Shown here one piece after another: positions 1 through 64,000 of a stretch of DNA of 64,000 bases; the stretch's first letter is position 1; each line of letters begins with the position of its first letter. This DNA comes from Hydrogenovibrio kuenenii DSM 12350. GTDB taxonomy: Bacteria; Pseudomonadota; Gammaproteobacteria; Thiomicrospirales; Thiomicrospiraceae. A model generated the notes under the pieces. The model saw only the letters and a program-made list of their open reading frames with translations, was not told where the DNA came from and ran no database searches. The stretch is taken from assembly GCF_000526715.1 (NCBI RefSeq), contig NZ_JAGP01000001.1, forward strand, positions 1,488,001 to 1,552,000, written 5' to 3'. The translations under genes and the position numbers were made by a program.

Positions 1-1266
1 AAACGCACTGATAACCGCGGTAACAACAGCGTAAACCGCTAGCCAAACAAAGCCTGACTTAACAGCCTCTTCAACAACGGTTACTTTTGCATAGAAACCG
101 ATAAACGGTGGAATCCCTGCCATAGAGAACATAACAAACAACATCATTAGCGCTAGCCAAGGATTTCGTTTATTCATGCCTTTGAAGTCAGAAACTTTAT
201 CAAAGGCATTGCCTGTTCTAGCAAGTGCTACGATCATACCGAAACCAGCAACACCAGTAATCGCATAAACAATGATGTAGAACATTGCTGCTGAATAACC
301 ATCAGGTGTTGCAGCAATGATCCCTAACAACATGAATCCCACGTGCCCGATACCAGAGTATGCCAGAAGACGTTTTAAATTGTCTTGAACAAGTGTGACG
401 ATTGCACCAACTGCCAAAGATAAAACGGAAATCATGACGATAAGCGTTTGCCAGTCGTGAACTAACCCTGGAAGCCCTTCTATCAAAATACGATATAGCA
501 TGGCAAAACCAGCAAGCTTAGGTGCTGTACCCATAAATAAGGTTACGGCTGTCGGTGCTCCATGGTAAACGTCTGGCACCCACATGTGGAATGGGACGGC
601 ACCCAGCTTGAATGCTAAACCAATCACAACAAAAACAACACCGAACGAAAGCACAACATCGTCTGCTTTGCCTGATGCGATGACTTCTGCCATTTTTGAG
701 AACTGGATTTCGCCAGTAGCACCGTAAACCATCGAGAAGCCGTATAGCAACATACCTGTTGCCAAAGCACCTAGTACGAAGTATTTCATCGCGGCTTCTA
801 GTGCAAACTGATTGTCTTTACGCATGGCAACCATTGCATAGATAGCCAAGGACATAATTTCCAAACCTAAATACATGGTAATTAGGTTGTAGGCAGAAAC
901 CATAACAAACATACCTAGCACACCAAATAGACCCAGTGTGAAGTACTCGCCTTTATAGAATTTCTTTTGTAGTAAGTATTCTCTAGAGAAGAGGAAAACC
1001 CCTATCGAGATTAAAACAATAAACAGTTTTAACACATCACCAAAAGTGTCTCTTACAAAGCTTCCACTAAAGGTGATGATTTGTTCGGTTGCAAAGCTCT
1101 CTATGATGAGATAACCAACAACCACCAAAATAACTTGAGTTGCATAGTAGGTTGCGAACTCATAACGTTTTGACCAAATCGTATCGGCAACGAGAAGCAA
1201 TGACGCCAAAACCAGTAGTACGATTTCCGGCATTGCGGGTGCGAAACTTGGGATTACAAAATTCAT
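1..1266 (-). CDS. nuoN: NADH-quinone oxidoreductase subunit N, partial at left edge
   Basis: NuoN is one of three antiporter-like membrane subunits of complex I and helps pump protons across the inner membrane. The frame is open from the ATG at 1266 to the window edge (422 codons) with no stop, so the C-terminal end lies outside. It is almost wholly hydrophobic. It carries the antiporter-family helices, with the sequence KLGAVPFHMWVPDVYHGAPT in the middle, and it begins MNFVIPSFAPAMPEIVLLVL. It is the last gene of the nuo operon, 20 nt downstream of nuoM, as in most proteobacteria. The assignment is firm from both position and motif. Confidence 0.95.
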   Translation of the reverse strand, partial: MNFVIPSFAPAMPEIVLLVLASLLLVADTIWSKRYEFATYYATQVILVVVGYLIIESFATEQIITFSGSFVRDTFGDVLKLFIVLISIGVFLFSREYLLQKKFYKGEYFTLGLFGVLGMFVMVSAYNLITMYLGLEIMSLAIYAMVAMRKDNQFALEAAMKYFVLGALATGMLLYGFSMVYGATGEIQFSKMAEVIASGKADDVVLSFGVVFVVIGLAFKLGAVPFHMWVPDVYHGAPTAVTLFMGTAPKLAGFAMLYRILIEGLPGLVHDWQTLIVMISVLSLAVGAIVTLVQDNLKRLLAYSGIGHVGFMLLGIIAATPDGYSAAMFYIIVYAITGVAGFGMIVALARTGNAFDKVSDFKGMNKRNPWLALMMLFVMFSMAGIPPFIGFYAKVTVVEEAVKSGFVWLAVYAVVTAVISAF

Positions 1267-1286
1267 CTGATTCACTCACCTATCTT

Positions 1287-2801
1287 TTATAGTTTTGACG
1301 TTGTCGCTTGAATCAATAGATTCTCGACAGAAGTATGCATTACATCAATGACTGGCGCTGGGTAAATACCTAGCAATATGACTGCAACAGCTAAAGTTGC
1401 CATGATTGCGAACTCGCGTGAGTTCAAATCATTCAATTTAGCAACGTTATCATTTGACACTGGACCAAAGAAGACACGTTTTACCATCCAGAGCGTATAT
1501 GCCGCACCGATAATTAAGGTGGAAGCCGCGATAATACCGTACCAAGCGTTGGCCTTAAAGGATGACAGGATAACCATGAATTCACCAACGAATCCTGATG
1601 TCCCTGGCAGACCTGCGTTTGCCATTGCAAACAGCACGGCAAAGAAACCAAACCAAGGCATTTTGTTAACAACACCACCATAAGCACTGATTTCACGCGT
1701 ATGCATACGGTCATAAAGCACACCAATCATCAAGAACATGGCGCCAGAGATGAAACCATGCGAAATCATCTGAATCATCGCACCTTCCATACCAATCATA
1801 GAACCTTGCGTTGATTGCGTGTTTTGTAGGATGTCAAACACTAGGAACATCCCCAATGTAACAAAGCCCATGTGTGAAATCGATGAGTAAGCAACCAGCT
1901 TTTTCATGTCCTTCTGAACCATTGCCACCAAGCCGATATAGAAGATGGCGATTAATGATAAGGTGATGACCAACCAATCTAATTCCATAGACGCATCAGG
2001 CGTAATCGGCAAGCTGAAACGCACAAAACCGTAACCACCCATCTTCAACATAATGGCAGCCAGTACAACAGAACCTGCTGTTGGAGCTTGAACGTGCGCA
2101 TCTGGCAGCCAAGTATGAACAGGGAACATTGGCACTTTAACTGCAAAGGCAATCAAGAACGCCAAGAAAATCAAGGTTTGCGCTGTCATGCCTAGATGCA
2201 TACCTTGGAAATCTAGGATTGAGAAGCTACCTGATTGGAAATACATATATAGGAAACCAACCAACATGAATACCGATCCAAAGAAGGTATACAAGAAGAA
2301 CTTGATGGTTGCATAAACACGTTGTGGTCCACCCCATTTACCAATAACGATAAACATTGGGATCAACAATGCTTCCCAGAAAACGTAGAACAAAATCCCA
2401 TCTAGTGCTACGAAAACACCAATCATGAGACCTTGCATAATCATGAAGGCACCCATGTATTGTTCAACACGTTCTTTAATAATTTCCCACGCAGAAGCAA
2501 TCACTAAAATCTGAGTAAAAGTCGTCAACAACACCAACGGCATTGAAAGACCATCCACTCCTAGATAGTACTGAATGTTAAATTGCGGAATCCAACTGGA
2601 TCTTTCAACAAACTGCATTGCTGCGGTTGTTTTATCAAATTCCATCCAAAGTGGTAAAGATGCAAGAAAAGTCAGTACCGAAACGATTAATGCGATCCAT
2701 TTTGCCAACTGGTCTCTGTCGCGACCGACAAACAAAACAATCAACCCACCAATTATAGGTAACCAAATCAGGGTACTTAAAATAGGAAAACCAAATATCA
2801 T
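1287..2801 (-). CDS. nuoM: NADH-quinone oxidoreductase subunit M
   Basis: NuoM is a second antiporter-like proton-pumping subunit of complex I. The 504-residue protein matches the usual family length. It has about 14 predicted membrane helices, the family motif KVPMFPVHTWLPDAHVQAPT near residues 220-240, and conserved charged positions such as the WEALLIPMF helix (Glu) and the VQKDMKKLVAYSSISHMG segment. It lies between nuoL (27 nt upstream) and nuoN (20 nt downstream) on the same strand. Nothing is odd about it. Confidence 0.97.
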   Translation of the reverse strand: MIFGFPILSTLIWLPIIGGLIVLFVGRDRDQLAKWIALIVSVLTFLASLPLWMEFDKTTAAMQFVERSSWIPQFNIQYYLGVDGLSMPLVLLTTFTQILVIASAWEIIKERVEQYMGAFMIMQGLMIGVFVALDGILFYVFWEALLIPMFIVIGKWGGPQRVYATIKFFLYTFFGSVFMLVGFLYMYFQSGSFSILDFQGMHLGMTAQTLIFLAFLIAFAVKVPMFPVHTWLPDAHVQAPTAGSVVLAAIMLKMGGYGFVRFSLPITPDASMELDWLVITLSLIAIFYIGLVAMVQKDMKKLVAYSSISHMGFVTLGMFLVFDILQNTQSTQGSMIGMEGAMIQMISHGFISGAMFLMIGVLYDRMHTREISAYGGVVNKMPWFGFFAVLFAMANAGLPGTSGFVGEFMVILSSFKANAWYGIIAASTLIIGAAYTLWMVKRVFFGPVSNDNVAKLNDLNSREFAIMATLAVAVILLGIYPAPVIDVMHTSVENLLIQATTSKL

Positions 2802-2828
2802 CTAAAAAATTCCCTTATCTTCTTATTT

Positions 2829-4805
2829 TTACCACAATACCCAAACGAGCATGCCTAGTAGGCCAAAAATCATTACAAAAGCGTAATGGTACATATATCC
2901 AGTTTGTGCTGTTCTTAAAGAAGCAGCCATCCCTGCAATTGATGTAAATGTATTAGTCACAATACCTGTATCAATTGTTTTAACGTCAATTCCCTTCCAG
3001 AAGAATTCACCCAACTTACGCGCACCGCCAACAAAAACGATTTCGTTGAAACGGTCGAACCCATAAGCATGTCGCAAAACATAGGCGCCACGGAAACAGA
3101 CAACTTTTAGTTTGTCGGTTAATCCCGGTGCTTTTAGGTATAAGAACCAAGCTAGTAGGACACCAGACATAGCTAAAACAACAGGTAAAGTCGTCAAAGC
3201 ATGAATAATCATGTCAAATGGTCCATGATAATGATGCGCATAGATTTCGCCCAAAACATCATGTTGTGGTAACACTTGAATTGCATCTGCAAAATAGCTG
3301 CCTGAAAGTACGCCTCCAACCAACGGGAAACCAATCAACATAGCAGGTATCGCCAACATAATTAATGGCAAAGTCACCACCCAAGGAGATTCTTTAATTT
3401 CATGTGTTTTCACATACTCAGATTCTTCACCATGGAAAACCAGGAAGAACATTCTAAAGCTGTAGAACGCAGTAACGAATACACCGACATAAAGTAGCAC
3501 TTGCGCATAACCAGCTCCGAATATGTGAGAGTCACCTACAGCCATTAAGATGCTGTCTTTCGAGAAGAAACCAGAGAATCCAGGGAAACCAATCAATGCT
3601 AGGTTACCAATCAATAACGCAATATAGGTAATTGGCATATATTTACGCAGCCCACCCATTTGACGAATATCTTGAATATGGTGCATGGCAATAATCACCG
3701 AACCCGCTGCCAAGAACAACAATGCTTTGAAGAAAGCGTGTGTCAAAACATGGAACATACCTGCCGCATAAGCAGACACACCCAAAGCGGCTGTCATATA
3801 ACCCAACTGAGAGAGTGTTGAGTAAGCAACGACACGTTTGATGTCATTTTGAACCATACCCAATAGCCCCATCATAAAGGCTGTGGTCGCACCAATAATG
3901 AGTATAAAACTCAACGCAACTTCAGATAGCTCATAAGCTGGCGATAAACGCGCAACCATAAAGATACCAGCTGTAACCATTGTTGCCGCGTGAATCAATG
4001 CGGAAATAGGTGTTGGACCTTCCATTGATTCTGGTAGCCATACGTGCAAAGGCATCTGTGCAGATTTACCCATCGCACCAATAAACAACAGAATCGTCAT
4101 CACCGTAATCATTGACCACTCAGTGCCCGGGAACAGACTCATCGTAGTATCTTTATGAGCTGCTAATCCATTGAAGAATTCGTTGTAATCCAAGGTATTG
4201 AAATACATCACGACAACAGCAATACCCAAGATGAAACCAAAGTCACCAACACGGTTAACCAAGAAAGCTTTTAAATTGGCTTGAATTGCAGACTCTCGTT
4301 TCATGTAGAAACCGATCAGAAGGTAAGAAACCAAACCTACCGCTTCCCAACCGAAGAACAACTGAAGGAAGTTGTTTGCCATTACCAATGACAACATTGA
4401 GAAGGTGAACAACGAAATATAACTAAAGAAACGCTGATAATATGGATTTTTGTGATCGTAGTCTTCGTCATGATCCATGTAACCAATGGTGTAAATGTGA
4501 ACCATTAAAGATACAAAAGTAACAACCAACATCATGGTTGCAGAAAGACTATCAATCATATAACCAGCTTCAAAACGAATGCCATCCGAAACTAGCCAGG
4601 TGTATAACGTGTCGTTATAAACTGCATGCCCCTGCCAAACAAATAGGTAGAAAACATAGAACGATAAAATCGTTGAAACAGCAACACTGAAAATCGTTAC
4701 CGTATGGGCACCACGACGCCCAATGCGACGGCCGAATAAACCAGCCATCAAGCCACCAAACAGCGGTGACAATAGAATAAGAGTTAAAATAAATTTTAAT
4801 GCCAT
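2829..4805 (-). CDS. nuoL: NADH-quinone oxidoreductase subunit L
   Basis: NuoL is the distal antiporter-like subunit of complex I, with the long lateral helix along the membrane arm. The protein has 658 residues, slightly longer than the E. coli form. It shows the family motifs LFFGWEAVGLVSYLLIGFY and KSAQMPLHVWLPESMEGPTP, and a C-terminal hydrophobic helix (YHYAFVMIFGLLGMLVWVLW) that ends the lateral extension. It follows nuoK by 8 nt and precedes nuoM, the standard nuoK-L-M-N order. Confidence 0.97.
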   Translation of the reverse strand: MALKFILTLILLSPLFGGLMAGLFGRRIGRRGAHTVTIFSVAVSTILSFYVFYLFVWQGHAVYNDTLYTWLVSDGIRFEAGYMIDSLSATMMLVVTFVSLMVHIYTIGYMDHDEDYDHKNPYYQRFFSYISLFTFSMLSLVMANNFLQLFFGWEAVGLVSYLLIGFYMKRESAIQANLKAFLVNRVGDFGFILGIAVVVMYFNTLDYNEFFNGLAAHKDTTMSLFPGTEWSMITVMTILLFIGAMGKSAQMPLHVWLPESMEGPTPISALIHAATMVTAGIFMVARLSPAYELSEVALSFILIIGATTAFMMGLLGMVQNDIKRVVAYSTLSQLGYMTAALGVSAYAAGMFHVLTHAFFKALLFLAAGSVIIAMHHIQDIRQMGGLRKYMPITYIALLIGNLALIGFPGFSGFFSKDSILMAVGDSHIFGAGYAQVLLYVGVFVTAFYSFRMFFLVFHGEESEYVKTHEIKESPWVVTLPLIMLAIPAMLIGFPLVGGVLSGSYFADAIQVLPQHDVLGEIYAHHYHGPFDMIIHALTTLPVVLAMSGVLLAWFLYLKAPGLTDKLKVVCFRGAYVLRHAYGFDRFNEIVFVGGARKLGEFFWKGIDVKTIDTGIVTNTFTSIAGMAASLRTAQTGYMYHYAFVMIFGLLGMLVWVLW

Positions 4806-4813
4806 CTTTTAAA

Positions 4814-5119
4814 TTATCCCTTCATTGAGCCGAGATCATCAACATTGATGCTCTTACGGTTACGGAAGACCAACACAATAATCGCTAAACCAATTGCGGC
4901 TTCAGCTGCAGCTACCGTCATAATGAAAAATACAAAAATTTGCCCAGTGACATCATTCAAATAGTGAGAGAAGGCTACCAGGTTGGTATTAACCGCCAAT
5001 AGCAATAACTCGATAGACATCAATAAAATAATGACGTTTTTTCGGTTAAGGAAAATACCTGCCATGCTAATCATGAACAAGATGGCCCCAAAAATTAAGT
5101 AATCTGAAAGCGCTATCAT
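4814..5119 (-). CDS. nuoK: NADH-quinone oxidoreductase subunit K
   Basis: NuoK is a small three-helix subunit homologous to MrpC and ND4L, in the proton-translocating arm. It has 101 residues, the exact family norm. It carries the conserved Glu-containing helix [17 protein letters not shown] and the second Glu in [14 protein letters not shown]. The start codon overlaps the nuoJ stop by 4 nt (ATGA type), which suggests translational coupling. Confidence 0.97.
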
Positions 5120-5757
5120 TCGTCCTTCCCCTCTTGTTTTTTCACGTCTGCTTCAACAACCGCATCCATTTTAACCATGTGGAAGCGATCTTCAGCACGC
5201 ACTTTAACTTGCTTATCAATATCCTGATACAAAACTTCAGTTGTTGGACGATGGCGTAACGCTAGCGTAATCGCAGCAACAATACCGACCAACAACAAAA
5301 CCGCTGCAAGGATAAATGCATAAGCATGCGTAGTATATAGAGGCACAGCAATCGCTTTTGTATTGCTATAGTTCTCTGCAAATTCTTTTGGTGATGGATA
5401 GTGTGATAATCCAAACCTATCAGGGCCAAGCACTAAATACATTAAGGCAAAAATAGCGATGGACACTAAAACACCTAGTGGTAAATAGCGAGTAAAGCCT
5501 TCCTTAACCTGTGCAATATTGACATCCAACATCATCACCACGAATAAGAAAAGAACCATTACGGCACCTACATAAACCAAGATAAGCACTAACCCTAAAA
5601 ACTCAGCTTGAGCCGTTATCCAAACACCCGCCGTAGAGATAAATGCCAACACCAGCCATAACGCTGCTTTAACAGGGTTTTTGACACTGATCATCATCAG
5701 CCCTGAAATCGCTGCAATACCAGCTAGCACATAAAAAATAAATTGTAAAAATGTCAT
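5116..5757 (-). CDS. nuoJ: NADH-quinone oxidoreductase subunit J
   Basis: NuoJ (ND6-like) is a membrane subunit between the quinone site and the antiporter-like subunits. The protein has 213 residues with five hydrophobic segments. The family signature [20 protein letters not shown] lies near residues 54-75; its flexible helix is implicated in coupling. The tail of about 40 residues after the last helix is charged and cytoplasmic. It overlaps nuoK by 4 nt and follows nuoI by 22 nt. Confidence 0.96.
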
Positions 5758-5779
5758 CTAATGTCTCTCTTGGTTTTCA

Positions 5780-6271
5780 TTAACGATACTTAGCGTCGGC
5801 TGCTCTATCGGCAGCAATTTGCGCTTCGTGCTTATCACCAAAAGCCAACAGCTTTTCTTTTGTCATAATATGAGGCCCTCTTTCGTGGAACTCATACTCA
5901 AAAACACGTGTTTCAACAACCGCATCTACAGGGCATGCTTCTTCACAGAAACCACAGTAAATACACTTAAACATATCAATGTCATATTGCGTTGTACGAC
6001 GTGAACCATCTTCTCTTTCTTCCGATTCGATGGTAATGGCGTTTGCAGGACAAACCGCCTCACACAATTTACAGGCAATACAACGTTCTTCACCATTCTC
6101 GTAACGACGTAATGCATGGTGACCTCTAAAACGAGGAGAAAGCGGTGTTTTTTCTTCAGGGTAACGAACGGTAATTTTCTTCTTAAACAAGTATTTACCT
6201 GTTACCGCAAGACCTTTGAATAATTCAATTAATCCAAAGGTTTTAACTTGATGTTTCAAAAATGCAATCAT
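5780..6271 (-). CDS. nuoI: NADH-quinone oxidoreductase subunit I (two [4Fe-4S] clusters)
   Basis: NuoI is the 8Fe ferredoxin-like subunit that carries clusters N6a and N6b in the peripheral arm. The 163-residue protein has two classic motifs, [12 protein letters not shown] and [12 protein letters not shown], each C-x2-C-x2-C-x3-C-P. The N-terminal amphipathic region ([16 protein letters not shown]) is the usual membrane-contact helix. It sits between nuoH and nuoJ with short spacers, in the standard order. Confidence 0.97.
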
Positions 6272-6283
6272 GATGAACCTCTA

Positions 6284-7348
6284 TTAATTGAACCATGGGC
6301 CAAGTTTGACGTATTCCATGATCATCACCACGAACACCCATACGATGGTTACTGGAATAAGCACTTTCCAGCCTAAACGCATGATTTGGTCATAACGATA
6401 ACGTGGGAAGGTCGCACGGAACCACAAGAACAAGAATAGTAAGAAAGCTACCTTAGCAAATAACCAAATAAAGCCAGGAACCCAACCGAATACCGTTTCT
6501 AACCCTGGAATGCCATCAAATGGAGATAACCAACCACCCATGAACATAATCGCAGTCATGAATGAAATCAGAATCATCATTGAGTATTCAGCTAGGAAGA
6601 AAACTGCAAATGCCATCCCTGAATATTCAACATGGAAACCGGCAACGATTTCAGACTCCCCTTCCGCGACATCAAATGGCGCACGGTTGGTTTCAGCTAA
6701 ACCTGAAATAAAGTAAACAAAGAACATTGGTAGTAATGGGATCCAATACCAGTGCCAGAAGCCACCTTTTTGCCCATTCACAATATCCGTTAGGTTCATG
6801 CTGTCAGCAACCATCAATACGGTTACCAGCGCAAAGCCCATTGCAATTTCATAAGAAATTTTCTGTGCAGACGCACGAAGCGCGCCTAAGAATGCATATT
6901 TAGAGTTGGATGCCCAACCAGAAATAACAATACCGTACACACCAATGGAGGCTACAGCCAATACATAAAGTACACCCGCATTGATATTCGCAACCACAAC
7001 ACCGTTTGCATCAAATGGAATAACAGCCCAAGCAGCAACCGCAGGTGCAATAGCCAAAACTGGTGCAATGATAAACAAGTACTTGTTTGACTGGCTAGGA
7101 ATAACCACTTCTTTGGTCATCGCTTTAACTGCGTCAGCAATTGGTTGTAGCCAACCACCAGGTCCAACACGGTTAGGCCCCATACGAACTTGCATATAAC
7201 CGATAACTTTACGCTCAGCATAAGTCAACCATGCCACCGTAATCATAACAGGCATGATAACGACAACAGCTTGAACCAGTAGAGTGATAAGTACGGCTAA
7301 CCAGTCGAAAAGGAAAGAAGACAGCCAAGCTTGTAATGAATCAAACAT
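6284..7348 (-). CDS. nuoH: NADH-quinone oxidoreductase subunit H
   Basis: NuoH (ND1) forms most of the quinone chamber at the junction of the two arms. The 354-residue protein has about eight membrane helices. It shows the family signatures [19 protein letters not shown] and [20 protein letters not shown], the second being the acidic loop near the quinone channel. A strong Shine-Dalgarno sequence (AAGGAG) precedes the ATG at 7348. It follows nuoG by 14 nt. Confidence 0.97.
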
Positions 7349-7362
7349 AATGACAAATCTCC

Positions 7363-9456
7363 TTAGTAAGCAACAGTTGCATCAGGCGTCGCTTGCAAAG
7401 ATGCAGAACGACGCACGAGTGCATCTACCGAATAAATTGAAACTAACGGTGCTGAAATTAAGTCTTGAGACTTATCAGCATCCAATGATATATCTGCATA
7501 GTTAGCAGCAGGTGTTTCTGAATCCAGCACTTCAGCAAGCACTTGGTTAGAATGTGTTTGTTCAAACCCTTCTAGCTCAAACATATTGCCCAGTACACGG
7601 AAAATCTTCCACGCTGCTTTAGCGTCACCTTGAGGTTCAACAGCCATTTTAAAAGACTGTTTCAGACCTGTTGCATTAACATAAGTTCCGGCAGTCTCAG
7701 CAAACGTTGCGATAGGCAGCATAACATCAGCATAGTTGCGTTGTGCTTCTGTATCGAAGGCTGTCAAGTTAATGACTAAACCTGCTGCTTGCATCGCCTG
7801 CAAGGCAAGGCTGCCATCTTGAACATCATGCTCAGGCTCAATACCCAAGTTAATGAACGCTTTCAAATTGCTTGATAACATTTCTACCGTATTCAAACCA
7901 CCCTCTTTTGGAACAAAGCTTGCCAGCTGTGCACCAACATCATTTGCAGCAAGAGGTAGAACACTGAACGTAGCTTGTGTGGCGTTCGCAATATCATCAC
8001 ACAACTTAACAAGCTGCGAATAGTTTGGATCCATTTGCGCAATCTGCCCCAGCATGATTGCTGATGGGCTGTTATTTAAATGGGTTGCAATCTCTTTATG
8101 CATATCTGTTGCTTCAACAGCAGCCAAATACTCAGGAACATTACCCTTCATTGATGTTGCTGCTTTAGCAATTCCTTTCAACTCTTCAACAAGGTTCGTA
8201 TTCACCAAAGCTTCAACGTCATAATTGAATTTAAAATCATAAGGGTTAACAGCAAAAACCTTAGCGCCTGCCAACTGTGCTTTGCGCACACGATGGTTTA
8301 GCATAGGTAATTCTTTTCTTAGATAACTACCAACAAAAAGAACAGATTTTAGCGACTCAACTTCTTCTAAGCTGTGATTGAGCTTAGGCCCAGCCTGGCA
8401 GATTTTATCCATTGAGAAATCAACTTGGCGCAAACGGTGATCCAAGTTTTGAATACCAAGACCACGTGCCAGTTTTTGCAATAAATGCAATTCTTCTAAA
8501 GTAGAAGATGGCGAAGCCAATACACCAATTTCATTTGGTTCTGTCAACTGTGCTTTTAAAGACTTAACGACAAATTCAAGTGCTGTTTCCCAATCAACCG
8601 TTTTCCATTGACCATTTTCTTTGATCATTGGAGCTGTCAAACGATCTTCACTGTTAATCCCTTCGTAAGAAAAACGATCGCGATCAGAAATCCATACTTC
8701 ATTAATGGCTTCGTTTTCATCAGGGACGACACGAAGCACTTTGTCATTTTTTGTATGGATAATAATGTTTGAACCAATACTATCGTGAGGTGCGATAGAT
8801 TTATGAGATTTGAGTTCCCAAGGGCGTGCTGAATAACGGAAAGGCTTAGATGTCAAAGCGCCTACGGGACATAGATCGATCATGTTACCAGACATCTCAG
8901 ATGAAATTGACTTATCAATGTAAGTACCGATTTCCATCCATTCACTACGGCCTGTCGCACCAAGTTCCATAATCCCGCCGACTTCCTGGCCAAAACGTAC
9001 ACAACGTGTACAGTGAATACAACGAGTCATATCCGTATGAATCAAAGAACCGATGTTTTTATCACCCAGAATACGTTTGGCTTCAGAGTACTTGGATACA
9101 TCATCACCATATTCCATGGCAACGTCTTGCAGCTCACACTCACCACCTTGGTCACAAATTGGACAATCTAGTGGGTGATTGATGAGCAAGAATTCCATCA
9201 CTGATTTCTGTGCAGCAACGGCTTTAGAGGATTTAGTAAAAACTTTCATCCCATCCGTCACAGGTGTTGCACAAGCAGGCAATGCCTTTGGTGCACCTTC
9301 AACTTCAACCAAACACATACGACAGTTTGCCGCAATGGATAGCTTCTTGTGATAACAAAAACGCGGAATCGAAATTTGAGCATCATCAGCGACATCAATT
9401 AACATATCGCCTTCACGTGCTTCAACAACTTTTCCGTTTATCTCAATTTTAACCAT
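7363..9456 (-). CDS. nuoG: NADH-quinone oxidoreductase subunit G
   Basis: NuoG is the large iron-sulfur subunit of the NADH-oxidising module, with an N-terminal 2Fe-2S ferredoxin domain and a molybdopterin-oxidoreductase-like body without cofactor. Cluster N1b ligands are C34, C45, C48 and C62. The [14 protein letters not shown] segment gives cluster N5, and CIHCTRC with a later LCPVGAL gives N4. At 697 residues it is the shorter form typical of alpha- and betaproteobacteria and mitochondria, not the roughly 900-residue enterobacterial form, and I see no extra N7 cysteine set. Residues encoded at 8389-8406 coincide with one copy of the dispersed 18-bp motif. Confidence 0.97.
8389..8406 (+). 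repeat. Dispersed 18-bp motif, copy A (perfect), inside nuoG
   Basis: The plus strand reads CCCAGCCTGGCAGATTTT exactly. On the coding strand it spells part of I-C-Q-A-G in nuoG, so here the motif is overprinted on protein sequence. Other copies lie at 24701, 29674, 42415, 48321 and 59185. The first nine bases after the leading C form the odd palindrome CCAG-C-CTGG. Confidence 0.8.
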
Positions 9457-9508
9457 AATTAAAACCTAAATTGGGAACCTGTAAGTAGGAGTCCTGTCAC
9501 TGGTTGGC

Positions 9509-10792
9509 TTAAGCTCTATCAAAGATGCTGCAACCGTGCTCAATATAATGACGGAACTCATGTTCATAATGATCTAAGAAGCTGCCAACTGGTATCGCAG
9601 CGGCATCACCTAAACCACAAATTACGCGTCCCATAATTTTTCCTGAAACATCTTTTAACAATTCGATGTCTTCTGGTCTGCCTTTTCCTTGTCTAATACG
9701 GTGAACCACACGATACATCCAACCCGTACCTTCACGACAAGGCGTACATTGTCCACATGACTCTTCATAGTAGAACCATGTCAAACGCTCCAATGCTTGA
9801 ACCATATCAGTCTGATCATCCATAATGATGACTGAACCAGCACCTAAGAAGGAACCAGCTTTAGCAATAGAGTCATAATCCATATTCATTTCCAACGCTT
9901 TCTCGGCTGGAAGAACTGATGTAGATGATCCGCCAGGAATAACCGCTTTAAGCTTACGATCTTTCCAAACGCCACCAGCAAGTTCTAATAAGTCTTTAAA
10001 TGGTGTTCCCATTCTGACTTCAAAGTTACCTGGGTTATTCACATGCCCAGAAACTGAATAACATTTCGTACCACCTGCATTAGGTGCACCTATGTCTGCG
10101 AACCAATCTCCACCTTTTGCCAAAATCATTGGGATAGAGGCAAGGGTTTCCGTGTTGTTAATCGTTGTAGGCTTGCCATATAAACCATAGCTTGCAGGGA
10201 AAGGCGGTTTAAAACGTGGCTGCCCTTTCTTACCTTCAATAGACTCGACCAAAGCGGTTTCTTCACCACAAATATACGCGCCAGCGCCTAGGTGAGTGTA
10301 CAAATCAAAGTCGAAACCAGAACCTAGAATATTTTTACCTAACAATCCAGCTTCTCTTGCTTGGTTAATTGCGTTGTCAAAACGCTTATATGGCTCCCAA
10401 AACTCGCCACGGATATAGTTGTAACCAGCACAAGCACCGATAACATAACCAGCAATCATCATCCCTTCAACCAACTGGTGAGGGTTGTAACGCATAATGT
10501 CACGATCTTTAAACGTTCCAGGTTCACCTTCATCCGAGTTACATAGAATGTACTTAGGACCTGGTGCATTGCGGTTCATAAAGCTCCACTTCAAGCCAGT
10601 TGGGAAACCTGCGCCTCCACGACCACGAATATTGGATGTCTTTACTTCATCAATAATTTCCTGCGGTGAGATTTCACCTGCAAGCACTTTTTTCCAAACC
10701 TCATACCCACCATTAGCAACGTAGGTATCAATATCCCATGAGTTTTCTAAATGATTTAAACGGTAACAACATTCATTCTGTGGAATCATCAT
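9509..10792 (-). CDS. nuoF: NADH-quinone oxidoreductase subunit F
   Basis: NuoF binds NADH and FMN and carries cluster N3, so it is the electron entry point of complex I. The 427-residue protein shows the flavin/NADH glycine-rich motif [13 protein letters not shown] near residues 56-68, a second glycine-rich stretch ([16 protein letters not shown]) and the cluster motif [11 protein letters not shown] near residue 350. The ATG follows the nuoE stop with no spacer. A second ATG directly behind it has better spacing from the GGAG ribosome site, so the true start could be one codon later. Confidence 0.97.
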
Positions 10793-11290
10793 TTACTCCA
10801 ATCCGTCTAAAATTTCATCGATAGATTCTTCGGTAAGATTTTCATAATATTCTTTTCCGAGCATCATCATTGGAGCGCCTCCACAGGCACCTAAACACTC
10901 AACTTTTTTAATTGAGAATTTTCCGTCGGGTGTAACCTCACCAACACCAACACCTAATTTTTTCTCTAGGTGTTCAAGAATTTCATCACTTCCTCGTAGC
11001 ATGCAGGAAATATTGGTACACAAACAAATCTTATGTTTACCAACAGGTTTGTGCTCATACATAGAGTAGAAAGTAGCCACTTCATAAACCGCAATTGGCG
11101 TCATCTCTAAGTAATCAGCAACCTGATCCATTAATTCATTAGTCAGGCTTCCCCCACTAACTTCTTGAACAATTCTTAGTGCAGGCATGACTGCCGACTG
11201 TTTTTGATCCTCTGGGTAATGAGAAATCCAGCGATCAATACGCTGCTTCACATCACCTTGAATAATATTAAGGTTCATTGTCGAACTCAT
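10793..11290 (-). CDS. nuoE: NADH-quinone oxidoreductase subunit E
   Basis: NuoE is the thioredoxin-like [2Fe-2S] subunit (cluster N1a) that sits beside NuoF. The 165-residue protein has the ligand pattern CTNISC and, further on, [11 protein letters not shown], which is the family C-x4-C ... C-x3-C arrangement. The start codon overlaps the nuoD stop by 4 nt (ATGA), and nuoF follows without a gap, so translation of D, E and F is probably coupled. Confidence 0.97.
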
Positions 11291-12540
11291 CGGTCAATCT
11301 CCCCAAATACGATATCCTGTGTTCCGATTATAGAAACAACGTCTGCAATCATGTGTCCTTTTGCCATCTCATCAAGTGATGCCAAATGTGAAAATCCTGG
11401 TGCTCTTACTTTTAAGCGATAAGGCTTATTCGCACCATCAGAAACCATATAAATTCCAAACTCACCTTTCGGATGCTCTACTGCAGTATAACTTTCGCCA
11501 GCAGGGACGGTATATCCCTCAGTAAAGAGCTTGAAGTGGTGAATCAATGCTTCCATATTAGACTTAGCATCTTCTCTAGAAGGTGGTGCTACTTTATGAT
11601 CATCTGACATGACCGGGCCTGGATTTTGTTTCAACCAGTCCACACATTGTTTAATGATCTTGTTTGACTCGCGCATTTCAGCAACACGAACCAAATAACG
11701 GTCATAACAATCTCCCGTTACACCAACCGGAATATCAAATTCCATTTTGTCATAGACTTCATACGGCTGCTTCTTTCTCAAATCCCAGGCAATACCTGAC
11801 CCGCGAAGCATTGGACCAGTAAATCCTAGCTGCAAAGCTCTCTCTGGAGAAACAATACCGATATCAACGGTTCTTTGTTTCCAGATACGGTTATCTGTCA
11901 ACAGCGTTTCATATTCATCAATATAACCAGGAAAACGTTCGGTGAAAGCTTCAATGAAGTCTAGTAATGACCCTTCACGAGTTTCATTCAACTTATCTAG
12001 CTTCTTACCAGAGTGCCACTTTGACTCTTCATATTTAGCCATAGTCTCAGGCAAGTCACGATAAACACCACCTGGACGATAGTAAGTTGCGTGCATACGG
12101 GCACCTGAAACTGCTTCATAACAGTCCATTAAGTCTTCACGTTCACGGAATGCATAAAGGAAAACTGTCATAGCACCTATATCAAGTGCATGCGCGCCCA
12201 ACCACATTAAATGATTCAAAACACGGGTAATTTCATCAAACATGACACGGATATATTGAGCTCGCTCAGGCACTTCTACGCCCAGCATTTTCTCGATTGC
12301 CATTACATAGGCATGCTCGTTGGACATCATAGAAACATAGTCCAAGCGATCCATATAACCAATCGACTGGTTATAGGGTTTATATTCAATCAGCTTTTCT
12401 GTTCCACGATGCAACAACCCAATATGTGGATCTGAACGCACGATTGTTTCACCGTCAAGCTCAAGCACCAAGCGCAACACACCATGAGCTGATGGATGCT
12501 GTGGACCAAAGTTAAGCGTATAATTTCGAATTTCAGACAT
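11287..12540 (-). CDS. nuoD: NADH-quinone oxidoreductase subunit D
   Basis: NuoD is the 49-kDa subunit related to the large subunit of [NiFe] hydrogenases; it forms the quinone-binding site with NuoB. The 417-residue protein starts with the characteristic [22 protein letters not shown] segment (quinone-site His) and contains [15 protein letters not shown] and [10 protein letters not shown]. It is encoded separately from nuoC, unlike the fused nuoCD of E. coli. It overlaps nuoE by 4 nt. Confidence 0.97.
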
Positions 12541-12559
12541 AATGCTTCCCTAAATTTCC

Positions 12560-13225
12560 TTAAGCCGTCTTATCTTCGCGAATTACGCGTGGAACGTTAA
12601 CACGGTTTTCAATTTGAACTGGTTCATAAACGACACGACCTTTTTCGGCGTCATAACGCATTTCAACATAACCAGTAAGTGGGAAGTCTTTTCTCAACGG
12701 ATGTCCCACAAAACCATAGTCGGTCAAAATACGTCTCAAGTCTGGATGTCCACTAAAAATGATCCCAAATAAATCAAAAGCTTCTCTTTCAAACCAATCC
12801 GCAGCTTTCCAAACAGAAACAACTGATTCAACAATTGGCATTTGTGTATCTTCCGGGAATACTTTGACTCTAACTCTACGATTATGCTCAACAGACAACA
12901 GGTGGTAAACCACTGCAAAACGTCGTTCCATAAATTGATCCTGTGAAGACTCATCTTCGTCAAAATCAAATACACCACGACTAAACCCTTTATTAGGTGC
13001 AGCCAGAGTTTCCCAGTTTGCATCACCATAATGTAGGTAATCCACTGCAGTAACATCTATCAGTTCGTCAAAACCCAGTTCATTTTTCAAAGTGATAAAC
13101 GACTCAAGTGCTTTTGTTGGCGACAACTCAACTGTTAGTTCATTAAACTGAATATGCGATTCAACAACCGCACCTGCTAACACCTTGTCAATTTGAGCTT
13201 GTAAATCCAGTACCGACTGTTTCAT
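12560..13225 (-). CDS. nuoC: NADH-quinone oxidoreductase subunit C
   Basis: NuoC is the 30-kDa peripheral-arm subunit that stabilises the interface of NuoD and NuoI. The 221-residue protein ends with the complex I 30-kDa signature region: WFEREAFDLFGIIFSGHPDL followed by RRILTDYGFVGHPLRKDFPL. It lies between nuoB (32 nt) and nuoD (19 nt). Confidence 0.96.
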   Translation of the reverse strand: MKQSVLDLQAQIDKVLAGAVVESHIQFNELTVELSPTKALESFITLKNELGFDELIDVTAVDYLHYGDANWETLAAPNKGFSRGVFDFDEDESSQDQFMERRFAVVYHLLSVEHNRRVRVKVFPEDTQMPIVESVVSVWKAADWFEREAFDLFGIIFSGHPDLRRILTDYGFVGHPLRKDFPLTGYVEMRYDAEKGRVVYEPVQIENRVNVPRVIREDKTA

Positions 13226-13257
13226 AAAAATTCTACTCTTTCAATTAGGTGTCAAAA

Positions 13258-13734
13258 TTAACGAGCAATCGTATTTGTTCGTTTAATTTTCGCTTGGAGC
13301 TGGATGATACCGTAAAGAAGGGCTTCAGCTGTTGGCGGGCAGCCAGGCACGTAAACATCAACAGGCACAATTCGGTCACAGCCTCGAACGACAGAATAAG
13401 AATAATGATAATAACCACCACCATTAGCACAAGAACCCATTGATATTACCCAACGAGGCTCTGCCATCTGGTCATAGACCTTTCTCAAGGCTGGCGCCAT
13501 TTTATTTACCAAAGTCCCGGCAACAATCATGACATCCGACTGTCTTGGACTTGGTCTAAAAATAATGCCAAATCTATCTAAGTCGTAACGTGAAGCACCT
13601 GCATGCATCATTTCAACTGCACAGCAAGCTAGGCCAAAAGTCATTGGCCACAAAGAACCTGTACGCGCCCAGTTGATTAATTTATCAGCAGAAGTTGTAA
13701 CAACACCTTCTTTTAAAACGCCTTCTATTCCCAT
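13258..13734 (-). CDS. nuoB: NADH-quinone oxidoreductase subunit B
   Basis: NuoB carries the terminal cluster N2 that reduces quinone. Ligands are visible as the tandem Cys in [11 protein letters not shown], the Cys in GSCANGGG and the Cys in [14 protein letters not shown]. The frame is open to an upstream ATG at 13755, but I place the start at 13734. There AAAAAGGAG stands at good spacing, and the resulting N-terminus [10 protein letters not shown] matches the usual short proteobacterial form. With this start the gene overlaps nuoA by 10 nt instead of 31. Confidence 0.95.
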
Positions 13735-14081
13735 TCCAGCGCTCCTTTTTTCCATTCATAAATAAAGCCAACAACCAGTAATGATAGAAAACCAGCCATA
13801 GCTAATAGTCCAAATGTACCGATTTCTTTTAATACAACGGCCCAAGGAAACAGAAACGCAATTTCCAAATCAAAAATAATGAAAAGGATAGCTACAAGAT
13901 AAAAACGCACATCAAACTTCATACGTGAGTCTTCGAATGCCTCAAAACCACACTCATATGGTGAAAGTTTTTCAGCATCAGGACGGTTTGGTCCAAGTAA
14001 ATATCCCAACAGGATTGGTCCAACACCAAATAGTACGCCTAGCACGACAAAAACAATGATAGGTAAATAGTTTTCAAGCAT
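13725..14081 (-). CDS. nuoA: NADH-quinone oxidoreductase subunit A
   Basis: NuoA (ND3) is a three-helix subunit near the quinone site and the first gene of the operon. The 118-residue protein has the conserved loop [20 protein letters not shown] with its acidic residues and Cys, followed by two helices. No separate promoter is obvious in the 47 nt between it and the tRNA-Leu gene. The nuo operon may therefore be read through from the tpiA promoter at about 15350, but this is inferred. Confidence 0.96.
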
Positions 14082-14128
14082 ATTAAACCCTTTTAACTTA
14101 GAACTCTAAGCTTCTGGTCACTTTAAAA

Positions 14129-14213
14129 TGGTGCCGATGGCCGGACTTGAACCGGCACGGCTTACGCCACTACCCCCTCAAGGTAGCGTGTCTACCAATT
14201 CCACCACATCGGC
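14129..14213 (-). tRNA. tRNA-Leu (anticodon GAG)
   Basis: An 85-nt leucine tRNA with encoded CCA is read on the minus strand. The acceptor stem pairs GCCGATG with CATCGGC, the anticodon loop reads TTGAGGG giving GAG, the variable arm is long (class II, as expected for Leu), and the T arm reads GGTTCAAGTCC. It lies 9 nt after secG and 47 nt before nuoA on the same strand. The secG-tRNA-Leu junction is conserved in many gammaproteobacteria. The transcript must be processed out of a protein-coding message if it shares the tpiA promoter. Confidence 0.97.
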
Positions 14214-14222
14214 TAATTTGTT

Positions 14223-14546
14223 TTACTCTGGCACAACCGGAGCTTTTGTATCGTTATTATTCTTTTTCTCAGTTGTGGTAACAGGATGTTGTACCACACT
14301 CTGATAGCCTTTTTCCTGCTTCGCACCCAAATAAGCCAACGTCAAACTCGTCACAAAGAAAATTGCTGCAACAACTGATGTTACCTTTAATAAAAAGTTG
14401 CTCGACCCACCACCGCCAAAAACGGATTGGGATGAACCACCACCAAAATTTGCACCCGCATCAGCACCTTTACCGTGCTGCACAAGCACAAGCACTATCA
14501 AAATAAATGCAACTACCAAATGAATGGTTAGCACAATTGAAAACAT
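14223..14546 (-). CDS. secG: Protein translocase subunit SecG
   Basis: SecG is the small third subunit of the SecYEG channel and speeds preprotein export. The 107-residue protein has the two expected helices (residues 2-22 and about 52-70) joined by the conserved cytoplasmic loop [20 protein letters not shown]. The C-terminal 30 residues are polar and low in complexity, as is common. It lies 2 nt after tpiA and 9 nt before tRNA-Leu. Confidence 0.95.
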
Positions 14547-14548
14547 GT

Positions 14549-15307
14549 TTACTCTCCTGCGGCCTCACAAATGGCCATAAAATCTTCTGCTACCAGAGAA
14601 GCTCCACCAATCAGACCACCGTCAATATCTGGCTGACTAAATAGCTCTTTTGCATTAGCTGGTTTAACACTTCCGCCATATTGAATAATGACGCCATTTG
14701 CTATATCCGTATCGTAATCTGCTAATAACCCACGAATAAACGCATGAACTTCTTGTGCTTGAGCTGATGTAGCAGTTTTACCTGTTCCAATTGCCCAAAC
14801 AGGTTCGTAAGCAATAACAATCTTTTTAAATCCATTAATACCCACTTTTTCTACAACTGCATTAATCTGTGTAGAAATAACACTTTCTAACTCACCAGCT
14901 TCACGCTCTTCTAAAGTCTCACCAACACATAAAATTGGTGTCAAACCCGCTTTAATCGCAGTATCAACTTTATTGGCAATTTCAAAGTCAGATTCTTTAT
15001 AAATAGCACGTCGCTCAGAGTGTCCCAGAATGACGAATTGACATCCAAGATCCTTTACCATCTCAGCAGAAATTTCCCCTGTATAAGCACCTTGTACAGG
15101 CTCTTCCGCAATATTCTGTACACCCAACTCAATATTCGATGCAGACAAAGAACGACTAACATAATCTACGTATAATGCTGGCGGACATATCGCTACTTTA
15201 GCGTTTCCTGCACGACTAGACAGAGCATTCAACCCTGTTACAAGGCTTTTTATTTCTGCCTTACTACCATGCATTTTCCAGTTACCTGCGACAAACATTT
15301 GTCTCAT
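14549..15307 (-). CDS. tpiA: Triosephosphate isomerase
   Basis: TpiA interconverts glyceraldehyde 3-phosphate and dihydroxyacetone phosphate in glycolysis, gluconeogenesis and, if present, the Calvin cycle. It has all catalytic signatures: GNWKMHG (Lys), LGHSERR (His) and [11 protein letters not shown] (Glu), then the phosphate-binding GGSV and GGASL loops. An in-frame GTG lies 18 nt upstream. I choose the ATG at 15307 because a GGAG site stands 9 nt before it and because the predicted promoter at 15338-15366 would start transcription near 15331. The result is 252 residues, the normal length. Confidence 0.95.
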
Positions 15308-15337
15308 TTCTTCAGTCTCCGACACAAAATTCCGCCT

Positions 15338-15366
15338 ATATTAGCGATTTCTTTTTGGAATTACAA
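15338..15366 (-). promoter_or_regulatory. Predicted sigma-70 promoter for tpiA-secG-tRNA-Leu(-nuo)
   Basis: On the minus strand TTGTAA (15361-15366) is followed after exactly 17 nt by TAATAT (15338-15343). Transcription would begin close to 15331, only some 24 nt before the tpiA ATG. It lies in the 70-nt gap after glmM, so tpiA and the genes behind it can be expressed independently of ftsH-folP-glmM. Confidence 0.55.
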
Positions 15367-15377
15367 TCTTGACAATT

Positions 15378-16712
15378 TTATGAAAATTCGGTTTGAACTA
15401 CCTTTACAAGCGTTTCCACTTCAGTTTCAACCATATTCATATGCTGACCCTCCACCATAACACGAATCAAAGGTTCCGTGCCTGAAGCCCTTATTAAAAC
15501 TCTCCCCTTACCAGCCATACGCATTTCAGAGTCAGCAATCGCATTTTGTAAAACTTTGTTTGTGCCTAAATCTACTTTTTCTTTTACACGAATATTCTTC
15601 AAAACTTGCGGCATTTTTTGCATACCAGAAGCCAGTGCTTGAAGTGACTTACCTGTATTCATCATAATAGACATCACTTGCAGCGCCGCAACAATACCAT
15701 CACCCGTAGATGTTTTATCTAAACACAACACATGACCAGAACCTTCAGCACCATACTGCCATCCTTTTTGACGCAATGCTTCCATAACGTAGCGATCACC
15801 CACTTTTGTACGGATAAACTCGATACCTAGTTCTTTTAGCGCTATCTCTAGCCCTAAATTACTCATAAGCGTGCCCACTACACCCTCAACAGGCTTATCA
15901 GAATGAGCAGCAAGAATATAGAGAATCTGGTCACCATCAATTACTTCACCAGTATGATCGACCATCATGACCCGATCACCATCACCATCAAAAGCGATAC
16001 CAACATGCGCTGATTCTGACAATACTTTCTGTTTTAACGCATCTAAATCGGTTGCACCGCAATTTAGGTTAATATTAATGCCATCTGGGTTCGTACCAAT
16101 TGAAACAACTTCAGCACCAAGCTCTTCAAATACAGCTGGCGCAATATGATAGGTAGCGCCATTAGCGCAATCAAGCACTACCTTTACACCATCCAATTTA
16201 CAGCTTGCTTCATAGGTACTTTTACAAAACTCAGTGTAACGCCCTGCTGCATCGTCGATACGCTTGGCTCGACCCAATGCATCAGAACCAACTGTTTCAA
16301 GTGGAAGATCAAAGGCTGACTCAACTTCTAACTCAACCTGGTCAGAAACCTTTTGTCCTTGAGAAGAAAAGAATTTAATACCGTTATCATAATGAGGGTT
16401 ATGGGATGCACTGATAACGATACCTGTATCAGCATGAAAAGTACGCGTTAAGTAAGCAACCGCTGGCGTGGGCATTGGCCCTAACAAGAGCACATCAACA
16501 CCCGCGGCAATAAAACCAGCTTCAAGTGCTGACTCAAACATATAGCCAGAAATGCGTGTATCTTTTCCAATCATCACGGTTTTTTCTCCATGATCACGCA
16601 TAACTTTACCCGTTGCCCAACCTAATTTCAGAATACTGTCAGGACAAATCAACCCTTTCCCGACATGATTACGGATACCATCCGTTCCAAAATATTTTTT
16701 TTCTTGCGACAT
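15378..16712 (-). CDS. glmM: Phosphoglucosamine mutase
   Basis: GlmM converts glucosamine 6-phosphate to glucosamine 1-phosphate for UDP-GlcNAc, and so for peptidoglycan and LPS. The 444-residue protein has the four phosphohexomutase domains. S103 in SASHNP is the phosphoserine, DGDGDR is the metal-binding loop, GEGSGH is the sugar loop, and [15 protein letters not shown] is the C-terminal phosphate site. It follows folP by 19 nt in the conserved ftsH-folP-glmM order. Confidence 0.97.
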
Positions 16713-16731
16713 TGCAAACTTACCTATTTTT

Positions 16732-17556
16732 TTAAAGTAATGCGTACATTACTTTTAATGCTTGGATCGTTTCTTCATAATCATGAACACGCACGACTCT
16801 TGCGCCTTTCATAGCCGCCACAACAGCTGCTGAAACACTACCAACCATTCGTTTTTCAACAGGCAAACCACCAAGCAATTCACCAATCATTTTTTTGCGA
16901 GAAACCCCTACTAAAATGGGGTATTTTAAAACAGAAAACTGTTCAAGTTGTTCGAACAATTTTACATTATGCTCTAAGGTTTTACCAAACCCAAAGCCCG
17001 GATCGATCAGAATATTGGCAGATGAGACACCTGAGTTTTCACAGCTTTTCACTCGTTCGGACAAAAACTCAAACACCTCCAAAAAAACATCATTATACGA
17101 AGGGTTTTCCTGCATATTTGCAGGCTCTCCCTGCTTATGCATCAAACATACCATCACATCTGATTTCGCTATTAAGGATTCAGCCCCTTCAGCTTGGAGC
17201 GCATTCACATCATTGATTAAATCCACATCGAGATTAATAGCTTCTCTCATAACCTGTGTCTTATAAGTATCAACCGAAACCGACAAATCAGACATTTCTT
17301 TGATTAGCTCCACAACAGGCAATACACGATCAAGCTCTTCTTGCAGGGTAACTATTGCAGCACCTGGCCGAGTTGACTCGCCACCAACATCAACAATATC
17401 AACGCCAGATTTCTGCATTTGCTCTATTGCATATTTAACTTGATCTAGAGATGCGTACTGACCACCATCAGAAAAAGAGTCCGGCGTCACATTCAATATC
17501 CCCATCACCAAAGGGATTTCAAGCTCTGGGTCACGCACTCTATCAAAGAATTTCAT
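16732..17556 (-). CDS. folP: Dihydropteroate synthase
   Basis: FolP joins p-aminobenzoate to the pterin diphosphate in folate synthesis and is the sulfonamide target. The 274-residue TIM-barrel protein carries both family signatures, [15 protein letters not shown] near residue 20 and [12 protein letters not shown] near residue 60, plus [13 protein letters not shown]. Its ribosome site (GGAG) comes directly after the T-run of a terminator-like hairpin, so most ftsH transcripts may end before it. Confidence 0.97.
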
Positions 17557-17571
17557 ACACTACTCCATAAA

Positions 17572-17595
17572 AAAACCCCTAAATTTAGGGGTTTT
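17572..17595 (-). terminator. Perfect 24-bp palindromic terminator between ftsH and folP
   Basis: The sequence is a perfect inverted repeat, AAAACCCCTAAA / TTTAGGGGTTTT, followed on the minus strand by further Ts. It lies between the ftsH stop (17620) and the folP start (17556). It looks like a rho-independent terminator and could act as a partial terminator within a conserved operon. Confidence 0.75.
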
Positions 17596-17619
17596 CATGA
17601 GCCATTCAACTACTCCTTT

Positions 17620-19581
17620 TTAGTGTAGCTTTGGCTCCGCATCTTTAACTGAATCATCATGATTATCTGAAAGATCTGATTTCGTCGTTTCTTTAGAATC
17701 TTTCGATGCTACAGAGGCACCACCATCTTTATCTTTACTATCATCACTTTCTTGCCAATCTTTTGGCTCACCAGGCTCTTTACCTTCCATAAGATTCTTT
17801 ACCTGATCCGCATCAATGGTTTCATACTTCATCAATGCATCTGCCATAGCATGTAGAATCGAAATATTATCGGTCAGGAGTTTTTCTGAACGCTCATAAT
17901 TTCGATCAATGAATTTACGGATTTCTAAATCGATTTCCTTAGAAATCTCACCGGAAACATTAGCATTTCTGGATGTACCCATCAACGAGCCATTATCCTC
18001 TTCTTCATACATAAGAGGACCCAACTTATCAGACAAGCCCCATTTCGTAACCATGTTTCTAGCAATTTGAGTCGCACGCATAATATCATTGCTTGCGCCA
18101 GTGGTTACAGCTTCTGATCCAAAGATCATTTCTTCAGCTATTCGACCACCATATAAACTTGATAACTGGCTTTCAAGCTTACGCTTAGAGTAGCTATAAG
18201 AGTCTTCTTCCGGTAAATACATGGTAACACCCAGTGCTCGACCACGAGGCATAATACTTACTTTATAAACTGGGTCATGTTCAGGCACTAAATAACCAAC
18301 GATAGCATGTCCAGCTTCATGGTAAGCAGTGAGTTTTTTCTCTTCTTCACTCATAACCATGCTCTTACGCTCAACACCCATCAGAATTTTATCTTTTGCC
18401 TTTTCGAAATGTGACTGAGTGACCAGTCTTTCATTTCCTCGAGCGGCAAAAAGCGCTGCTTCATTCACAAGGTTAGCCAAATCTGCACCAGAAAACCCTG
18501 GCGTACCACGTGCAATTAAAGCGGGTTTAACGTCATCAGACAAAGGTACTTTACGCATATGAACTTTCAAAATTTGTTCGCGCCCTCTAACATCAGGCAA
18601 ACCAACTGTCACCTGACGGTCAAAACGACCTGGTCTCAACAAGGCTGGATCCAATACATCCGCACGGTTAGTTGCAGCTATAACGATAACACCTTCGTTG
18701 CCTTCAAAACCATCCATCTCAACAAGCATTTGATTAAGCGTTTGCTCACGCTCATCATTACCACCGCCCATTCCAGCACCACGGCTGCGGCCTACTGCAT
18801 CAATCTCATCAATGAAAATAATACAGGGTGCATGAGCCTTAGCTTGCTCAAACATATCGCGCACACGGGAGGCACCAACCCCAACAAACATTTCTACAAA
18901 GTCTGAACCAGAAATACTAAAGAAAGGTACTTTTGCTTCCCCAGCAATAGCTTTAGCCAACAAGGTTTTACCCGTACCAGGAGGCCCTACCATCAGGACA
19001 CCACGAGGGATATTCCCACCTAAATTTTGATATTTCCCAGGGTCTCTTAAGAAGTCAACGATTTCACCTACTTCTTCTTTAGCTTCATCTGCACCAGCAA
19101 CATCATCTAAAGTTACTTTAACTTGGTCATCTGTCATCATGCGTGCTTTCGATTTCCCAAAAGACATTGGGCCACCCTTGCCACCCATTCCACCGCCCAT
19201 TGAGCGCATGAAGAAAATCCAGATTCCAATTAACAGCAACATCGGGAACCAAGAAATAAAGATTTGCATTAATACACTTTGTTTTTCAGGCAAGTGCGCA
19301 GTAACCTTAACATGATAAGCCAATAGATCACCCATCAACCCAACATCACCGGGGTTAACAGTAGTAAACGCTTTTCCATCAGTATAAACACCGTGGATAG
19401 TCTGACCATCAATAGATACCTGACTAACTTGGCCACCATGAACTTGATCTATGAAATCAGAATAGGCAAGTTGCGAGCTTCTCCCCATCATTTGTTGACC
19501 ACTAAAGTGGTTGAATATCGACAGCATAATCGTCGCCACTACGGTCCATATCAGGATATTTTTCAACATATCATTTTTCAT
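17620..19581 (-). CDS. ftsH: ATP-dependent zinc metalloprotease FtsH
   Basis: FtsH is a membrane-bound AAA+ protease that degrades misassembled membrane proteins and regulators. The 653-residue protein has two N-terminal helices (about 8-25 and 103-125) around a periplasmic domain, Walker A GPPGTGKT at 199-206, Walker B IIFIDEID, the second region of homology ending RPGRFDR, and the zinc motif HEAGH at 421-425. The C-terminus is a hydrophilic tail of about 50 residues. It is 136 nt from the upstream rlmE. Confidence 0.98.
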
Positions 19582-19717
19582 AATTCACCTGTGAACTTGC
19601 CAAATCTCTTCATTTTAGATTTCAAATACGAACAACTTTACCACATATTTTCATAAGTATTATTTATATTATTTATGAAAAAACTAATTAACCATTAATA
19701 AACTCTTGGCTTGAAAT

Positions 19718-20335
19718 TTATTTTTTTCCTCGAGCCAATAAGTAAACTTCTTTACTACGCGGACGAGATGCCTTGGGCTTACGAGTCAAAACTTTCTGAT
19801 AATTTTGCTTCAAGGTATTGAGCAACTGATCATACCCTTCACCCTGAAAAACTTTCATCAGCAAATCACCACCAGGCTTCAATACCTGATCAGCCAATTC
19901 AACACAAAGCTCAACCAAATACATGGATTTGGGAATATCTACACCTTTATTACCTGTCATATTTGGTGCCATATCCGACATAACCAAATCAACATCTCGA
20001 CCCTCAAGCGCATCTAACAAGCCTTGATAAACTTCATCTTCTCGAAAATCACCCTGAATAAAGGTCACACCAGCAAAGGGTTCAACAGGCAAAATATCCA
20101 AAGCGTAAACACGCCCTTCTTCGCCTATTTGATTAGATGTCCATTGCGACCACCCACCTGGTGCAGCACCCAAATCAACAACCGTCATCCCTTTTTTAAA
20201 AAGTTGATCTTTTTCATCAATTTCTTGGAGCTTATAAATAGCTCTTGAACGCCAGCCTTCTTGCTTTGCTTTATTAACGTAATAATCGTCAAAATGTTCT
20301 TTTAACCAGTCATTACTGGATTTACTTCTTGCCAT
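19718..20335 (-). CDS. rlmE: 23S rRNA 2'-O-methyltransferase RlmE (FtsJ/RrmJ)
   Basis: RlmE methylates U2552 in the A loop of 23S rRNA during assembly of the large subunit. The 205-residue protein has the RFM fold SAM site DLGAAPGGWSQ near residue 54 and the catalytic tetrad context: K in NKAKQEGWRSRAIYKL, D in VMSDMAPNMTG, K in GGDLLMKVFQG, E in SKEVYLLA. It is divergent from yhbY and upstream of ftsH, the conserved arrangement in gammaproteobacteria. Confidence 0.97.
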   Translation of the reverse strand: MARSKSSNDWLKEHFDDYYVNKAKQEGWRSRAIYKLQEIDEKDQLFKKGMTVVDLGAAPGGWSQWTSNQIGEEGRVYALDILPVEPFAGVTFIQGDFREDEVYQGLLDALEGRDVDLVMSDMAPNMTGNKGVDIPKSMYLVELCVELADQVLKPGGDLLMKVFQGEGYDQLLNTLKQNYQKVLTRKPKASRPRSKEVYLLARGKK

Positions 20336-20404
20336 CGAGGTTTTTCTTATAAAATACTAAATTAATCGTTTGCTAGTTTAATAATAATTAAAATTGGGAA
20401 TTCA

Positions 20405-20710
20405 ATGTCAAAAACCAAAAAACTTTCAATCCAACAAACCAAATTCTTGCGAGGGATCGCTCACGGCCTAAACCCTGTCGTCACTATTGGTATTAACGGT
20501 GTTACAGAATCACTAATGGAAGAAGTTGAAACTTCTTTAGCACATCACGAGTTATTGAAAATCAAACTTGCTGGTGTCGAAAAAGAAGATCGAAAAACTG
20601 TTATCGACCATATCGTAGAACAAACACATTCAGAACTGGTTCAATCAATTGGAAAGATTTTTGTCATTTTCCGAGCAAAAGAAAAAAGCGAAATCATCCT
20701 ACCAAAGTAA
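20405..20710 (+). CDS. yhbY: Ribosome assembly RNA-binding protein YhbY (CRM domain)
   Basis: YhbY is a one-domain CRM protein that binds the pre-50S ribosome. The 101-residue protein is the normal size. It has the GxxG loop GING near residue 30 and the pattern LLKIKLAGVEKEDRK typical of the fold. It is divergently paired with rlmE across 69 nt, as in E. coli, which supports the call. It is the only plus-strand gene between 1 and 35746. Confidence 0.94.
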   Translation: MSKTKKLSIQQTKFLRGIAHGLNPVVTIGINGVTESLMEEVETSLAHHELLKIKLAGVEKEDRKTVIDHIVEQTHSELVQSIGKIFVIFRAKEKSEIILPK

Positions 20711-20724
20711 CTTTTCTATAAAAC

Positions 20725-20759
20725 AAACACCACAACCAATTCTTTTGATCGTGGTGTTT
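20725..20759. terminator. Hairpin between convergent yhbY and metZ
   Basis: Nine-base arms AAACACCAC (20725-20733) and GTGGTGTTT (20751-20759) enclose a 17-nt loop. On the minus strand the stem is followed by TGTTTTAT; on the plus strand the T-run is weak. It probably ends metZ transcripts and, less surely, yhbY transcripts. Confidence 0.5.
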
Positions 20760-20762
20760 CAT

Positions 20763-21944
20763 TTAAACCAACTTATCCAAGCCTCTGGCCAAATCTGCTT
20801 TTAAATCTTCAATAGACTCTAGGCCAACTGATACCCGCAATAAGTTATCAGTAATCCCTGTTGCCAACCTTTCGTCTTCTGGTACACGACAATGCGTTGT
20901 TGTCGCAGGATGCGTAATACTGGTCTTAACATCACCAAGATTTGCAGTAATTGAAACCATCTTTGTATTATCTATCACAGACCAAGCTTCTGAACGCCCA
21001 CCTTTAACTCTAAAAGTAACCAAACCGCCTGCACCCTTTTGCTGCTTCTGAGCCAAATCATACTGTGGATGCGTTTTTAGACCAGGATAGAAAACCGTTT
21101 CAACCGCTGGATGCTGATCTAACCAATTCGCAAGCGCCATTGCCCTTTGGCAATGTGCCTCCATCCGAATGGACAAGGTTTCAAGACCTTTCAAAAATAT
21201 CCAAGCATTAAATGGACTCATTGAAGGCCCAGCAGTACGTAAGAACCCTCTTACTTCTTCGCCAACTAAAGCTTCAGAACCGACAACCGCACCGCCAATA
21301 GCTCTTCCTTGACCATCCAAGAATTTAGTTGCTGAGTGAATCACAATATCAGCACCTAGAGACAAAGGTTGCTGTAACACTGGAGTACAAAAACAGTTAT
21401 CTACAATCAATACAGCATCATTTTCTTTTGCGAGCTGACTCAATGCTGAAATATCAGCAATATGTGTCAAAGGGTTTGAAGGACTTTCCAAAAAAAGTGC
21501 TTTTGTATTTGGCTTAACCGCATTTTTCCATTCATCTACATCAGTTTGAGAAACAAAAGTTACGTCCAAACCAAATTTTTTCAGGTATTTATTAAACAAA
21601 ACCTTAGTTGTACCAAAAATACTGCTAGACGAAACAACATGGTCGCCCGATTCACACAATGCCATAAATGTAGACAAAATAGCAGACATGCCTGAAGCAG
21701 TTCCTACACAAGCCTCACCGCCTTCTAATGCCGCCAAACGATTTTCAAAGGTTCTAACAGTTGGGTTAGAAAAACGAGAATAAACATTGCCTTTTTCGGC
21801 ACCACTAAACCGATCAGCCGCTTGTTGAGCAGATTGATAACGAAAGCTAGAGGTTGGAAAAATCGCCTCACTGTTTTCTTGCTCCGCTGTCTGATCGTAA
21901 CCAGCACGAATAGCCAAAGTTTCTAAATCAAACTCTTTATCCAT
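20763..21944 (-). CDS. metZ: O-succinylhomoserine sulfhydrylase
   Basis: MetZ makes homocysteine directly from O-succinylhomoserine and sulfide in methionine synthesis. The 393-residue PLP enzyme belongs to the Cys/Met family, with the cofactor lysine K207 in HSATKFLDGQGR and the substrate-binding segment near the C-terminus (SVGLESIEDLKADL). The purF-metZ order is the Pseudomonas arrangement and favours MetZ over MetB or MetC. The purF stop and metZ start are directly adjacent. Confidence 0.92.
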   Translation of the reverse strand: MDKEFDLETLAIRAGYDQTAEQENSEAIFPTSSFRYQSAQQAADRFSGAEKGNVYSRFSNPTVRTFENRLAALEGGEACVGTASGMSAILSTFMALCESGDHVVSSSSIFGTTKVLFNKYLKKFGLDVTFVSQTDVDEWKNAVKPNTKALFLESPSNPLTHIADISALSQLAKENDAVLIVDNCFCTPVLQQPLSLGADIVIHSATKFLDGQGRAIGGAVVGSEALVGEEVRGFLRTAGPSMSPFNAWIFLKGLETLSIRMEAHCQRAMALANWLDQHPAVETVFYPGLKTHPQYDLAQKQQKGAGGLVTFRVKGGRSEAWSVIDNTKMVSITANLGDVKTSITHPATTTHCRVPEDERLATGITDNLLRVSVGLESIEDLKADLARGLDKLV

Positions 21945-23462
21945 TTATTCACCCTGCCCATTATGAAGTCCTACAGGTTCTTGCCCAACTTCTTTACGGT
22001 TAGATTGTGCCGAGTCGTTCCGAGCAAGCCCAAGCGACTGCAAATATTCTTCAGTAATATCACCCGTCACATAGCAACCACTAAAACAAGATGTATCAAA
22101 CTCTTTAATATTCTTATTACCTTGCCAAACCGCTTCAATCAAGTCATCCAAATCTTGATAGAACAGACGGTCAGCGCCTATGTATGCTGCAATTTCTTCA
22201 GTTGTTCGGTTGCTTGCTACCAACTCATCCGATGTTGGCATATCAATCCCGTAAACATATGGATAACGCACAGCAGGTGCCGCAGAAGCAAAATAAACTT
22301 TTTTCGCACCGGCATCACGCGCCATCTGAACAATCTCACCAGAAGTTGTTCCCCGAACAATAGAATCATCAACCAAAAGTATATTTTTGCCTTCAAACTC
22401 TAAAGGAATTGCATTTAGTTTTTGACGAACCGATTTTTTACGAAGTTTTTGTCCTGGCATGATGAAAGTACGGCCAATATATCGGTTTTTAATAAAGCCT
22501 TCACGATACGGTTTACCAAGTACTTCTGCCAATTGGAGTGCGGAAGTTCGGCTCGTATCAGGGATCGGCATAACAACATCTATATCGTTATCAGGCCAAA
22601 CTCTTGCTATTTGTTCAGCTAGCTTTTCACCCATTCTCAAACGAGATTTATAAACCGAAATATCATCTATCATTGAATCTGGGCGTGCAAAATATACAAA
22701 CTCGAAAATACATGGACTATATTGCGGATTTTCTGCACATTGTTTGAACTCAATATCACCAGCTTCGGTAATAACAACCGCCTCACCTGGTGCTAAATCC
22801 TTAACTATCTGAAAACCAGCAGCACCTAATGCCACGCTTTCAGAGGCAATCATATAGGCAGTACCGCTACCACTGACACGTTTACCTACCACAATAGGTC
22901 TTAAAGCAAAGGGATCGCGAAAGCCAATTAGACCTACACTTGGAATAACACCCACTGCAGCATAACCGCCACGTGCACGCTTATGCACTCCTTCAATCGC
23001 TTTAAAAACATCTTGAGCATCAATAAACAGCTTCTTTTGCTGCATCAACTCATGTGCAAAAATGTTCAACAATACTTCTGAATCAGAATTGGTATTTAAG
23101 TGTCGTAAATCTTGCTCATAAAGCTCTTTACCTAACTGTTCAGCATTGGTTAAGTTACCGTTATGAGCCATTGCAATTCCATATGGCGAGTTCACATAAA
23201 ATGGCTGTGCTTCAGCACTAGAGGATGAACCGGCTGTTGGATAACGCACATGTCCAATCCCGATATTGCCATGCAAATCACGCATATGACGGGTTCTAAA
23301 AACATCTTTTACCATGCCATTGTCTTTTCGTTGGAACAGACGTCCATCCTGACAGGTCATAATCCCTGCCGCATCTTGTCCACGGTGCTGCAAAACTGTT
23401 AGCGCATCGTAGATTTCTTGGTTGACAGGTGAATTAGAAACAATTCCAACTATGCCACACAT
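21945..23462 (-). CDS. purF: Amidophosphoribosyltransferase
   Basis: PurF makes 5-phosphoribosylamine from PRPP and glutamine, the first step of purine synthesis. The 505-residue protein starts MCGIVGIV, where Cys2 becomes the N-terminal nucleophile of the glutaminase domain. The PRPP loop reads [16 protein letters not shown] near residue 368. cvpA, which usually precedes purF in gammaproteobacteria, is missing: the SPOR gene ends 35 nt upstream. Confidence 0.97.
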
Positions 23463-23497
23463 GGTGTTTTCTCCAGTTAACTTTATCTTTTAACGTT

Positions 23498-24079
23498 TTA
23501 ATTTGTTTTAGCCAATACAGAATGAATTCGTAACACACGGTTTAAATCCACCTGGTCTTTCATTGCTAGCCGCTTATCTGTATAAGGCCCAATACGGACA
23601 GAATAATAACGGCTTTTCGGGAAATATTTCACAAAAACGTCATAATCATATTTTAAATGTTCACGAAGTAAATTTGCTTTTTCTTTTGATCGATATGCAG
23701 CAACACGAATAATCCACTTACCATCTGTATGCGATTGACTACTAGGCACAGTATTCTGAATCACTTTACTTTTTTTCGTAGAAGTTTGAACTTGCGTTTT
23801 TGACTCTGCTACCTTCTGAGGCTCTGATGTTTTATTCTCTAACTTATTATCCCCTTCATCATTAGATCCTTGAGCACTGTTTTTTGCTCCAGGTAATACG
23901 AAAGGTTTATCAACAACAACTTGATCTCCCTGCTTCTTAGCCTCATCTACGACTAAGTCAGGAGAGAAGTTTACAGGGTGACTATACCAGACAGGCACAA
24001 TAATAATGAGCAACAACAACCAAACTAAAGCCCCCGTCATTCGGAATTTAAGAGACAAATCCTGAGTATTTGCTTCCAT
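23498..24079 (-). CDS. SPOR-domain inner-membrane protein (DedD-like)
   Basis: The 193-residue protein has a short cytoplasmic N-terminus, one membrane helix (about residues 13-31), a polar low-complexity linker rich in Lys, Ser and Glu, and a C-terminal SPOR domain (about 120-193, with WIIRVAAYRSKEKANLLREH and YYSVRIGPY). SPOR domains bind denuded glycan strands at the division septum. The position between folC and purF is that of dedD, so it is probably the DedD equivalent; sequence similarity outside SPOR is low in this family. Confidence 0.85.
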   Translation of the reverse strand: MEANTQDLSLKFRMTGALVWLLLLIIIVPVWYSHPVNFSPDLVVDEAKKQGDQVVVDKPFVLPGAKNSAQGSNDEGDNKLENKTSEPQKVAESKTQVQTSTKKSKVIQNTVPSSQSHTDGKWIIRVAAYRSKEKANLLREHLKYDYDVFVKYFPKSRYYSVRIGPYTDKRLAMKDQVDLNRVLRIHSVLAKTN

Positions 24080-24087
24080 TTTGATTC

Positions 24088-25446
24088 CTACCTACCTCTC
24101 AAATTATTGAGTTTTTCCATACACTGGGAAACGGTATAAAAAGAGCCCCAGCATAAAATATTGGATTCTGATTTCGCTATATTTTTTTCATACGCCTGAC
24201 TAGCAGCAGAATGGATGTCACTACATACAATAATCGAGCCTTCATCTACACCAGAGTCTATCATCGTTTGTTTAAGCTGTGAAACACCAGCAGCTCTTGG
24301 CACTTTCAAGTCAGCAATATACCAATGATTTATAAAAGGACAGATTTGACGAATCATTTTTGAGTAATCTTTATCTTCCAACACTGAAAAAACAGCATCT
24401 CCTTTAAAACTTTTTTGCGTCAAATAACCTGCCAAAACTTCTGCTGATTGTGGATTGTGCGCCACATCAATTAACCATGAAACATTGCCATAAACTAATG
24501 TCTGCAAGCGCCCTGGATGTTTAACTTGTAACAACCCTTGAACAATTGATGCTTTATCTACTGGCAAATGATCGTCACTTTGTTGCACAACCGCAATTAC
24601 GCCCGATGCATTTTGTAATTGAAAACTACCTTGCAACGCCGGATAAGGCAAATTATCAAGGCTCACCAAGTTTTTGTTTGCTGATAACTCTGGCGAAACT
24701 AAAAACTGCCAGGCTGGGGTACTGTCATAATCATGAGACTCGCTTTCACAAGCCTTTGATATATATTGAAATGCATCACCCAAACAGATTAAATCTACAT
24801 TTTGATCTTCCGCGTAACCTAAAAGCTTTTTAGGAATATCAGCATCCGAGCAAACAGATGGTTTACCAGAACGCATAATACCGGCTTTTTCTAAAGCAAT
24901 CAGTTCACGGTCATTTCCAAGCCAATCGCTATGATCAACATCAATAGCGGTAATCAAAGCAATATCAGCATCAGCCGCATTAACGGCATCCAATCGCCCA
25001 CCAAGACCAACTTCTAAAACCCAAACATCAAGCTGCTCTTGTTGAAAGATAACCCATGCTGCAAGCGTCGAAAATTCAAAATAGGTAAGCTTGACATCAC
25101 CTCTTGCGGCTTCAATCGAAGAAAATGCCGCAACAATTGTTTCATCTGAAACAGGCGTCTGGTTAACTTGAATGCGTTCATTAAAATTGAGTATATGAGG
25201 GGAAGTATAACTACCAACACTATAACCGGCAGCTTGATAAATAGAACATAACATGGCAACACTGGAACCTTTACCATTGGTTCCAGCCACCGAAATAATA
25301 TACGGCGTATCATTCAACACGCCAAGCTTATGGGCAACTTTAGAAATACGATCCAAACCTAGATCTATTTCCTGAGCATGTAAAGCTAATAACCAGTCTA
25401 GCCATTCATTTAATGAAGCGGAAATACCGGGGTTAGCAGAATCCAT
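24088..25446 (-). CDS. folC: Bifunctional folylpolyglutamate / dihydrofolate synthase
   Basis: FolC adds glutamate to dihydropteroate and to folates. The 452-residue Mur-ligase-like protein has the P-loop GTNGKGSSVAML near residue 56, the DAVNAADADIALIT region with the metal site, and the second-domain motif WLIDVAHNPQSAEVL. It lies 10 nt after accD and 8 nt before the SPOR gene, the conserved accD-folC-dedD order. A copy of the dispersed motif, with one change, lies at 24701-24720. Confidence 0.95.
   Translation of the reverse strand: MDSANPGISASLNEWLDWLLALHAQEIDLGLDRISKVAHKLGVLNDTPYIISVAGTNGKGSSVAMLCSIYQAAGYSVGSYTSPHILNFNERIQVNQTPVSDETIVAAFSSIEAARGDVKLTYFEFSTLAAWVIFQQEQLDVWVLEVGLGGRLDAVNAADADIALITAIDVDHSDWLGNDRELIALEKAGIMRSGKPSVCSDADIPKKLLGYAEDQNVDLICLGDAFQYISKACESESHDYDSTPAWQFLVSPELSANKNLVSLDNLPYPALQGSFQLQNASGVIAVVQQSDDHLPVDKASIVQGLLQVKHPGRLQTLVYGNVSWLIDVAHNPQSAEVLAGYLTQKSFKGDAVFSVLEDKDYSKMIRQICPFINHWYIADLKVPRAAGVSQLKQTMIDSGVDEGSIIVCSDIHSAASQAYEKNIAKSESNILCWGSFYTVSQCMEKLNNLRGR
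24701..24720 (-). repeat. Dispersed 18-bp motif, copy B (variant), inside folC
   Basis: The minus strand reads ACCCCAGCCTGGCAGTTTTT, which matches the motif except that the A before the T-run is missing. It spells T-P-A-W-Q-F in folC, a reading frame different from the other genic copies. The extra upstream C extends the match seen at copies E and F. Confidence 0.6.
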
Positions 25447-25456
25447 ATAAATCGTG

Positions 25457-26311
25457 TTAAGCAGGCTTTTTCAAAAGCATACTGCAAATACTTGCGATCT
25501 CTTTTGTCAAATGATGGCGATGAATAATACGGTCAATCGCACCATGCTCTAACAAGAATTCAGCTCGCTGGAAACCTTCAGGTAATTTTTCACGAACAGT
25601 TTGTTCAATAACACGAGGACCCGCAAAGCCTATTAAAGCCTTAGGTTCTGCAATATTTAAATCACCAAGCATTGCAAAACTTGCCGAAACACCACCCATA
25701 GTTGGGTCAGTTAGAACAGAGATAAACGGCAACCCTTTTGCGCGAAGTCTACCAAGTGCCGCACTGGTTTTTGCCATTTGCATTAAAGAAAACAATGCTT
25801 CTTGCATACGAGCACCGCCCGATGCCGAAAAGACGATTAAGGGCATGTGGTTTTCAATAGCAAAATCTACTGCACGCACAAATTTTTCACCCATGACGGA
25901 CCCCATCGATCCTCCCATGAAACGGAAGTCAAATGCACCCGCAACCACATCTAGACCATCGATCTTACCACTCATGGTAATGAAAGTATCTTTCTCGCCT
26001 GTTGCTTTCTGGGCTTGAGCTAAACGTGCTTTATAGGTTTTTAAATCCTTGAACTTAAGTGCATCAACAGGAGAAACATTAGCTGAAATCTCAACCCCTG
26101 TAGCATCATCAAAAAAAGCTTCTAAACGACCACGCCCACCCAAACGCATATGATGGTCACATTTAGGACACACCTCTTGATTACGCTTTACTTCTGAGCG
26201 ATAAAGTGTGCTTTCACACTTAGGGCACTTAGTCCACAAGCCTTCCGGAACATTTTTCTTACGCTCGGTAACTTGCTTGATACTCGGCAAAATCTTTTCA
26301 AACCAACTCAT
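25457..26311 (-). CDS. accD: Acetyl-CoA carboxylase carboxyltransferase subunit beta
   Basis: AccD pairs with AccA to transfer the carboxyl group from biotin to acetyl-CoA, starting fatty acid synthesis. The 284-residue protein has an N-terminal zinc ribbon with C29, C32, C48 and C51, then the crotonase-type carboxyltransferase body containing [20 protein letters not shown]. It follows trpA by 97 nt and precedes folC by 10 nt. Confidence 0.97.
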
Positions 26312-26408
26312 TTCTTACTCCAAATGCTTTGAAAGCTGTCGCATTATTTATGCGCGCATTATACAGATATTGACGCTTAGAATATACAGAGAACTTACCC
26401 GTCTCTGG

Positions 26409-27233
26409 TTATTCTTTTTCAGAATCCGCTTGATCTATGCCTCTTCTAAACTCGCACATTTTTTCGGAAATCGCATCCATGATGACAACTTCGTCTGCCG
26501 ATGCATTTTGCTCTATTAGAGAAACCAGTGCCGATCCAACAATAATTGCATCACCCACTTTAGCCATTTCATAAGCTACGTCACCATTGCGAATACCAAA
26601 CCCGATACCTACAGGAAGCCCTAAAATTGTTTTAAGATGATTCACCTGATGCGTCACTTCTTCTGCATTCAATGTACTAGAGCCAGTAACCCCTTTCAAA
26701 GAAACATAATAAACAAACCCACTTCCTTGCTCATTAACTGCTTGTAAACGAGAATCAGGTGTTGTTGGTGAAACCAAGAAAATGCGGTCCAATTCAGCAG
26801 ATTTCATAACCTCTAAATAACCTGCCGTTTCTTCCGGGGGCATATCCACCGTCAGAACAGCATCAACACCTACAGCTTTTGCTGCTTCTGCAAACACTTG
26901 ATATCCCATTGCCTCGATCGGGTTTAAATACCCCATCAGAATAACTGGTGTCTTTTCATCTTTTTGTCTAAATTGCTCAACCATTTTGAGCACATCAGTC
27001 AAACTAACATTATGCTCTAAAGCACGTTCTACAGCTTTTTGAATAACAGGACCATCAGCCATAGGGTCTGAAAAAGGTACGCCCAGCTCTAAAATGTCTG
27101 CCCCTTCTTCTACCAAGGCATGCATTAAGTTAACAGTCATGTCAGGATGCGGGTCTCCCGCAGTGATATAGGGAATCAAAGCCGTCTTACCTTGAGACTT
27201 TAAATCTAATAATAGGTTTGTAATTCTGCTCAT
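26409..27233 (-). CDS. trpA: Tryptophan synthase subunit alpha
   Basis: TrpA cleaves indole-3-glycerol phosphate and channels indole to TrpB. The 274-residue TIM barrel contains ILELGVPFSDPMADGPVIQ, with the catalytic Glu and Asp, and the phosphate loop GIGFGIRNGDVA. It follows trpB by 3 nt. Confidence 0.97.
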   Translation of the reverse strand: MSRITNLLLDLKSQGKTALIPYITAGDPHPDMTVNLMHALVEEGADILELGVPFSDPMADGPVIQKAVERALEHNVSLTDVLKMVEQFRQKDEKTPVILMGYLNPIEAMGYQVFAEAAKAVGVDAVLTVDMPPEETAGYLEVMKSAELDRIFLVSPTTPDSRLQAVNEQGSGFVYYVSLKGVTGSSTLNAEEVTHQVNHLKTILGLPVGIGFGIRNGDVAYEMAKVGDAIIVGSALVSLIEQNASADEVVIMDAISEKMCEFRRGIDQADSEKE

Positions 27234-27236
27234 AAC

Positions 27237-28442
27237 TTAAAACTCAAATCCTTCGATTTTTGCAATGGTGTTCATGTCTTTGTCACCACGCCCAGATAAG
27301 TTAACAATAATCACCTGATCTTTTGACATAGTTGGCGCAAGCTTGGTTACATAAGCAAGAGCATGGCTCGATTCTAATGCAGGCAAGATGCCTTCATAAC
27401 GCGTTAGGTCTCTAAAGCCTTGTAATGCTTCTTGGTCATCTACTGCCACATAATCAACACGCCCAATGTCTTTCAACCAAGCATGCTCTGGCCCAACACC
27501 AGGATAGTCTAAACCAGCGGAAATAGAATGAGTCCCCATAATCTGACCGTTATCATCTTCCAACAGGTAAGTACGGTTACCATGCAAGACCCCAGGCTTA
27601 CCTTTGCACAAGGAAGCAGCGTGTCTACCTGTTTCCAAGCCATCACCGGCTGGCTCAACACCAAATATTTTTACTGACTCATCCCCAAGAAACTCATGGA
27701 ACAAACCAATCGCATTTGACCCACCGCCAACACATGCAACCAGGGCATCAGGCAATTTATTTTCTTTCTGCAAAATTTGTTGCTTGGCTTCACGACCAAT
27801 AATCGCTTGAAAATCTCTTACCATCGCAGGATAAGGGTGCGGTCCAGCTACGGTTCCAATAATATAAAAAGTATTATCTACATTTGTAACCCAGTCACGC
27901 ATGGCTTCATTCAAAGCATCCTTTAGCGTTCGCGTACCAGATTCAACTGCAACAACTTCGGCACCTAGCATTTTCATGCGAGTCACATTGGGTGCTTGAC
28001 GAACGACATCATCTGCCCCCATATAAACCACACATTCCAAACCAAGTCGCGCTGCAACTGTTGCACTGGCAACACCATGTTGACCAGCACCTGTTTCAGC
28101 AATAATACGTGTTTTCCCCAAGCGCTTTGCAAGTAAAGCCTGGCCGATTGTATTATTGATTTTGTGAGCACCAGTATGATTTAAATCCTCTCGCTTGAGA
28201 TAAATTTTGGCACCGCCCAAAGCATCCGACCAGCGTTCAGCGAAATAGAGCGCACTGGGACGACCTACATAATCCTGATAATCTTTAGTTAATTCGTCCA
28301 AGAAAACTGGATCATTTTTAACGGATTCATACTGTTGATTCAGCTCTTCCAGAGCAGCCATCAAGGTTTCTGGCGCAAAGATACCACCATAAACGCCAAA
28401 ATGGCCGTGCTTATCTGGAAACTGAGAAAAATCAATTGCCAT
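27237..28442 (-). CDS. trpB: Tryptophan synthase subunit beta
   Basis: TrpB condenses indole with serine using PLP. K94 in HTGAHKINN binds the cofactor, and GGGSNAIG forms its phosphate site. An in-frame ATG exists at 28463, but the ATG at 28442 has AGGAG at ideal spacing and gives the family-like N-terminus [20 protein letters not shown] (401 residues). With this start only 1 nt separates it from the trpF stop. Confidence 0.96.
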
Positions 28443-28443
28443 T

Positions 28444-29094
28444 TTATCTCCTGATTTTTTCATCGACAGTTTTAATAAACTGCTTAATTTTCGTTTCTGA
28501 TTTCTTACCAGGCATTAGCTCTACACCACCGCTAACATCAACCGCCCATGGCTCAACCGCTTCAATTGCCCGACCAACATTTTCTGCATGTAAACCACCT
28601 GCCAATATAATTGGCAATGGCAGACCGTCCTGCTTATCTTTTGCAACCCAATCCCAATTAAAGGTTTCACCTGTTCCGCCAGGTACACCTTTCACATAGG
28701 TATCCAACAACATCCCTTTGGCAGAACTATAACGGATTGCCAATTCTCGAAGGTTCGTATCGTGCTTCATGCGAAGAGCTTTTATATAGGGACGAGAAAA
28801 GTTATTACAAAAGCCTTCAGGTTCACCACCATGAAATTGCAACAAATCGATCTTTGTCTCGGCGATAACATGCTCAACTTCTTCAGCATCAGGATCAACA
28901 AACAAAGCGGTTGCCGTAACAAATGCTGGCAACACTTCCATAATGCGCCTTGCCTGTTCGATAGTCACACAACGTGGGCTTTTATGGTAAAACACCAAAC
29001 CGATTGAATCAGCACCATTTTCAACAGCAACTAACGCATCTTCATGATTGGTAATGCCACATATTTTTACACGCGTACGTCTAAAGTCTTTCAT
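28444..29094 (-). CDS. trpF: Phosphoribosylanthranilate isomerase
   Basis: TrpF carries out the Amadori rearrangement in tryptophan synthesis. It has the signature VKICGIT (catalytic Cys at residue 12 with this start), the catalytic Asp in MLLDTYVKG, and the phosphate sites [11 protein letters not shown] and [12 protein letters not shown] at 29112 would extend it by six residues into truA. I prefer the ATG at 29094, 5 nt after the truA stop, which gives 216 residues; the choice is not decisive. Confidence 0.94.
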
Positions 29095-29099
29095 TATGC

Positions 29100-29885
29100 C
29101 TACTCTTGCCACAACACTGCATCAAGCGGTGTTCTGGGCAACTCAAATTCTTCAGGATAAAGCGCATTTACAAAATACAAACCTTCTGCTGGTGCAGTAA
29201 TACCCGCCTGCGTTCTATCTTGCTTTTCTAACAAACTTTTTACCCACTCTTCAGGTTTTTCACCTCGCCCTATTTCCAGCAAGGTGCCTACAATATTTCG
29301 TACCATATGGTGTAAAAAGGCATTAGCTTGAATATCAACAAATACAAAATCATCGTGACGAGTCACCTGAATAGACTGCACTTCTCGAATAGCATGATTA
29401 GCTTGGCAGCCAGATGCGCGAAAAGATGAAAAATCATACTCACCAATCAATGCTTGTGCTGCATTATGCATTGCATGCTCATTCAAACATTGGCGCTCCC
29501 AAGTCACTCTGCCAGATAATACAGCTGAATGTACCGCACGATTAAATATGACATAACGGTACTGACGGGCTTTTGCCGAGAAACGTGCATGAAAGTCTTC
29601 AGAAACGGGTTTTGCCCAAGCAACTCTTATATCATACGGTAACTGAGTATTGGTACCCTGCACCCATGCCCGACCCAGCCTGGCAGATTTTGTGTCAAAG
29701 TGAACAACTTGTCCAATCGCGTGAACCCCTGCATCGGTTCTGCCGGCACAATGAACTTCTATTTTTTCATCAGCAATAAAACTGAGCGCAGACTGTAAGT
29801 TTTTCTGCACTGAATCACAATGTTCTTGATACTGCCAACCACAATAGGCAGTACCAAGATATTCAATTCCTAGTGCAACTCGCAT
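29100..29885 (-). CDS. truA: tRNA pseudouridine(38-40) synthase
   Basis: TruA makes pseudouridine at positions 38-40 in the anticodon arm of many tRNAs. The 261-residue protein has the catalytic Asp (D51) in CAGRTDAGVHA and the FHARFSAKARQYRYVI motif. It lies 6 nt after asd. One perfect copy of the dispersed motif is overprinted in it at 29674-29691. Confidence 0.96.
   Translation of the reverse strand: MRVALGIEYLGTAYCGWQYQEHCDSVQKNLQSALSFIADEKIEVHCAGRTDAGVHAIGQVVHFDTKSARLGRAWVQGTNTQLPYDIRVAWAKPVSEDFHARFSAKARQYRYVIFNRAVHSAVLSGRVTWERQCLNEHAMHNAAQALIGEYDFSSFRASGCQANHAIREVQSIQVTRHDDFVFVDIQANAFLHHMVRNIVGTLLEIGRGEKPEEWVKSLLEKQDRTQAGITAPAEGLYFVNALYPEEFELPRTPLDAVLWQE
29674..29691 (+). repeat. Dispersed 18-bp motif, copy C (perfect), inside truA
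   Basis: The plus strand reads CCCAGCCTGGCAGATTTT exactly. On the coding strand it spells K-S-A-R-L-G, a different peptide and frame from copy A in nuoG. Identity at the DNA level without identity at the protein level argues that selection or origin acts on the DNA. Confidence 0.8.
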
Positions 29886-29891
29886 TCAAGT

Positions 29892-30914
29892 TTATAAATA
29901 ATCTTTAATCAACAACTCTGCAATCTGTACCGTATTGGTTGCAGCACCTTTACGAACATTATCCGCAACCACCCATAGATCCAGACCTTTTTCGCAAGAA
30001 ATATCTTCCCTAACACGGCCAACATACACAGGGTTGGTATCTACTGCATCCGTAACAGCTGTTGGATAACCACCATCCACATGTTCATCAACCAACACAA
30101 TACCGTCAGCTTTTCCAAAAATCTCTTTTGCCTGCTTTGCGGTAATCTTTTCTTTGGTCTCGATATGAACCGCTTCACTATGCCCAAAAAACACAGGGAC
30201 ACGAACCGCAGTAGGGTTTACAAGAATAGCGTCATCACCCATGATTTTCTTGGTTTCCCAAACCATTTTCATTTCTTCTTTTGTGTAACCGTTGTCTTGG
30301 AAAACATCAATTTGAGGGATACAGTTGAACGCAATTTGTTTTGGGTAAACATTGGTTTCTACAGGCTTTAAATTCAAAATATTTGCTGTTTGTTTTGCTA
30401 ACTCTTCAATAGCTTCTTTACCTGAACCTGAAACGGCCTGATAAGTACAAACATTGATACGCGAGATACCAACTGCATCATAAATTGGCTTTAAAGCAAC
30501 CAACATTTGGATAGTTGAACAATTTGGGTTAGCAATAATGCCACGATTTTTATAACCAGCTACTGCTTGTGGGTTCACTTCAGGAACAACTAGAGGAATA
30601 TCATCGTCATAACGAAACTCAGATGTATTATCTACAACCACACAACCTGCCGCAGCAGCTTTAGGTGCATATTCTCTGGAAATAGATGCGCCAGGAGAGA
30701 ACAATCCGATTTGAACCTTTGAAAAATCAAAAGTCGCCAAGTCTTCAATTTCTACCCAGGAACCACGAAACTCAAGTTTCTTCCCCGCTGAACGACTACT
30801 CGCCAATGGATAGAGTTTACCTACTGGAAAATTTCTTTCCTCCAGTACTTTTAAAATAGTTTCACCTACTGCGCCTGTTGCACCAACGACGGCAATATCA
30901 TATTTTTTTGTCAT
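29892..30914 (-). CDS. asd: Aspartate-semialdehyde dehydrogenase
   Basis: Asd reduces aspartyl phosphate to the semialdehyde, feeding lysine, diaminopimelate, methionine and threonine synthesis. The 340-residue protein has the NADP-binding GATGAVG at 11-17 and catalytic C132 in NPNCSTIQML; a His in the FFGHSEAVH region is the second catalytic residue. It stands between the bactofilin gene and truA, matching the leuB-asd-(fimV)-truA neighbourhood of Pseudomonas only in part. Confidence 0.96.
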   Translation of the reverse strand: MTKKYDIAVVGATGAVGETILKVLEERNFPVGKLYPLASSRSAGKKLEFRGSWVEIEDLATFDFSKVQIGLFSPGASISREYAPKAAAAGCVVVDNTSEFRYDDDIPLVVPEVNPQAVAGYKNRGIIANPNCSTIQMLVALKPIYDAVGISRINVCTYQAVSGSGKEAIEELAKQTANILNLKPVETNVYPKQIAFNCIPQIDVFQDNGYTKEEMKMVWETKKIMGDDAILVNPTAVRVPVFFGHSEAVHIETKEKITAKQAKEIFGKADGIVLVDEHVDGGYPTAVTDAVDTNPVYVGRVREDISCEKGLDLWVVADNVRKGAATNTVQIAELLIKDYL

Positions 30915-30960
30915 CTAAATTCTCTTGTATAGCTTCTACTGATTGTTTAGCGGGAAATTA

Positions 30961-31494
30961 TTAAACGTCTTCTTTTTTAGTGTTTGCTTGGTCAGGCTCA
31001 GACTTACTGTCTTCAATTTTTGCCTCGGCTTGTTTCTGGTTTCCCGTCAGCTTCTCACCACTAGTAGCAAACTGATTTGCTAACTGATTCGCCAAGCGCA
31101 TGCGTTCCGCTTCTGGGAAGCTTACAATCAAACCACCTTCTGTAAGCTCACGGCTTTCACCAATAAATTTACCGCCAGATTCAATCATTAAATCACCGCA
31201 AATAACCTCACCCAACAACTTCCCTGTTGACAACACATCTATCGTTTCACAAGCCACCTTACCTTCAAGGACACCGCTCACGACGACATTTTTAGCCTTA
31301 ACCAACCCTTTTAAAATGCCTTTATCGCCAATTGAAACATCATGTTCCGTTTCAACAATTCCATCGATACGACCATCTATGTGCAAAGGGCCATCAAGAT
31401 CTTTGATTTCGCCGCTTATTTTACATCCCGTAGCGATAATTGTTTTTCCACTTCCTGTACGCGTTTTTGCACCGCCTGACTTAAAGATCCCCAT
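30961..31494 (-). CDS. Bactofilin family cytoskeletal protein
   Basis: Bactofilins polymerise without nucleotide into membrane-associated filaments that position cell-wall enzymes. The 177-residue protein has the DUF583 right-handed beta-helix core (about residues 18-120), built of short repeats such as TGCKISGEIKDLDGPLHIDG and DGIVETEHDVSIGDKGILKG, flanked by a short N-terminal region and a polar C-terminal tail. The start is supported by GGGAG before the ATG. It overlaps the M23 peptidase gene by 79 nt in another frame, which ties the two together. Confidence 0.93.
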   Translation of the reverse strand: MGIFKSGGAKTRTGSGKTIIATGCKISGEIKDLDGPLHIDGRIDGIVETEHDVSIGDKGILKGLVKAKNVVVSGVLEGKVACETIDVLSTGKLLGEVICGDLMIESGGKFIGESRELTEGGLIVSFPEAERMRLANQLANQFATSGEKLTGNQKQAEAKIEDSKSEPDQANTKKEDV

Positions 31495-32366
31495 GGTACT
31501 CCCTTCACACGTTTAAAAATAAGATCATAATTTTGCAATCTCCAGTCCACAAAAGACGCTGGATTCAATTTTCTTTGAACAAACGACACTTCATAATGCA
31601 AGTGAGGACCGGATGACAGACCTGTCGAACCGATTTTGCCAATGCGCTCACCTTTATATACATATTCGCCTGTTTTGACCAACAACTTACTCATATGACC
31701 ATAAAGAGTTCTAAAACCATCCTTATGATCTAAAATAATTAAATTACCGTAGCCGCTTTTCTTATGAAAACCAGCATACTCAACCATACCATTAGCTGTT
31801 GCTATGACAGGGTCTCCAATCTTGCCTCGATAATCTATTCCTCTATGAAATTCTCGCTTCCCGGTAACAGGATGAATTCGCCACCCATAAGAACTGGAAA
31901 CGCCTTGAAACTTTCCAACAGGACGTCCATTTGGAATATCTTGAAGCATAACCTTTTTTTCTAGTGTCGTTAACTGAACAATTTTGACTCTATCTTGAAC
32001 AGGTAACTCTTCATCTGGTTTAACACCTATTAAGTCTTCCAACCCTTGCAAAGTCTGATCTAAAAATTGAACCTGCTTCGATTTATTATCCAAACTATTT
32101 TGTAAGCGATGTTTTTCAGACTCCAGCAAAGCATAATCTTGTTTACTCTTATCAAGCATAGACAAATACTTATCCTGTGCGTGAATACGTCTCTGCTCAA
32201 TATTGACAGTCTCTTGGTTTAACCACCAAATAACTGTTGCACCACCAGCCAGCAATAGCACAATAAATAGGATAAAAAAGAGCGCAAATTTTCGGACTAA
32301 CTGATTAAAGGAAAAATTACGGGAACCATGAACATCACTTATCGTTATCGTAAACTGATCTTTCAT
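31416..32366 (-). CDS. M23-family peptidoglycan endopeptidase, membrane anchored
   Basis: The 316-residue protein has one membrane helix (about residues 27-49), a periplasmic coiled coil (about 55-115) and a C-terminal LytM/M23 domain. The zinc-site motifs are complete: HRGIDYRGKIGDPV (H and D) and the HLHYEV triad motif (GLSSGPHLHYEVSF), so it should be an active endopeptidase and not an EnvC-type activator. The last 26 codons overlap the bactofilin gene. M23-bactofilin pairs are known to control cell shape in Helicobacter and others, so that role is inferred here. Confidence 0.93.
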   Translation of the reverse strand: MKDQFTITISDVHGSRNFSFNQLVRKFALFFILFIVLLLAGGATVIWWLNQETVNIEQRRIHAQDKYLSMLDKSKQDYALLESEKHRLQNSLDNKSKQVQFLDQTLQGLEDLIGVKPDEELPVQDRVKIVQLTTLEKKVMLQDIPNGRPVGKFQGVSSSYGWRIHPVTGKREFHRGIDYRGKIGDPVIATANGMVEYAGFHKKSGYGNLIILDHKDGFRTLYGHMSKLLVKTGEYVYKGERIGKIGSTGLSSGPHLHYEVSFVQRKLNPASFVDWRLQNYDLIFKRVKGVPWGSLSQAVQKRVQEVEKQLSLRDVK

Positions 32367-32449
32367 CCTTGAACGTTCCTTAATTTCTTCTTAGTTCTAA
32401 ACATTAAAGCCCCTCTTTTTGAGCTCTCGCAAGCGTAAAAGCAGCGTAT

Positions 32450-33523
32450 TCAAAGTGCTGCTACAACAGCATCTCCCATTTCGGAAGTAGACACCTTCTT
32501 CATACCTTCAGACCAGATATCACCAGTACGCAAACCTTGATCCAATACTTTACTTACTGCTGCTTCAATCTTAACAGCCAAATCTTCGCGACCTAAACTA
32601 TAACGCAACATCATAGCCGCTGACAAAATTGTTGCCAATGGATTTGCAATATTTTGCCCTGCGATATCAGGTGCAGAACCATGACTAGGTTCGTACATAC
32701 CTTTATTATTTGCATCCAATGATGCTGATGCCAGCATACCAATTGAACCCGTCAACATTGAAGCTTCATCTGACAAAATATCACCAAACATATTACCAGT
32801 AACCATGACATCAAATTGCTTTGGATTTAACACCAACTGCATAGCGGCATTATCAACATACATGTGGTTAACAGTTACTTCTGGATACTCTTTTGCCACA
32901 TCATCAACAATTTCTCGCCACAATTCAGTTACTTCTAAAACGTTTGCCTTATCAACTGATGTCAGTTTTTTGTCACGTTTCATTGCAGCTTGGAAAGCAA
33001 CATGCGCAATACGCTTAATTTCAGATTCTGAATAAACATAAGTATTAAACCCTTGTCTTTCGCCATTCTCAAGGGTTCTAATCCCGCGAGGTTGTCCAAA
33101 GTAAATACCACCAGTTAACTCACGAACAATCAAAATATCCAAACCAGCAACGACTTCCGGTTTTAATGTAGAAGCATCTGCTAACTGCTCAAACAAATAT
33201 GCAGGACGCAAATTTGCAAACAGTTCCATCTCTGAGCGCAAACGAAGCAACCCCTTCTCTGGGCGAACAGATATATCAAGTGATTCCCACTTATACCCAC
33301 CTACAGCACCCAATAAAACAGCATCTGCATTTTTTGCTTTCGCCATAGTTTCATCAGCCAACGGTACGCCATGCACATCATAAGCAGCACCACCAACTAA
33401 ATCTTCCGTCATGGCAATATCCAAATCATCAGACTTTTTAAGTGCTTCCAATACTTTTACCGCTTCAGCAGTAATTTCTGGGCCAATACCGTCACCAGGC
33501 AGAATCAATACTTCTTTTGTCAT
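32450..33523 (-). CDS. leuB: 3-isopropylmalate dehydrogenase
   Basis: LeuB oxidises and decarboxylates 3-isopropylmalate with NAD in leucine synthesis. The 357-residue protein has the family signature [20 protein letters not shown] with the metal-binding Asp residues, and the substrate arginines in [16 protein letters not shown]. It follows leuD by 37 nt. Confidence 0.97.
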
Positions 33524-33560
33524 TCTTTTTCTCTTAAATACTTTGTTTTAACATTAATCT

Positions 33561-34199
33561 TTACGAAAACAACCAAGGATTATTTTCTTTATAGTTTTGT
33601 TCAAAAGCTTTTATGTCAGCTTGGTGCTGCAGAGTCAAACCGATGTCATCCAACCCATTTAACAAACAATGACGTCTAAACTCATCAACTTCAAAAGAAA
33701 TTTCTTCACCATTTGGTCGAACAATCTTTTGCGCAACTAAATCAACTATCAGCTGATACCCTTCATTTGCATCCGTCTCTTTAAACAATACATCCACTAC
33801 TTTCTCATCTAAGACAATCGGTAGAATACCGTTTTTAAAACTGTTATTAAAAAATATGTCCGCGAAACTTGGCGCAATAACAACATCAAAACCATAATCT
33901 TTTAACGCCCATGGTGCATGCTCACGACTTGAACCACAACCAAAATTTTCTCTTGCTAGCAAAATTTTAGCACCTTGGTATCTAGGCTGATTCAGTACAA
34001 AATCTTTTCTTAATGGACGGTTCGAGTTATCGACTCCTGGCTCGCCAACATCTTCATAGCGCCATTCATCAAACAAGTTTGGACCGAAACCTGTACGCTT
34101 AATCGATTTTAAAAACTGCTTTGGAATAATTGCATCCGTATCGACATTAGCACGATCCATTGGTGCAACTATGGCTTTTAACTGACTAAATTTATCCAT
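33561..34199 (-). CDS. leuD: 3-isopropylmalate dehydratase small subunit
   Basis: LeuD is the swivelling domain of isopropylmalate isomerase and completes the active site of LeuC. The 212-residue protein has [20 protein letters not shown] and the substrate loop [16 protein letters not shown]. It follows leuC by 1 nt. Confidence 0.97.
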
Positions 34200-34200
34200 A

Positions 34201-35637
34201 TTATGCTCCTGCTTCCAATAGAGTTCTTACATCAACAAAATGCCCAGCCACTGCCGCTGCCGCTGCCATCTCTGGACTAACTAGGTGCGTACGCCCACCA
34301 GCACCTTGTCGACCTTCAAAATTACGGTTTGAGGTTGATGCACAATGCTTGCCAGAAGGTAGTCTATCAGCATTCATCGCCAAACACATGGAACATCCAG
34401 GGTTGCGCCACTCAAAACCAGCTTCAATAAAAATTTTATCTAGCCCTTCTTCTTCTGCCTGTTTTTTCACCAAGCCTGATCCAGGAACAATCAACGCCTG
34501 TTCAACATTAGATGCAACTTTTCGACCTTTTAACACCTGAGCAGCAGCACGAATATCTTCAATACGAGAGTTAGTACAAGAACCGATAAAAACATAATCA
34601 ACAGGAATATCAGTAATACTCATCCCTGCATCCAACCCCATATAGTCTAATGCACGACGAATACCACCAGCCTTAACTTCATCACCTTCCATGTCCGGAT
34701 CAGGAACCTTTCCATTTATATCCGTTACCATTTCAGGAGAAGTCCCCCAAGACACTTGAGGTTCAATATCGGAACCTTCCATTTCGACAACCGTATCAAA
34801 CACAGCATCGTCATCTGAATGTAGACTAGACCAGGCTTGAACAGCCTTATCCCAATCTTCACCCTTTGGCGAATAAGGACGACCTTTGACATACTCTATG
34901 GTTTTCTCATCAACAGCGACCATTCCTACACGAGCACCTGCCTCAATCGCCATATTACAAACTGTCATTCTTCCTTCAACAGACATGTCTTCAAATACCT
35001 GACCACCAAATTCGATAGCATGCCCATTTCCACCAGCAGTACCAATTTTTCCGATAATCGCTAAAATCACGTCTTTCGGCGTCACACCTGGACGAAGCTG
35101 ACCATTAACTTTGATCAACATGTTTTTCATTTTCTTTTGCAACAAGCACTGAGTCGCTAAAACATGTTCAACTTCAGAAGTCCCAACACCGTGAGCTAAA
35201 GCACCCAAAGCACCATGCGTTGCCGTATGTGAGTCACCACAAACCAAAGTCATTCCTGGTAATGTAACGCCTTCTTCCGGCCCAACAACATGAACAATTC
35301 CCTGACGCATATCCCCAATACCAAATTCAGTAATACCGAAGTATTTAGTATTAGCCCCCAATGTCTGAACTTGAATACGCGAAATTGGATCTTTAATATC
35401 CTCAACAGAACTATAGTCAGTGGTAGGCACATTATGATCTGGCGTGGCAATGTTCGCCTCAATCCGCCAAGGCTTACGTCCTGCCATCCTAAGCCCTTCA
35501 AAAGCCTGCGGCGACGTTACTTCGTGTAGCAACTGTCGATCGATATAAATTAACGCCGTACCATCTTGTTCCTGACGTACAACATGACTGTCCCATAATT
35601 TATCGTATAAAGTCTTGCCCATTGCTTCACCAGACAT
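34201..35637 (-). CDS. leuC: 3-isopropylmalate dehydratase large subunit
   Basis: LeuC carries the [4Fe-4S] cluster of isopropylmalate isomerase. Ligands are the Cys in FIGSCTNSR and the pair in [11 protein letters not shown]. The 478-residue frame begins [20 protein letters not shown]. An ATG five codons in (35622) gives the usual family N-terminus [13 protein letters not shown] and has GGTGA before it, so the true start may be 35622. It is the first gene of the long leftward run and is preceded by a good promoter at 35680-35708. Confidence 0.96.
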
Positions 35638-35679
35638 TGTTATAATCTCGCCCTACGAAAATGTTAAAAATAGTGGCAA

Positions 35680-35708
35680 ATTATAGCACTTTACACCCAG
35701 TCTAAGAA
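35680..35708 (-). promoter_or_regulatory. Predicted extended -10 promoter for leuC
   Basis: On the minus strand TTCTTA (35703-35708) is followed after 17 nt by TATAAT (35680-35685), which is preceded by TGC, so the -10 is of the extended TGnTATAAT type. It lies in the divergent leuC-queE gap and would give a leader of about 35 nt. I see no leucine-rich leader peptide or attenuator in the gap. Confidence 0.65.
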
Positions 35709-35746
35709 CAAAAATCACGAGACATAAGACAAGAGATTCGATCATT

Positions 35747-36391
35747 ATGAGCTATAGAATTAAAGAGGCGTTTTACTCTTTACAAGGTGAAGGATTTCAC
35801 ACGGGAAGACCCGCTATTTTCTGCCGTTTCAGTCATTGCAACCTTTGGACAGGAAAAGAGGCTGATAGAGCTACCGCAGTATGTCAGTTTTGCGATACAG
35901 ATTTTATCGGTGAAGACGGGCAAAATGGCGGTCGTTTTGAAGATGCTAAAGCACTACTTAATCACCTACTCGCACTATGGCCAAAAAACACAAATACACA
36001 CCCTTTTTTTGTATTAACAGGTGGCGAACCTTTATTACAAGTAGACCAACAACTTATCGACATTTTCCATAAAAACAAAGTAGAAATTGCCGTCGAAACC
36101 AATGGCACCCTAAAAGCACCACAAGGTTTAGATTGGGTATGCGTCAGCCCAAAAGCAAATGCTCCTATTATTCAAGACAGCGGTAATGAACTGAAACTGG
36201 TATTTCCTCAAAAAGAAAGGCAACCAGAAGACGTTGAACACCTAGAATTTGAACATTTTTACTTGCAGCCAATGGCGGACTCAAACCCCGCCATCACTCA
36301 ACACAACATTCAGGTAGCTGTCGAATATTGCCTAAAACACCCTAAATGGAAACTAAGCTTGCAGACTCACAAAATACTTAATATTGACTAG
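35747..36391 (+). CDS. queE: 7-carboxy-7-deazaguanine synthase (radical SAM)
   Basis: QueE contracts the ring of 6-carboxytetrahydropterin on the route to queuosine. The 214-residue protein has the short radical-SAM fold. The cluster cysteines are C31, C46 and C49, the unusual C-x14-C-x2-C spacing known for some bacterial QueE proteins, within the stretch that ends ATAVCQFCDTDF. FVLTGGEPLLQ follows. No queC, queD or queF lies nearby. It is divergent from leuC. Confidence 0.94.
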   Translation: MSYRIKEAFYSLQGEGFHTGRPAIFCRFSHCNLWTGKEADRATAVCQFCDTDFIGEDGQNGGRFEDAKALLNHLLALWPKNTNTHPFFVLTGGEPLLQVDQQLIDIFHKNKVEIAVETNGTLKAPQGLDWVCVSPKANAPIIQDSGNELKLVFPQKERQPEDVEHLEFEHFYLQPMADSNPAITQHNIQVAVEYCLKHPKWKLSLQTHKILNID

Positions 36392-36490
36392 CTGGGCAAG
36401 CATTCGAATTTCATCAAACTTTTTTGCTAAAATAACGCATTATATTCTCAAAAAACACTCATATTTCATCCCAGTTTAGGTTAGGTCATT

Positions 36491-37147
36491 ATGCAAGTTC
36501 AAGACATGGAAAAATTCTCTCAAATCCTTAGCTGGGTTTTTGCATATTACGAAAAAGAATTGACCGATTTAACTCTAGACATGTACTGGAACGGTTTAAA
36601 AGATTATTCCATTGAAGAAGTTCAGGCGGCTTTTAATGCTCACCTTCAACACCCTGAAGATGGTAAATGGTGGCCAAAAGTTTCCGATGTTATCAAAAAC
36701 TGTAAAGGTAGCACTCAAGACAACGCTTTGCGTGCTTGGAGTGAAGTTGAAACTGCCATTCGCAGAGTTGGCGGCTACCAAGATGTTGTTTTTCATGACC
36801 CTTTAATCCACCAAATCATTCATAAGATGGGTGGGTGGATTTCTCTATGCGACATCCCCGATGAAAAGTCATTGGTTTTCAAAGCAAACGAATTCAAAAA
36901 TGCTTATCGTGCACTCTATGCGACGCCACAGCAATTACAACCGCCTGTTGAATTAACCGGCATCATCAATGCACAAAACGCAAAAATCAAAGGGGCAAAA
37001 AAGCAACCTCCAGTTTTGATTGGCGATCCAGAACGAGCTAAAGAAGTACTAAGCCAACTACAAGCTCCTGAAAACCTTATCACCATTAGCCGTGCAGCAG
37101 CCAAAGCTGCCGAAGCCTTAACCAACAAACATGAAAGGCCTGCTTAA
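36491..37147 (+). CDS. Hypothetical protein resembling phage replication P / helicase-loader-associated proteins
   Basis: I do not recognise a characterised function. The 218-residue soluble protein starts with a helical region typical of small replication-module proteins of phages (YYEKELTDLTLDMYWNGLKDYSIEEVQAAFNAHLQHPEDG then WWPKVSDVIK; family resembling DUF6475). It continues with a helical domain (about 75-140) and a basic, polar C-terminus. The next gene begins 2 nt after its stop and encodes a winged-helix/DnaT-like protein, so the pair looks like a replication-initiator and loader module. No phage structural genes are near. The family comparison is from memory. Confidence 0.6.
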   Translation: MQVQDMEKFSQILSWVFAYYEKELTDLTLDMYWNGLKDYSIEEVQAAFNAHLQHPEDGKWWPKVSDVIKNCKGSTQDNALRAWSEVETAIRRVGGYQDVVFHDPLIHQIIHKMGGWISLCDIPDEKSLVFKANEFKNAYRALYATPQQLQPPVELTGIINAQNAKIKGAKKQPPVLIGDPERAKEVLSQLQAPENLITISRAAAKAAEALTNKHERPA

Positions 37148-37149
37148 TA

Positions 37150-37881
37150 ATGGATATACGATTTAGTACACAGGTAGCAAGCAGACTAGGCTTACATGAA
37201 GCTATTTTTCTGGGATGGCTTGTGCATGATTACGATCACACACCGACAAAAACAGAAAGCCTTATTAACATCTTTAGTTTTTGGACAGATGAAGTCCTGT
37301 ATCAATGTTTAGCAGGATTAGAATCACAAAAATTGATTCAAGTCCAAAGAACCACTGACGGCAACTGTGTTTTTGCACTCAATCAGTCGCAATTAAAGGT
37401 GCAATTTGATATTGAACTGCAATCACCCTCTAACCTTCCAAATACAGTTGTAACAGACACCAACCTTAAAAAACACTTACAAAGATTTCAATCAAGCGAC
37501 AGCTTACTTAATAAAAAGCTAACGCAACTTATTCAACAAAACACGCAAGAACTGATTGATTACGCTATCTCAGAAGGCCTCGCTCCTGAAATAGCCTCTG
37601 CAACTTATGACAAATTTTTGCATTATATTTCAGCAAATCCTGACAGGTTTTGGAATACCGATTTAATTTCTTATTGGCGATTTTGGATAAGTAATTCAAA
37701 AGAAAAAAACGGGCAAGGTAGTCTTAATGCAGCAGGACAAGGAAAACGTTCAGCTATTGAAAAAAACAATAACCACGCGACTTCAAATTGGCTAGAGAAA
37801 AAAGCACAATCTCCTCACCAAACACACTCTACTACTCAAATATCAAGATCTCAAAATTCAGACATAAAAAAACCGACTTAA
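37150..37881 (+). CDS. Winged-helix protein with DnaT-like C-terminal domain (putative primosomal protein)
   Basis: The 243-residue protein has an N-terminal helix-turn-helix-like region (about 5-65, SRLGLHEAIFLGWLVHDYD ... TDEVLYQCLAGLESQKLI), a linker, and a C-terminal block (about 120-185). That block follows the DnaT single-strand-binding pattern: ELIDYAISEGLAPEIASATY, KFLHYISANPDRFW, then ISYWRFWISNSK. A basic tail follows. DnaT helps load DnaB at restarted forks. The stop codon lies inside the stem of a terminator. The DnaT link is inferred from pattern only. Confidence 0.6.
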   Translation: MDIRFSTQVASRLGLHEAIFLGWLVHDYDHTPTKTESLINIFSFWTDEVLYQCLAGLESQKLIQVQRTTDGNCVFALNQSQLKVQFDIELQSPSNLPNTVVTDTNLKKHLQRFQSSDSLLNKKLTQLIQQNTQELIDYAISEGLAPEIASATYDKFLHYISANPDRFWNTDLISYWRFWISNSKEKNGQGSLNAAGQGKRSAIEKNNNHATSNWLEKKAQSPHQTHSTTQISRSQNSDIKKPT

Positions 37882-37898
37882 AGTAAACTTTAAGCCGG
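37873..37898. terminator. Bidirectional terminator between convergent genes
   Basis: The arms CCGACTTAAAGT and ACTTTAAGCCGG pair with one mismatch around a 2-nt loop. Ts follow on the plus strand (37902-37906) and seven Ts follow on the minus strand. The stop codon of the plus-strand gene (37879-37881) is part of the stem. Confidence 0.75.
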
Positions 37899-37937
37899 GA
37901 TCTTTTTGAATAAAACAGTTTGTTACCTAATAGACCC

Positions 37938-38231
37938 TTAGGGAAAAGAGTAGCGATTACTCGGATCTATTTGCTGACTCTTGTGCTTACTAGCACTATC
38001 CTGCATGAATTTTTCAACTTTTCTCTTGAGCGTATGAATTTCATGCAAACCACGATCTAACTTCGCTGACTGAGCCGCATTTTCTTTTTGTTGTTGACGA
38101 ACTTCTTTACCCAACTTATAAGTTTTACTTTCCAGAATACGAACCCTTGTACTAATACTGGCCGCTTCGGCAACTCCTTGAAAGGCAAGGAATCCTATCA
38201 ACAACAATACAGATATGGTTAATCTTTTCAT
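37938..38231 (-). CDS. Small exported coiled-coil protein, unknown function
   Basis: The 97-residue product begins MKRLTISVLLLIGFLAFQ and has a clear signal peptide ending near VAEA, then a heptad-like charged region (SKTYKLGKEVRQQQKENAAQ ... ELHTLKRKVEKF-like) that should form a short coiled coil in the periplasm. An upstream in-frame ATG at 38267 exists. I choose 38231 because AGGAGAG precedes it at good spacing and the signal peptide starts there. It is the last gene of the envelope operon that begins with pepN. No known family is recognised. Confidence 0.75.
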   Translation of the reverse strand: MKRLTISVLLLIGFLAFQGVAEAASISTRVRILESKTYKLGKEVRQQQKENAAQSAKLDRGLHEIHTLKRKVEKFMQDSASKHKSQQIDPSNRYSFP

Positions 38232-38275
38232 GCAAGTCTCTCCTGGTTTCTTAGCGCCAATTCGCATACCAGCTC

Positions 38276-38944
38276 TTATTTTCCGTCAACAGATTGACAC
38301 TTATAACCATTGCCGCAAAGGTCGCTTGCCTCAACTGGATTAATGTTACAGTTCCCACCAGGGCAGGCTGTATAAACAAAATGGTTGTTGAAGAATGCTT
38401 TATCAACATAAACTTCCAAAACCGTTTCATAGTTATTATCAGGCATTGGCGTTACGCTAACAACTCTTGCACCTTTTACAATCGAATTCACTCTTGCGCG
38501 GAAGTTATCACTTCTTGCGGTTAAGGTAGAAAGCTGTGTATTACTGTCAATTTTTACCCCATTTAATTGCTCTGCAAGCGAACGATATGCATCTAGCTTC
38601 GAAGCTCTAATTGCCATTAAACGTTTTTGACCGATTGTATAACCCTCATAAGAACTCATAGAACCAAATCCTGTTCCTGTAATCTTGATGAGTTCAGGCT
38701 CAGCAGATCTAGTTCTTACTCTCTCAGTAGTTTTCTGTGCCTGTGGAGCAGCAGCCTGTACTTGTTGCGGAGCAACCTGCGCTTGTTGTGGAGCAGCAGT
38801 CTGCGCAGCTTGCGCCGCTGTTGCTTGTGTAGCTATTTGTGCCATAGCTGGCTGTGAGGTATCTTGTATCGTAGGTTGACTAGAACACCCTGATAACAAA
38901 AGTGCACCAATCAATCCTACAACAAATAACATCTGTTTTTTCAT
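38276..38944 (-). CDS. LPP20-family lipoprotein
   Basis: The 222-residue product has a lipoprotein signal (GALLLSGC, lipidated C20), an Ala/Gln-rich spacer (about 30-70, with repeated A-P-Q-Q units), and an LPP20-type domain (about 80-185) with TIGQKRLMAIRASKLDAYRS followed by LAEQLNGVKIDS. FlgP of Vibrio and several Helicobacter surface lipoproteins share this domain. The C-terminal tail has four or more Cys residues. The ATG at 38944 has better spacing to GGAG than the one at 38950. No flagellar gene is nearby, so an outer-membrane envelope role is all that can be said. Confidence 0.8.
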   Translation of the reverse strand: MKKQMLFVVGLIGALLLSGCSSQPTIQDTSQPAMAQIATQATAAQAAQTAAPQQAQVAPQQVQAAAPQAQKTTERVRTRSAEPELIKITGTGFGSMSSYEGYTIGQKRLMAIRASKLDAYRSLAEQLNGVKIDSNTQLSTLTARSDNFRARVNSIVKGARVVSVTPMPDNNYETVLEVYVDKAFFNNHFVYTACPGGNCNINPVEASDLCGNGYKCQSVDGK

Positions 38945-38959
38945 GATCATTTCTCCGTT

Positions 38960-39274
38960 CTATTCAAAAAGATATTGTTTTTTATACTTTCTATGCGTCA
39001 CCCAACCATTATTAGCTTTTAATCTTGCTTGGCGTTGCAACGCATCCTGCTTATGTTTTGTCTCATTTGCTTTTGACTCTCGATATAACTTCTCTTTCGG
39101 CAAGAGATAACTTCTTCTTAAGTCCTTAATTTTATAAACCTCTCCCACCTTGTAATGATAGGGGACAGTTTTAGTCTCATAATAATCTGGCACCCGATAA
39201 GTCGTAGGCGCCAAGCTACACCCTGATTCAAAAATCAGCGCCAAACTTCCGAACACACCTATGAACCATTTCAT
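38960..39274 (-). CDS. Small putative lipoprotein, unknown function
   Basis: The 104-residue product has a short hydrophobic N-terminus and a Cys at residue 19 in LIFESGCSL. The lipobox is imperfect (Glu at -3), so lipidation is likely but unsure. The mature part is basic and rich in Tyr and Lys (YRVPDYYETKTVPYHYKVGE), with an N-rich C-terminus, and has no family I recognise. It is packed between the coiled-coil membrane gene (12 nt) and the LPP20 gene. Confidence 0.65.
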   Translation of the reverse strand: MKWFIGVFGSLALIFESGCSLAPTTYRVPDYYETKTVPYHYKVGEVYKIKDLRRSYLLPKEKLYRESKANETKHKQDALQRQARLKANNGWVTHRKYKKQYLFE

Positions 39275-39286
39275 AACCTGCCCTCA

Positions 39287-40423
39287 TCAGTAGGAATAAG
39301 CACCTCCCATAGAACCATAAGGTACTTCATGAGGTGTACCCGGTTGTGCCTCTTTAGAGTTAGAATGCCCTTGTGTCACATGCCCAGGAACAGTCAAATT
39401 ACTAGACGCACTACCTTTTTCCGTTTTAACAGATGGTTTTTCTACTTTCTCTTCAATCAACTGTTTTTCTACATTTTTAATACTTTTCAACAGCTGATAA
39501 TATACTGACTGTAAACGCTTAACCCGCTTGTTCACTTCATAAATTCGTCTTTGTGCGCTTGTCATTTGAGTTCCAATACGATTCAACTTAGCTGTTAACT
39601 CTGGCGCGGCTTCAGATATAGTCTTTGCTTTATCACTTGGTTTAACAACTGGGGGCTGAGTTTTATCACTACTCTGCTCTGCGACAATCTTTTTAGCTCC
39701 ATTGGTTTCAATTTTTGCAATATCACTATTCAACTGCTCCAACTGGAAGCTCAATGCATCAAGTTTTTTATCCAAGGTTTGCAATGTTTTTTCAGATGTA
39801 TTGGTATGCATTAATGACTGAGTTGAATTGGACTCAATACCATCAATTTTATCCAACGTCTCTTTACTCAACCCAGGCCCTGAAGATAATGCCCCCCAAA
39901 TACCAATACCAATTGCCGCAATCACCAGAGTTATGATGACTGAACTAAAGATAACAATCAGTTTTTTTATCGCATCCATGTCAGAACCTTTAATTGCATT
40001 ATTTGCTTTTTGCGCTTGGGCACGCTTTTCAAGAATATCCTCTGCCTTGTCTTCCATCGCTTTTTGCGAGGCATCGGGTTGTTGCATCATACCCAACCCT
40101 ACATCGGGCTCAGAAGGCTCACCCTTTGATTCTTCTGCCGGTGAAGGTGTGGGCTCAGGAGCAGCTGTTTCTTCTGCCTCTATGCCTGACGACTCTACAT
40201 TTTCACCAAGCTCACTCAATAAATCTTCTGTAGAATCTTCCGAAGCTTCTGTGTCTGCCCATTCTTCAGGAACATCATCCACCCCTCCTGCAGGCTCAGG
40301 TGTAGCTGCTTCTACTTGAGTAACTTCGGGCTCTTCTGCAATAGACTCCTGCTCTGCCTCATCAAGTAATGCATCAATACTGTCCAAATCATTCGGATCA
40401 ACTGTATTGTTTATTTGTGCCAC
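39287..40423 (-). CDS. Membrane-anchored acidic / coiled-coil protein, unknown function
   Basis: The 378-residue protein has a strongly acidic, Pro/Glu-rich cytoplasmic N-terminus (1-150, opening DLDSIDALLDEAEQES), one membrane helix (about 153-179, KKLIVIFSSVIITLVIAAIG), and a periplasmic part with two predicted coiled coils (about 195-240 and 270-320). The tail is low-complexity and Gly/Ser/Pro-rich. The topology is like that of scaffold or energy-transducing proteins that link cytoplasm and envelope. No named family is evident. It is 37 nt after the LppC-like gene and probably cotranscribed. Confidence 0.7.
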   Translation of the reverse strand: MAQINNTVDPNDLDSIDALLDEAEQESIAEEPEVTQVEAATPEPAGGVDDVPEEWADTEASEDSTEDLLSELGENVESSGIEAEETAAPEPTPSPAEESKGEPSEPDVGLGMMQQPDASQKAMEDKAEDILEKRAQAQKANNAIKGSDMDAIKKLIVIFSSVIITLVIAAIGIGIWGALSSGPGLSKETLDKIDGIESNSTQSLMHTNTSEKTLQTLDKKLDALSFQLEQLNSDIAKIETNGAKKIVAEQSSDKTQPPVVKPSDKAKTISEAAPELTAKLNRIGTQMTSAQRRIYEVNKRVKRLQSVYYQLLKSIKNVEKQLIEEKVEKPSVKTEKGSASSNLTVPGHVTQGHSNSKEAQPGTPHEVPYGSMGGAYSY

Positions 40424-40460
40424 TCGCCAAACCTCTGAGCTTTATAAATTACTTACCCAT

Positions 40461-41990
40461 TTAAGGTAACTGAATTAGAGATATGCGCCCTTTGTTCAAC
40501 CAATACTCTTCTGGTAATAAAGTTGGCTCTCTCCGTTCATTCAACACAACCCTTCCTAATGAAGAAGATTGTTGAACGCTTAAATCATTTGCACTTTCAG
40601 CAACTTTTGCCGCCAACAAACCAAAAGCATGAAAAATGCCAACTTGGTTATCATCAGCCTCTCCTGACTTAATAGTTTGAATAACCGCATTAGCAAAATA
40701 CTTTGGTAGAAGTGCATAAGTGCTGCGCCAAAACCCTATACCTTTTTTAAAATTTTTCACTGTGGGTAGTTCACTCGGAAGCCAAAAATGCTGCACACTT
40801 CCAAGATGAAAGAACTTCAATAAAGGCGGTACTTGTATGGCTTGACGTTGTGAAACCAATGAAATAACAACATCCAAATCTTGCCTAGAACGTTCATTGA
40901 AATAGAGCTTGTGCTTAATATTTTTTTGTAACCAATTCTTTCTAATGTCTGAGCGGTTAGCATTCACCAAGTGGTTAACCGTAGAGTCCATTCTTTTATC
41001 AAACTTCTGAACACTGATTCTAAAGCCCTTAACGTCATCTGGATGAGCCAAGCTGTATTGCGCCCAGTTTTCCTGAAATGCTTTTAACATGTCTTGCGAA
41101 GCTTTAGTGTTATCCACAATTAAAGAAATGCCTTTTAACTGATGCTCTACCAGCTGCTGAATTAAAGGACGAACATGCTTATCACGATTCAAACTAATAC
41201 TTCGAACATAGCTTTTTGGGGAGTTCACTTCATTCAATAATAAAGTTGGAATTCGAGTATCAAAGTCATTTAAAACCTGTGCCTTACCTTGTCTTAAAGG
41301 TCCAATAATAAATGTCGGCTGACTAAGTTTTATGAGGTTCCAAAGTTCAAGCATCGAATCAAAGACTTCTGTGTCATAAAATTTCAATTTAACATTCGCA
41401 AACTCTTCCTTTAACCCTTTCTTTATCGCGCGTCCTATTTGAGCATAGTCACCAGTTAACGGAAGTAAAACAACAACTTCTTTAGGATTAAAAACATAGT
41501 CTAACTTATCAGACTCCTCTACCTTGTCAGATGATGTCTGTTGAAGATAAGCTTCCAATCTTTGAATACGCAATTGCATCACAGGTGACAGCAAACTTTT
41601 ATCAACAGCTTTTAATGAATCAAGATAGGCTTTGACATGAGTTGGCTCACCATTCTTTCTTGATAGCTCAGCTTTCAATAATAAAATTTCAGCATCAATG
41701 CTTTTGATTTGACGATCTAAAGGCTGTTTAGGCTGAGACGACTCGTCATGACCATCAGAGTCCTGCTGCTTTGAAACAATTGATTTTAAATCTGCATTGG
41801 AAGTTGATGGTGTTTCAGATTCAATACCTGGTACAAGATGACCAGTATCGCTATAAATACGAACTTGAGGGTTGGCAAAAGTTGCCGCTGAGAAAAAAAT
41901 AGCTACCATATAACCCAACCATCTTATAGTTAAGTTATATGGCCTAGAAGGCTTTATGCTGTATGCCTTTTCATTTTCAAATAACACCAA
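40461..41990 (-). CDS. LppC/LpoA-like periplasmic protein (putative penicillin-binding protein activator)
   Basis: The C-terminal two thirds match the LppC fold, a periplasmic-binding-protein-like domain, with the typical opening VVVLLPLTGDYAQIGRAIKKG near residue 175 and FIIGPLRQGKAQVL. LpoA activates PBP1A from the outer membrane. Here the N-terminus has a signal peptide (about residues 25-40, ending ATFA) but no lipobox Cys, so the protein should be soluble in the periplasm. It lies 13 nt after pepN and not next to rsmI/yraN, the usual lpoA location. An activator role is inferred from the fold only. Confidence 0.75.
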   Translation of the reverse strand: MVLFENEKAYSIKPSRPYNLTIRWLGYMVAIFFSAATFANPQVRIYSDTGHLVPGIESETPSTSNADLKSIVSKQQDSDGHDESSQPKQPLDRQIKSIDAEILLLKAELSRKNGEPTHVKAYLDSLKAVDKSLLSPVMQLRIQRLEAYLQQTSSDKVEESDKLDYVFNPKEVVVLLPLTGDYAQIGRAIKKGLKEEFANVKLKFYDTEVFDSMLELWNLIKLSQPTFIIGPLRQGKAQVLNDFDTRIPTLLLNEVNSPKSYVRSISLNRDKHVRPLIQQLVEHQLKGISLIVDNTKASQDMLKAFQENWAQYSLAHPDDVKGFRISVQKFDKRMDSTVNHLVNANRSDIRKNWLQKNIKHKLYFNERSRQDLDVVISLVSQRQAIQVPPLLKFFHLGSVQHFWLPSELPTVKNFKKGIGFWRSTYALLPKYFANAVIQTIKSGEADDNQVGIFHAFGLLAAKVAESANDLSVQQSSSLGRVVLNERREPTLLPEEYWLNKGRISLIQLP

Positions 41991-42003
41991 TACTCTTCAC
42001 TCG

Positions 42004-44661
42004 TTATTTGTTTAATGACTTAGAAACAATCTCAAAAACGTCTTTTGACAACTGAGAACTGTTCATTAACCTTTCTAGCTGAGCTTTCATCATTGTCTGG
42101 CGTTTCATATCGTATAACTTCCATTGCGTAAAGGGCGCCACAATTCTAGCTGCAACTTGTGGATTGATCTTATCCAGCTTCAGCACTTCTGATGCCAAAA
42201 ATTCATAACCTTCACCTGAAACATGATGAAACCCTCTCATATTCAAACGTCCAAAAACCCCTAATACGCTTCTGACTCGGTTAGGGTTAGTATAATGAAA
42301 ATCAGGGTGTTCTACTAAACGCTTAACCTGCTCTACTGCTTTATCCGATTGATCAGACGCCTGAAGCATAAACCACTTATCCAACACCAAATCATCTGTT
42401 TGCCATTGATTATAAAAATCTGCCAGGCTGGCTTCTTTCTGATTTGTGTTATAAGGCTTCATCGCATCTAATGCAGCAAACACATCCGTCATATTTGATT
42501 GAAGACTAAATTGACGATATACAAGCTCTTCTTGCTCGTGCAATTTCGCCAAATAATTCAAGCAACGATTTTTTAACATTCTGCTCGCAATGGCTTCCTT
42601 ACCATAATGATAAACTTCAGGCTGCCCCATCTTTTCATATAGTGCTCGAAGTACACTTTCAAAAGATTCTGCTATTGATTTTTTCATATAATCATAAACA
42701 GCAACAACACTATCTGTATCGATCAACAACCCTTTATTAGATAAAGTTTCGAGCAAATAACTTTCGTCAGGCAACGTAATGGCAAGTGATTTCAATGCCA
42801 AATCAAGCGATTCATCCAATAAATTGGCTTCGAGTGCTTTTACATAAGCATCCGACAAATGCATCGGTAGTCCATTACCCGCAACTTCAACATTATCTAC
42901 CAGATTCTCCAATGCTAATGTTTGAATAGACTCCCAACGAACAAAACTGTCTGAGTCATAACAAGCTAAGGCTACCAACTCATCTTTTGTGCATTCATAA
43001 TCCACTAGGACTGGTGCCGAAAAGCCTCTAAACAAAGACAAATACCCATCTTGCTCTATATTGTGCAATACCAAGGTTTCGCTAAGCTCAGAAAACTCAA
43101 ACAACCATCCAGCATCAGCTGGATAACAACGCACTTTATCGGCCTCATCAACAGAAAAAAGCAACTCTTTCCCTTGTTGACTCGAATCTGCTGACAATAC
43201 ATTGAACACAACTGGTATTAACAAAGGGTGGTGGTGCTTCCCATTAACCGTTTGATCAAAGGTAAGTGAAAGTGTTTTACTTTCACTATCATAATGTTTT
43301 GAAATGGTTACTTTTGGCGTGCCTGATTGAATATACCATTGGTGCATCTGAGATAAATCACGTTGATTCGCATCGGCCATCGCATTACGGAAATCCTCTA
43401 CCGTTACTGCTTGACCATCAAAACGATTAAAGTACAAGACCATCCCTTTTCTAAAGCCATCTTTGCCAAGGAGAGTCTGATAAAGACGAACGACTTCAGC
43501 GCCTTTTTCATAGACAGTCATAGTGTAAAAGTTATTCATTTCTATATAAGACTGTGGCTGAATGGGGTGTGACATGGGCCCAGCATCTTCTGGAAACTGA
43601 ACGCTACGTAACCGTTTAACATCTTCAATTCGCTTTACGGCTGGAGACAACATGTCAGCGGTAAATTCTTGATCTCGAAAAACCGTTAAACCTTCTTTTA
43701 AAGTTAACTGAAACCAATCACGACAAGTTACTCGATTTCCTGTCCAGTTATGAAAATACTCATGCGCTATAACTGACTCAATTCCTTCAAAATCAACATC
43801 TGTTGCCGTTTCTGGTTTTGCCAGCACAAACTTGGAGTTAAAAACATTCAGGCCTTTATTTTCCATTGCGCCCATATTAAAGTCGTCAACCGCGACAATC
43901 ATATAAACATCCAAGTCATAAATTAGACCAAAGCGGTCTTCATCCCATTTCATCGATTTTTTCAGTGATGCCATTGCATGGTCACATTTATCCAAATTTT
44001 TAGCTTGTACATAAAGCCGCAAATCAACTCTACGCCCATCTTTTGTTTCAAAATGGTCTTCGACAACTTCTAAATTACCCGCCACCAACGCAAACAAATA
44101 ACAAGGCTTTTTATGAGGATCCTCCCAAGTAGCGAAATGTCTACCATCTTCTAGATCCCCAAATTCAACTAAATTGCCATTAGACAGTAAAACCTTATTC
44201 TCATGTGGATAAGCAATGATCTTCGTTGTGAAATAACTCAAACAATCTGGACGGTCTAAATAATAGGTAATGTTTCTAAAGCCCTCAGCCTCACATTGCG
44301 TGCAATAATTACCACTTGAACGATATAAACCTTCTAAACGTGTATTAGATTCAGGGTCAACTTTTGTCCGAACAACCAACTCAAAACTTTCTTCAGGACA
44401 ATTCAACACCAACGCATGAGCAGACAACTGATAATCACTAGGCTTAAGTTCTTTTCCATCCTTCTCTACAGAAAGCAACTCTAGGTGTTCACCATCAAGT
44501 TTCAGAAGTGTGCTCTCAGACTGACGAACAAATTTCATTCTATTCGTAACCAGCGTTTCCGACGCATTAAGTTCAAACGTCAAATCAACTGAGTCGATCT
44601 TAAAATCTAAAGGCAAATAGTCTTTTAAAAATATTTCTTTGGGTTGTTCGCTTGGCATCAT
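42004..44661 (-). CDS. pepN: Aminopeptidase N
   Basis: PepN is a zinc M1 aminopeptidase that trims peptides in the cytoplasm. The 885-residue protein has the exopeptidase motif GAMEN at 264-268 and the zinc site H300-E301-x2-H304 (HEYFHNW) with the downstream Glu in LTLKEGL. Length is normal for the bacterial family. Two adjacent ATG codons open the frame. It is the first gene of the leftward envelope operon, after the pal terminator. A near-perfect copy of the dispersed motif lies inside at 42415-42431. Confidence 0.96.
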   Translation of the reverse strand: MMPSEQPKEIFLKDYLPLDFKIDSVDLTFELNASETLVTNRMKFVRQSESTLLKLDGEHLELLSVEKDGKELKPSDYQLSAHALVLNCPEESFELVVRTKVDPESNTRLEGLYRSSGNYCTQCEAEGFRNITYYLDRPDCLSYFTTKIIAYPHENKVLLSNGNLVEFGDLEDGRHFATWEDPHKKPCYLFALVAGNLEVVEDHFETKDGRRVDLRLYVQAKNLDKCDHAMASLKKSMKWDEDRFGLIYDLDVYMIVAVDDFNMGAMENKGLNVFNSKFVLAKPETATDVDFEGIESVIAHEYFHNWTGNRVTCRDWFQLTLKEGLTVFRDQEFTADMLSPAVKRIEDVKRLRSVQFPEDAGPMSHPIQPQSYIEMNNFYTMTVYEKGAEVVRLYQTLLGKDGFRKGMVLYFNRFDGQAVTVEDFRNAMADANQRDLSQMHQWYIQSGTPKVTISKHYDSESKTLSLTFDQTVNGKHHHPLLIPVVFNVLSADSSQQGKELLFSVDEADKVRCYPADAGWLFEFSELSETLVLHNIEQDGYLSLFRGFSAPVLVDYECTKDELVALACYDSDSFVRWESIQTLALENLVDNVEVAGNGLPMHLSDAYVKALEANLLDESLDLALKSLAITLPDESYLLETLSNKGLLIDTDSVVAVYDYMKKSIAESFESVLRALYEKMGQPEVYHYGKEAIASRMLKNRCLNYLAKLHEQEELVYRQFSLQSNMTDVFAALDAMKPYNTNQKEASLADFYNQWQTDDLVLDKWFMLQASDQSDKAVEQVKRLVEHPDFHYTNPNRVRSVLGVFGRLNMRGFHHVSGEGYEFLASEVLKLDKINPQVAARIVAPFTQWKLYDMKRQTMMKAQLERLMNSSQLSKDVFEIVSKSLNK
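42415..42431 (-). repeat. Dispersed motif, copy D (17 of 18), inside pepN
   Basis: The minus strand reads CCAGCCTGGCAGATTTT, preceded by G in place of the first C of the consensus. It spells A-S-L-A-D-F in pepN, again a different reading of the same DNA word. Confidence 0.75.
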
Positions 44662-44699
44662 GACAATAAATTACTCATTTTAAATCTTACAAAAAAAAA

Positions 44700-44728
44700 G
44701 CCTCTCTACTGCCACGCAGTAGAAAGGC
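44700..44728 (-). terminator. Strong rho-independent terminator after pal
   Basis: A 13-bp stem (GCCTTTCTACTGC with GCAGTAGAGAGGC, one G-T wobble) with loop GTG is followed on the minus strand by nine Ts. It separates pal from the pepN operon. Confidence 0.9.
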
Positions 44729-44755
44729 TTTTATCAAGCTTAAGCTTATATTCAA

Positions 44756-45316
44756 TTAATATGAAAAAACAGCTCTACGATTTTTTGACCATGCTGCTTC
44801 AGTATGACCTGGATCAATAGGGTTTTCTTCACCATAACTAATCACATTAATACGGCTAGGACTAACACCCTGTGCAATTAATGCATTCTTAACAGCATCA
44901 GCACGTCTTTCACCAAGCGCTAAGTTATATTCCGGCGTACCACGTTCATCACAATATCCTTTAATAGTAACCTTAGCGTTAGTATCTAAAGACATATAAT
45001 CAGCATTCATTTTAATAATGTCATAGAACTCAGGCTTGATTTCTGAACGATCGAAATCAAAGTGAACCATTTGACCTTGCAAAGCTGCTAATAGCTGAGA
45101 AGCAGTTTTACCGTCAACAGTAGGCTCAGCAGATGCTTCTTGAGCTGCCCCACCAGTTGCTTGATCTTGACCAGATGCGGCTGCACCATCGCCAGACGCT
45201 GTTGTTGCATTTGATTGAGCCGCTGACTCATCTTTAGAAGGTGTAGAAGAACACCCTACCAAAGTTAAGCCTAAAAATGCTACCAAAAACAATTGTTTAA
45301 GTGATGATACAGACAT
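44756..45316 (-). CDS. pal: Peptidoglycan-associated lipoprotein Pal
   Basis: Pal is the outer-membrane lipoprotein of the Tol-Pal system and binds peptidoglycan through an OmpA-like domain. The 186-residue product has the lipobox LVGC (C22), an Ala/Gly/Gln-rich linker, and the OmpA-type domain (about 80-186) with VHFDFDRSEI, the GYCDERGTPEYNLALGERRA core and the ISYGEENP motif. tolQRAB and ybgF are not adjacent, whereas in most relatives they directly precede and follow pal. A palindrome overlaps its predicted -10 region. Confidence 0.93.
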   Translation of the reverse strand: MSVSSLKQLFLVAFLGLTLVGCSSTPSKDESAAQSNATTASGDGAAASGQDQATGGAAQEASAEPTVDGKTASQLLAALQGQMVHFDFDRSEIKPEFYDIIKMNADYMSLDTNAKVTIKGYCDERGTPEYNLALGERRADAVKNALIAQGVSPSRINVISYGEENPIDPGHTEAAWSKNRRAVFSY

Positions 45317-45348
45317 TGATCTTCCTCTCTAGAATTTGAATAAAACGC

Positions 45349-45369
45349 GCTAATACTATAGGTATTAGC
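45349..45369. promoter_or_regulatory. Palindrome GCTAATAC-N5-GTATTAGC at the pal promoter
   Basis: Perfect 8-bp arms (45349-45356 and 45362-45369) enclose TATAG. On the minus strand a promoter can be read as TTTTGG (45378-45383), 17 nt, TATAGT (45355-45360), so the palindrome covers the -10 and would suit a repressor dimer. Alternatively it is a leader hairpin. Confidence 0.45.
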
Positions 45370-45391
45370 TATCTTACCCAAAAAACAATGG

Positions 45392-45436
45392 GTTTAACAA
45401 GAAATTACTTACAAATTTAAGACTTTCTTGCTAAAC
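45392..45436. repeat. Imperfect inverted repeat between a small lipoprotein gene and pal
   Basis: Arms GTTTAACAAGAAA (45392-45404) and TTTCTTGCTAAAC (45424-45436) pair with one mismatch around a 19-nt AT-rich loop. On the minus strand it lies just behind the stop of the 67-residue lipoprotein gene. It could be a weak terminator; no clean T-run follows directly. Confidence 0.4.
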
Positions 45437-45450
45437 AAAAGGAAAATTCT

Positions 45451-45654
45451 TTATTTTTTGCTTCCGTAGTTCTCGTAACTAGGATTACTTCCAGAAATAT
45501 CAGCATTGGATACATCACCGGAAGATGGGCCATAAATCACATGTTTTTGCTGTGAATCAGCTGATGCTGGTTTGGTTTGTGCATTTGAACAACCAACCAA
45601 AGACGCGGTTAAAAACAAAGAAGCCAAACTCACTTTTAGAATAGAACGTAACAT
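45451..45654 (-). CDS. Small lipoprotein, unknown function
   Basis: The 67-residue product has a signal peptide with lipobox SLVGC (C22) and a 45-residue polar, Ser/Asn-rich mature region without predicted secondary structure. AGGAG-like sequence precedes the ATG. It lies between the FNR-type regulator and pal on the same strand. No family is recognised. Confidence 0.7.
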   Translation of the reverse strand: MLRSILKVSLASLFLTASLVGCSNAQTKPASADSQQKHVIYGPSSGDVSNADISGSNPSYENYGSKK

Positions 45655-45774
45655 AAAACAATCTCCTTATTGTTAAGCAATGATAAAAAGCAGTTTTATG
45701 TTAACGCCACCCAGAACAGGTAACATTAAGATAAGTTCAATAAAATCTTGAGAAACTCTGTGACAAAGAAGTAC

Positions 45775-46509
45775 CTACTCCGTGCAGATGGTGCCATCTT
45801 CACCTGCAAACTCTTTTAAACGAGCTTCATCTAATATACTGATTTCTTTCTTTTTCCAGCTGAGCACATTCAAATTATTAAGTTTTGCCAAGATTCTAGA
45901 TACCGTTTCCGGTGTCAAATTCAAATAACTTGCGACATCTCTATGCAAAATATTTAAACGGAATCTCGTGTGTAAGTAGCCACGAGATTGGTATTTTAAT
46001 GACATTGACCAAATAAAATAGGCCAAACGTTGCTCGGCAGTTTTTTGCGTTAAAAGAGACGTATACATTCTTGTACCGACTATTTCTTGACTCATCAAAT
46101 TGAAAATTTGAACATAAAGATTCGGCACTTGTGTCGCTAGGCTCGAAAGCTGGTCATAAGGAATTTCACAAACTGTAGTGACATCAAGCGCAACTGCATA
46201 GAATTGATAATCTTGATAAGCAATAGAGTCCATACCGACAATATCACCAGGCAAGTAAAAACCATGAATTACTTCAATATTGTTATGGTCGTATGAAAAC
46301 AACTTAATCGCACCCGCCCTAACAGCAAACAGCGATGTAAATTTTTCACCCGCTTTAAACAGATACTCTCCCTTAGTAAGGGATGGCTTGCGATTAACCA
46401 ATTCGTCTAATTGAGACAGATCAGTATCGTGCAACCCATTAGCAAAACAGATTTTCTGCAATCCACAGTTTGCACAACTCGCAGTGTAATGTATGGCAAT
46501 ATTTCCCAT
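45775..46509 (-). CDS. fnr: FNR/ANR-type oxygen-sensing transcription regulator
   Basis: This Crp/Fnr-family protein should sense oxygen through a [4Fe-4S] cluster. With the ATG at 46509 it has 244 residues and four cluster Cys: C12, C15 and C21 (CANCGLQKIC) and C114 (VCEIPYDQL), all at the FNR positions. The effector domain is followed by the dimer helix and a C-terminal HTH with the FNR-type recognition helix LNLTPETVSRILAKL (E, S and R contact TTGAT half-sites). A TTG two codons upstream is the only alternative start. It likely controls microaerobic or anaerobic respiration genes. Confidence 0.93.
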   Translation of the reverse strand: MGNIAIHYTASCANCGLQKICFANGLHDTDLSQLDELVNRKPSLTKGEYLFKAGEKFTSLFAVRAGAIKLFSYDHNNIEVIHGFYLPGDIVGMDSIAYQDYQFYAVALDVTTVCEIPYDQLSSLATQVPNLYVQIFNLMSQEIVGTRMYTSLLTQKTAEQRLAYFIWSMSLKYQSRGYLHTRFRLNILHRDVASYLNLTPETVSRILAKLNNLNVLSWKKKEISILDEARLKEFAGEDGTICTE

Positions 46510-46742
46510 ATACAAAATTCTTAACCTAAATCAACTTTTAAATTTTTTGCTATTTTAACAAAATACTCATTCCCCACATTATTAATTACACAAAACATCA
46601 TTAGCATAAAAGTAAGAAGGTATTTAGTAACAATTGAGTTTATTTTTGTGCACCATTTTTGCAGCAATAAAACTTAATTTTCACATCAAAAAATTTAATA
46701 CAAAAATACATTTCTTCAACATTTTTTAGCCTTTAAATTTTT

Positions 46743-46763
46743 AGTGATTAATTTTTAATCACT
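46743..46763. repeat. Perfect palindrome AGTGATTAA-TTT-TTAATCACT
   Basis: Nine-base perfect arms flank TTT. It lies about 230 nt upstream of the fnr start and 320 nt upstream of the kinase-Rieske start. It could be an operator; it does not match the FNR consensus (half-site GTGAT with 9 nt between halves). Confidence 0.5.
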
Positions 46764-46820
46764 TTAAAAAAGATTAACTATTTTTAGGCACTTACCTCTA
46801 GGTTGCATTATTTTAACCAC

Positions 46821-46852
46821 AAAGTTATCCACAGCTTCTGTGGATTAACTTT
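46821..46852. repeat. Inverted repeat with a DnaA-box word
   Basis: AAAGTTATCCACAG (46821-46834), CTT, then CTGTGGATTAACTTT (46838-46852) is an inverted repeat that is perfect except for one inserted T. The left arm contains TTATCCACA (46825-46833), a perfect DnaA-box word; the right arm is a one-base-insertion variant. It may bind DnaA, or act as an AT-rich hairpin with trailing Ts. Confidence 0.5.
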
Positions 46853-47023
46853 TTACTGCAATTAATAGAATAACCCCTAATACAAACAAGGTAAATACAT
46901 TTAATTTCAACAACTTATAGTTTTTTTCTAGAATACAATAGCAATAAAAAAACTAATTTTTAAATTCTGCTGTCAAGATTTTTTTTAAATTTATTCACCG
47001 CTTCGTTTTGGTGCGCAATCTCG

Positions 47024-47051
47024 TTCGTAAAAATTCGGTTTATGTTAAAAT
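47024..47051 (+). promoter_or_regulatory. Weak candidate promoter for the kinase-Rieske gene
   Basis: TTCGTA (47024-47029), 16 nt, TAAAAT (47046-47051). It would start transcription near 47058, which fits translation from the ATG at 47083 and not from an in-frame ATG upstream at 47008-47010. Confidence 0.3.
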
Positions 47052-47082
47052 TCGTGCCAATTTGAAAGTTTCTGAGGTAGTT

Positions 47083-48285
47083 ATGGCTAAAATTTTAGGG
47101 ATCGGCAATGCAATCCTAGACGTCATCTTGACGACATCGCATTACCCAAAGGAAGATGAGGAGCTTCGTGCTGAAAATCGTCAGTTCCAAGTTGGTGGAA
47201 ATGTTTGCAATTCACTTTATGTCTTAAGTCAACTCGGACACGAAGCTACCATTGCAACCACTATCGCGAGTGACGATGCTTCAAAACAGCTTTTGAACGG
47301 TCTAAAGACCCGACAAATCAATACTGAGCATACTCAACGCTTCATTCAAGGACAGACCCCTACATCTTACGTTATCCTCAACCAAGAAACAGGTAGTCGA
47401 ACCATTACTCACTTTCGGGATTTACCAGAACTAAGCTTTGACTTCTTTGCAAAAATTGAAGTTGAAGACTATGACTGGCTTCATTTTGAAGGACGTAATT
47501 TAGAACACTTATCGGGCATGATGAATATTGCCAAGACATTTTTGACACACCAGCCGATTTCTCTTGAAGTAGAAAAAGCTCGCGATGGTATTGAAGAACT
47601 TTTCCCGCAAGCCAATCTATTGATTTTTTCACACCACTATGCCCGGCAAAAAGGCTACAGCGATGCCTCTGCTTTATTGAAAGCAATTAAGTCACAAGCG
47701 CCAAACAGTCACTTAGTATGTACTTGGGGGAAAGAAGGTGCTTGGTTCTGCACTGCCGGCGGTGAAATTATGCACCAACCCATTCATGAAATTCCACAAA
47801 CGATTGATACACTTGGAGCTGGTGACACGTTTAATGCGGCACTCATTAACGCGCTGATTCAAAAACATGACCTAGCCAGTGCTGTTAATGAAGCATCCAA
47901 ACTTGCTGCCAGAAAGTGCCAACAAATTGGCTTTAACAACCTATTAACAGAAATCAAAGAAAAACAACCTCTTGCAAACGTTAATCAAGTGAACAATTCA
48001 AAAGTGCTTATCGTACCTTGTGCGGACTTACCCCACTCTGTCATTTTGATTAAGCATGAGGATCAAGTAAAAGCCTACCAAAACAACTGTCCTCATCAGG
48101 ATGTGCCTTTAAACGAAGCTTATAAAGTTGATGTTAATCCGTTTGAAAAGACCATGAAGTGCTCTGTGCATGATGCTTTTTTCTCAATTGAAGATGGTGT
48201 CTGTATTGAAGGACCATGTATCAATGACGAATTAGAAATCGTCTCTATTGAAATAGATGAAAAGAGTGATATTTATCTAGCCTAA
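47083..48285 (+). CDS. Ketohexokinase-like PfkB sugar kinase fused to a Rieske [2Fe-2S] domain
   Basis: The 400-residue protein has two domains. Residues 1-295 are a PfkB/ribokinase-type kinase with GGNVCNSLYVLSQLG (38-52), the ketohexokinase-like DWLHFEGRN (131-139) and the catalytic DTLGAGD (242-248, base D248). After a short linker, residues 307-400 form a Rieske-type domain with C336-P-H338 and C360-S-V-H363, the four [2Fe-2S] ligands, plus C374 and C379. The frame is continuous, with no stop or shift at the junction. GAGG precedes the ATG at 47083; the longer frame from 47008 adds a non-conserved extension. The substrate is unknown; the Rieske part could be redox-sensing or structural. 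Confidence 0.88.
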   Translation: MAKILGIGNAILDVILTTSHYPKEDEELRAENRQFQVGGNVCNSLYVLSQLGHEATIATTIASDDASKQLLNGLKTRQINTEHTQRFIQGQTPTSYVILNQETGSRTITHFRDLPELSFDFFAKIEVEDYDWLHFEGRNLEHLSGMMNIAKTFLTHQPISLEVEKARDGIEELFPQANLLIFSHHYARQKGYSDASALLKAIKSQAPNSHLVCTWGKEGAWFCTAGGEIMHQPIHEIPQTIDTLGAGDTFNAALINALIQKHDLASAVNEASKLAARKCQQIGFNNLLTEIKEKQPLANVNQVNNSKVLIVPCADLPHSVILIKHEDQVKAYQNNCPHQDVPLNEAYKVDVNPFEKTMKCSVHDAFFSIEDGVCIEGPCINDELEIVSIEIDEKSDIYLA

Positions 48286-48294
48286 TCAGCATAA

Positions 48295-48321
48295 GGTAAG
48301 ACAATAAATCTTTGTCTTACC
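48295..48321 (+). terminator. Hairpin after the kinase-Rieske gene
   Basis: Perfect 9-bp arms GGTAAGACA (48295-48303) and TGTCTTACC (48313-48321) lie 9 nt after the stop. No T-run follows; instead the dispersed 18-bp motif begins on its last base, ending in TTTT 17 nt later. It may be an imperfect terminator. Confidence 0.5.
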
Positions 48322-48338
48322 CCAGCCTGGTAGATTTT
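48321..48338 (+). repeat. Dispersed motif, copy E (17 of 18), after the kinase-Rieske gene
   Basis: The plus strand reads CCCAGCCTGGTAGATTTT, one change from consensus (C to T at position 11). It begins exactly at the 3' end of a hairpin. The preceding bases TTA with CCCC resemble the flanks at copies B and F. Confidence 0.75.
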
Positions 48339-48370
48339 GAATATTTAATAATTGAAGATTGCGGCAAAAT

Positions 48371-48390
48371 ATAAAAACGATTGTTTTTAT
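48371..48390. terminator. AT-rich hairpin at the 3' end of rlmB
   Basis: ATAAAAAC-GATT-GTTTTTAT forms 8-bp arms 2 nt outside the rlmB stop codon. It is GC-poor, so terminator strength is doubtful; it sits between convergent genes. Confidence 0.35.
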
Positions 48391-48392
48391 GA

Positions 48393-49124
48393 TTACAGAT
48401 TTCTCTGACGATAAACTTCATACAGGGTGACGCCTGTAGCGACAGAAACATTCAGGCTCTCAACACTACCCTTCATCGGGATAGCCGCAAGATGATCACA
48501 GTTTTCACGTGTAAGCTTGCGCAAACCCGTTCCTTCTGCGCCCATCACCAAACCAATAGATCCTTTAAAATCCATATCATAAATGGTCTGATCCGTTTCA
48601 CCTGCAAGCCCGGTCATCCACATACCTTTCTGCTGTAAATCTTTTAAAGTACGCGTGAGATTAGATACCACGACAAGCTTCACGGTTTCTGCAGCACCAC
48701 AAGCGACCTTTCTAACAGTTGCATTCATGCCCACAGAGTTATGCTTAGGAATGACAACAGCATCAACACCTGTAGCATCTGCTGTACGCAAAATGGCACC
48801 TAAATTATGAGGATCTTGAACTTCATCTAAAAATAAAAAGAGAGGGTTATCAATTTCGTCAACCAGTTTAACCAAATCAGATTCGGTTAAATCGGCTTGT
48901 TTAGCCACTAAAGCAACGACACCTTGATGCACACCATCCACATTATTAAAAAAAGACTTAGGTTCACCTCTAACAGTGACACCCAATCGATGTGCTTGGT
49001 CAACTAAGGACTGCACCCGCTTGTTTAACGGGCCCTTTTGTATCGACAATGCATAAATAAGATGAGGTGATTGCTTTAGCAACTTTTCAATTGCATGAAT
49101 ACCAAATAATTGCTCTTGCTTCAT
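48393..49124 (-). CDS. rlmB: 23S rRNA (guanosine(2251)-2'-O)-methyltransferase
   Basis: RlmB methylates G2251 in the P loop of 23S rRNA. The 243-residue SpoU/TrmH-family protein has the three knot motifs: FLDEVQDPHNLGAILRTADA, LVMGAEGTGLRKL and SLNVSVATGVTLYEV. It lies 19 nt after rnr, the E. coli rnr-rlmB arrangement. Confidence 0.96.
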   Translation of the reverse strand: MKQEQLFGIHAIEKLLKQSPHLIYALSIQKGPLNKRVQSLVDQAHRLGVTVRGEPKSFFNNVDGVHQGVVALVAKQADLTESDLVKLVDEIDNPLFLFLDEVQDPHNLGAILRTADATGVDAVVIPKHNSVGMNATVRKVACGAAETVKLVVVSNLTRTLKDLQQKGMWMTGLAGETDQTIYDMDFKGSIGLVMGAEGTGLRKLTRENCDHLAAIPMKGSVESLNVSVATGVTLYEVYRQRNL

Positions 49125-49143
49125 TCAGCGAACCTCGCAAGCA

Positions 49144-51549
49144 TTACGCATTAGTGCTCGGCTTTTTAGCAGTTTTCTTGCGGTAGTAACGCTTTTTCTT
49201 ACGTTTTTTTGGTTGTTCTTGTTCTTCACCTGACTCATCATCAGAAACCTTTTCTGACTGATTCTCAGACAAACTTTCAATAAAACGTAAATCCACCTTT
49301 CGATCATCCAGATTCACTTGCGCGACCTGAACACGAATACGATCACCTAAGCTATATACTTTACCTGTGCGTTCACCTTTCAAACAATGGCGAGATGCAT
49401 CGTAATGGAAATAGTCTTCACCTAACTCAGTGATATGAACAAGGCCTTCTACATACAAAGAATCCAACTCAACAAACAAACCAAAGTTAGTTGCTGCAGA
49501 AACTATTGCTTCATATTCCTCACCCAAGCGATGAGACAAGAACTCACACTTCAAGAAAGTCACTGCATCACGAGTCGCTTCATCCGCTCTTCTTTCCGTA
49601 CCGGAACAGTGCTCACCGAAAGTTTTCATATCAGCTTCAGAATAAGCAAATTCTTCTACTGGCTTTTTCTGCCACGCAAAACGAATAGCACGGTGAATTA
49701 ACAAATCCGGATAACGACGAATTGGAGAAGTAAAGTGCGCGTAATGTTCATAATTCAAACCAAAGTGACCCTGATTATCAGGTTGATACACAGCTTGATT
49801 CATACTACGTAACAGCACTGTTTGAACAATGTGACTATAAGGCTGTCCCTGAACTTTTTCAGCAACTTCAGCAAAATCTTCAGCCGTTGGATCATCTCCC
49901 CCTTCAAGGGACAAACCAAAGTCAGATAAAAAGGTTCTAAGGTTTGCAAGCTTCTCTTCAGAAGGCTTTTCATGCACACGATAAAGAATCGGAATTTTAT
50001 GCCATTTTAGGTAACGAGCAGTTGCCACGTTGGCCATCAACATACATTCTTCAATTAATTTGTGCGCTTCGTTACGCTGAACAGGAACAATCTCTTTAAT
50101 CTTACGGTCATCATCAAACACAATACGTGTTTCAACCGTATCAAATTCAAGTGCGCCACGTTCTGCTCGCGCAGATTTAAGTGCCAAATACAACTCATTC
50201 AAGTCTTCAATATTTGGCAGTAAATCTTTATATGTCTTGCGATGCTCGCTATCCGAGTTGGTTAGCATGTCATTAACTTGGTTATAAGTCAGACGAGCCT
50301 TTGAATGCATGACCGCATCGTAGAATTGAGTACGCTCCAACTTACCATGTTCATCAATCGACATATCGCAAACCATACATAGACGATCCACTTTAGGATT
50401 TAGAGAGCACATTTCATTGGAAAGCTTCTCTGGCAACATCGGTATTACTTTTTGAGGGAAATAAACCGAATTACCACGTTCAAATGCTTCTTTATCAAGC
50501 GCTGAACCAGACGTTACATAATGAGAAACATCAGCAATCGCAACAACTAAGCGCCAACCTTTTTTGCGTCTTTTAGCAAAAACAGCATCATCGAAGTCTT
50601 TTGAGTCTTCACCATCAATTGTCACTAATGGCAAGTTACGTAGATCTTTTCTACCTTCTATTTCAGCTTCAGTTACTTCATTCGGAATTGAATCCAACTC
50701 TGCAAGTAATTCATCAGACCACTCATTTGGAATACCATGCGCATAAATCGCCGAGTCTATTTCCATGCCTGGTGCCATATAGTCACCAACCACTTCTATG
50801 ATCTTACCAATAGCACTTGACCGCTTAGTCGGCTGGTGGATAATTTCCACCATAACAATCTGACCTTCTTCGGCATCAATCAAACCATCTTTTGGAATAA
50901 AAACATCCTGTGCGATTTTGCTATTAGTCGGTTGTACCCAAGCCAGACCATCTTCATAATGAAGACGCCCTAATACCTTTTCATTATTATGCTGAACGAC
51001 CTCAACAACCATTCCTTCACGACGCCCTTTACGGTCAACACCAATGACCGAAGCAATAACGATGTCGCCATGAAAAACTTTATGCATTTCTTTTTCTGAC
51101 AAGAACAGATCAGAACCGCCATCTTCTGGTTCTACAAAACCGAAACCATTTGGATGCCCTAAAACTTTACCTTTAATCAAATCCATTTTCTGAATCAAAC
51201 CAAATGCACCACGTCGATTTCTCAAAAGCTGCCCGTCTCGCACCATTGCTTTTAGGCGTCTGGAAAGCGCTTCAAATCTTTCGTCATCTTCAATTTCAAG
51301 GCTGTCGGCAATTTGTTTGATGCGCATTGGCTTTTGCTCATTTTCAAGCATCTCAACAATAAATTCACGACTAGGGATAGGGTTTTCGTATTTAGACGCT
51401 TCGCGATCTGCGTGCGGGTCAACTGTTGTGTTGTTTTCAGATGTTTCTGCTATAGTTTCTTTCACTACTGCCTGCTTATTTTCTTCTTGCTGCATATTTG
51501 AAGATTCCTCTGAAGAAAGCTCCACGGCGTTTTGTTTTGTTTCTGACAC
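49144..51549 (-). CDS. rnr: Ribonuclease R
   Basis: RNase R is a 3'-5' exoribonuclease that degrades structured RNA. The 801-residue protein has an N-terminal winged helix (about 55-115), cold-shock domains (about 125-275), the RNB catalytic domain with DGEDSKDFDDAV near residue 315, an S1 domain (about 675-755) and a Lys/Arg-rich tail. The first 45 residues are acidic and of low complexity. It is cotranscribed with rlmB. Confidence 0.97.
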   Translation of the reverse strand: MSETKQNAVELSSEESSNMQQEENKQAVVKETIAETSENNTTVDPHADREASKYENPIPSREFIVEMLENEQKPMRIKQIADSLEIEDDERFEALSRRLKAMVRDGQLLRNRRGAFGLIQKMDLIKGKVLGHPNGFGFVEPEDGGSDLFLSEKEMHKVFHGDIVIASVIGVDRKGRREGMVVEVVQHNNEKVLGRLHYEDGLAWVQPTNSKIAQDVFIPKDGLIDAEEGQIVMVEIIHQPTKRSSAIGKIIEVVGDYMAPGMEIDSAIYAHGIPNEWSDELLAELDSIPNEVTEAEIEGRKDLRNLPLVTIDGEDSKDFDDAVFAKRRKKGWRLVVAIADVSHYVTSGSALDKEAFERGNSVYFPQKVIPMLPEKLSNEMCSLNPKVDRLCMVCDMSIDEHGKLERTQFYDAVMHSKARLTYNQVNDMLTNSDSEHRKTYKDLLPNIEDLNELYLALKSARAERGALEFDTVETRIVFDDDRKIKEIVPVQRNEAHKLIEECMLMANVATARYLKWHKIPILYRVHEKPSEEKLANLRTFLSDFGLSLEGGDDPTAEDFAEVAEKVQGQPYSHIVQTVLLRSMNQAVYQPDNQGHFGLNYEHYAHFTSPIRRYPDLLIHRAIRFAWQKKPVEEFAYSEADMKTFGEHCSGTERRADEATRDAVTFLKCEFLSHRLGEEYEAIVSAATNFGLFVELDSLYVEGLVHITELGEDYFHYDASRHCLKGERTGKVYSLGDRIRVQVAQVNLDDRKVDLRFIESLSENQSEKVSDDESGEEQEQPKKRKKKRYYRKKTAKKPSTNA

Positions 51550-51669
51550 TCTTACTCAACTTTTACTCGTTAGAAGCCATATCGTTAAACAACATAACCA
51601 TTCCAATCGTTGCTTTTCTACATCTTGCTGATGCGCATTTCAATCCGAATGACTTCTAGTTAAAAAAAA

Positions 51670-51688
51670 GCCTAGCAGTCAGCTAGGC
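51670..51688 (-). terminator. Rho-independent terminator after the dihydrolipoamide-dehydrogenase-like gene
   Basis: A perfect 7-bp stem GCCTAGC / GCTAGGC with a 5-nt loop is followed on the minus strand by eight Ts. It separates the flavoprotein gene (ending 51761) from rnr. Confidence 0.85.
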
Positions 51689-51760
51689 CGCGCCTATTAT
51701 ATAACAATTTGTTTTAATTGTAATCTTGATGATTTTTAAACATTTTTGACAATGATAATT

Positions 51761-53164
51761 TCAGCTCAACTCAGGCATCACCGACAGCTCTTCTTGAGTG
51801 TATAACTGTTTTGCCAGAATGCTTAGTGCTGACTCTACGGCTTCTTCTAAGACAGGGTGATAAAACGGCATGTCCAACAACTCTTTCACTGTTAATTGTT
51901 GAGCGACTGCCCATGTCAATAAATGTGTTAGATGTTCCGCATTATGCATAACCAGTTCGCCACCCAAAAGTTGACGAGAATTCTTATCTGCATAAAGAAC
52001 AATAAGACCTTTATCTTCTTCCATAACAATGGCACGACCATTATTTTTCTCTAAATCAAACTTCGCCATAACACTTGAAGCCATATTTAAATCAGAAAAT
52101 GAAGTGCCGAACACTCCCACTTGTGGATCAGTGAAGGCAACACCTAAAGGCGTTTTCCTTGCAAATCTCACCACTTCAGGATAAGTAATTGCATTGCTAG
52201 CCGCAATCGCACCTTCATGTCCTGCTTCATGCAAGATTGGACGATAGGTATTCACATCACCAGCTATAAAAATTGGTTTATCTCCAACTTGCGTTGTGAA
52301 CACATCAAATAGCGGCATCCCTCTTTCATCCAATTCTACGCCAATATTTTCTATACCAATTTGATCAATATTTGGTCGTCTACCTAACGATGCGACAACC
52401 GCATCAACTTCAAGTTTTTTATTTCCTAACAAAACTTGAACACCTGTATCAGTGTTTTCCATCTGGGCGGCTTGCCCCAAATAAATCGGAAACTCTTTCG
52501 ACATAAGTTCATTCAACTTACTGGCTGCTTGCGGAGACCTAACACAAGTTAATGAGGAAGCCATTTCAATACCCACCACTTCTACACCTAGCCTGGACAA
52601 AGCTTGGCCAATCTCTAGACCGATAATCCCTAAACCAATAACAGCCACTTTCTGAGGCAGTGCTTCCAACTCAAACAAGGTGTCACTTGTGAGTAATTTA
52701 TCACCTAATGCAGTCCATGGCTGCGGTATAACTGGCCTTGAACCTGTAGCAATAATAATACGCTCTGCCTGAATCGTTTCTCCATTCACTTCGACCTTAT
52801 CGTCAGCAATAAATTTGGCATAACCTTTTATTAACTGTTCAGGTTTAAGCGTATCTGTACTACTAGTAATAACACCACCAGTAAAACGATCTCTAAAAGC
52901 TCTCACTCGCTTCAATACAGCCGCGTCATCAACTGAAAGTGCTTCGGCACCTTGAATACCAAACGCCTTAAACTTCTTTCTAGCGTAAAAATGGTCCGCA
53001 CAATGAATCATTGCTTTTGAAGGCATACAACCAACTCTGGCACAGGTTGTTCCAAAATGGCCGCCATTGACCATAATGAAGTCATCCGTTTCCTTTCGGA
53101 TTTTGCCAAGCGCGGTTAACCCAGCCGAACCCGCACCTAAAATTAAATATTTTACCTGCCTCAT
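51761..53164 (-). CDS. Dihydrolipoamide dehydrogenase-like FAD disulfide oxidoreductase
   Basis: The 467-residue protein is a class I pyridine nucleotide-disulfide oxidoreductase. It has the FAD site GAGSAG at 10-15, the redox disulfide C41-x4-C46 (TTCARVGCMPSK), the NAD-binding GLGIIGLEIG, the second FAD motif IFIAGDVNTYRP, and a C-terminal H-P-x2-E-E motif (YHPVLEEAVESA). These fit lipoamide dehydrogenases more than mercuric or glutathione reductases. No E1 or E2 genes are near, so its partner is unknown; it could be an Lpd3-type protein. Confidence 0.85.
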   Translation of the reverse strand: MRQVKYLILGAGSAGLTALGKIRKETDDFIMVNGGHFGTTCARVGCMPSKAMIHCADHFYARKKFKAFGIQGAEALSVDDAAVLKRVRAFRDRFTGGVITSSTDTLKPEQLIKGYAKFIADDKVEVNGETIQAERIIIATGSRPVIPQPWTALGDKLLTSDTLFELEALPQKVAVIGLGIIGLEIGQALSRLGVEVVGIEMASSLTCVRSPQAASKLNELMSKEFPIYLGQAAQMENTDTGVQVLLGNKKLEVDAVVASLGRRPNIDQIGIENIGVELDERGMPLFDVFTTQVGDKPIFIAGDVNTYRPILHEAGHEGAIAASNAITYPEVVRFARKTPLGVAFTDPQVGVFGTSFSDLNMASSVMAKFDLEKNNGRAIVMEEDKGLIVLYADKNSRQLLGGELVMHNAEHLTHLLTWAVAQQLTVKELLDMPFYHPVLEEAVESALSILAKQLYTQEELSVMPELS

Positions 53165-53344
53165 GAGCTAAACCTCTGATTCATCAATTTGCCTTAACAA
53201 AAATAGTTAGTAAGCCATTCATTTACTACAAAGATACTAGAAAACGTATTTCATCATATCAATTAGGGTTATTTTGTTCATTGCATTTTTATGATTTTTA
53301 GTAAGATGTTAACTGTTGCGTCACTATGAGACAAAAAAGCTTTT

Positions 53345-54964
53345 ATGCAATCAACGTTCAGGCCGTACTATTTGGTTTTTAATATTCGTCGGCTGTTCCA
53401 TATTCTTTTTTTTAGCAAGCCTAAGCTTGTCGTGTCTTTATGCATAGCGCTAACACTACTCATCGCTCAAACCACCCCCATTCAAGCTAACAGCGGTTCC
53501 TCTAATTCAAAAACCATTGCGCCTAAATCATCCATTATTGACCGAATACAAAAACCCTTTACCGGAGACCTAGATGCCATACGAAAACGCCGCATCATTA
53601 GAGTTCTGGTTAGTCATACCCGTACTAATTTTTTCTTAACTTCTAAAGGGTTTAGAGGTCTTGAGCATGATTTACTAAAGGCTTACGAGGCTTATCTAAA
53701 TCGAGGGCCACGAAAACAACGCTATGAAACCCATCTCACTTTCATCCCTCTACCTTTCAGTGAAATACTTACCAAACTACAACAAGGATATGGAGACATT
53801 GCCGCCTCAGGAATAACTATCACACCAGAGCGTCAGAAATCAGTAGACTTTACCTCACCCTACATTACAAATATTGAAGAAATATTGGTATCCAACAAAC
53901 AATCCCCACCGATTAAACGCTTACAAGATTTATCAGGAAAACAAGTCATTGTCGTTGGTGATAGCAGCTATATCATTCATTTAGAAAAGCTAAATCAAAC
54001 ACTCGGTGTTATGGGGTTAGCTCCTATTGAAATTGTACGTGCTGACCCTTTGCTAGAAGCTGAAGATTTATTGGAGCTGGTTAATGAACATATTTATGAC
54101 TACACTGTCGTCGATAGTCATATCGGAGAAATCTGGAGCAAAGTCTTAGATAATATAAAATTACACACTGATTTTGTTCTTTATCACAATGGCAAAATTG
54201 CCTGGGCGATCCAAAAAAACCACCCAAAACTAAAATCATCACTTAATCATTTCATTCAAGCTTACGCAAAGCCTGGTCGCTTTTTGGGCAATGCTGTTTA
54301 TAAAAAATACTTTGAAGACACCTATTGGATCAAAAAACCTTTAACGCACGACTTGTTAAAAAAAGTGAAATGCTTGCAGTATTACTTTGCACTTTATGCA
54401 GAATTTTATGGCTTTGATTGGAGATTGATTGCTGCCTTAGCCTATCAAGAGTCCCGCTTTAATCAACGCAAGAAAAGTAACATGGGGGCTATCGGCATTA
54501 TGCAAATAAAACCCTCAACATCGAGAGATAAAAACGTTGATATACCTCATATCAACAAACTTGAAAACAACATCGAAGCCGGTGTGAAGTATCTGGCATT
54601 TTTACGAGACAGATATTTTTCTGATCCTCGTTACTCTCCTGAAGATAGAAACAATTTTGCATTAGCTGCATACAATGCTGGGCCTGCCAGAATCCAACAA
54701 TTACAACAAGATGCAAGAATACATGGGTTAAACCCCTATAAATGGTTCTACAACGTTGAAACACTTGCTAGAAATGAAATAGGCCGTGAAACCGTAAACT
54801 ACGTGACCAGTATTCAGAAAATGAGAATATTTTTGACAGCTTCACGTAGATTGGAAGAGAACAAACGGCTACTTTTAGATAAAACAACGCAAAGTCAAAA
54901 CAATACCCAAGGCGAACCACAGGCAGCTAAAAACTTAACTGCTAGACTGGGCGATACACCTTAA
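53345..54964 (+). CDS. mltF: Membrane-bound lytic transglycosylase F-like protein
   Basis: MltF-type enzymes cleave peptidoglycan glycan strands and carry an amino-acid-binding-like regulatory domain. The 539-residue protein has an N-terminal membrane/signal segment (about 27-45), a periplasmic solute-binding (SBP_bac_3) domain (about 80-325) and a C-terminal SLT domain with catalytic E369 (LAYQESRFN), GAIGIMQIKPST and AAYNAGPARI. Length and order are as in MltF. The last 23 nt overlap the convergent thiI gene. Confidence 0.92.
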   Translation: MQSTFRPYYLVFNIRRLFHILFFSKPKLVVSLCIALTLLIAQTTPIQANSGSSNSKTIAPKSSIIDRIQKPFTGDLDAIRKRRIIRVLVSHTRTNFFLTSKGFRGLEHDLLKAYEAYLNRGPRKQRYETHLTFIPLPFSEILTKLQQGYGDIAASGITITPERQKSVDFTSPYITNIEEILVSNKQSPPIKRLQDLSGKQVIVVGDSSYIIHLEKLNQTLGVMGLAPIEIVRADPLLEAEDLLELVNEHIYDYTVVDSHIGEIWSKVLDNIKLHTDFVLYHNGKIAWAIQKNHPKLKSSLNHFIQAYAKPGRFLGNAVYKKYFEDTYWIKKPLTHDLLKKVKCLQYYFALYAEFYGFDWRLIAALAYQESRFNQRKKSNMGAIGIMQIKPSTSRDKNVDIPHINKLENNIEAGVKYLAFLRDRYFSDPRYSPEDRNNFALAAYNAGPARIQQLQQDARIHGLNPYKWFYNVETLARNEIGRETVNYVTSIQKMRIFLTASRRLEENKRLLLDKTTQSQNNTQGEPQAAKNLTARLGDTP

Positions 54965-56378
54965 CGTTATCAAAACCATTATCTTTAAGGTATTGAGCAT
55001 GCAACTGGCTCATCACACCCTTTTCACAATAAAGCAGGTAGTTTTGTGATTGGTCCAATTGCTTAAATTTCTGGTTCAGTTCAAAAAATGGAATCGTCAT
55101 TACATTGGTTAATACTAAAGGGCTTGCTTCAATTTCATCAGGACGACGAATATCTATAAGCGTTTCATCCTGAACTTGATTGACTATTTCTACATTTGCC
55201 TGCGCATTTACATCAGCAACAATTTCATGCACAGGTAAAAAAACAGCGTCTGAAATCGCCTGTTCAAGCACACTTTCATCAAACTTAAACTGCTCTCTTT
55301 CTATACGCTTGAACGAACCATGTATAACAGGGTTTTTTGAGATAACACCGCAATACTCAGGCATACTTTCGGCAAAGTGCCGAGTTCCAATATCATCAGC
55401 TATTCTCATAATATCAGGCTTATCCATCACTGCTAAAGGACGAATCACCAGCTTATCCGTCGCCTGATCAATTAAAGCCAAATTTCTTAACGTTTGACTA
55501 GAAACCTGAGCAACACTTTCTCCTGTTACCAAAGCATCTATTTTCATTTGATCAGCTATCTTTTCAGAGGCTTGCAACATCAATCGTTTAAGCATTACCC
55601 CCATATAACTCTCATGATTAGCACGAAAAATTTCAGCGACAACCGCTTCGAATGGCACTGAAATAAACTGCACACGATGTGAGGAGCCATATTGACTCCA
55701 CAAATAGAGTGCGACCTGCTTAACACCAATTTCATGCGCGGCACCACCTAAATTAAAAAAGATAAAGTGAGTTTTTATGCCGCGTTTTATCGTCAAATAA
55801 CTAGCTACGGTTGAGTCAAAACCACCAGACATCAATGATAAGAGCTCTCCTTGACTACCTATTGGAAAACCGCCCATTCCTCTGTGGCGAGCACTAATGA
55901 CATTTACTTGATTTTGCTGATATTCCAACTCAACTTTATAGTCAGGAGTATGCAAGTTAACGCCTTTAGCGTTACCATGTTTTAACAGGTAACCACCAAT
56001 ATAGCGCTCCATATCAAATGATGAAAACTCATGGGTTCCACTTCGTTTCACACGCACCACAAAAGTTTTATCGTCTATTTTCGGCAAAGCAAACTCAGCA
56101 ACTTTTTGTGCGATTTCTTCCAACGTTTCAGCTTCCGATTGTGCGACTTCCAATACTTGTTCAACACCAGGTGTTTGCGTTAGCGTTTTTAATACTTCAG
56201 TCCGTTTAGAGTCTGGCGAAAAAACTTCTATTTTGTCCCAAAACCGCTTTAAAGTAATCGAGTCATCTACACGTAACAGCTGTGTACGCAAATTATCATG
56301 AAGCTGACTAACCATCTTTTTCTTGACAGAAGTACCTTTAACCATGATTTCAGGAAATAATTTGATAATAAATTTCAT
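54942..56378 (-). CDS. thiI: tRNA 4-thiouridylase / thiamine sulfur carrier enzyme ThiI
   Basis: ThiI makes 4-thiouridine at position 8 of tRNA and can supply sulfur for thiazole synthesis. The 478-residue protein has the N-terminal ferredoxin-like and THUMP regions (about 1-165), the PP-loop SGGFDSTVA near residue 185, the Cys in MPEYCGVIS, and a C-terminal rhodanese domain with active-site Cys in LLYCEKGVMS. The rhodanese domain is present, as in the E. coli form. It ends within the mltF coding region, tail to tail. Confidence 0.96.
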   Translation of the reverse strand: MKFIIKLFPEIMVKGTSVKKKMVSQLHDNLRTQLLRVDDSITLKRFWDKIEVFSPDSKRTEVLKTLTQTPGVEQVLEVAQSEAETLEEIAQKVAEFALPKIDDKTFVVRVKRSGTHEFSSFDMERYIGGYLLKHGNAKGVNLHTPDYKVELEYQQNQVNVISARHRGMGGFPIGSQGELLSLMSGGFDSTVASYLTIKRGIKTHFIFFNLGGAAHEIGVKQVALYLWSQYGSSHRVQFISVPFEAVVAEIFRANHESYMGVMLKRLMLQASEKIADQMKIDALVTGESVAQVSSQTLRNLALIDQATDKLVIRPLAVMDKPDIMRIADDIGTRHFAESMPEYCGVISKNPVIHGSFKRIEREQFKFDESVLEQAISDAVFLPVHEIVADVNAQANVEIVNQVQDETLIDIRRPDEIEASPLVLTNVMTIPFFELNQKFKQLDQSQNYLLYCEKGVMSQLHAQYLKDNGFDNVKVYRPV

Positions 56379-56415
56379 AATTTAATAATTGTTTATACTC
56401 TTGGTTGATTTGAAG

Positions 56416-57255
56416 CTAAACCAAACTGTTGCTCATCAAAGCAATACGAATTTCACTAATCACATCGTCTTCAATTAGCAATTCTTCTTGCGCTGTGGCA
56501 CGCATTTTTTTGATTTCTTCACCATGATATTGATCAAAACTGGATTCACTTACAATTGCATTAGCTAGCTGAATAATAGCAACTAAGGTTTTGGCTTTAG
56601 GGTCTTTAACAATCTCAAAGTTCATCTGGTGATGCATCAACATCACCTGAGCATACATAGAAGCCAGTTGCCATTTTTTGGCAACCAATAAACCAAATAC
56701 ACCATGATGAGCTCCATAGACACTTACTTCTTTATGAGAGCCAGAATAACAGTTCGTTAAAGTGTTAAAGAAAAACTGAGGATAATCATCAAACTTCATC
56801 GCCATAATAATCGCACCCGCATTATGAAACAGGCCAGCCATATAAGCCTCTTCCGGTACAACACCTTCTACCCAACGACTTAGTTCAGCCGAAACATTAG
56901 AAACATCCATCGTATGCTCTATTAGTTCATCAAAAACTTTGTCTGAAACTAACGTCTTAAATGCCAGTCCAAAAATAACCGTACGAAGTCGCAATAAACC
57001 CAAAGACTCTATTGCTGTGCGAATAGTCGTAATTTCATCTGCATCTTTTCGTTTAAATTGCGCCTGATTTGCCAAAAGAATCAACTCACCAGACAACACC
57101 GTATTACGAGCAATGATATCAGCAATCTCAGCTGTATCAGGAAACTCAGTTTTTTGAAATAAAGTCTGCAACTGCATCACCTCTGCTGGCATGGCAGGAA
57201 TTTCAAAACCCTCAAGTTGTTGCGCAGCAATTTTTAGCTGACTTTTTAGACCCAT
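56416..57255 (-). CDS. HDOD-domain signalling protein
   Basis: The 279-residue protein consists of a single HDOD domain (about 15-215, with ELILLANQAQFKRKDADEIT, TAIESLGLLRLRTVIFGLAF, AYMAGLFHNAGAIIMAMKFD). HDOD domains are catalytically silent HD relatives often found in stress and regulatory pathways. No partner domain (GGDEF, EAL, receiver) is attached. It precedes thiI by 37 nt; no function can be assigned. Confidence 0.85.
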   Translation of the reverse strand: MGLKSQLKIAAQQLEGFEIPAMPAEVMQLQTLFQKTEFPDTAEIADIIARNTVLSGELILLANQAQFKRKDADEITTIRTAIESLGLLRLRTVIFGLAFKTLVSDKVFDELIEHTMDVSNVSAELSRWVEGVVPEEAYMAGLFHNAGAIIMAMKFDDYPQFFFNTLTNCYSGSHKEVSVYGAHHGVFGLLVAKKWQLASMYAQVMLMHHQMNFEIVKDPKAKTLVAIIQLANAIVSESSFDQYHGEEIKKMRATAQEELLIEDDVISEIRIALMSNSLV

Positions 57256-57489
57256 TTTATTTTTTCCGTCCTAGAATAAATGGTTAAGTTCATGTCCTAT
57301 TAACTCCGCTATATTCTACTTTAATCTTCTATCTGGCTAAAAATTTATCGAGCAAAGTTTTTTTGATAGGATTTTTCACTTTATCTCAACACAGACCCAA
57401 AAGACTTAAAACACCATAACCACATGAAATCGCTTAATATTTAGTCAACTTAAACGTACAAATTCATCTTCTTCTTCAGAGACTAAAAC

Positions 57490-57518
57490 TTGAATTTTAG
57501 CCCTGTCACTGTTATGCT
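57490..57518 (+). promoter_or_regulatory. Predicted sigma-70 promoter for fbp
   Basis: TTGAAT (57490-57495), 17 nt, TATGCT (57513-57518), followed by a leader of about 28 nt to the fbp ATG. It lies in the 297-bp divergent gap with the HDOD gene, which otherwise shows AT-rich sequence and no gene. Confidence 0.55.
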
Positions 57519-57552
57519 TACGCGAATTTTTAAACCTTAAGAGAGAACCTCC

Positions 57553-58524
57553 ATGATAAGACTTCATGAAATTCTAGTTAGAGACGGTGTTGATCGTGAA
57601 CTACGTCAAGTACTAGGCCACACTATGATTGCTTGTAAAGAAATTGCTCACAAGCTTAGCCAAGGTGAATTGGCAGGTATTCTTGGCTCAACTGAAGAAG
57701 AAAATGTTCAGGGTGAGACACAAAAAATGTTGGACGTAATTTCAAACGATGTTTTGAAAAAAATCCTAACAGAAGATGAATATGTCCGTGGTATTGGTTC
57801 TGAAGAAGAAGATTACACAGTCGCTGGTAGCAAAGACGGTAAGTTCTTAGTTACTTTCGATCCTTTAGATGGTTCTTCAAACATTGATGTCAACCTATCA
57901 GTTGGTACTATCTTCTCTATTCTTGAAGCGCCTGCTCAAGGTTCTGGTGATGACCAATCAATCTTCTTGCAAGAAGGCCGCAAGCAAGTTGCTGCAGGTT
58001 ACGTACTTTACGGTCCATCAGCATTATTGGTACTAACAACTGGTAAAGGGGTTAACTTCTTTACTCTTGACCGTCACATTGGTGAATTTGTTCTAACCAA
58101 AGAACAAGTTAAAATCCCTGAAGAGACTAAAGAGTTTGCAATCAACATGTCTAACCAACGTTTCTGGGAACCTGGTATGCAACAATACATTGCAGACTGC
58201 CTACAAGGTGAAGAAGGTCCTCTAGGTAAGCGTTACAACATGCGTTGGGTTGCTTCTATGGTTGCTGAAGTTCACCGTATCTTGGTTCGTGGTGGTATCT
58301 TCATGTACCCATGGGATAACCGTGAGCCAGGTAAGCCAGGTAAACTACGTTTGATGTACGAAGGAAACCCTATGTCAATGCTTGTTGAACAAGCTGGCGG
58401 TCTTTCTACAACTGGACGTGAAAACATTATGGATGTGAAGCCAGAAGGTATTCACCAACGTGTACCAGTTGTTCTTGGCTCTAAAAAAGAAGTTGAGAAA
58501 GTGATGGGATATCACAAAGACTAA
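57553..58524 (+). CDS. fbp: Fructose-1,6-bisphosphatase class I
   Basis: Fbp removes the C1 phosphate of fructose 1,6-bisphosphate in gluconeogenesis and the Calvin cycle. The 323-residue protein has the metal-site motifs [12 protein letters not shown] near residue 105 and the C-terminal substrate region with [20 protein letters not shown]. Codons are strongly biased (Arg almost always CGT, Gly mostly GGT), more than in neighbours, which suggests high expression and a central metabolic role. The Calvin-cycle link is inferred. It stands alone with its own promoter and terminator. Confidence 0.96.
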
Positions 58525-58555
58525 GTTAAGCACTTAGCCAGACTTAGAAGTTATG

Positions 58556-58573
58556 CACCCGCAAATGCGGGTG
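58556..58573 (+). terminator. Rho-independent terminator after fbp
   Basis: CACCCGC-AAAT-GCGGGTG forms a GC-rich 7-bp stem with a 4-nt loop, followed by TTTTCATTTTG, 31 nt after the fbp stop. Confidence 0.9.
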
Positions 58574-58628
58574 TTTTCATTTTGTGTTTTAGTGTTATAC
58601 AAACATTTCTAAAGTAAGGAAAATCAAA

Positions 58629-59156
58629 ATGGGTTACGCTCAAGTTTCAGCGGGTAAAGATGTACCGAATGATGTTAACGTCATTATCGAAATCCCAGCA
58701 TTTGCACCACCAATCAAATATGAAGTCGATAAAGACACTGATTTGGTTTGGGTAGATCGCCTACAAGGTGCCACCATGCAATATCCGGCTAACTATGGTT
58801 ACATTAACGATACATTATCTGATGATGGCGATCCGGTTGATGTGTTGGTCGTTACACCACACCCGCTTATGATTGGGTCAGTTATTCGTTGTCGCCCTAT
58901 CGGTATTTTTAAAATGACTGATGACGGTGGTGAAGATGCTAAAGTCATCGCTGTTCCTGTAGACAAGCTAAGTACTATCTACTCTGCTATTGAAAAAGTG
59001 GAAGACATTCCTTTATTGAAGGAACAAGTCGAACACTTCTTTAGCCACTACAAAGACCTTGAACCTGGTAAATGGGTTAAAGTTGAAGGTTGGGGCGATG
59101 TAGAAGCTGCACGCCAAGAAATCTTAAACGGTGTAAAACAATACAACGAAAAGTAA
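58629..59156 (+). CDS. ppa: Inorganic pyrophosphatase
   Basis: Ppa hydrolyses pyrophosphate and pulls biosynthetic reactions forward. The 175-residue soluble family I enzyme has the signature [12 protein letters not shown] (three metal-binding Asp) and [26 protein letters not shown] precedes the ATG. It is separated from fbp by a terminator, so it has its own transcript. Confidence 0.97.
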
Positions 59157-59184
59157 TCCGTCATTGGGCTTAGTGTAAAACTAC

Positions 59185-59202
59185 CCCAGCCTGGCAGATT
59201 TT
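59185..59202 (+). repeat. Dispersed 18-bp motif, copy F (perfect), after ppa
   Basis: The plus strand reads CCCAGCCTGGCAGATTTT exactly, 28 nt after the ppa stop and 3 nt before the terminator stem. An upstream imperfect hairpin (GGG-CT-TAGT with ACTA-CCC) abuts it, similar to the setting of copy E. Confidence 0.8.
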
Positions 59203-59205
59203 CAT

Positions 59206-59235
59206 AAAAAAGCGTCCATTTTTGGGCGCTTTTTT
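59206..59235 (+). terminator. Rho-independent terminator after ppa
   Basis: AAAAAAGCGTCCA pairs with TGGGCGCTTTTTT (one G-T wobble), and the T-run continues to 59237. The symmetrical A/T flanks would let it work in both directions. Confidence 0.88.
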
Positions 59236-59355
59236 TGTTTGTATTCAAACAGCTTATTTGTCGTTTTCCTAATATCTGTTTTTAATAATTTGTTAAATTC
59301 CCCGCCTACTCTCCGCAATGAAATATATTGCAAAAATTTTGCTCAATTTTTACGC

Positions 59356-59399
59356 AGAAAGTCTGAAGACTTTCTATAAGAAAGTTTGATTTAACTTTC
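59356..59399 (+). repeat. Four alternating arms with mutually exclusive hairpins
   Basis: Arm 1 AGAAAGTC (59356-59363) pairs with arm 2 GACTTTCT (59368-59375). Arm 2 can instead pair, over 7 bp, with arm 3 AGAAAGT (59379-59385). Arm 3 can pair with arm 4 AACTTTC (59393-59399). The overlap of pairings resembles an attenuator or a run of inverted short repeats, 60 nt ahead of a 54-residue membrane protein gene. Confidence 0.45.
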
Positions 59400-59460
59400 A
59401 TATTGTCTAAAAAATTTTGCGTTAGAATGAAATTCCAATCATGAAGGCGAGGTGAATATC

Positions 59461-59625
59461 ATGTCTTTTATGCTCACATTTTTAAGCGTTGCATTTTTTG
59501 CGATTGCACTAGGGTTTATCACACAGAGACTAAAGACTCACAACCAGCGTCGCGCCAAAAGAACGTTGAACCCCATGGCATCTTATATCTCGGAAACTAC
59601 GCAGTTATCCGACCATTTGAAGTAA
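59461..59625 (+). CDS. 54-residue single-helix membrane protein, unknown function
   Basis: The frame encodes MSFMLTFLSVAFFAIALGFI, one membrane helix, then a basic segment (QRLKTHNQRRAKRT) and a polar tail ending in LSDHLK. AGGTGA stands 6 nt before the ATG, a good ribosome site, and a terminator-like hairpin follows the stop, so it is very likely translated. The positive charges after the helix suggest the C-terminus faces the cytoplasm. No family is recognised. It is shorter than most annotation thresholds. Confidence 0.65.
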   Translation: MSFMLTFLSVAFFAIALGFITQRLKTHNQRRAKRTLNPMASYISETTQLSDHLK

Positions 59626-59644
59626 TCATTCAATCCTCCCCCTA

Positions 59645-59684
59645 TCCGACTTCAATCGTTTCTTCGGAATCGAAAGGGGTCGGA
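59645..59684 (+). terminator. Composite hairpin with UUCG loop after the 54-residue gene
   Basis: Outer arms TCCGAC (59645-59650) and GTCGGA (59679-59684) enclose an inner TTC-TTCG-GAA stem with a stable UUCG tetraloop. TTTTTT follows at 59686-59691. It ends the plus-strand transcript and overlaps the stop of the convergent ABC transporter gene. Confidence 0.6.
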
Positions 59685-59689
59685 GTTTT

Positions 59690-61534
59690 TTATCGATACA
59701 GCCTTTGATAAGTTCCGCCAGCGACCACGAGATCTTCATGACTACCGGACTCGATAATATGACCATCCTCAAACACCAGAATACGATCTGCTTGCTTGAT
59801 AGAGCTCAGACGATGCGCCACAATCAAAGTCGTTCGACCTTTCAAGAAAGGAGCAAGGTCTTCGTATAGCTTTCTTTCGGTTTCCATATCCAGAGCTGAA
59901 GTCGCCTCATCCATAATGACGACTTTTGGATCTTGTAAAATCATCCGAGCAATCGCCAACCTCTGTCGCTGGCCACCAGATAATTTAATACCATTACGCC
60001 CAACTACTGCATCTAACTGTTCATCCAACGCTTCTATCGTTTCTTTCAATTGCGCCTGCTTAAGTGCTTGCCAAAGCATTTCATCAGTCAAATCACGCCC
60101 TAAAGATAAATTAAAGCGTACGCTGTGATTAAATAGAACAGGATGCTGCAAGACGGTAGCGACTTGCTCTCGCACCAAATCTTGTCCAATTTGTTCAATT
60201 GGAATACCGTTATAACAAACCACCCCAGAGTCTTGCTGGTAAAAACCCAATAATAGTTGCACGAGCGTTGTCTTTCCGCCGCCACTGGCGCCAACAAATG
60301 CCAGTTTTTCACCCGGCTTAATTTCAAAACTCAAGTTATGCAATACAGGTTCGTTTTTTCCAGGATACGTAAAAAATAGATTTTTTACTTCCAACGACAC
60401 CTGATCTTCTTCAAATGGATTTGGTCCGGATAATTTATAAACAGGCTCTTGTTTTAAATCCAACACTTGATTGATACGTTGTAACGCACCACTTCCCGCA
60501 CTGTAGCTATATTGAATTGCTAAAATCTCTTGGACTGGCCCCATCATGAACCATAAATAGCCAAATACCGCCATCATTTCACCAATGGTCAATCCAGAAA
60601 ACAACACCATCAACATACTGACACCACGGAAGATATCGAAGCCAACTAGGAAAATTAGAAATGAAATTCGACTTGCTGCATCCGAACGCCAAGTAAAGGC
60701 TTCTGAATGACTTTTTATATCTAAAGCTTTACCGCGAATACGATCGAAAAAAGGTCTATCTTGGTTGGCTGCACGCACTTGTTGCAGCGCATCCAACGTT
60801 TCTGACAATGACTGCTGAAACGCATCAATCGCCGTATTTTCGTCTTTTTTCAGTCGTTTGACGTGATGTCCCATTCTCATGGTGAAATACACCACTAACG
60901 GATTCAAAAATAAAATAAACAAGGCCAACTGCCAATTCAGCCACAATAGTACAAAGGTGGTGCCTATCAACGAAAAAATGGCAATAATCAACTTACCAAC
61001 AGTGGTGCCTAAAAAAGTATCTAAGGTATTAACATCATTCACCATAGTTGAGGTGACACTGCCACTCCCCATGGTTTCGTATTGCGTCATTGCCACACCT
61101 TGAACACGTGCAAGCAAATCCTGACGAATACGGTAAGTCACATCTTTGGCAATAACCGTAAACTGCTGAACCTGCCAAACACCAAACACCACACCAAGAA
61201 AACGTAATAGGATGGTGACAAGAGAGACGATTAAAATATAACCAACCGCAGTCTGCCAACCTTGGGGAATAATGGTATTTAGTCCATTCACAATCATGCC
61301 AGGCTTATGCAAAAGCACTTCATCCACGAGTAACGGTAACAGCAAAGGCAAAGGGACAGTCGCCAACATCGCAAACAATGCAATAACATGCGCTTTAATA
61401 AGGTTAGGCTTGTGTGCGAACACTAAATCGGCAATACGTTGCCAAGTATATTCACCCTTAACTTTATTCACAGAATATTTTTCTTTCTTCACCACTGAAG
61501 AAGGCTGGACAGAAGATTGGGAATTAGATGTCAT
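59690..61534 (-). CDS. ABC transporter, MsbA-like half transporter (ATP-binding and membrane domains)
   Basis: The 614-residue protein has a six-helix exporter domain (about 35-345) and a C-terminal ATPase with Walker A GASGGGKT at 415-422, the Q-loop, the signature LSGGQRQRLAIARM and Walker B VVIMDEATSALD. It belongs to the lipid/multidrug exporter class. The first 30 residues are polar. The start overlaps the tatD stop by 4 nt. Substrate cannot be read from the sequence; lpxK, the usual msbA partner, is not adjacent. Confidence 0.88.
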   Translation of the reverse strand: MTSNSQSSVQPSSVVKKEKYSVNKVKGEYTWQRIADLVFAHKPNLIKAHVIALFAMLATVPLPLLLPLLVDEVLLHKPGMIVNGLNTIIPQGWQTAVGYILIVSLVTILLRFLGVVFGVWQVQQFTVIAKDVTYRIRQDLLARVQGVAMTQYETMGSGSVTSTMVNDVNTLDTFLGTTVGKLIIAIFSLIGTTFVLLWLNWQLALFILFLNPLVVYFTMRMGHHVKRLKKDENTAIDAFQQSLSETLDALQQVRAANQDRPFFDRIRGKALDIKSHSEAFTWRSDAASRISFLIFLVGFDIFRGVSMLMVLFSGLTIGEMMAVFGYLWFMMGPVQEILAIQYSYSAGSGALQRINQVLDLKQEPVYKLSGPNPFEEDQVSLEVKNLFFTYPGKNEPVLHNLSFEIKPGEKLAFVGASGGGKTTLVQLLLGFYQQDSGVVCYNGIPIEQIGQDLVREQVATVLQHPVLFNHSVRFNLSLGRDLTDEMLWQALKQAQLKETIEALDEQLDAVVGRNGIKLSGGQRQRLAIARMILQDPKVVIMDEATSALDMETERKLYEDLAPFLKGRTTLIVAHRLSSIKQADRILVFEDGHIIESGSHEDLVVAGGTYQRLYR

Positions 61535-62307
61535 AGCTGAAACAGTCGCTTGAAGTTATCTGTTGTGGTTTGAGCCATTTCTTCAAAGCTAACCTCTCGC
61601 AATTTTGCCAACTCTTCGACGACATAACGAGTAAAGCCAGGTTGATTGGTTTTTCCTCGATAAGGCACAGGGGCAAGGTAAGGAGAATCTGTTTCCACCA
61701 AAATACGATCTGCCGGAATGGCTTTTGCCACTTTTTTTAATTCCAGTGCATTTTTAAACGTAACAATACCGGAAAACGAAATATAAAAGCCTAACTCCAT
61801 TGCGCGCTTAGCAGTTTCCAAGTCTTCTACAAAGCAGTGCATAATGCCGCCCACTTCTTGTGCGCCTTCTTCTGCCAAAATACGCAAGCAATCTGGTGTA
61901 GAGTTTCGTGTATGAATAATTAGAGGTTTTGACAATTGCTTAGCCAAACGAATCATTTGTCTAAAGCGATCCTGCTGCCAAGTCATGTCCTGTTCTTCTG
62001 CATCAAAGTGAAAATAATCCAACCCCACTTCACCGATGGCAATAACTTTTGGATGACTGGCCGCTGCAATCAATGCATCGTCACTAACAAACACCTCTTT
62101 TTCTTCACAAGGATGAATGCCAATAGCTGCATAAACTTCTTCATACTGGTCAGCAATGCCCAATATGTCTTGCCACTGATCTGGATGAATGGCGATGCAC
62201 AGCATTTTATCCACAGACAACTCATGAGCTGTTTTAATAACCTGATCAAGATTCCCGACTTTTTCTTCAGGCAAAATATTGAGATGACAATGTGAATCAA
62301 TAATCAT
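61531..62307 (-). CDS. TatD-family metal-dependent DNase/hydrolase
   Basis: The 258-residue TIM-barrel metallohydrolase has the family metal ligands: DSHCHLN at the N-terminus, GEVGLDYFH, the His in LIIHTRNS, GIMHCF and ETDSPYLAP. Its position behind holB is that of the YcfH branch (tmk-holB-ycfH) rather than TatD proper; the activity is likely a 3'-5' nuclease or D-aminoacyl-tRNA-type hydrolase. Confidence 0.9.
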   Translation of the reverse strand: MIIDSHCHLNILPEEKVGNLDQVIKTAHELSVDKMLCIAIHPDQWQDILGIADQYEEVYAAIGIHPCEEKEVFVSDDALIAAASHPKVIAIGEVGLDYFHFDAEEQDMTWQQDRFRQMIRLAKQLSKPLIIHTRNSTPDCLRILAEEGAQEVGGIMHCFVEDLETAKRAMELGFYISFSGIVTFKNALELKKVAKAIPADRILVETDSPYLAPVPYRGKTNQPGFTRYVVEELAKLREVSFEEMAQTTTDNFKRLFQL

Positions 62308-62351
62308 AATTTTTGTTTAAAACCTTGTTATTGCTTGATTTGAGAGGGAAA

Positions 62352-63368
62352 TTACACCCATTGACCACGAATCCAGTCACCTTTCATAACAGAAAATAAT
62401 GGCTGATTCGGATCGAAATCTGGTTTTTGATGTGCTAACCACGCTAGGCACAGACTTTCCAGTAATAGCTCTTTGTTAGCATTTTGTCGCCATGTTTGCT
62501 TGGCTTGTAATACCCATTTCTGAAATAACACCCAGTTAGGATTAAAATCCAACTTGTTTTGATATGACGCAGAACGTATTGCATCCACCGTCCACAAATA
62601 GAACCAATCAAACACCTGCTCAGGGTGCTCAAACTTAACCCATTTTTCTACAACTTGAGAAACGGCTAATTTACCATTTCTCAGTGCTTTCATATCGGAT
62701 TGCCATTCCGATTCCAACTCAAAACCTTTATCTTCAATCCATTGTTTTGCATTAAGAGGCGCACCCCAATTAACCTTTAAGGCTCTTTTTAACAGGGCAT
62801 CATCTGCTTGAGGCACACTTTGAGACAACCAAGCATAAGCTTGGTCAAAAGCTGGCGTAGAAAATCGCAGTTGACGGCAACGGCTAACAATCGTCGCGGG
62901 CAAACGCCCTGCATGATGGGTTGTTAACAATAAGACAGTGCGAGCTGGTGGTTCTTCAAGTGTTTTGAGCAAAGCGTTAAATGCGGAACGATTTAAATGC
63001 TCTACCGCTTCTATTAAGGCAACCTTATAACCACCTTGATGAGATGTACTGAATATTTTGTCACTTAGTTGGCGAATTTGATCGACAGAAATTTCTTTTT
63101 TATCTTCGGGTATGCTTACTCGGAAAAAATCGGGATGTGTAAGCTGCGTAAACTGGTGGCATTGTGCGCACTGCCCACAAGCCTCTAGCCCTGGTTGTTG
63201 GCACAGAATACCTTGTGCAACTTGCTCAGCAAACCCCGTCATACCAATCCCATCAGTACCCGCCAATAAGTAGGCGTGACCTATACCATAGTCCTGGGCA
63301 TTAGGTTGCGACTGTGCAGTTTGGGCTAACCATTCCTGCCAAAGAGATTCTAACCAAGGTAATACCAA
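62352..63368 (-). CDS. holB: DNA polymerase III subunit delta'
   Basis: HolB is part of the clamp loader that sets the sliding clamp on DNA. The 338-residue protein has the clamp-loader AAA+ fold, the zinc ligands in EACGQCAQCH and sensor-like NRSAFNALLKTLEEPPART and ATIVSRCRQLRF. The start is a TTG at 63368 (MVLPWLESLWQEW); no ATG is in a suitable place. It follows tmk by 24 nt, the conserved order. Confidence 0.93.
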   Translation of the reverse strand: MVLPWLESLWQEWLAQTAQSQPNAQDYGIGHAYLLAGTDGIGMTGFAEQVAQGILCQQPGLEACGQCAQCHQFTQLTHPDFFRVSIPEDKKEISVDQIRQLSDKIFSTSHQGGYKVALIEAVEHLNRSAFNALLKTLEEPPARTVLLLTTHHAGRLPATIVSRCRQLRFSTPAFDQAYAWLSQSVPQADDALLKRALKVNWGAPLNAKQWIEDKGFELESEWQSDMKALRNGKLAVSQVVEKWVKFEHPEQVFDWFYLWTVDAIRSASYQNKLDFNPNWVLFQKWVLQAKQTWRQNANKELLLESLCLAWLAHQKPDFDPNQPLFSVMKGDWIRGQWV

Positions 63369-63392
63369 AATATTTCTATTCCTTTGCCTAAA

Positions 63393-64000
63393 TTAGGCAA
63401 CGACTTTTTTGCCTGCTGACAAGCAAAGTTGCTTAAGCTTTTGCTCAACCTGCGCCTGAACCTGCACCAATGGCAAGCCGGCATCAATCACTTCATAGCG
63501 TTGTGGTGCTTGCTTCGCTCGATTTAAATATGCTGAGCGCACTTTTTCAAAGAAATCATGCTCTTCTTCTTCAAAACGATCAGTTTGCCCACGTGACTTC
63601 ACGCGCTTCATTCCTTCTTCGATCGACAGATCAAAAACAAACGTCATATTTGGATAAAAGCCTTGTTGAACCCACTGCTCCAACTCCAAAATACGACCAT
63701 AGGAAATACCGCGCGCGGCACCTTGATAAGCATAAGAAGCATCCGTAAAACGATCCGAGATAACCCACTTCCCGGCTTCTAGTGCAGGAATAATTTTTTC
63801 TTGAAGATGCTGGTTACGTGCGGCAAACATCAGCAACAACTCGGTTTCTGCTGTCATTGCGGTATTGTTATTATCAAGCAAAATGGCTCGTACAGCTTCA
63901 CTGATATCAGTCCCCCCAGGCTCACGGGTGGTAATCACTTCTATATCCTGAGCCTTGAGCCAGCTTTCCATAAACTTGAGATTGGTTGACTTACCGGCAC
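63393..64000 (-). CDS. tmk: Thymidylate kinase, partial at right edge
   Basis: Tmk phosphorylates dTMP to dTDP. The frame is open through the right edge, where the P-loop residues A-G-K-S-T-N are read, so about a dozen N-terminal residues lie outside. The inner ATG at 63971 is not the start. TTREPGGT, the DRFTDASYAYQGAARG substrate/LID region and the normal C-terminus are present. Confidence 0.95.
   Translation of the reverse strand, partial: AGKSTNLKFMESWLKAQDIEVITTREPGGTDISEAVRAILLDNNNTAMTAETELLLMFAARNQHLQEKIIPALEAGKWVISDRFTDASYAYQGAARGISYGRILELEQWVQQGFYPNMTFVFDLSIEEGMKRVKSRGQTDRFEEEEHDFFEKVRSAYLNRAKQAPQRYEVIDAGLPLVQVQAQVEQKLKQLCLSAGKKVVA

Follow-up and report, generated by a model that had tools for sequence, protein, structure and literature searches.

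It is among the ketohexokinases that the closest described relatives of the kinase reported here are found, and the human and mouse enzymes (KHK; 2hqq, 9p6q) have in common with it the same fold, the pocket residues and the GAGD motif, at 30–32% identity over about 295 columns. According to passages of PMC11332825, human KHK-A is a dimer that is inactivated by a change to alanine at D15, N42 or N45, that has its activity reduced by changes at R141 and K174, and in which D258 has a catalytic role, while an excerpt of PMC2651755 states that Tyr112 of KHK shuts the cleft behind C6 of fructose. Next after KHK, both by sequence and by fold, comes the sulfofructose kinase YihV of E. coli (7ag6), also of the PfkB fold, but with a lower similarity (E 4.5e-19) than that of the mammalian ketohexokinases, which are the best solved relatives of the kinase by sequence (E 3.4e-47). 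We know of no Rieske part in YihV. For the second part of the protein, the Rieske ferredoxins of dioxygenases (3gce, 1vck, 1fqt), T4moC and NirD share the Rieske fold and its ligands, whereas the family described here carries a GxCxxGPC motif and scores under the NCBIfam cut-offs. In chloroplasts, the redox state of ferredoxin and thioredoxin controls the sugar-phosphate enzymes of the Calvin cycle, although by means of other proteins; here, in contrast, the enzyme itself would carry the cofactor domain. Both parts are of known kinds, and their union is without description in the literature searched: a full-text search, seen through titles and the beginnings of abstracts and with most subscription journals outside its coverage, gave no description of a kinase-Rieske protein, and in the literature search we also met none of a KHK-type kinase marking bacteria with the CBB and RuMP cycles.

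The window, that is, the whole stretch of 64,000 nucleotides of Hydrogenovibrio kuenenii DSM 12350 that was analysed, carries both parts in a single gene. An earlier note, made from the letters alone, had read one continuous frame as a sugar kinase joined to a Rieske domain, and this reading holds, given that the 400-residue frame at 47083-48285 (+) runs without an internal stop from an ATG preceded by GAGG, with both Pfam matches above their gathering scores; the minus strand over the gene, translated in a single frame, is stop-rich. The motifs DTLGAGD, CxH and CxxH lie at residues 242-248, 336-338 and 360-363, exactly where that note had placed them. The features, with the basis of each call, are the following:

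45775..46515, minus strand: divergent FNR-type regulator with an N-terminal C-x2-C-x5-C (Pfam cNMP_binding and HTH_Crp_2)
47083..48285, plus strand: fused gene of 400 amino acids, KHK-type PfkB kinase plus Rieske domain (Pfam; match across both domains in relatives)
47083..47946, plus strand: kinase domain, residues 1-288 (Pfam PfkB, solved KHK relatives, fold match)
47410..47412, plus strand: His110, at the place of KHK Tyr112 (alignment of 120 kinases)
47806..47826, plus strand: catalytic motif DTLGAGD, residues 242-248, with D248 corresponding to KHK D258
47947..48000, plus strand: linker, about residues 289-306 (model confidence below 50 at 284-293)
48001..48282, plus strand: Rieske [2Fe-2S] domain, about residues 307-400, Pfam 295-381 (Pfam, separate fold model)
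48088..48096, plus strand: ligand motif C336-P-H338 (invariant in 57/57)
48160..48171, plus strand: ligand motif C360-x2-H363 (invariant in 57/57)
48202..48219, plus strand: extra cysteine pair C374 and C379 in GxCxxGPC (57/57)

The kinase domain matches Pfam PfkB over residues 1-286 (E 3.5e-35, 122.2 bits against a cut-off of 25.8), and its predicted fold matches that of KHK with a TM to target of 0.88, while none of the NCBIfam kinase equivalogs was reached, the best being the ribokinase TIGR02152 with 83.9 bits against 299.65. In an alignment of 120 related kinases, the residues matching KHK D15, N42, R141, K174 and D258 are kept without exception and the one matching N45 is kept in 119, whereas at the position of D27, 108 kinases have Asp and 12 have Asn. 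What sets the fusion kinase apart from ketohexokinase, besides its C-terminal Rieske domain, is Ser in the place of Ala97 and, at the C6 end of the pocket, His in the place of Tyr112, both exchanges being found in 120/120 of these kinases. Since His stands for Tyr112 in all of them, we call the kinase KHK-type without claiming a fructose kinase; and since the pocket is otherwise kept, its residues make a ketose 1-kinase likely, with a sugar whose far end may be unlike that of fructose. That the kinase is catalytically active we consider very probable.

The tail was recognized by Pfam as Rieske (PF00355) over residues 295-381 (E 5.7e-10, 39.4 bits against a cut-off of 20.3), and its four ligands are invariant in all 57 kinase-linked Rieske domains. 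A separate model of residues 291-400 (pLDDT 73.4, below 50 at model residues 49-65) had Rieske proteins or Rieske-bearing oxygenases and oxidases as its 50 best fold matches listed, including Rieske ferredoxins, arsenite-oxidase small subunits and PetC-like proteins, and among the matches listed the TM to query ranged from 0.40 to 0.60, with a best E of 1.7e-4; we assign a Rieske fold to this predicted tail with moderate confidence. The joint model of both domains (pTM 0.65, pLDDT below 50 at the linker) contained no trusted contact between kinase and Rieske. The conserved ligands argue strongly for a ferredoxin-like [2Fe-2S] domain, and it is with high confidence that we expect this part to bind the cluster. 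The earlier note was right in taking the kinase as ketohexokinase-like, by its nearest sequences and folds, and the C-terminal domain as Rieske, by Pfam match, ligands and the fold match of the separate model; the retention of all four ligands by relatives, for which it had asked, was found in 57 of 57 kinase-linked domains. The extra cysteines C374 and C379 are invariant in the same 57 domains, and in a wider set of 68 rows, to which 20 Rieske genes not located beside the kinase belong, 67 have the full GxCxxGPC, the 68th row ending at a contig edge. The aligned pair is absent from the five best solved Rieske rows, which represent four different proteins, 3gce having the second Cys only. The GPC falls at what we take to be the position of the proline loop that lies over the cluster of Rieske proteins, and C374-C379 is a possible redox-active disulfide beside the cluster.

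Within the order, a match across both domains was obtained in 62/62 genomes searched, and the fusion is present also in records L031-L034. A frameshift had been named beforehand as a finding that would undo the fusion. Because the fusion recurs in all 62 genomes, a sequencing error in the window's genome is excluded as its cause, and we rule out that two genes were joined by a frameshift or by faulty assembly, an explanation of practically negligible probability even though the pair often consists of separate adjacent genes elsewhere. In 60 of the 62 genomes the match is free of internal stops, and the other two copies are broken: in G787 the copy falls into two parts near residues 74-83, while that of G777 (the same as locus L172) loses its frame just past CxxH, with the four ligands kept and the Cys pair gone. 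D248 and the four Rieske ligands are invariant in the 34 aligned members of the order, and the fused protein of the window is 92% identical to that of Hydrogenovibrio sp. JE_KL2. In four close pairs, dN/dS was 0-0.03 for the Rieske and 0.03-0.10 for the kinase; over 561 pairs, the mean dN was 0.306 and 0.388, respectively, and the Rieske identity exceeded the kinase identity in 468 of them. In summary, the fusion is old and maintained in the order, and purifying selection acts on both domains, on the Rieske at least as strongly as on the kinase.

In a phylum sample of 398 genomes, 51 matched at E 1e-12, and outside the order the sole strong match was G599, of the same class (E 1.2e-70), the next one reaching 3e-22. 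The two parts were then counted separately in a sample of 369 genomes of the class (Gammaproteobacteria), taking Rieske family matches at E up to 1e-15: the kinase clade occurs in 102 genomes (108 matched, from which G125, G144, G168, G236, G246 and G357 were dropped for having a Rieske match alone or a distant kinase match), the Rieske family in 141 (142 less one without a recorded position), and both in 59. The GxCxxGPC Rieske family (L140-L159) consists of small proteins widespread in the class (142/369 genomes), often without the kinase. Of the 59 genomes with both, 39 have kinase and Rieske side by side or fused, in 25 families that include the window's own, and the two parts occur together more often than expected by chance (odds ratio 3.1, p 2.5e-6, kinship ignored). 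Neither part needs the other, since the kinase also occurs without the Rieske family (43/102 genomes) and the Rieske without the kinase (82/141). In 86 kinase neighbourhoods, all but L172 from outside the order, the Rieske gene lies directly downstream on the same strand in 29, upstream in one, is fused in six (L071, L081, L082, L085, L097 and L172, the last being the broken copy of the order) and is not within reach in 50, some of which are at contig ends; these 86 are made up of 66 plus 20, 12 of the latter having been picked for known adjacency, so that the shares are no frequencies.

The fusion is the hard-wired form of a pair made elsewhere by two neighbouring genes, and it probably has several origins, perhaps three: in a kinase tree of 98 rows, which holds 13 of the 34 order members and leaves L172 out, pairing needs 20 changes, four of them forced by well-supported branches, and fusion needs three, one of them forced, whereas in the Rieske tree fusion needs four, with one forced. 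The fused Rieske domain of the order is far diverged from the separate genes (branch 2.39). This divergence, together with the dimeric state of human KHK-A given in part of PMC11332825, would fit a cluster that serves only stability or docking, for instance in the assembly of a kinase dimer, which we regard as quite improbable, given that ligands and both extra cysteines invariant in 57/57 go beyond the needs of a scaffold and that 43 of the 102 kinase genomes manage without such a Rieske.

The neighbouring genes do not name a pathway, and a fixed operon partner was rejected, as the neighbours of the kinase vary between loci. The FNR-type gene divergent from the fusion was found nearby in 25 of the 34 loci of the order, a few of which are short. 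An A+T-rich intergenic stretch of 567 bases (46516-47082) precedes the fusion gene. A link to redox state had been thought attractive in view of the FNR gene. Redox control as such stays plausible, but a link to the FNR gene is unsupported: the simple consensus of an FNR box, TTGA-N6-TCAA, is absent from these 567 bases and from 600 bases upstream in nine relatives, and FNR control of the fusion was dropped for this reason. Elsewhere, the kinase neighbours are a DAO-family oxidase and a pentapeptide protein by Pfam, and an adenylate kinase, QueG-like, Fur-like and a 100-aa zinc-ribbon membrane protein as judged from the letters alone. In 20 loci, the gene immediately before the kinase encodes a protein of about 100 aa that has CxxC pairs and hydrophobic stretches; none of these loci, among them L079, L083, L084, L088, L101 and L110, has a Rieske neighbour, and the two of these proteins that were searched had no Pfam match. 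Many further conserved neighbour clusters are opposite-strand shadow ORFs of the simple gene caller and were ignored. The kinase-Rieske pair is preceded by a large protein (about 1,300-1,700 aa) that has cNMP-binding and rhodanese domains and, at its C-terminal end, an FGE-sulfatase domain; it also stands before the kinase alone in L106 and before the Rieske alone in L143, while in L113 the FGE domain alone was found. It was located as follows:

L121:3-5006 and L106:2-4396: large FGE protein, by Pfam
L072:332-5164 and L143:203-4813: large FGE protein, by likeness

It is here that a different role of the Rieske part, the main rival reading, has to be weighed, namely that it carries electrons for a third protein (an oxygenase, a reductase or a redox sensor) with the kinase as a travelling companion, the fusion keeping the two in equal amounts and neither part controlling the other. 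We judge this somewhat unlikely, both for the carrier role and for such a purpose of the fusion, but it is supported in that the closest solved relatives include the Rieske ferredoxins of dioxygenases and monooxygenases, that the family is without the kinase in 82 of its 141 genomes and in varied contexts in 20 loci, and that its gene is at times beside the large FGE-domain protein. Against it, adjacency to one same kinase is repeated in 25 families, and the family falls far under the NCBIfam cut-offs for dioxygenase and nitrite-reductase (NirD) ferredoxins, with a best of 19.5 bits against 150 for the fusion and of 35.9 against 74.65 for four separate Rieske genes. An oxygenase partner was recognized neither among 13 kinase neighbours scanned by Pfam, which include one DAO-type oxidase beside a Rieske-less kinase, nor among the neighbours of orphan Rieske genes as inspected by eye, and this speaks weakly against such a role.

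Another indication of the role of the kinase comes from the company it keeps at the genome level. The large subunit of RuBisCO is present in 182 of the 369 class genomes, 94 of which carry the kinase, and it occurs in 94/102 genomes with the kinase against 88/267 without it (odds ratio 24, p 8e-27, kinship ignored). The kinase genomes belong to 55 families, in 50 of which a kinase genome bears RuBisCO. This link belongs to the kinase and not to the pair, since it holds with and without a Rieske neighbour (34/39 with the Rieske adjacent, 60/63 without), and for the Rieske family itself the link is weak (88/141 with it, 94/228 without, and 36/82 for the Rieske without the kinase). Three of the eight kinase genomes that lack RuBisCO, all of family f3, have the RuMP hexulose-6-phosphate synthase above the cut-off; none of the 16 controls reached this level, and nine of them matched weakly below it. 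Altogether, a marker of the CBB or RuMP cycle is present in 97 of the 102 kinase genomes; of the five without either, three are less than 90% complete (one of these more than 5% contaminated), and G241 and G390 are not among the incomplete ones. No cbb gene was recognized beside the kinase by Pfam on 13 neighbour proteins only. A genome survey of the CBB cycle (PMC7895386) gives sugar and carbon-storage families as enriched, including PF05116 (sucrose-phosphate phosphatase, S6PP), and its main text leaves PfkB unmentioned. The kinase clade tracks ribulose-cycle carbon assimilation, as a correlation with kinship ignored, and we think it reasonably probable that the role of the kinase is tied to the CBB and RuMP cycles.

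With regard to sucrose, we compared 80 RuBisCO genomes, one per family, taking 40 from the 94 with the kinase and 40 from the 88 without it, and found S6PP in 27/40 and 13/40, respectively (p 0.003). The same commonness of S6PP, together with a pocket that fits fructose, speaks for an ordinary fructose kinase of sucrose and fructose turnover with an incidental Rieske tail. However, S6PP is without a match in 13 of the 40 kinase genomes, His stands for Tyr112 in 120/120, conservation of the tail equals or exceeds that of the kinase, and a sucrose operon in the window's own genome includes a fructokinase-like PfkB gene of its own, all of which makes such a fructose kinase improbable. In that operon (L184:6064-11978), SPS-SPP-like, second SPP, PfkB and alpha-amylase-family genes stand in a row, the last being read as amylosucrase-like. 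Because this operon carries another PfkB gene, the fructose derived from sucrose in the window's organism is probably served by that separate kinase, and we rejected the fusion as the organism's sucrose fructokinase, the other gene sitting between SPP and the alpha-amylase-family gene. Likewise rejected was a stand-in for the classical phosphofructokinase, since PF00365 is present in 36 of the 40 kinase genomes and in 32 of the 40 without the kinase.

We propose instead an enzyme in two parts, belonging to bacteria in which one-carbon units are assimilated by ribulose-phosphate cycles. Its N-terminal KHK-type kinase would phosphorylate C1 of a ketose, as the conserved pocket strongly suggests, and its Rieske part, with the Cys pair near the cluster loops, would report the redox state to the kinase, a signal that could adjust how much of a free or stray ketose enters or leaves the carbon cycle. 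As a whole, a ketose 1-kinase of CBB and RuMP bacteria whose redox-active partner tunes it is our preferred but tentative reading, and the tuning of the kinase by cluster and Cys pair, taken by itself, is equally tentative; that both parts also live alone would be expected of an optional regulator and no less of an electron carrier that serves another client. Against this reading stand the occurrence of either part without the other, a RuBisCO link that holds whether or not a Rieske gene is adjacent, the lack of a recognized cbb neighbour among the 13 proteins scanned, the loss of the Cys pair in G777 and the joint model with no trusted contact between the domains. The most specific form of the proposal, in which the redox state of the electron-transport pool acts through cluster and Cys pair as a switch on the kinase and the substrate is a ketose other than fructose that has leaked from the CBB or RuMP cycle, we consider rather unlikely in its entirety.

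If redox control of the kinase is true, it would be a new tie of sugar-phosphate metabolism to electron supply in chemolithoautotrophs, and if the redox-gated form is true, a single protein would provide the kind of control that ferredoxin and thioredoxin exert on the plant Calvin cycle. The pairing of the kinase with the Rieske domain hints at a sugar metabolism that carbon-fixing bacteria may adjust to their redox state. Even without redox control, this uncurated kinase points to a step or a salvage reaction around the carbon cycle.
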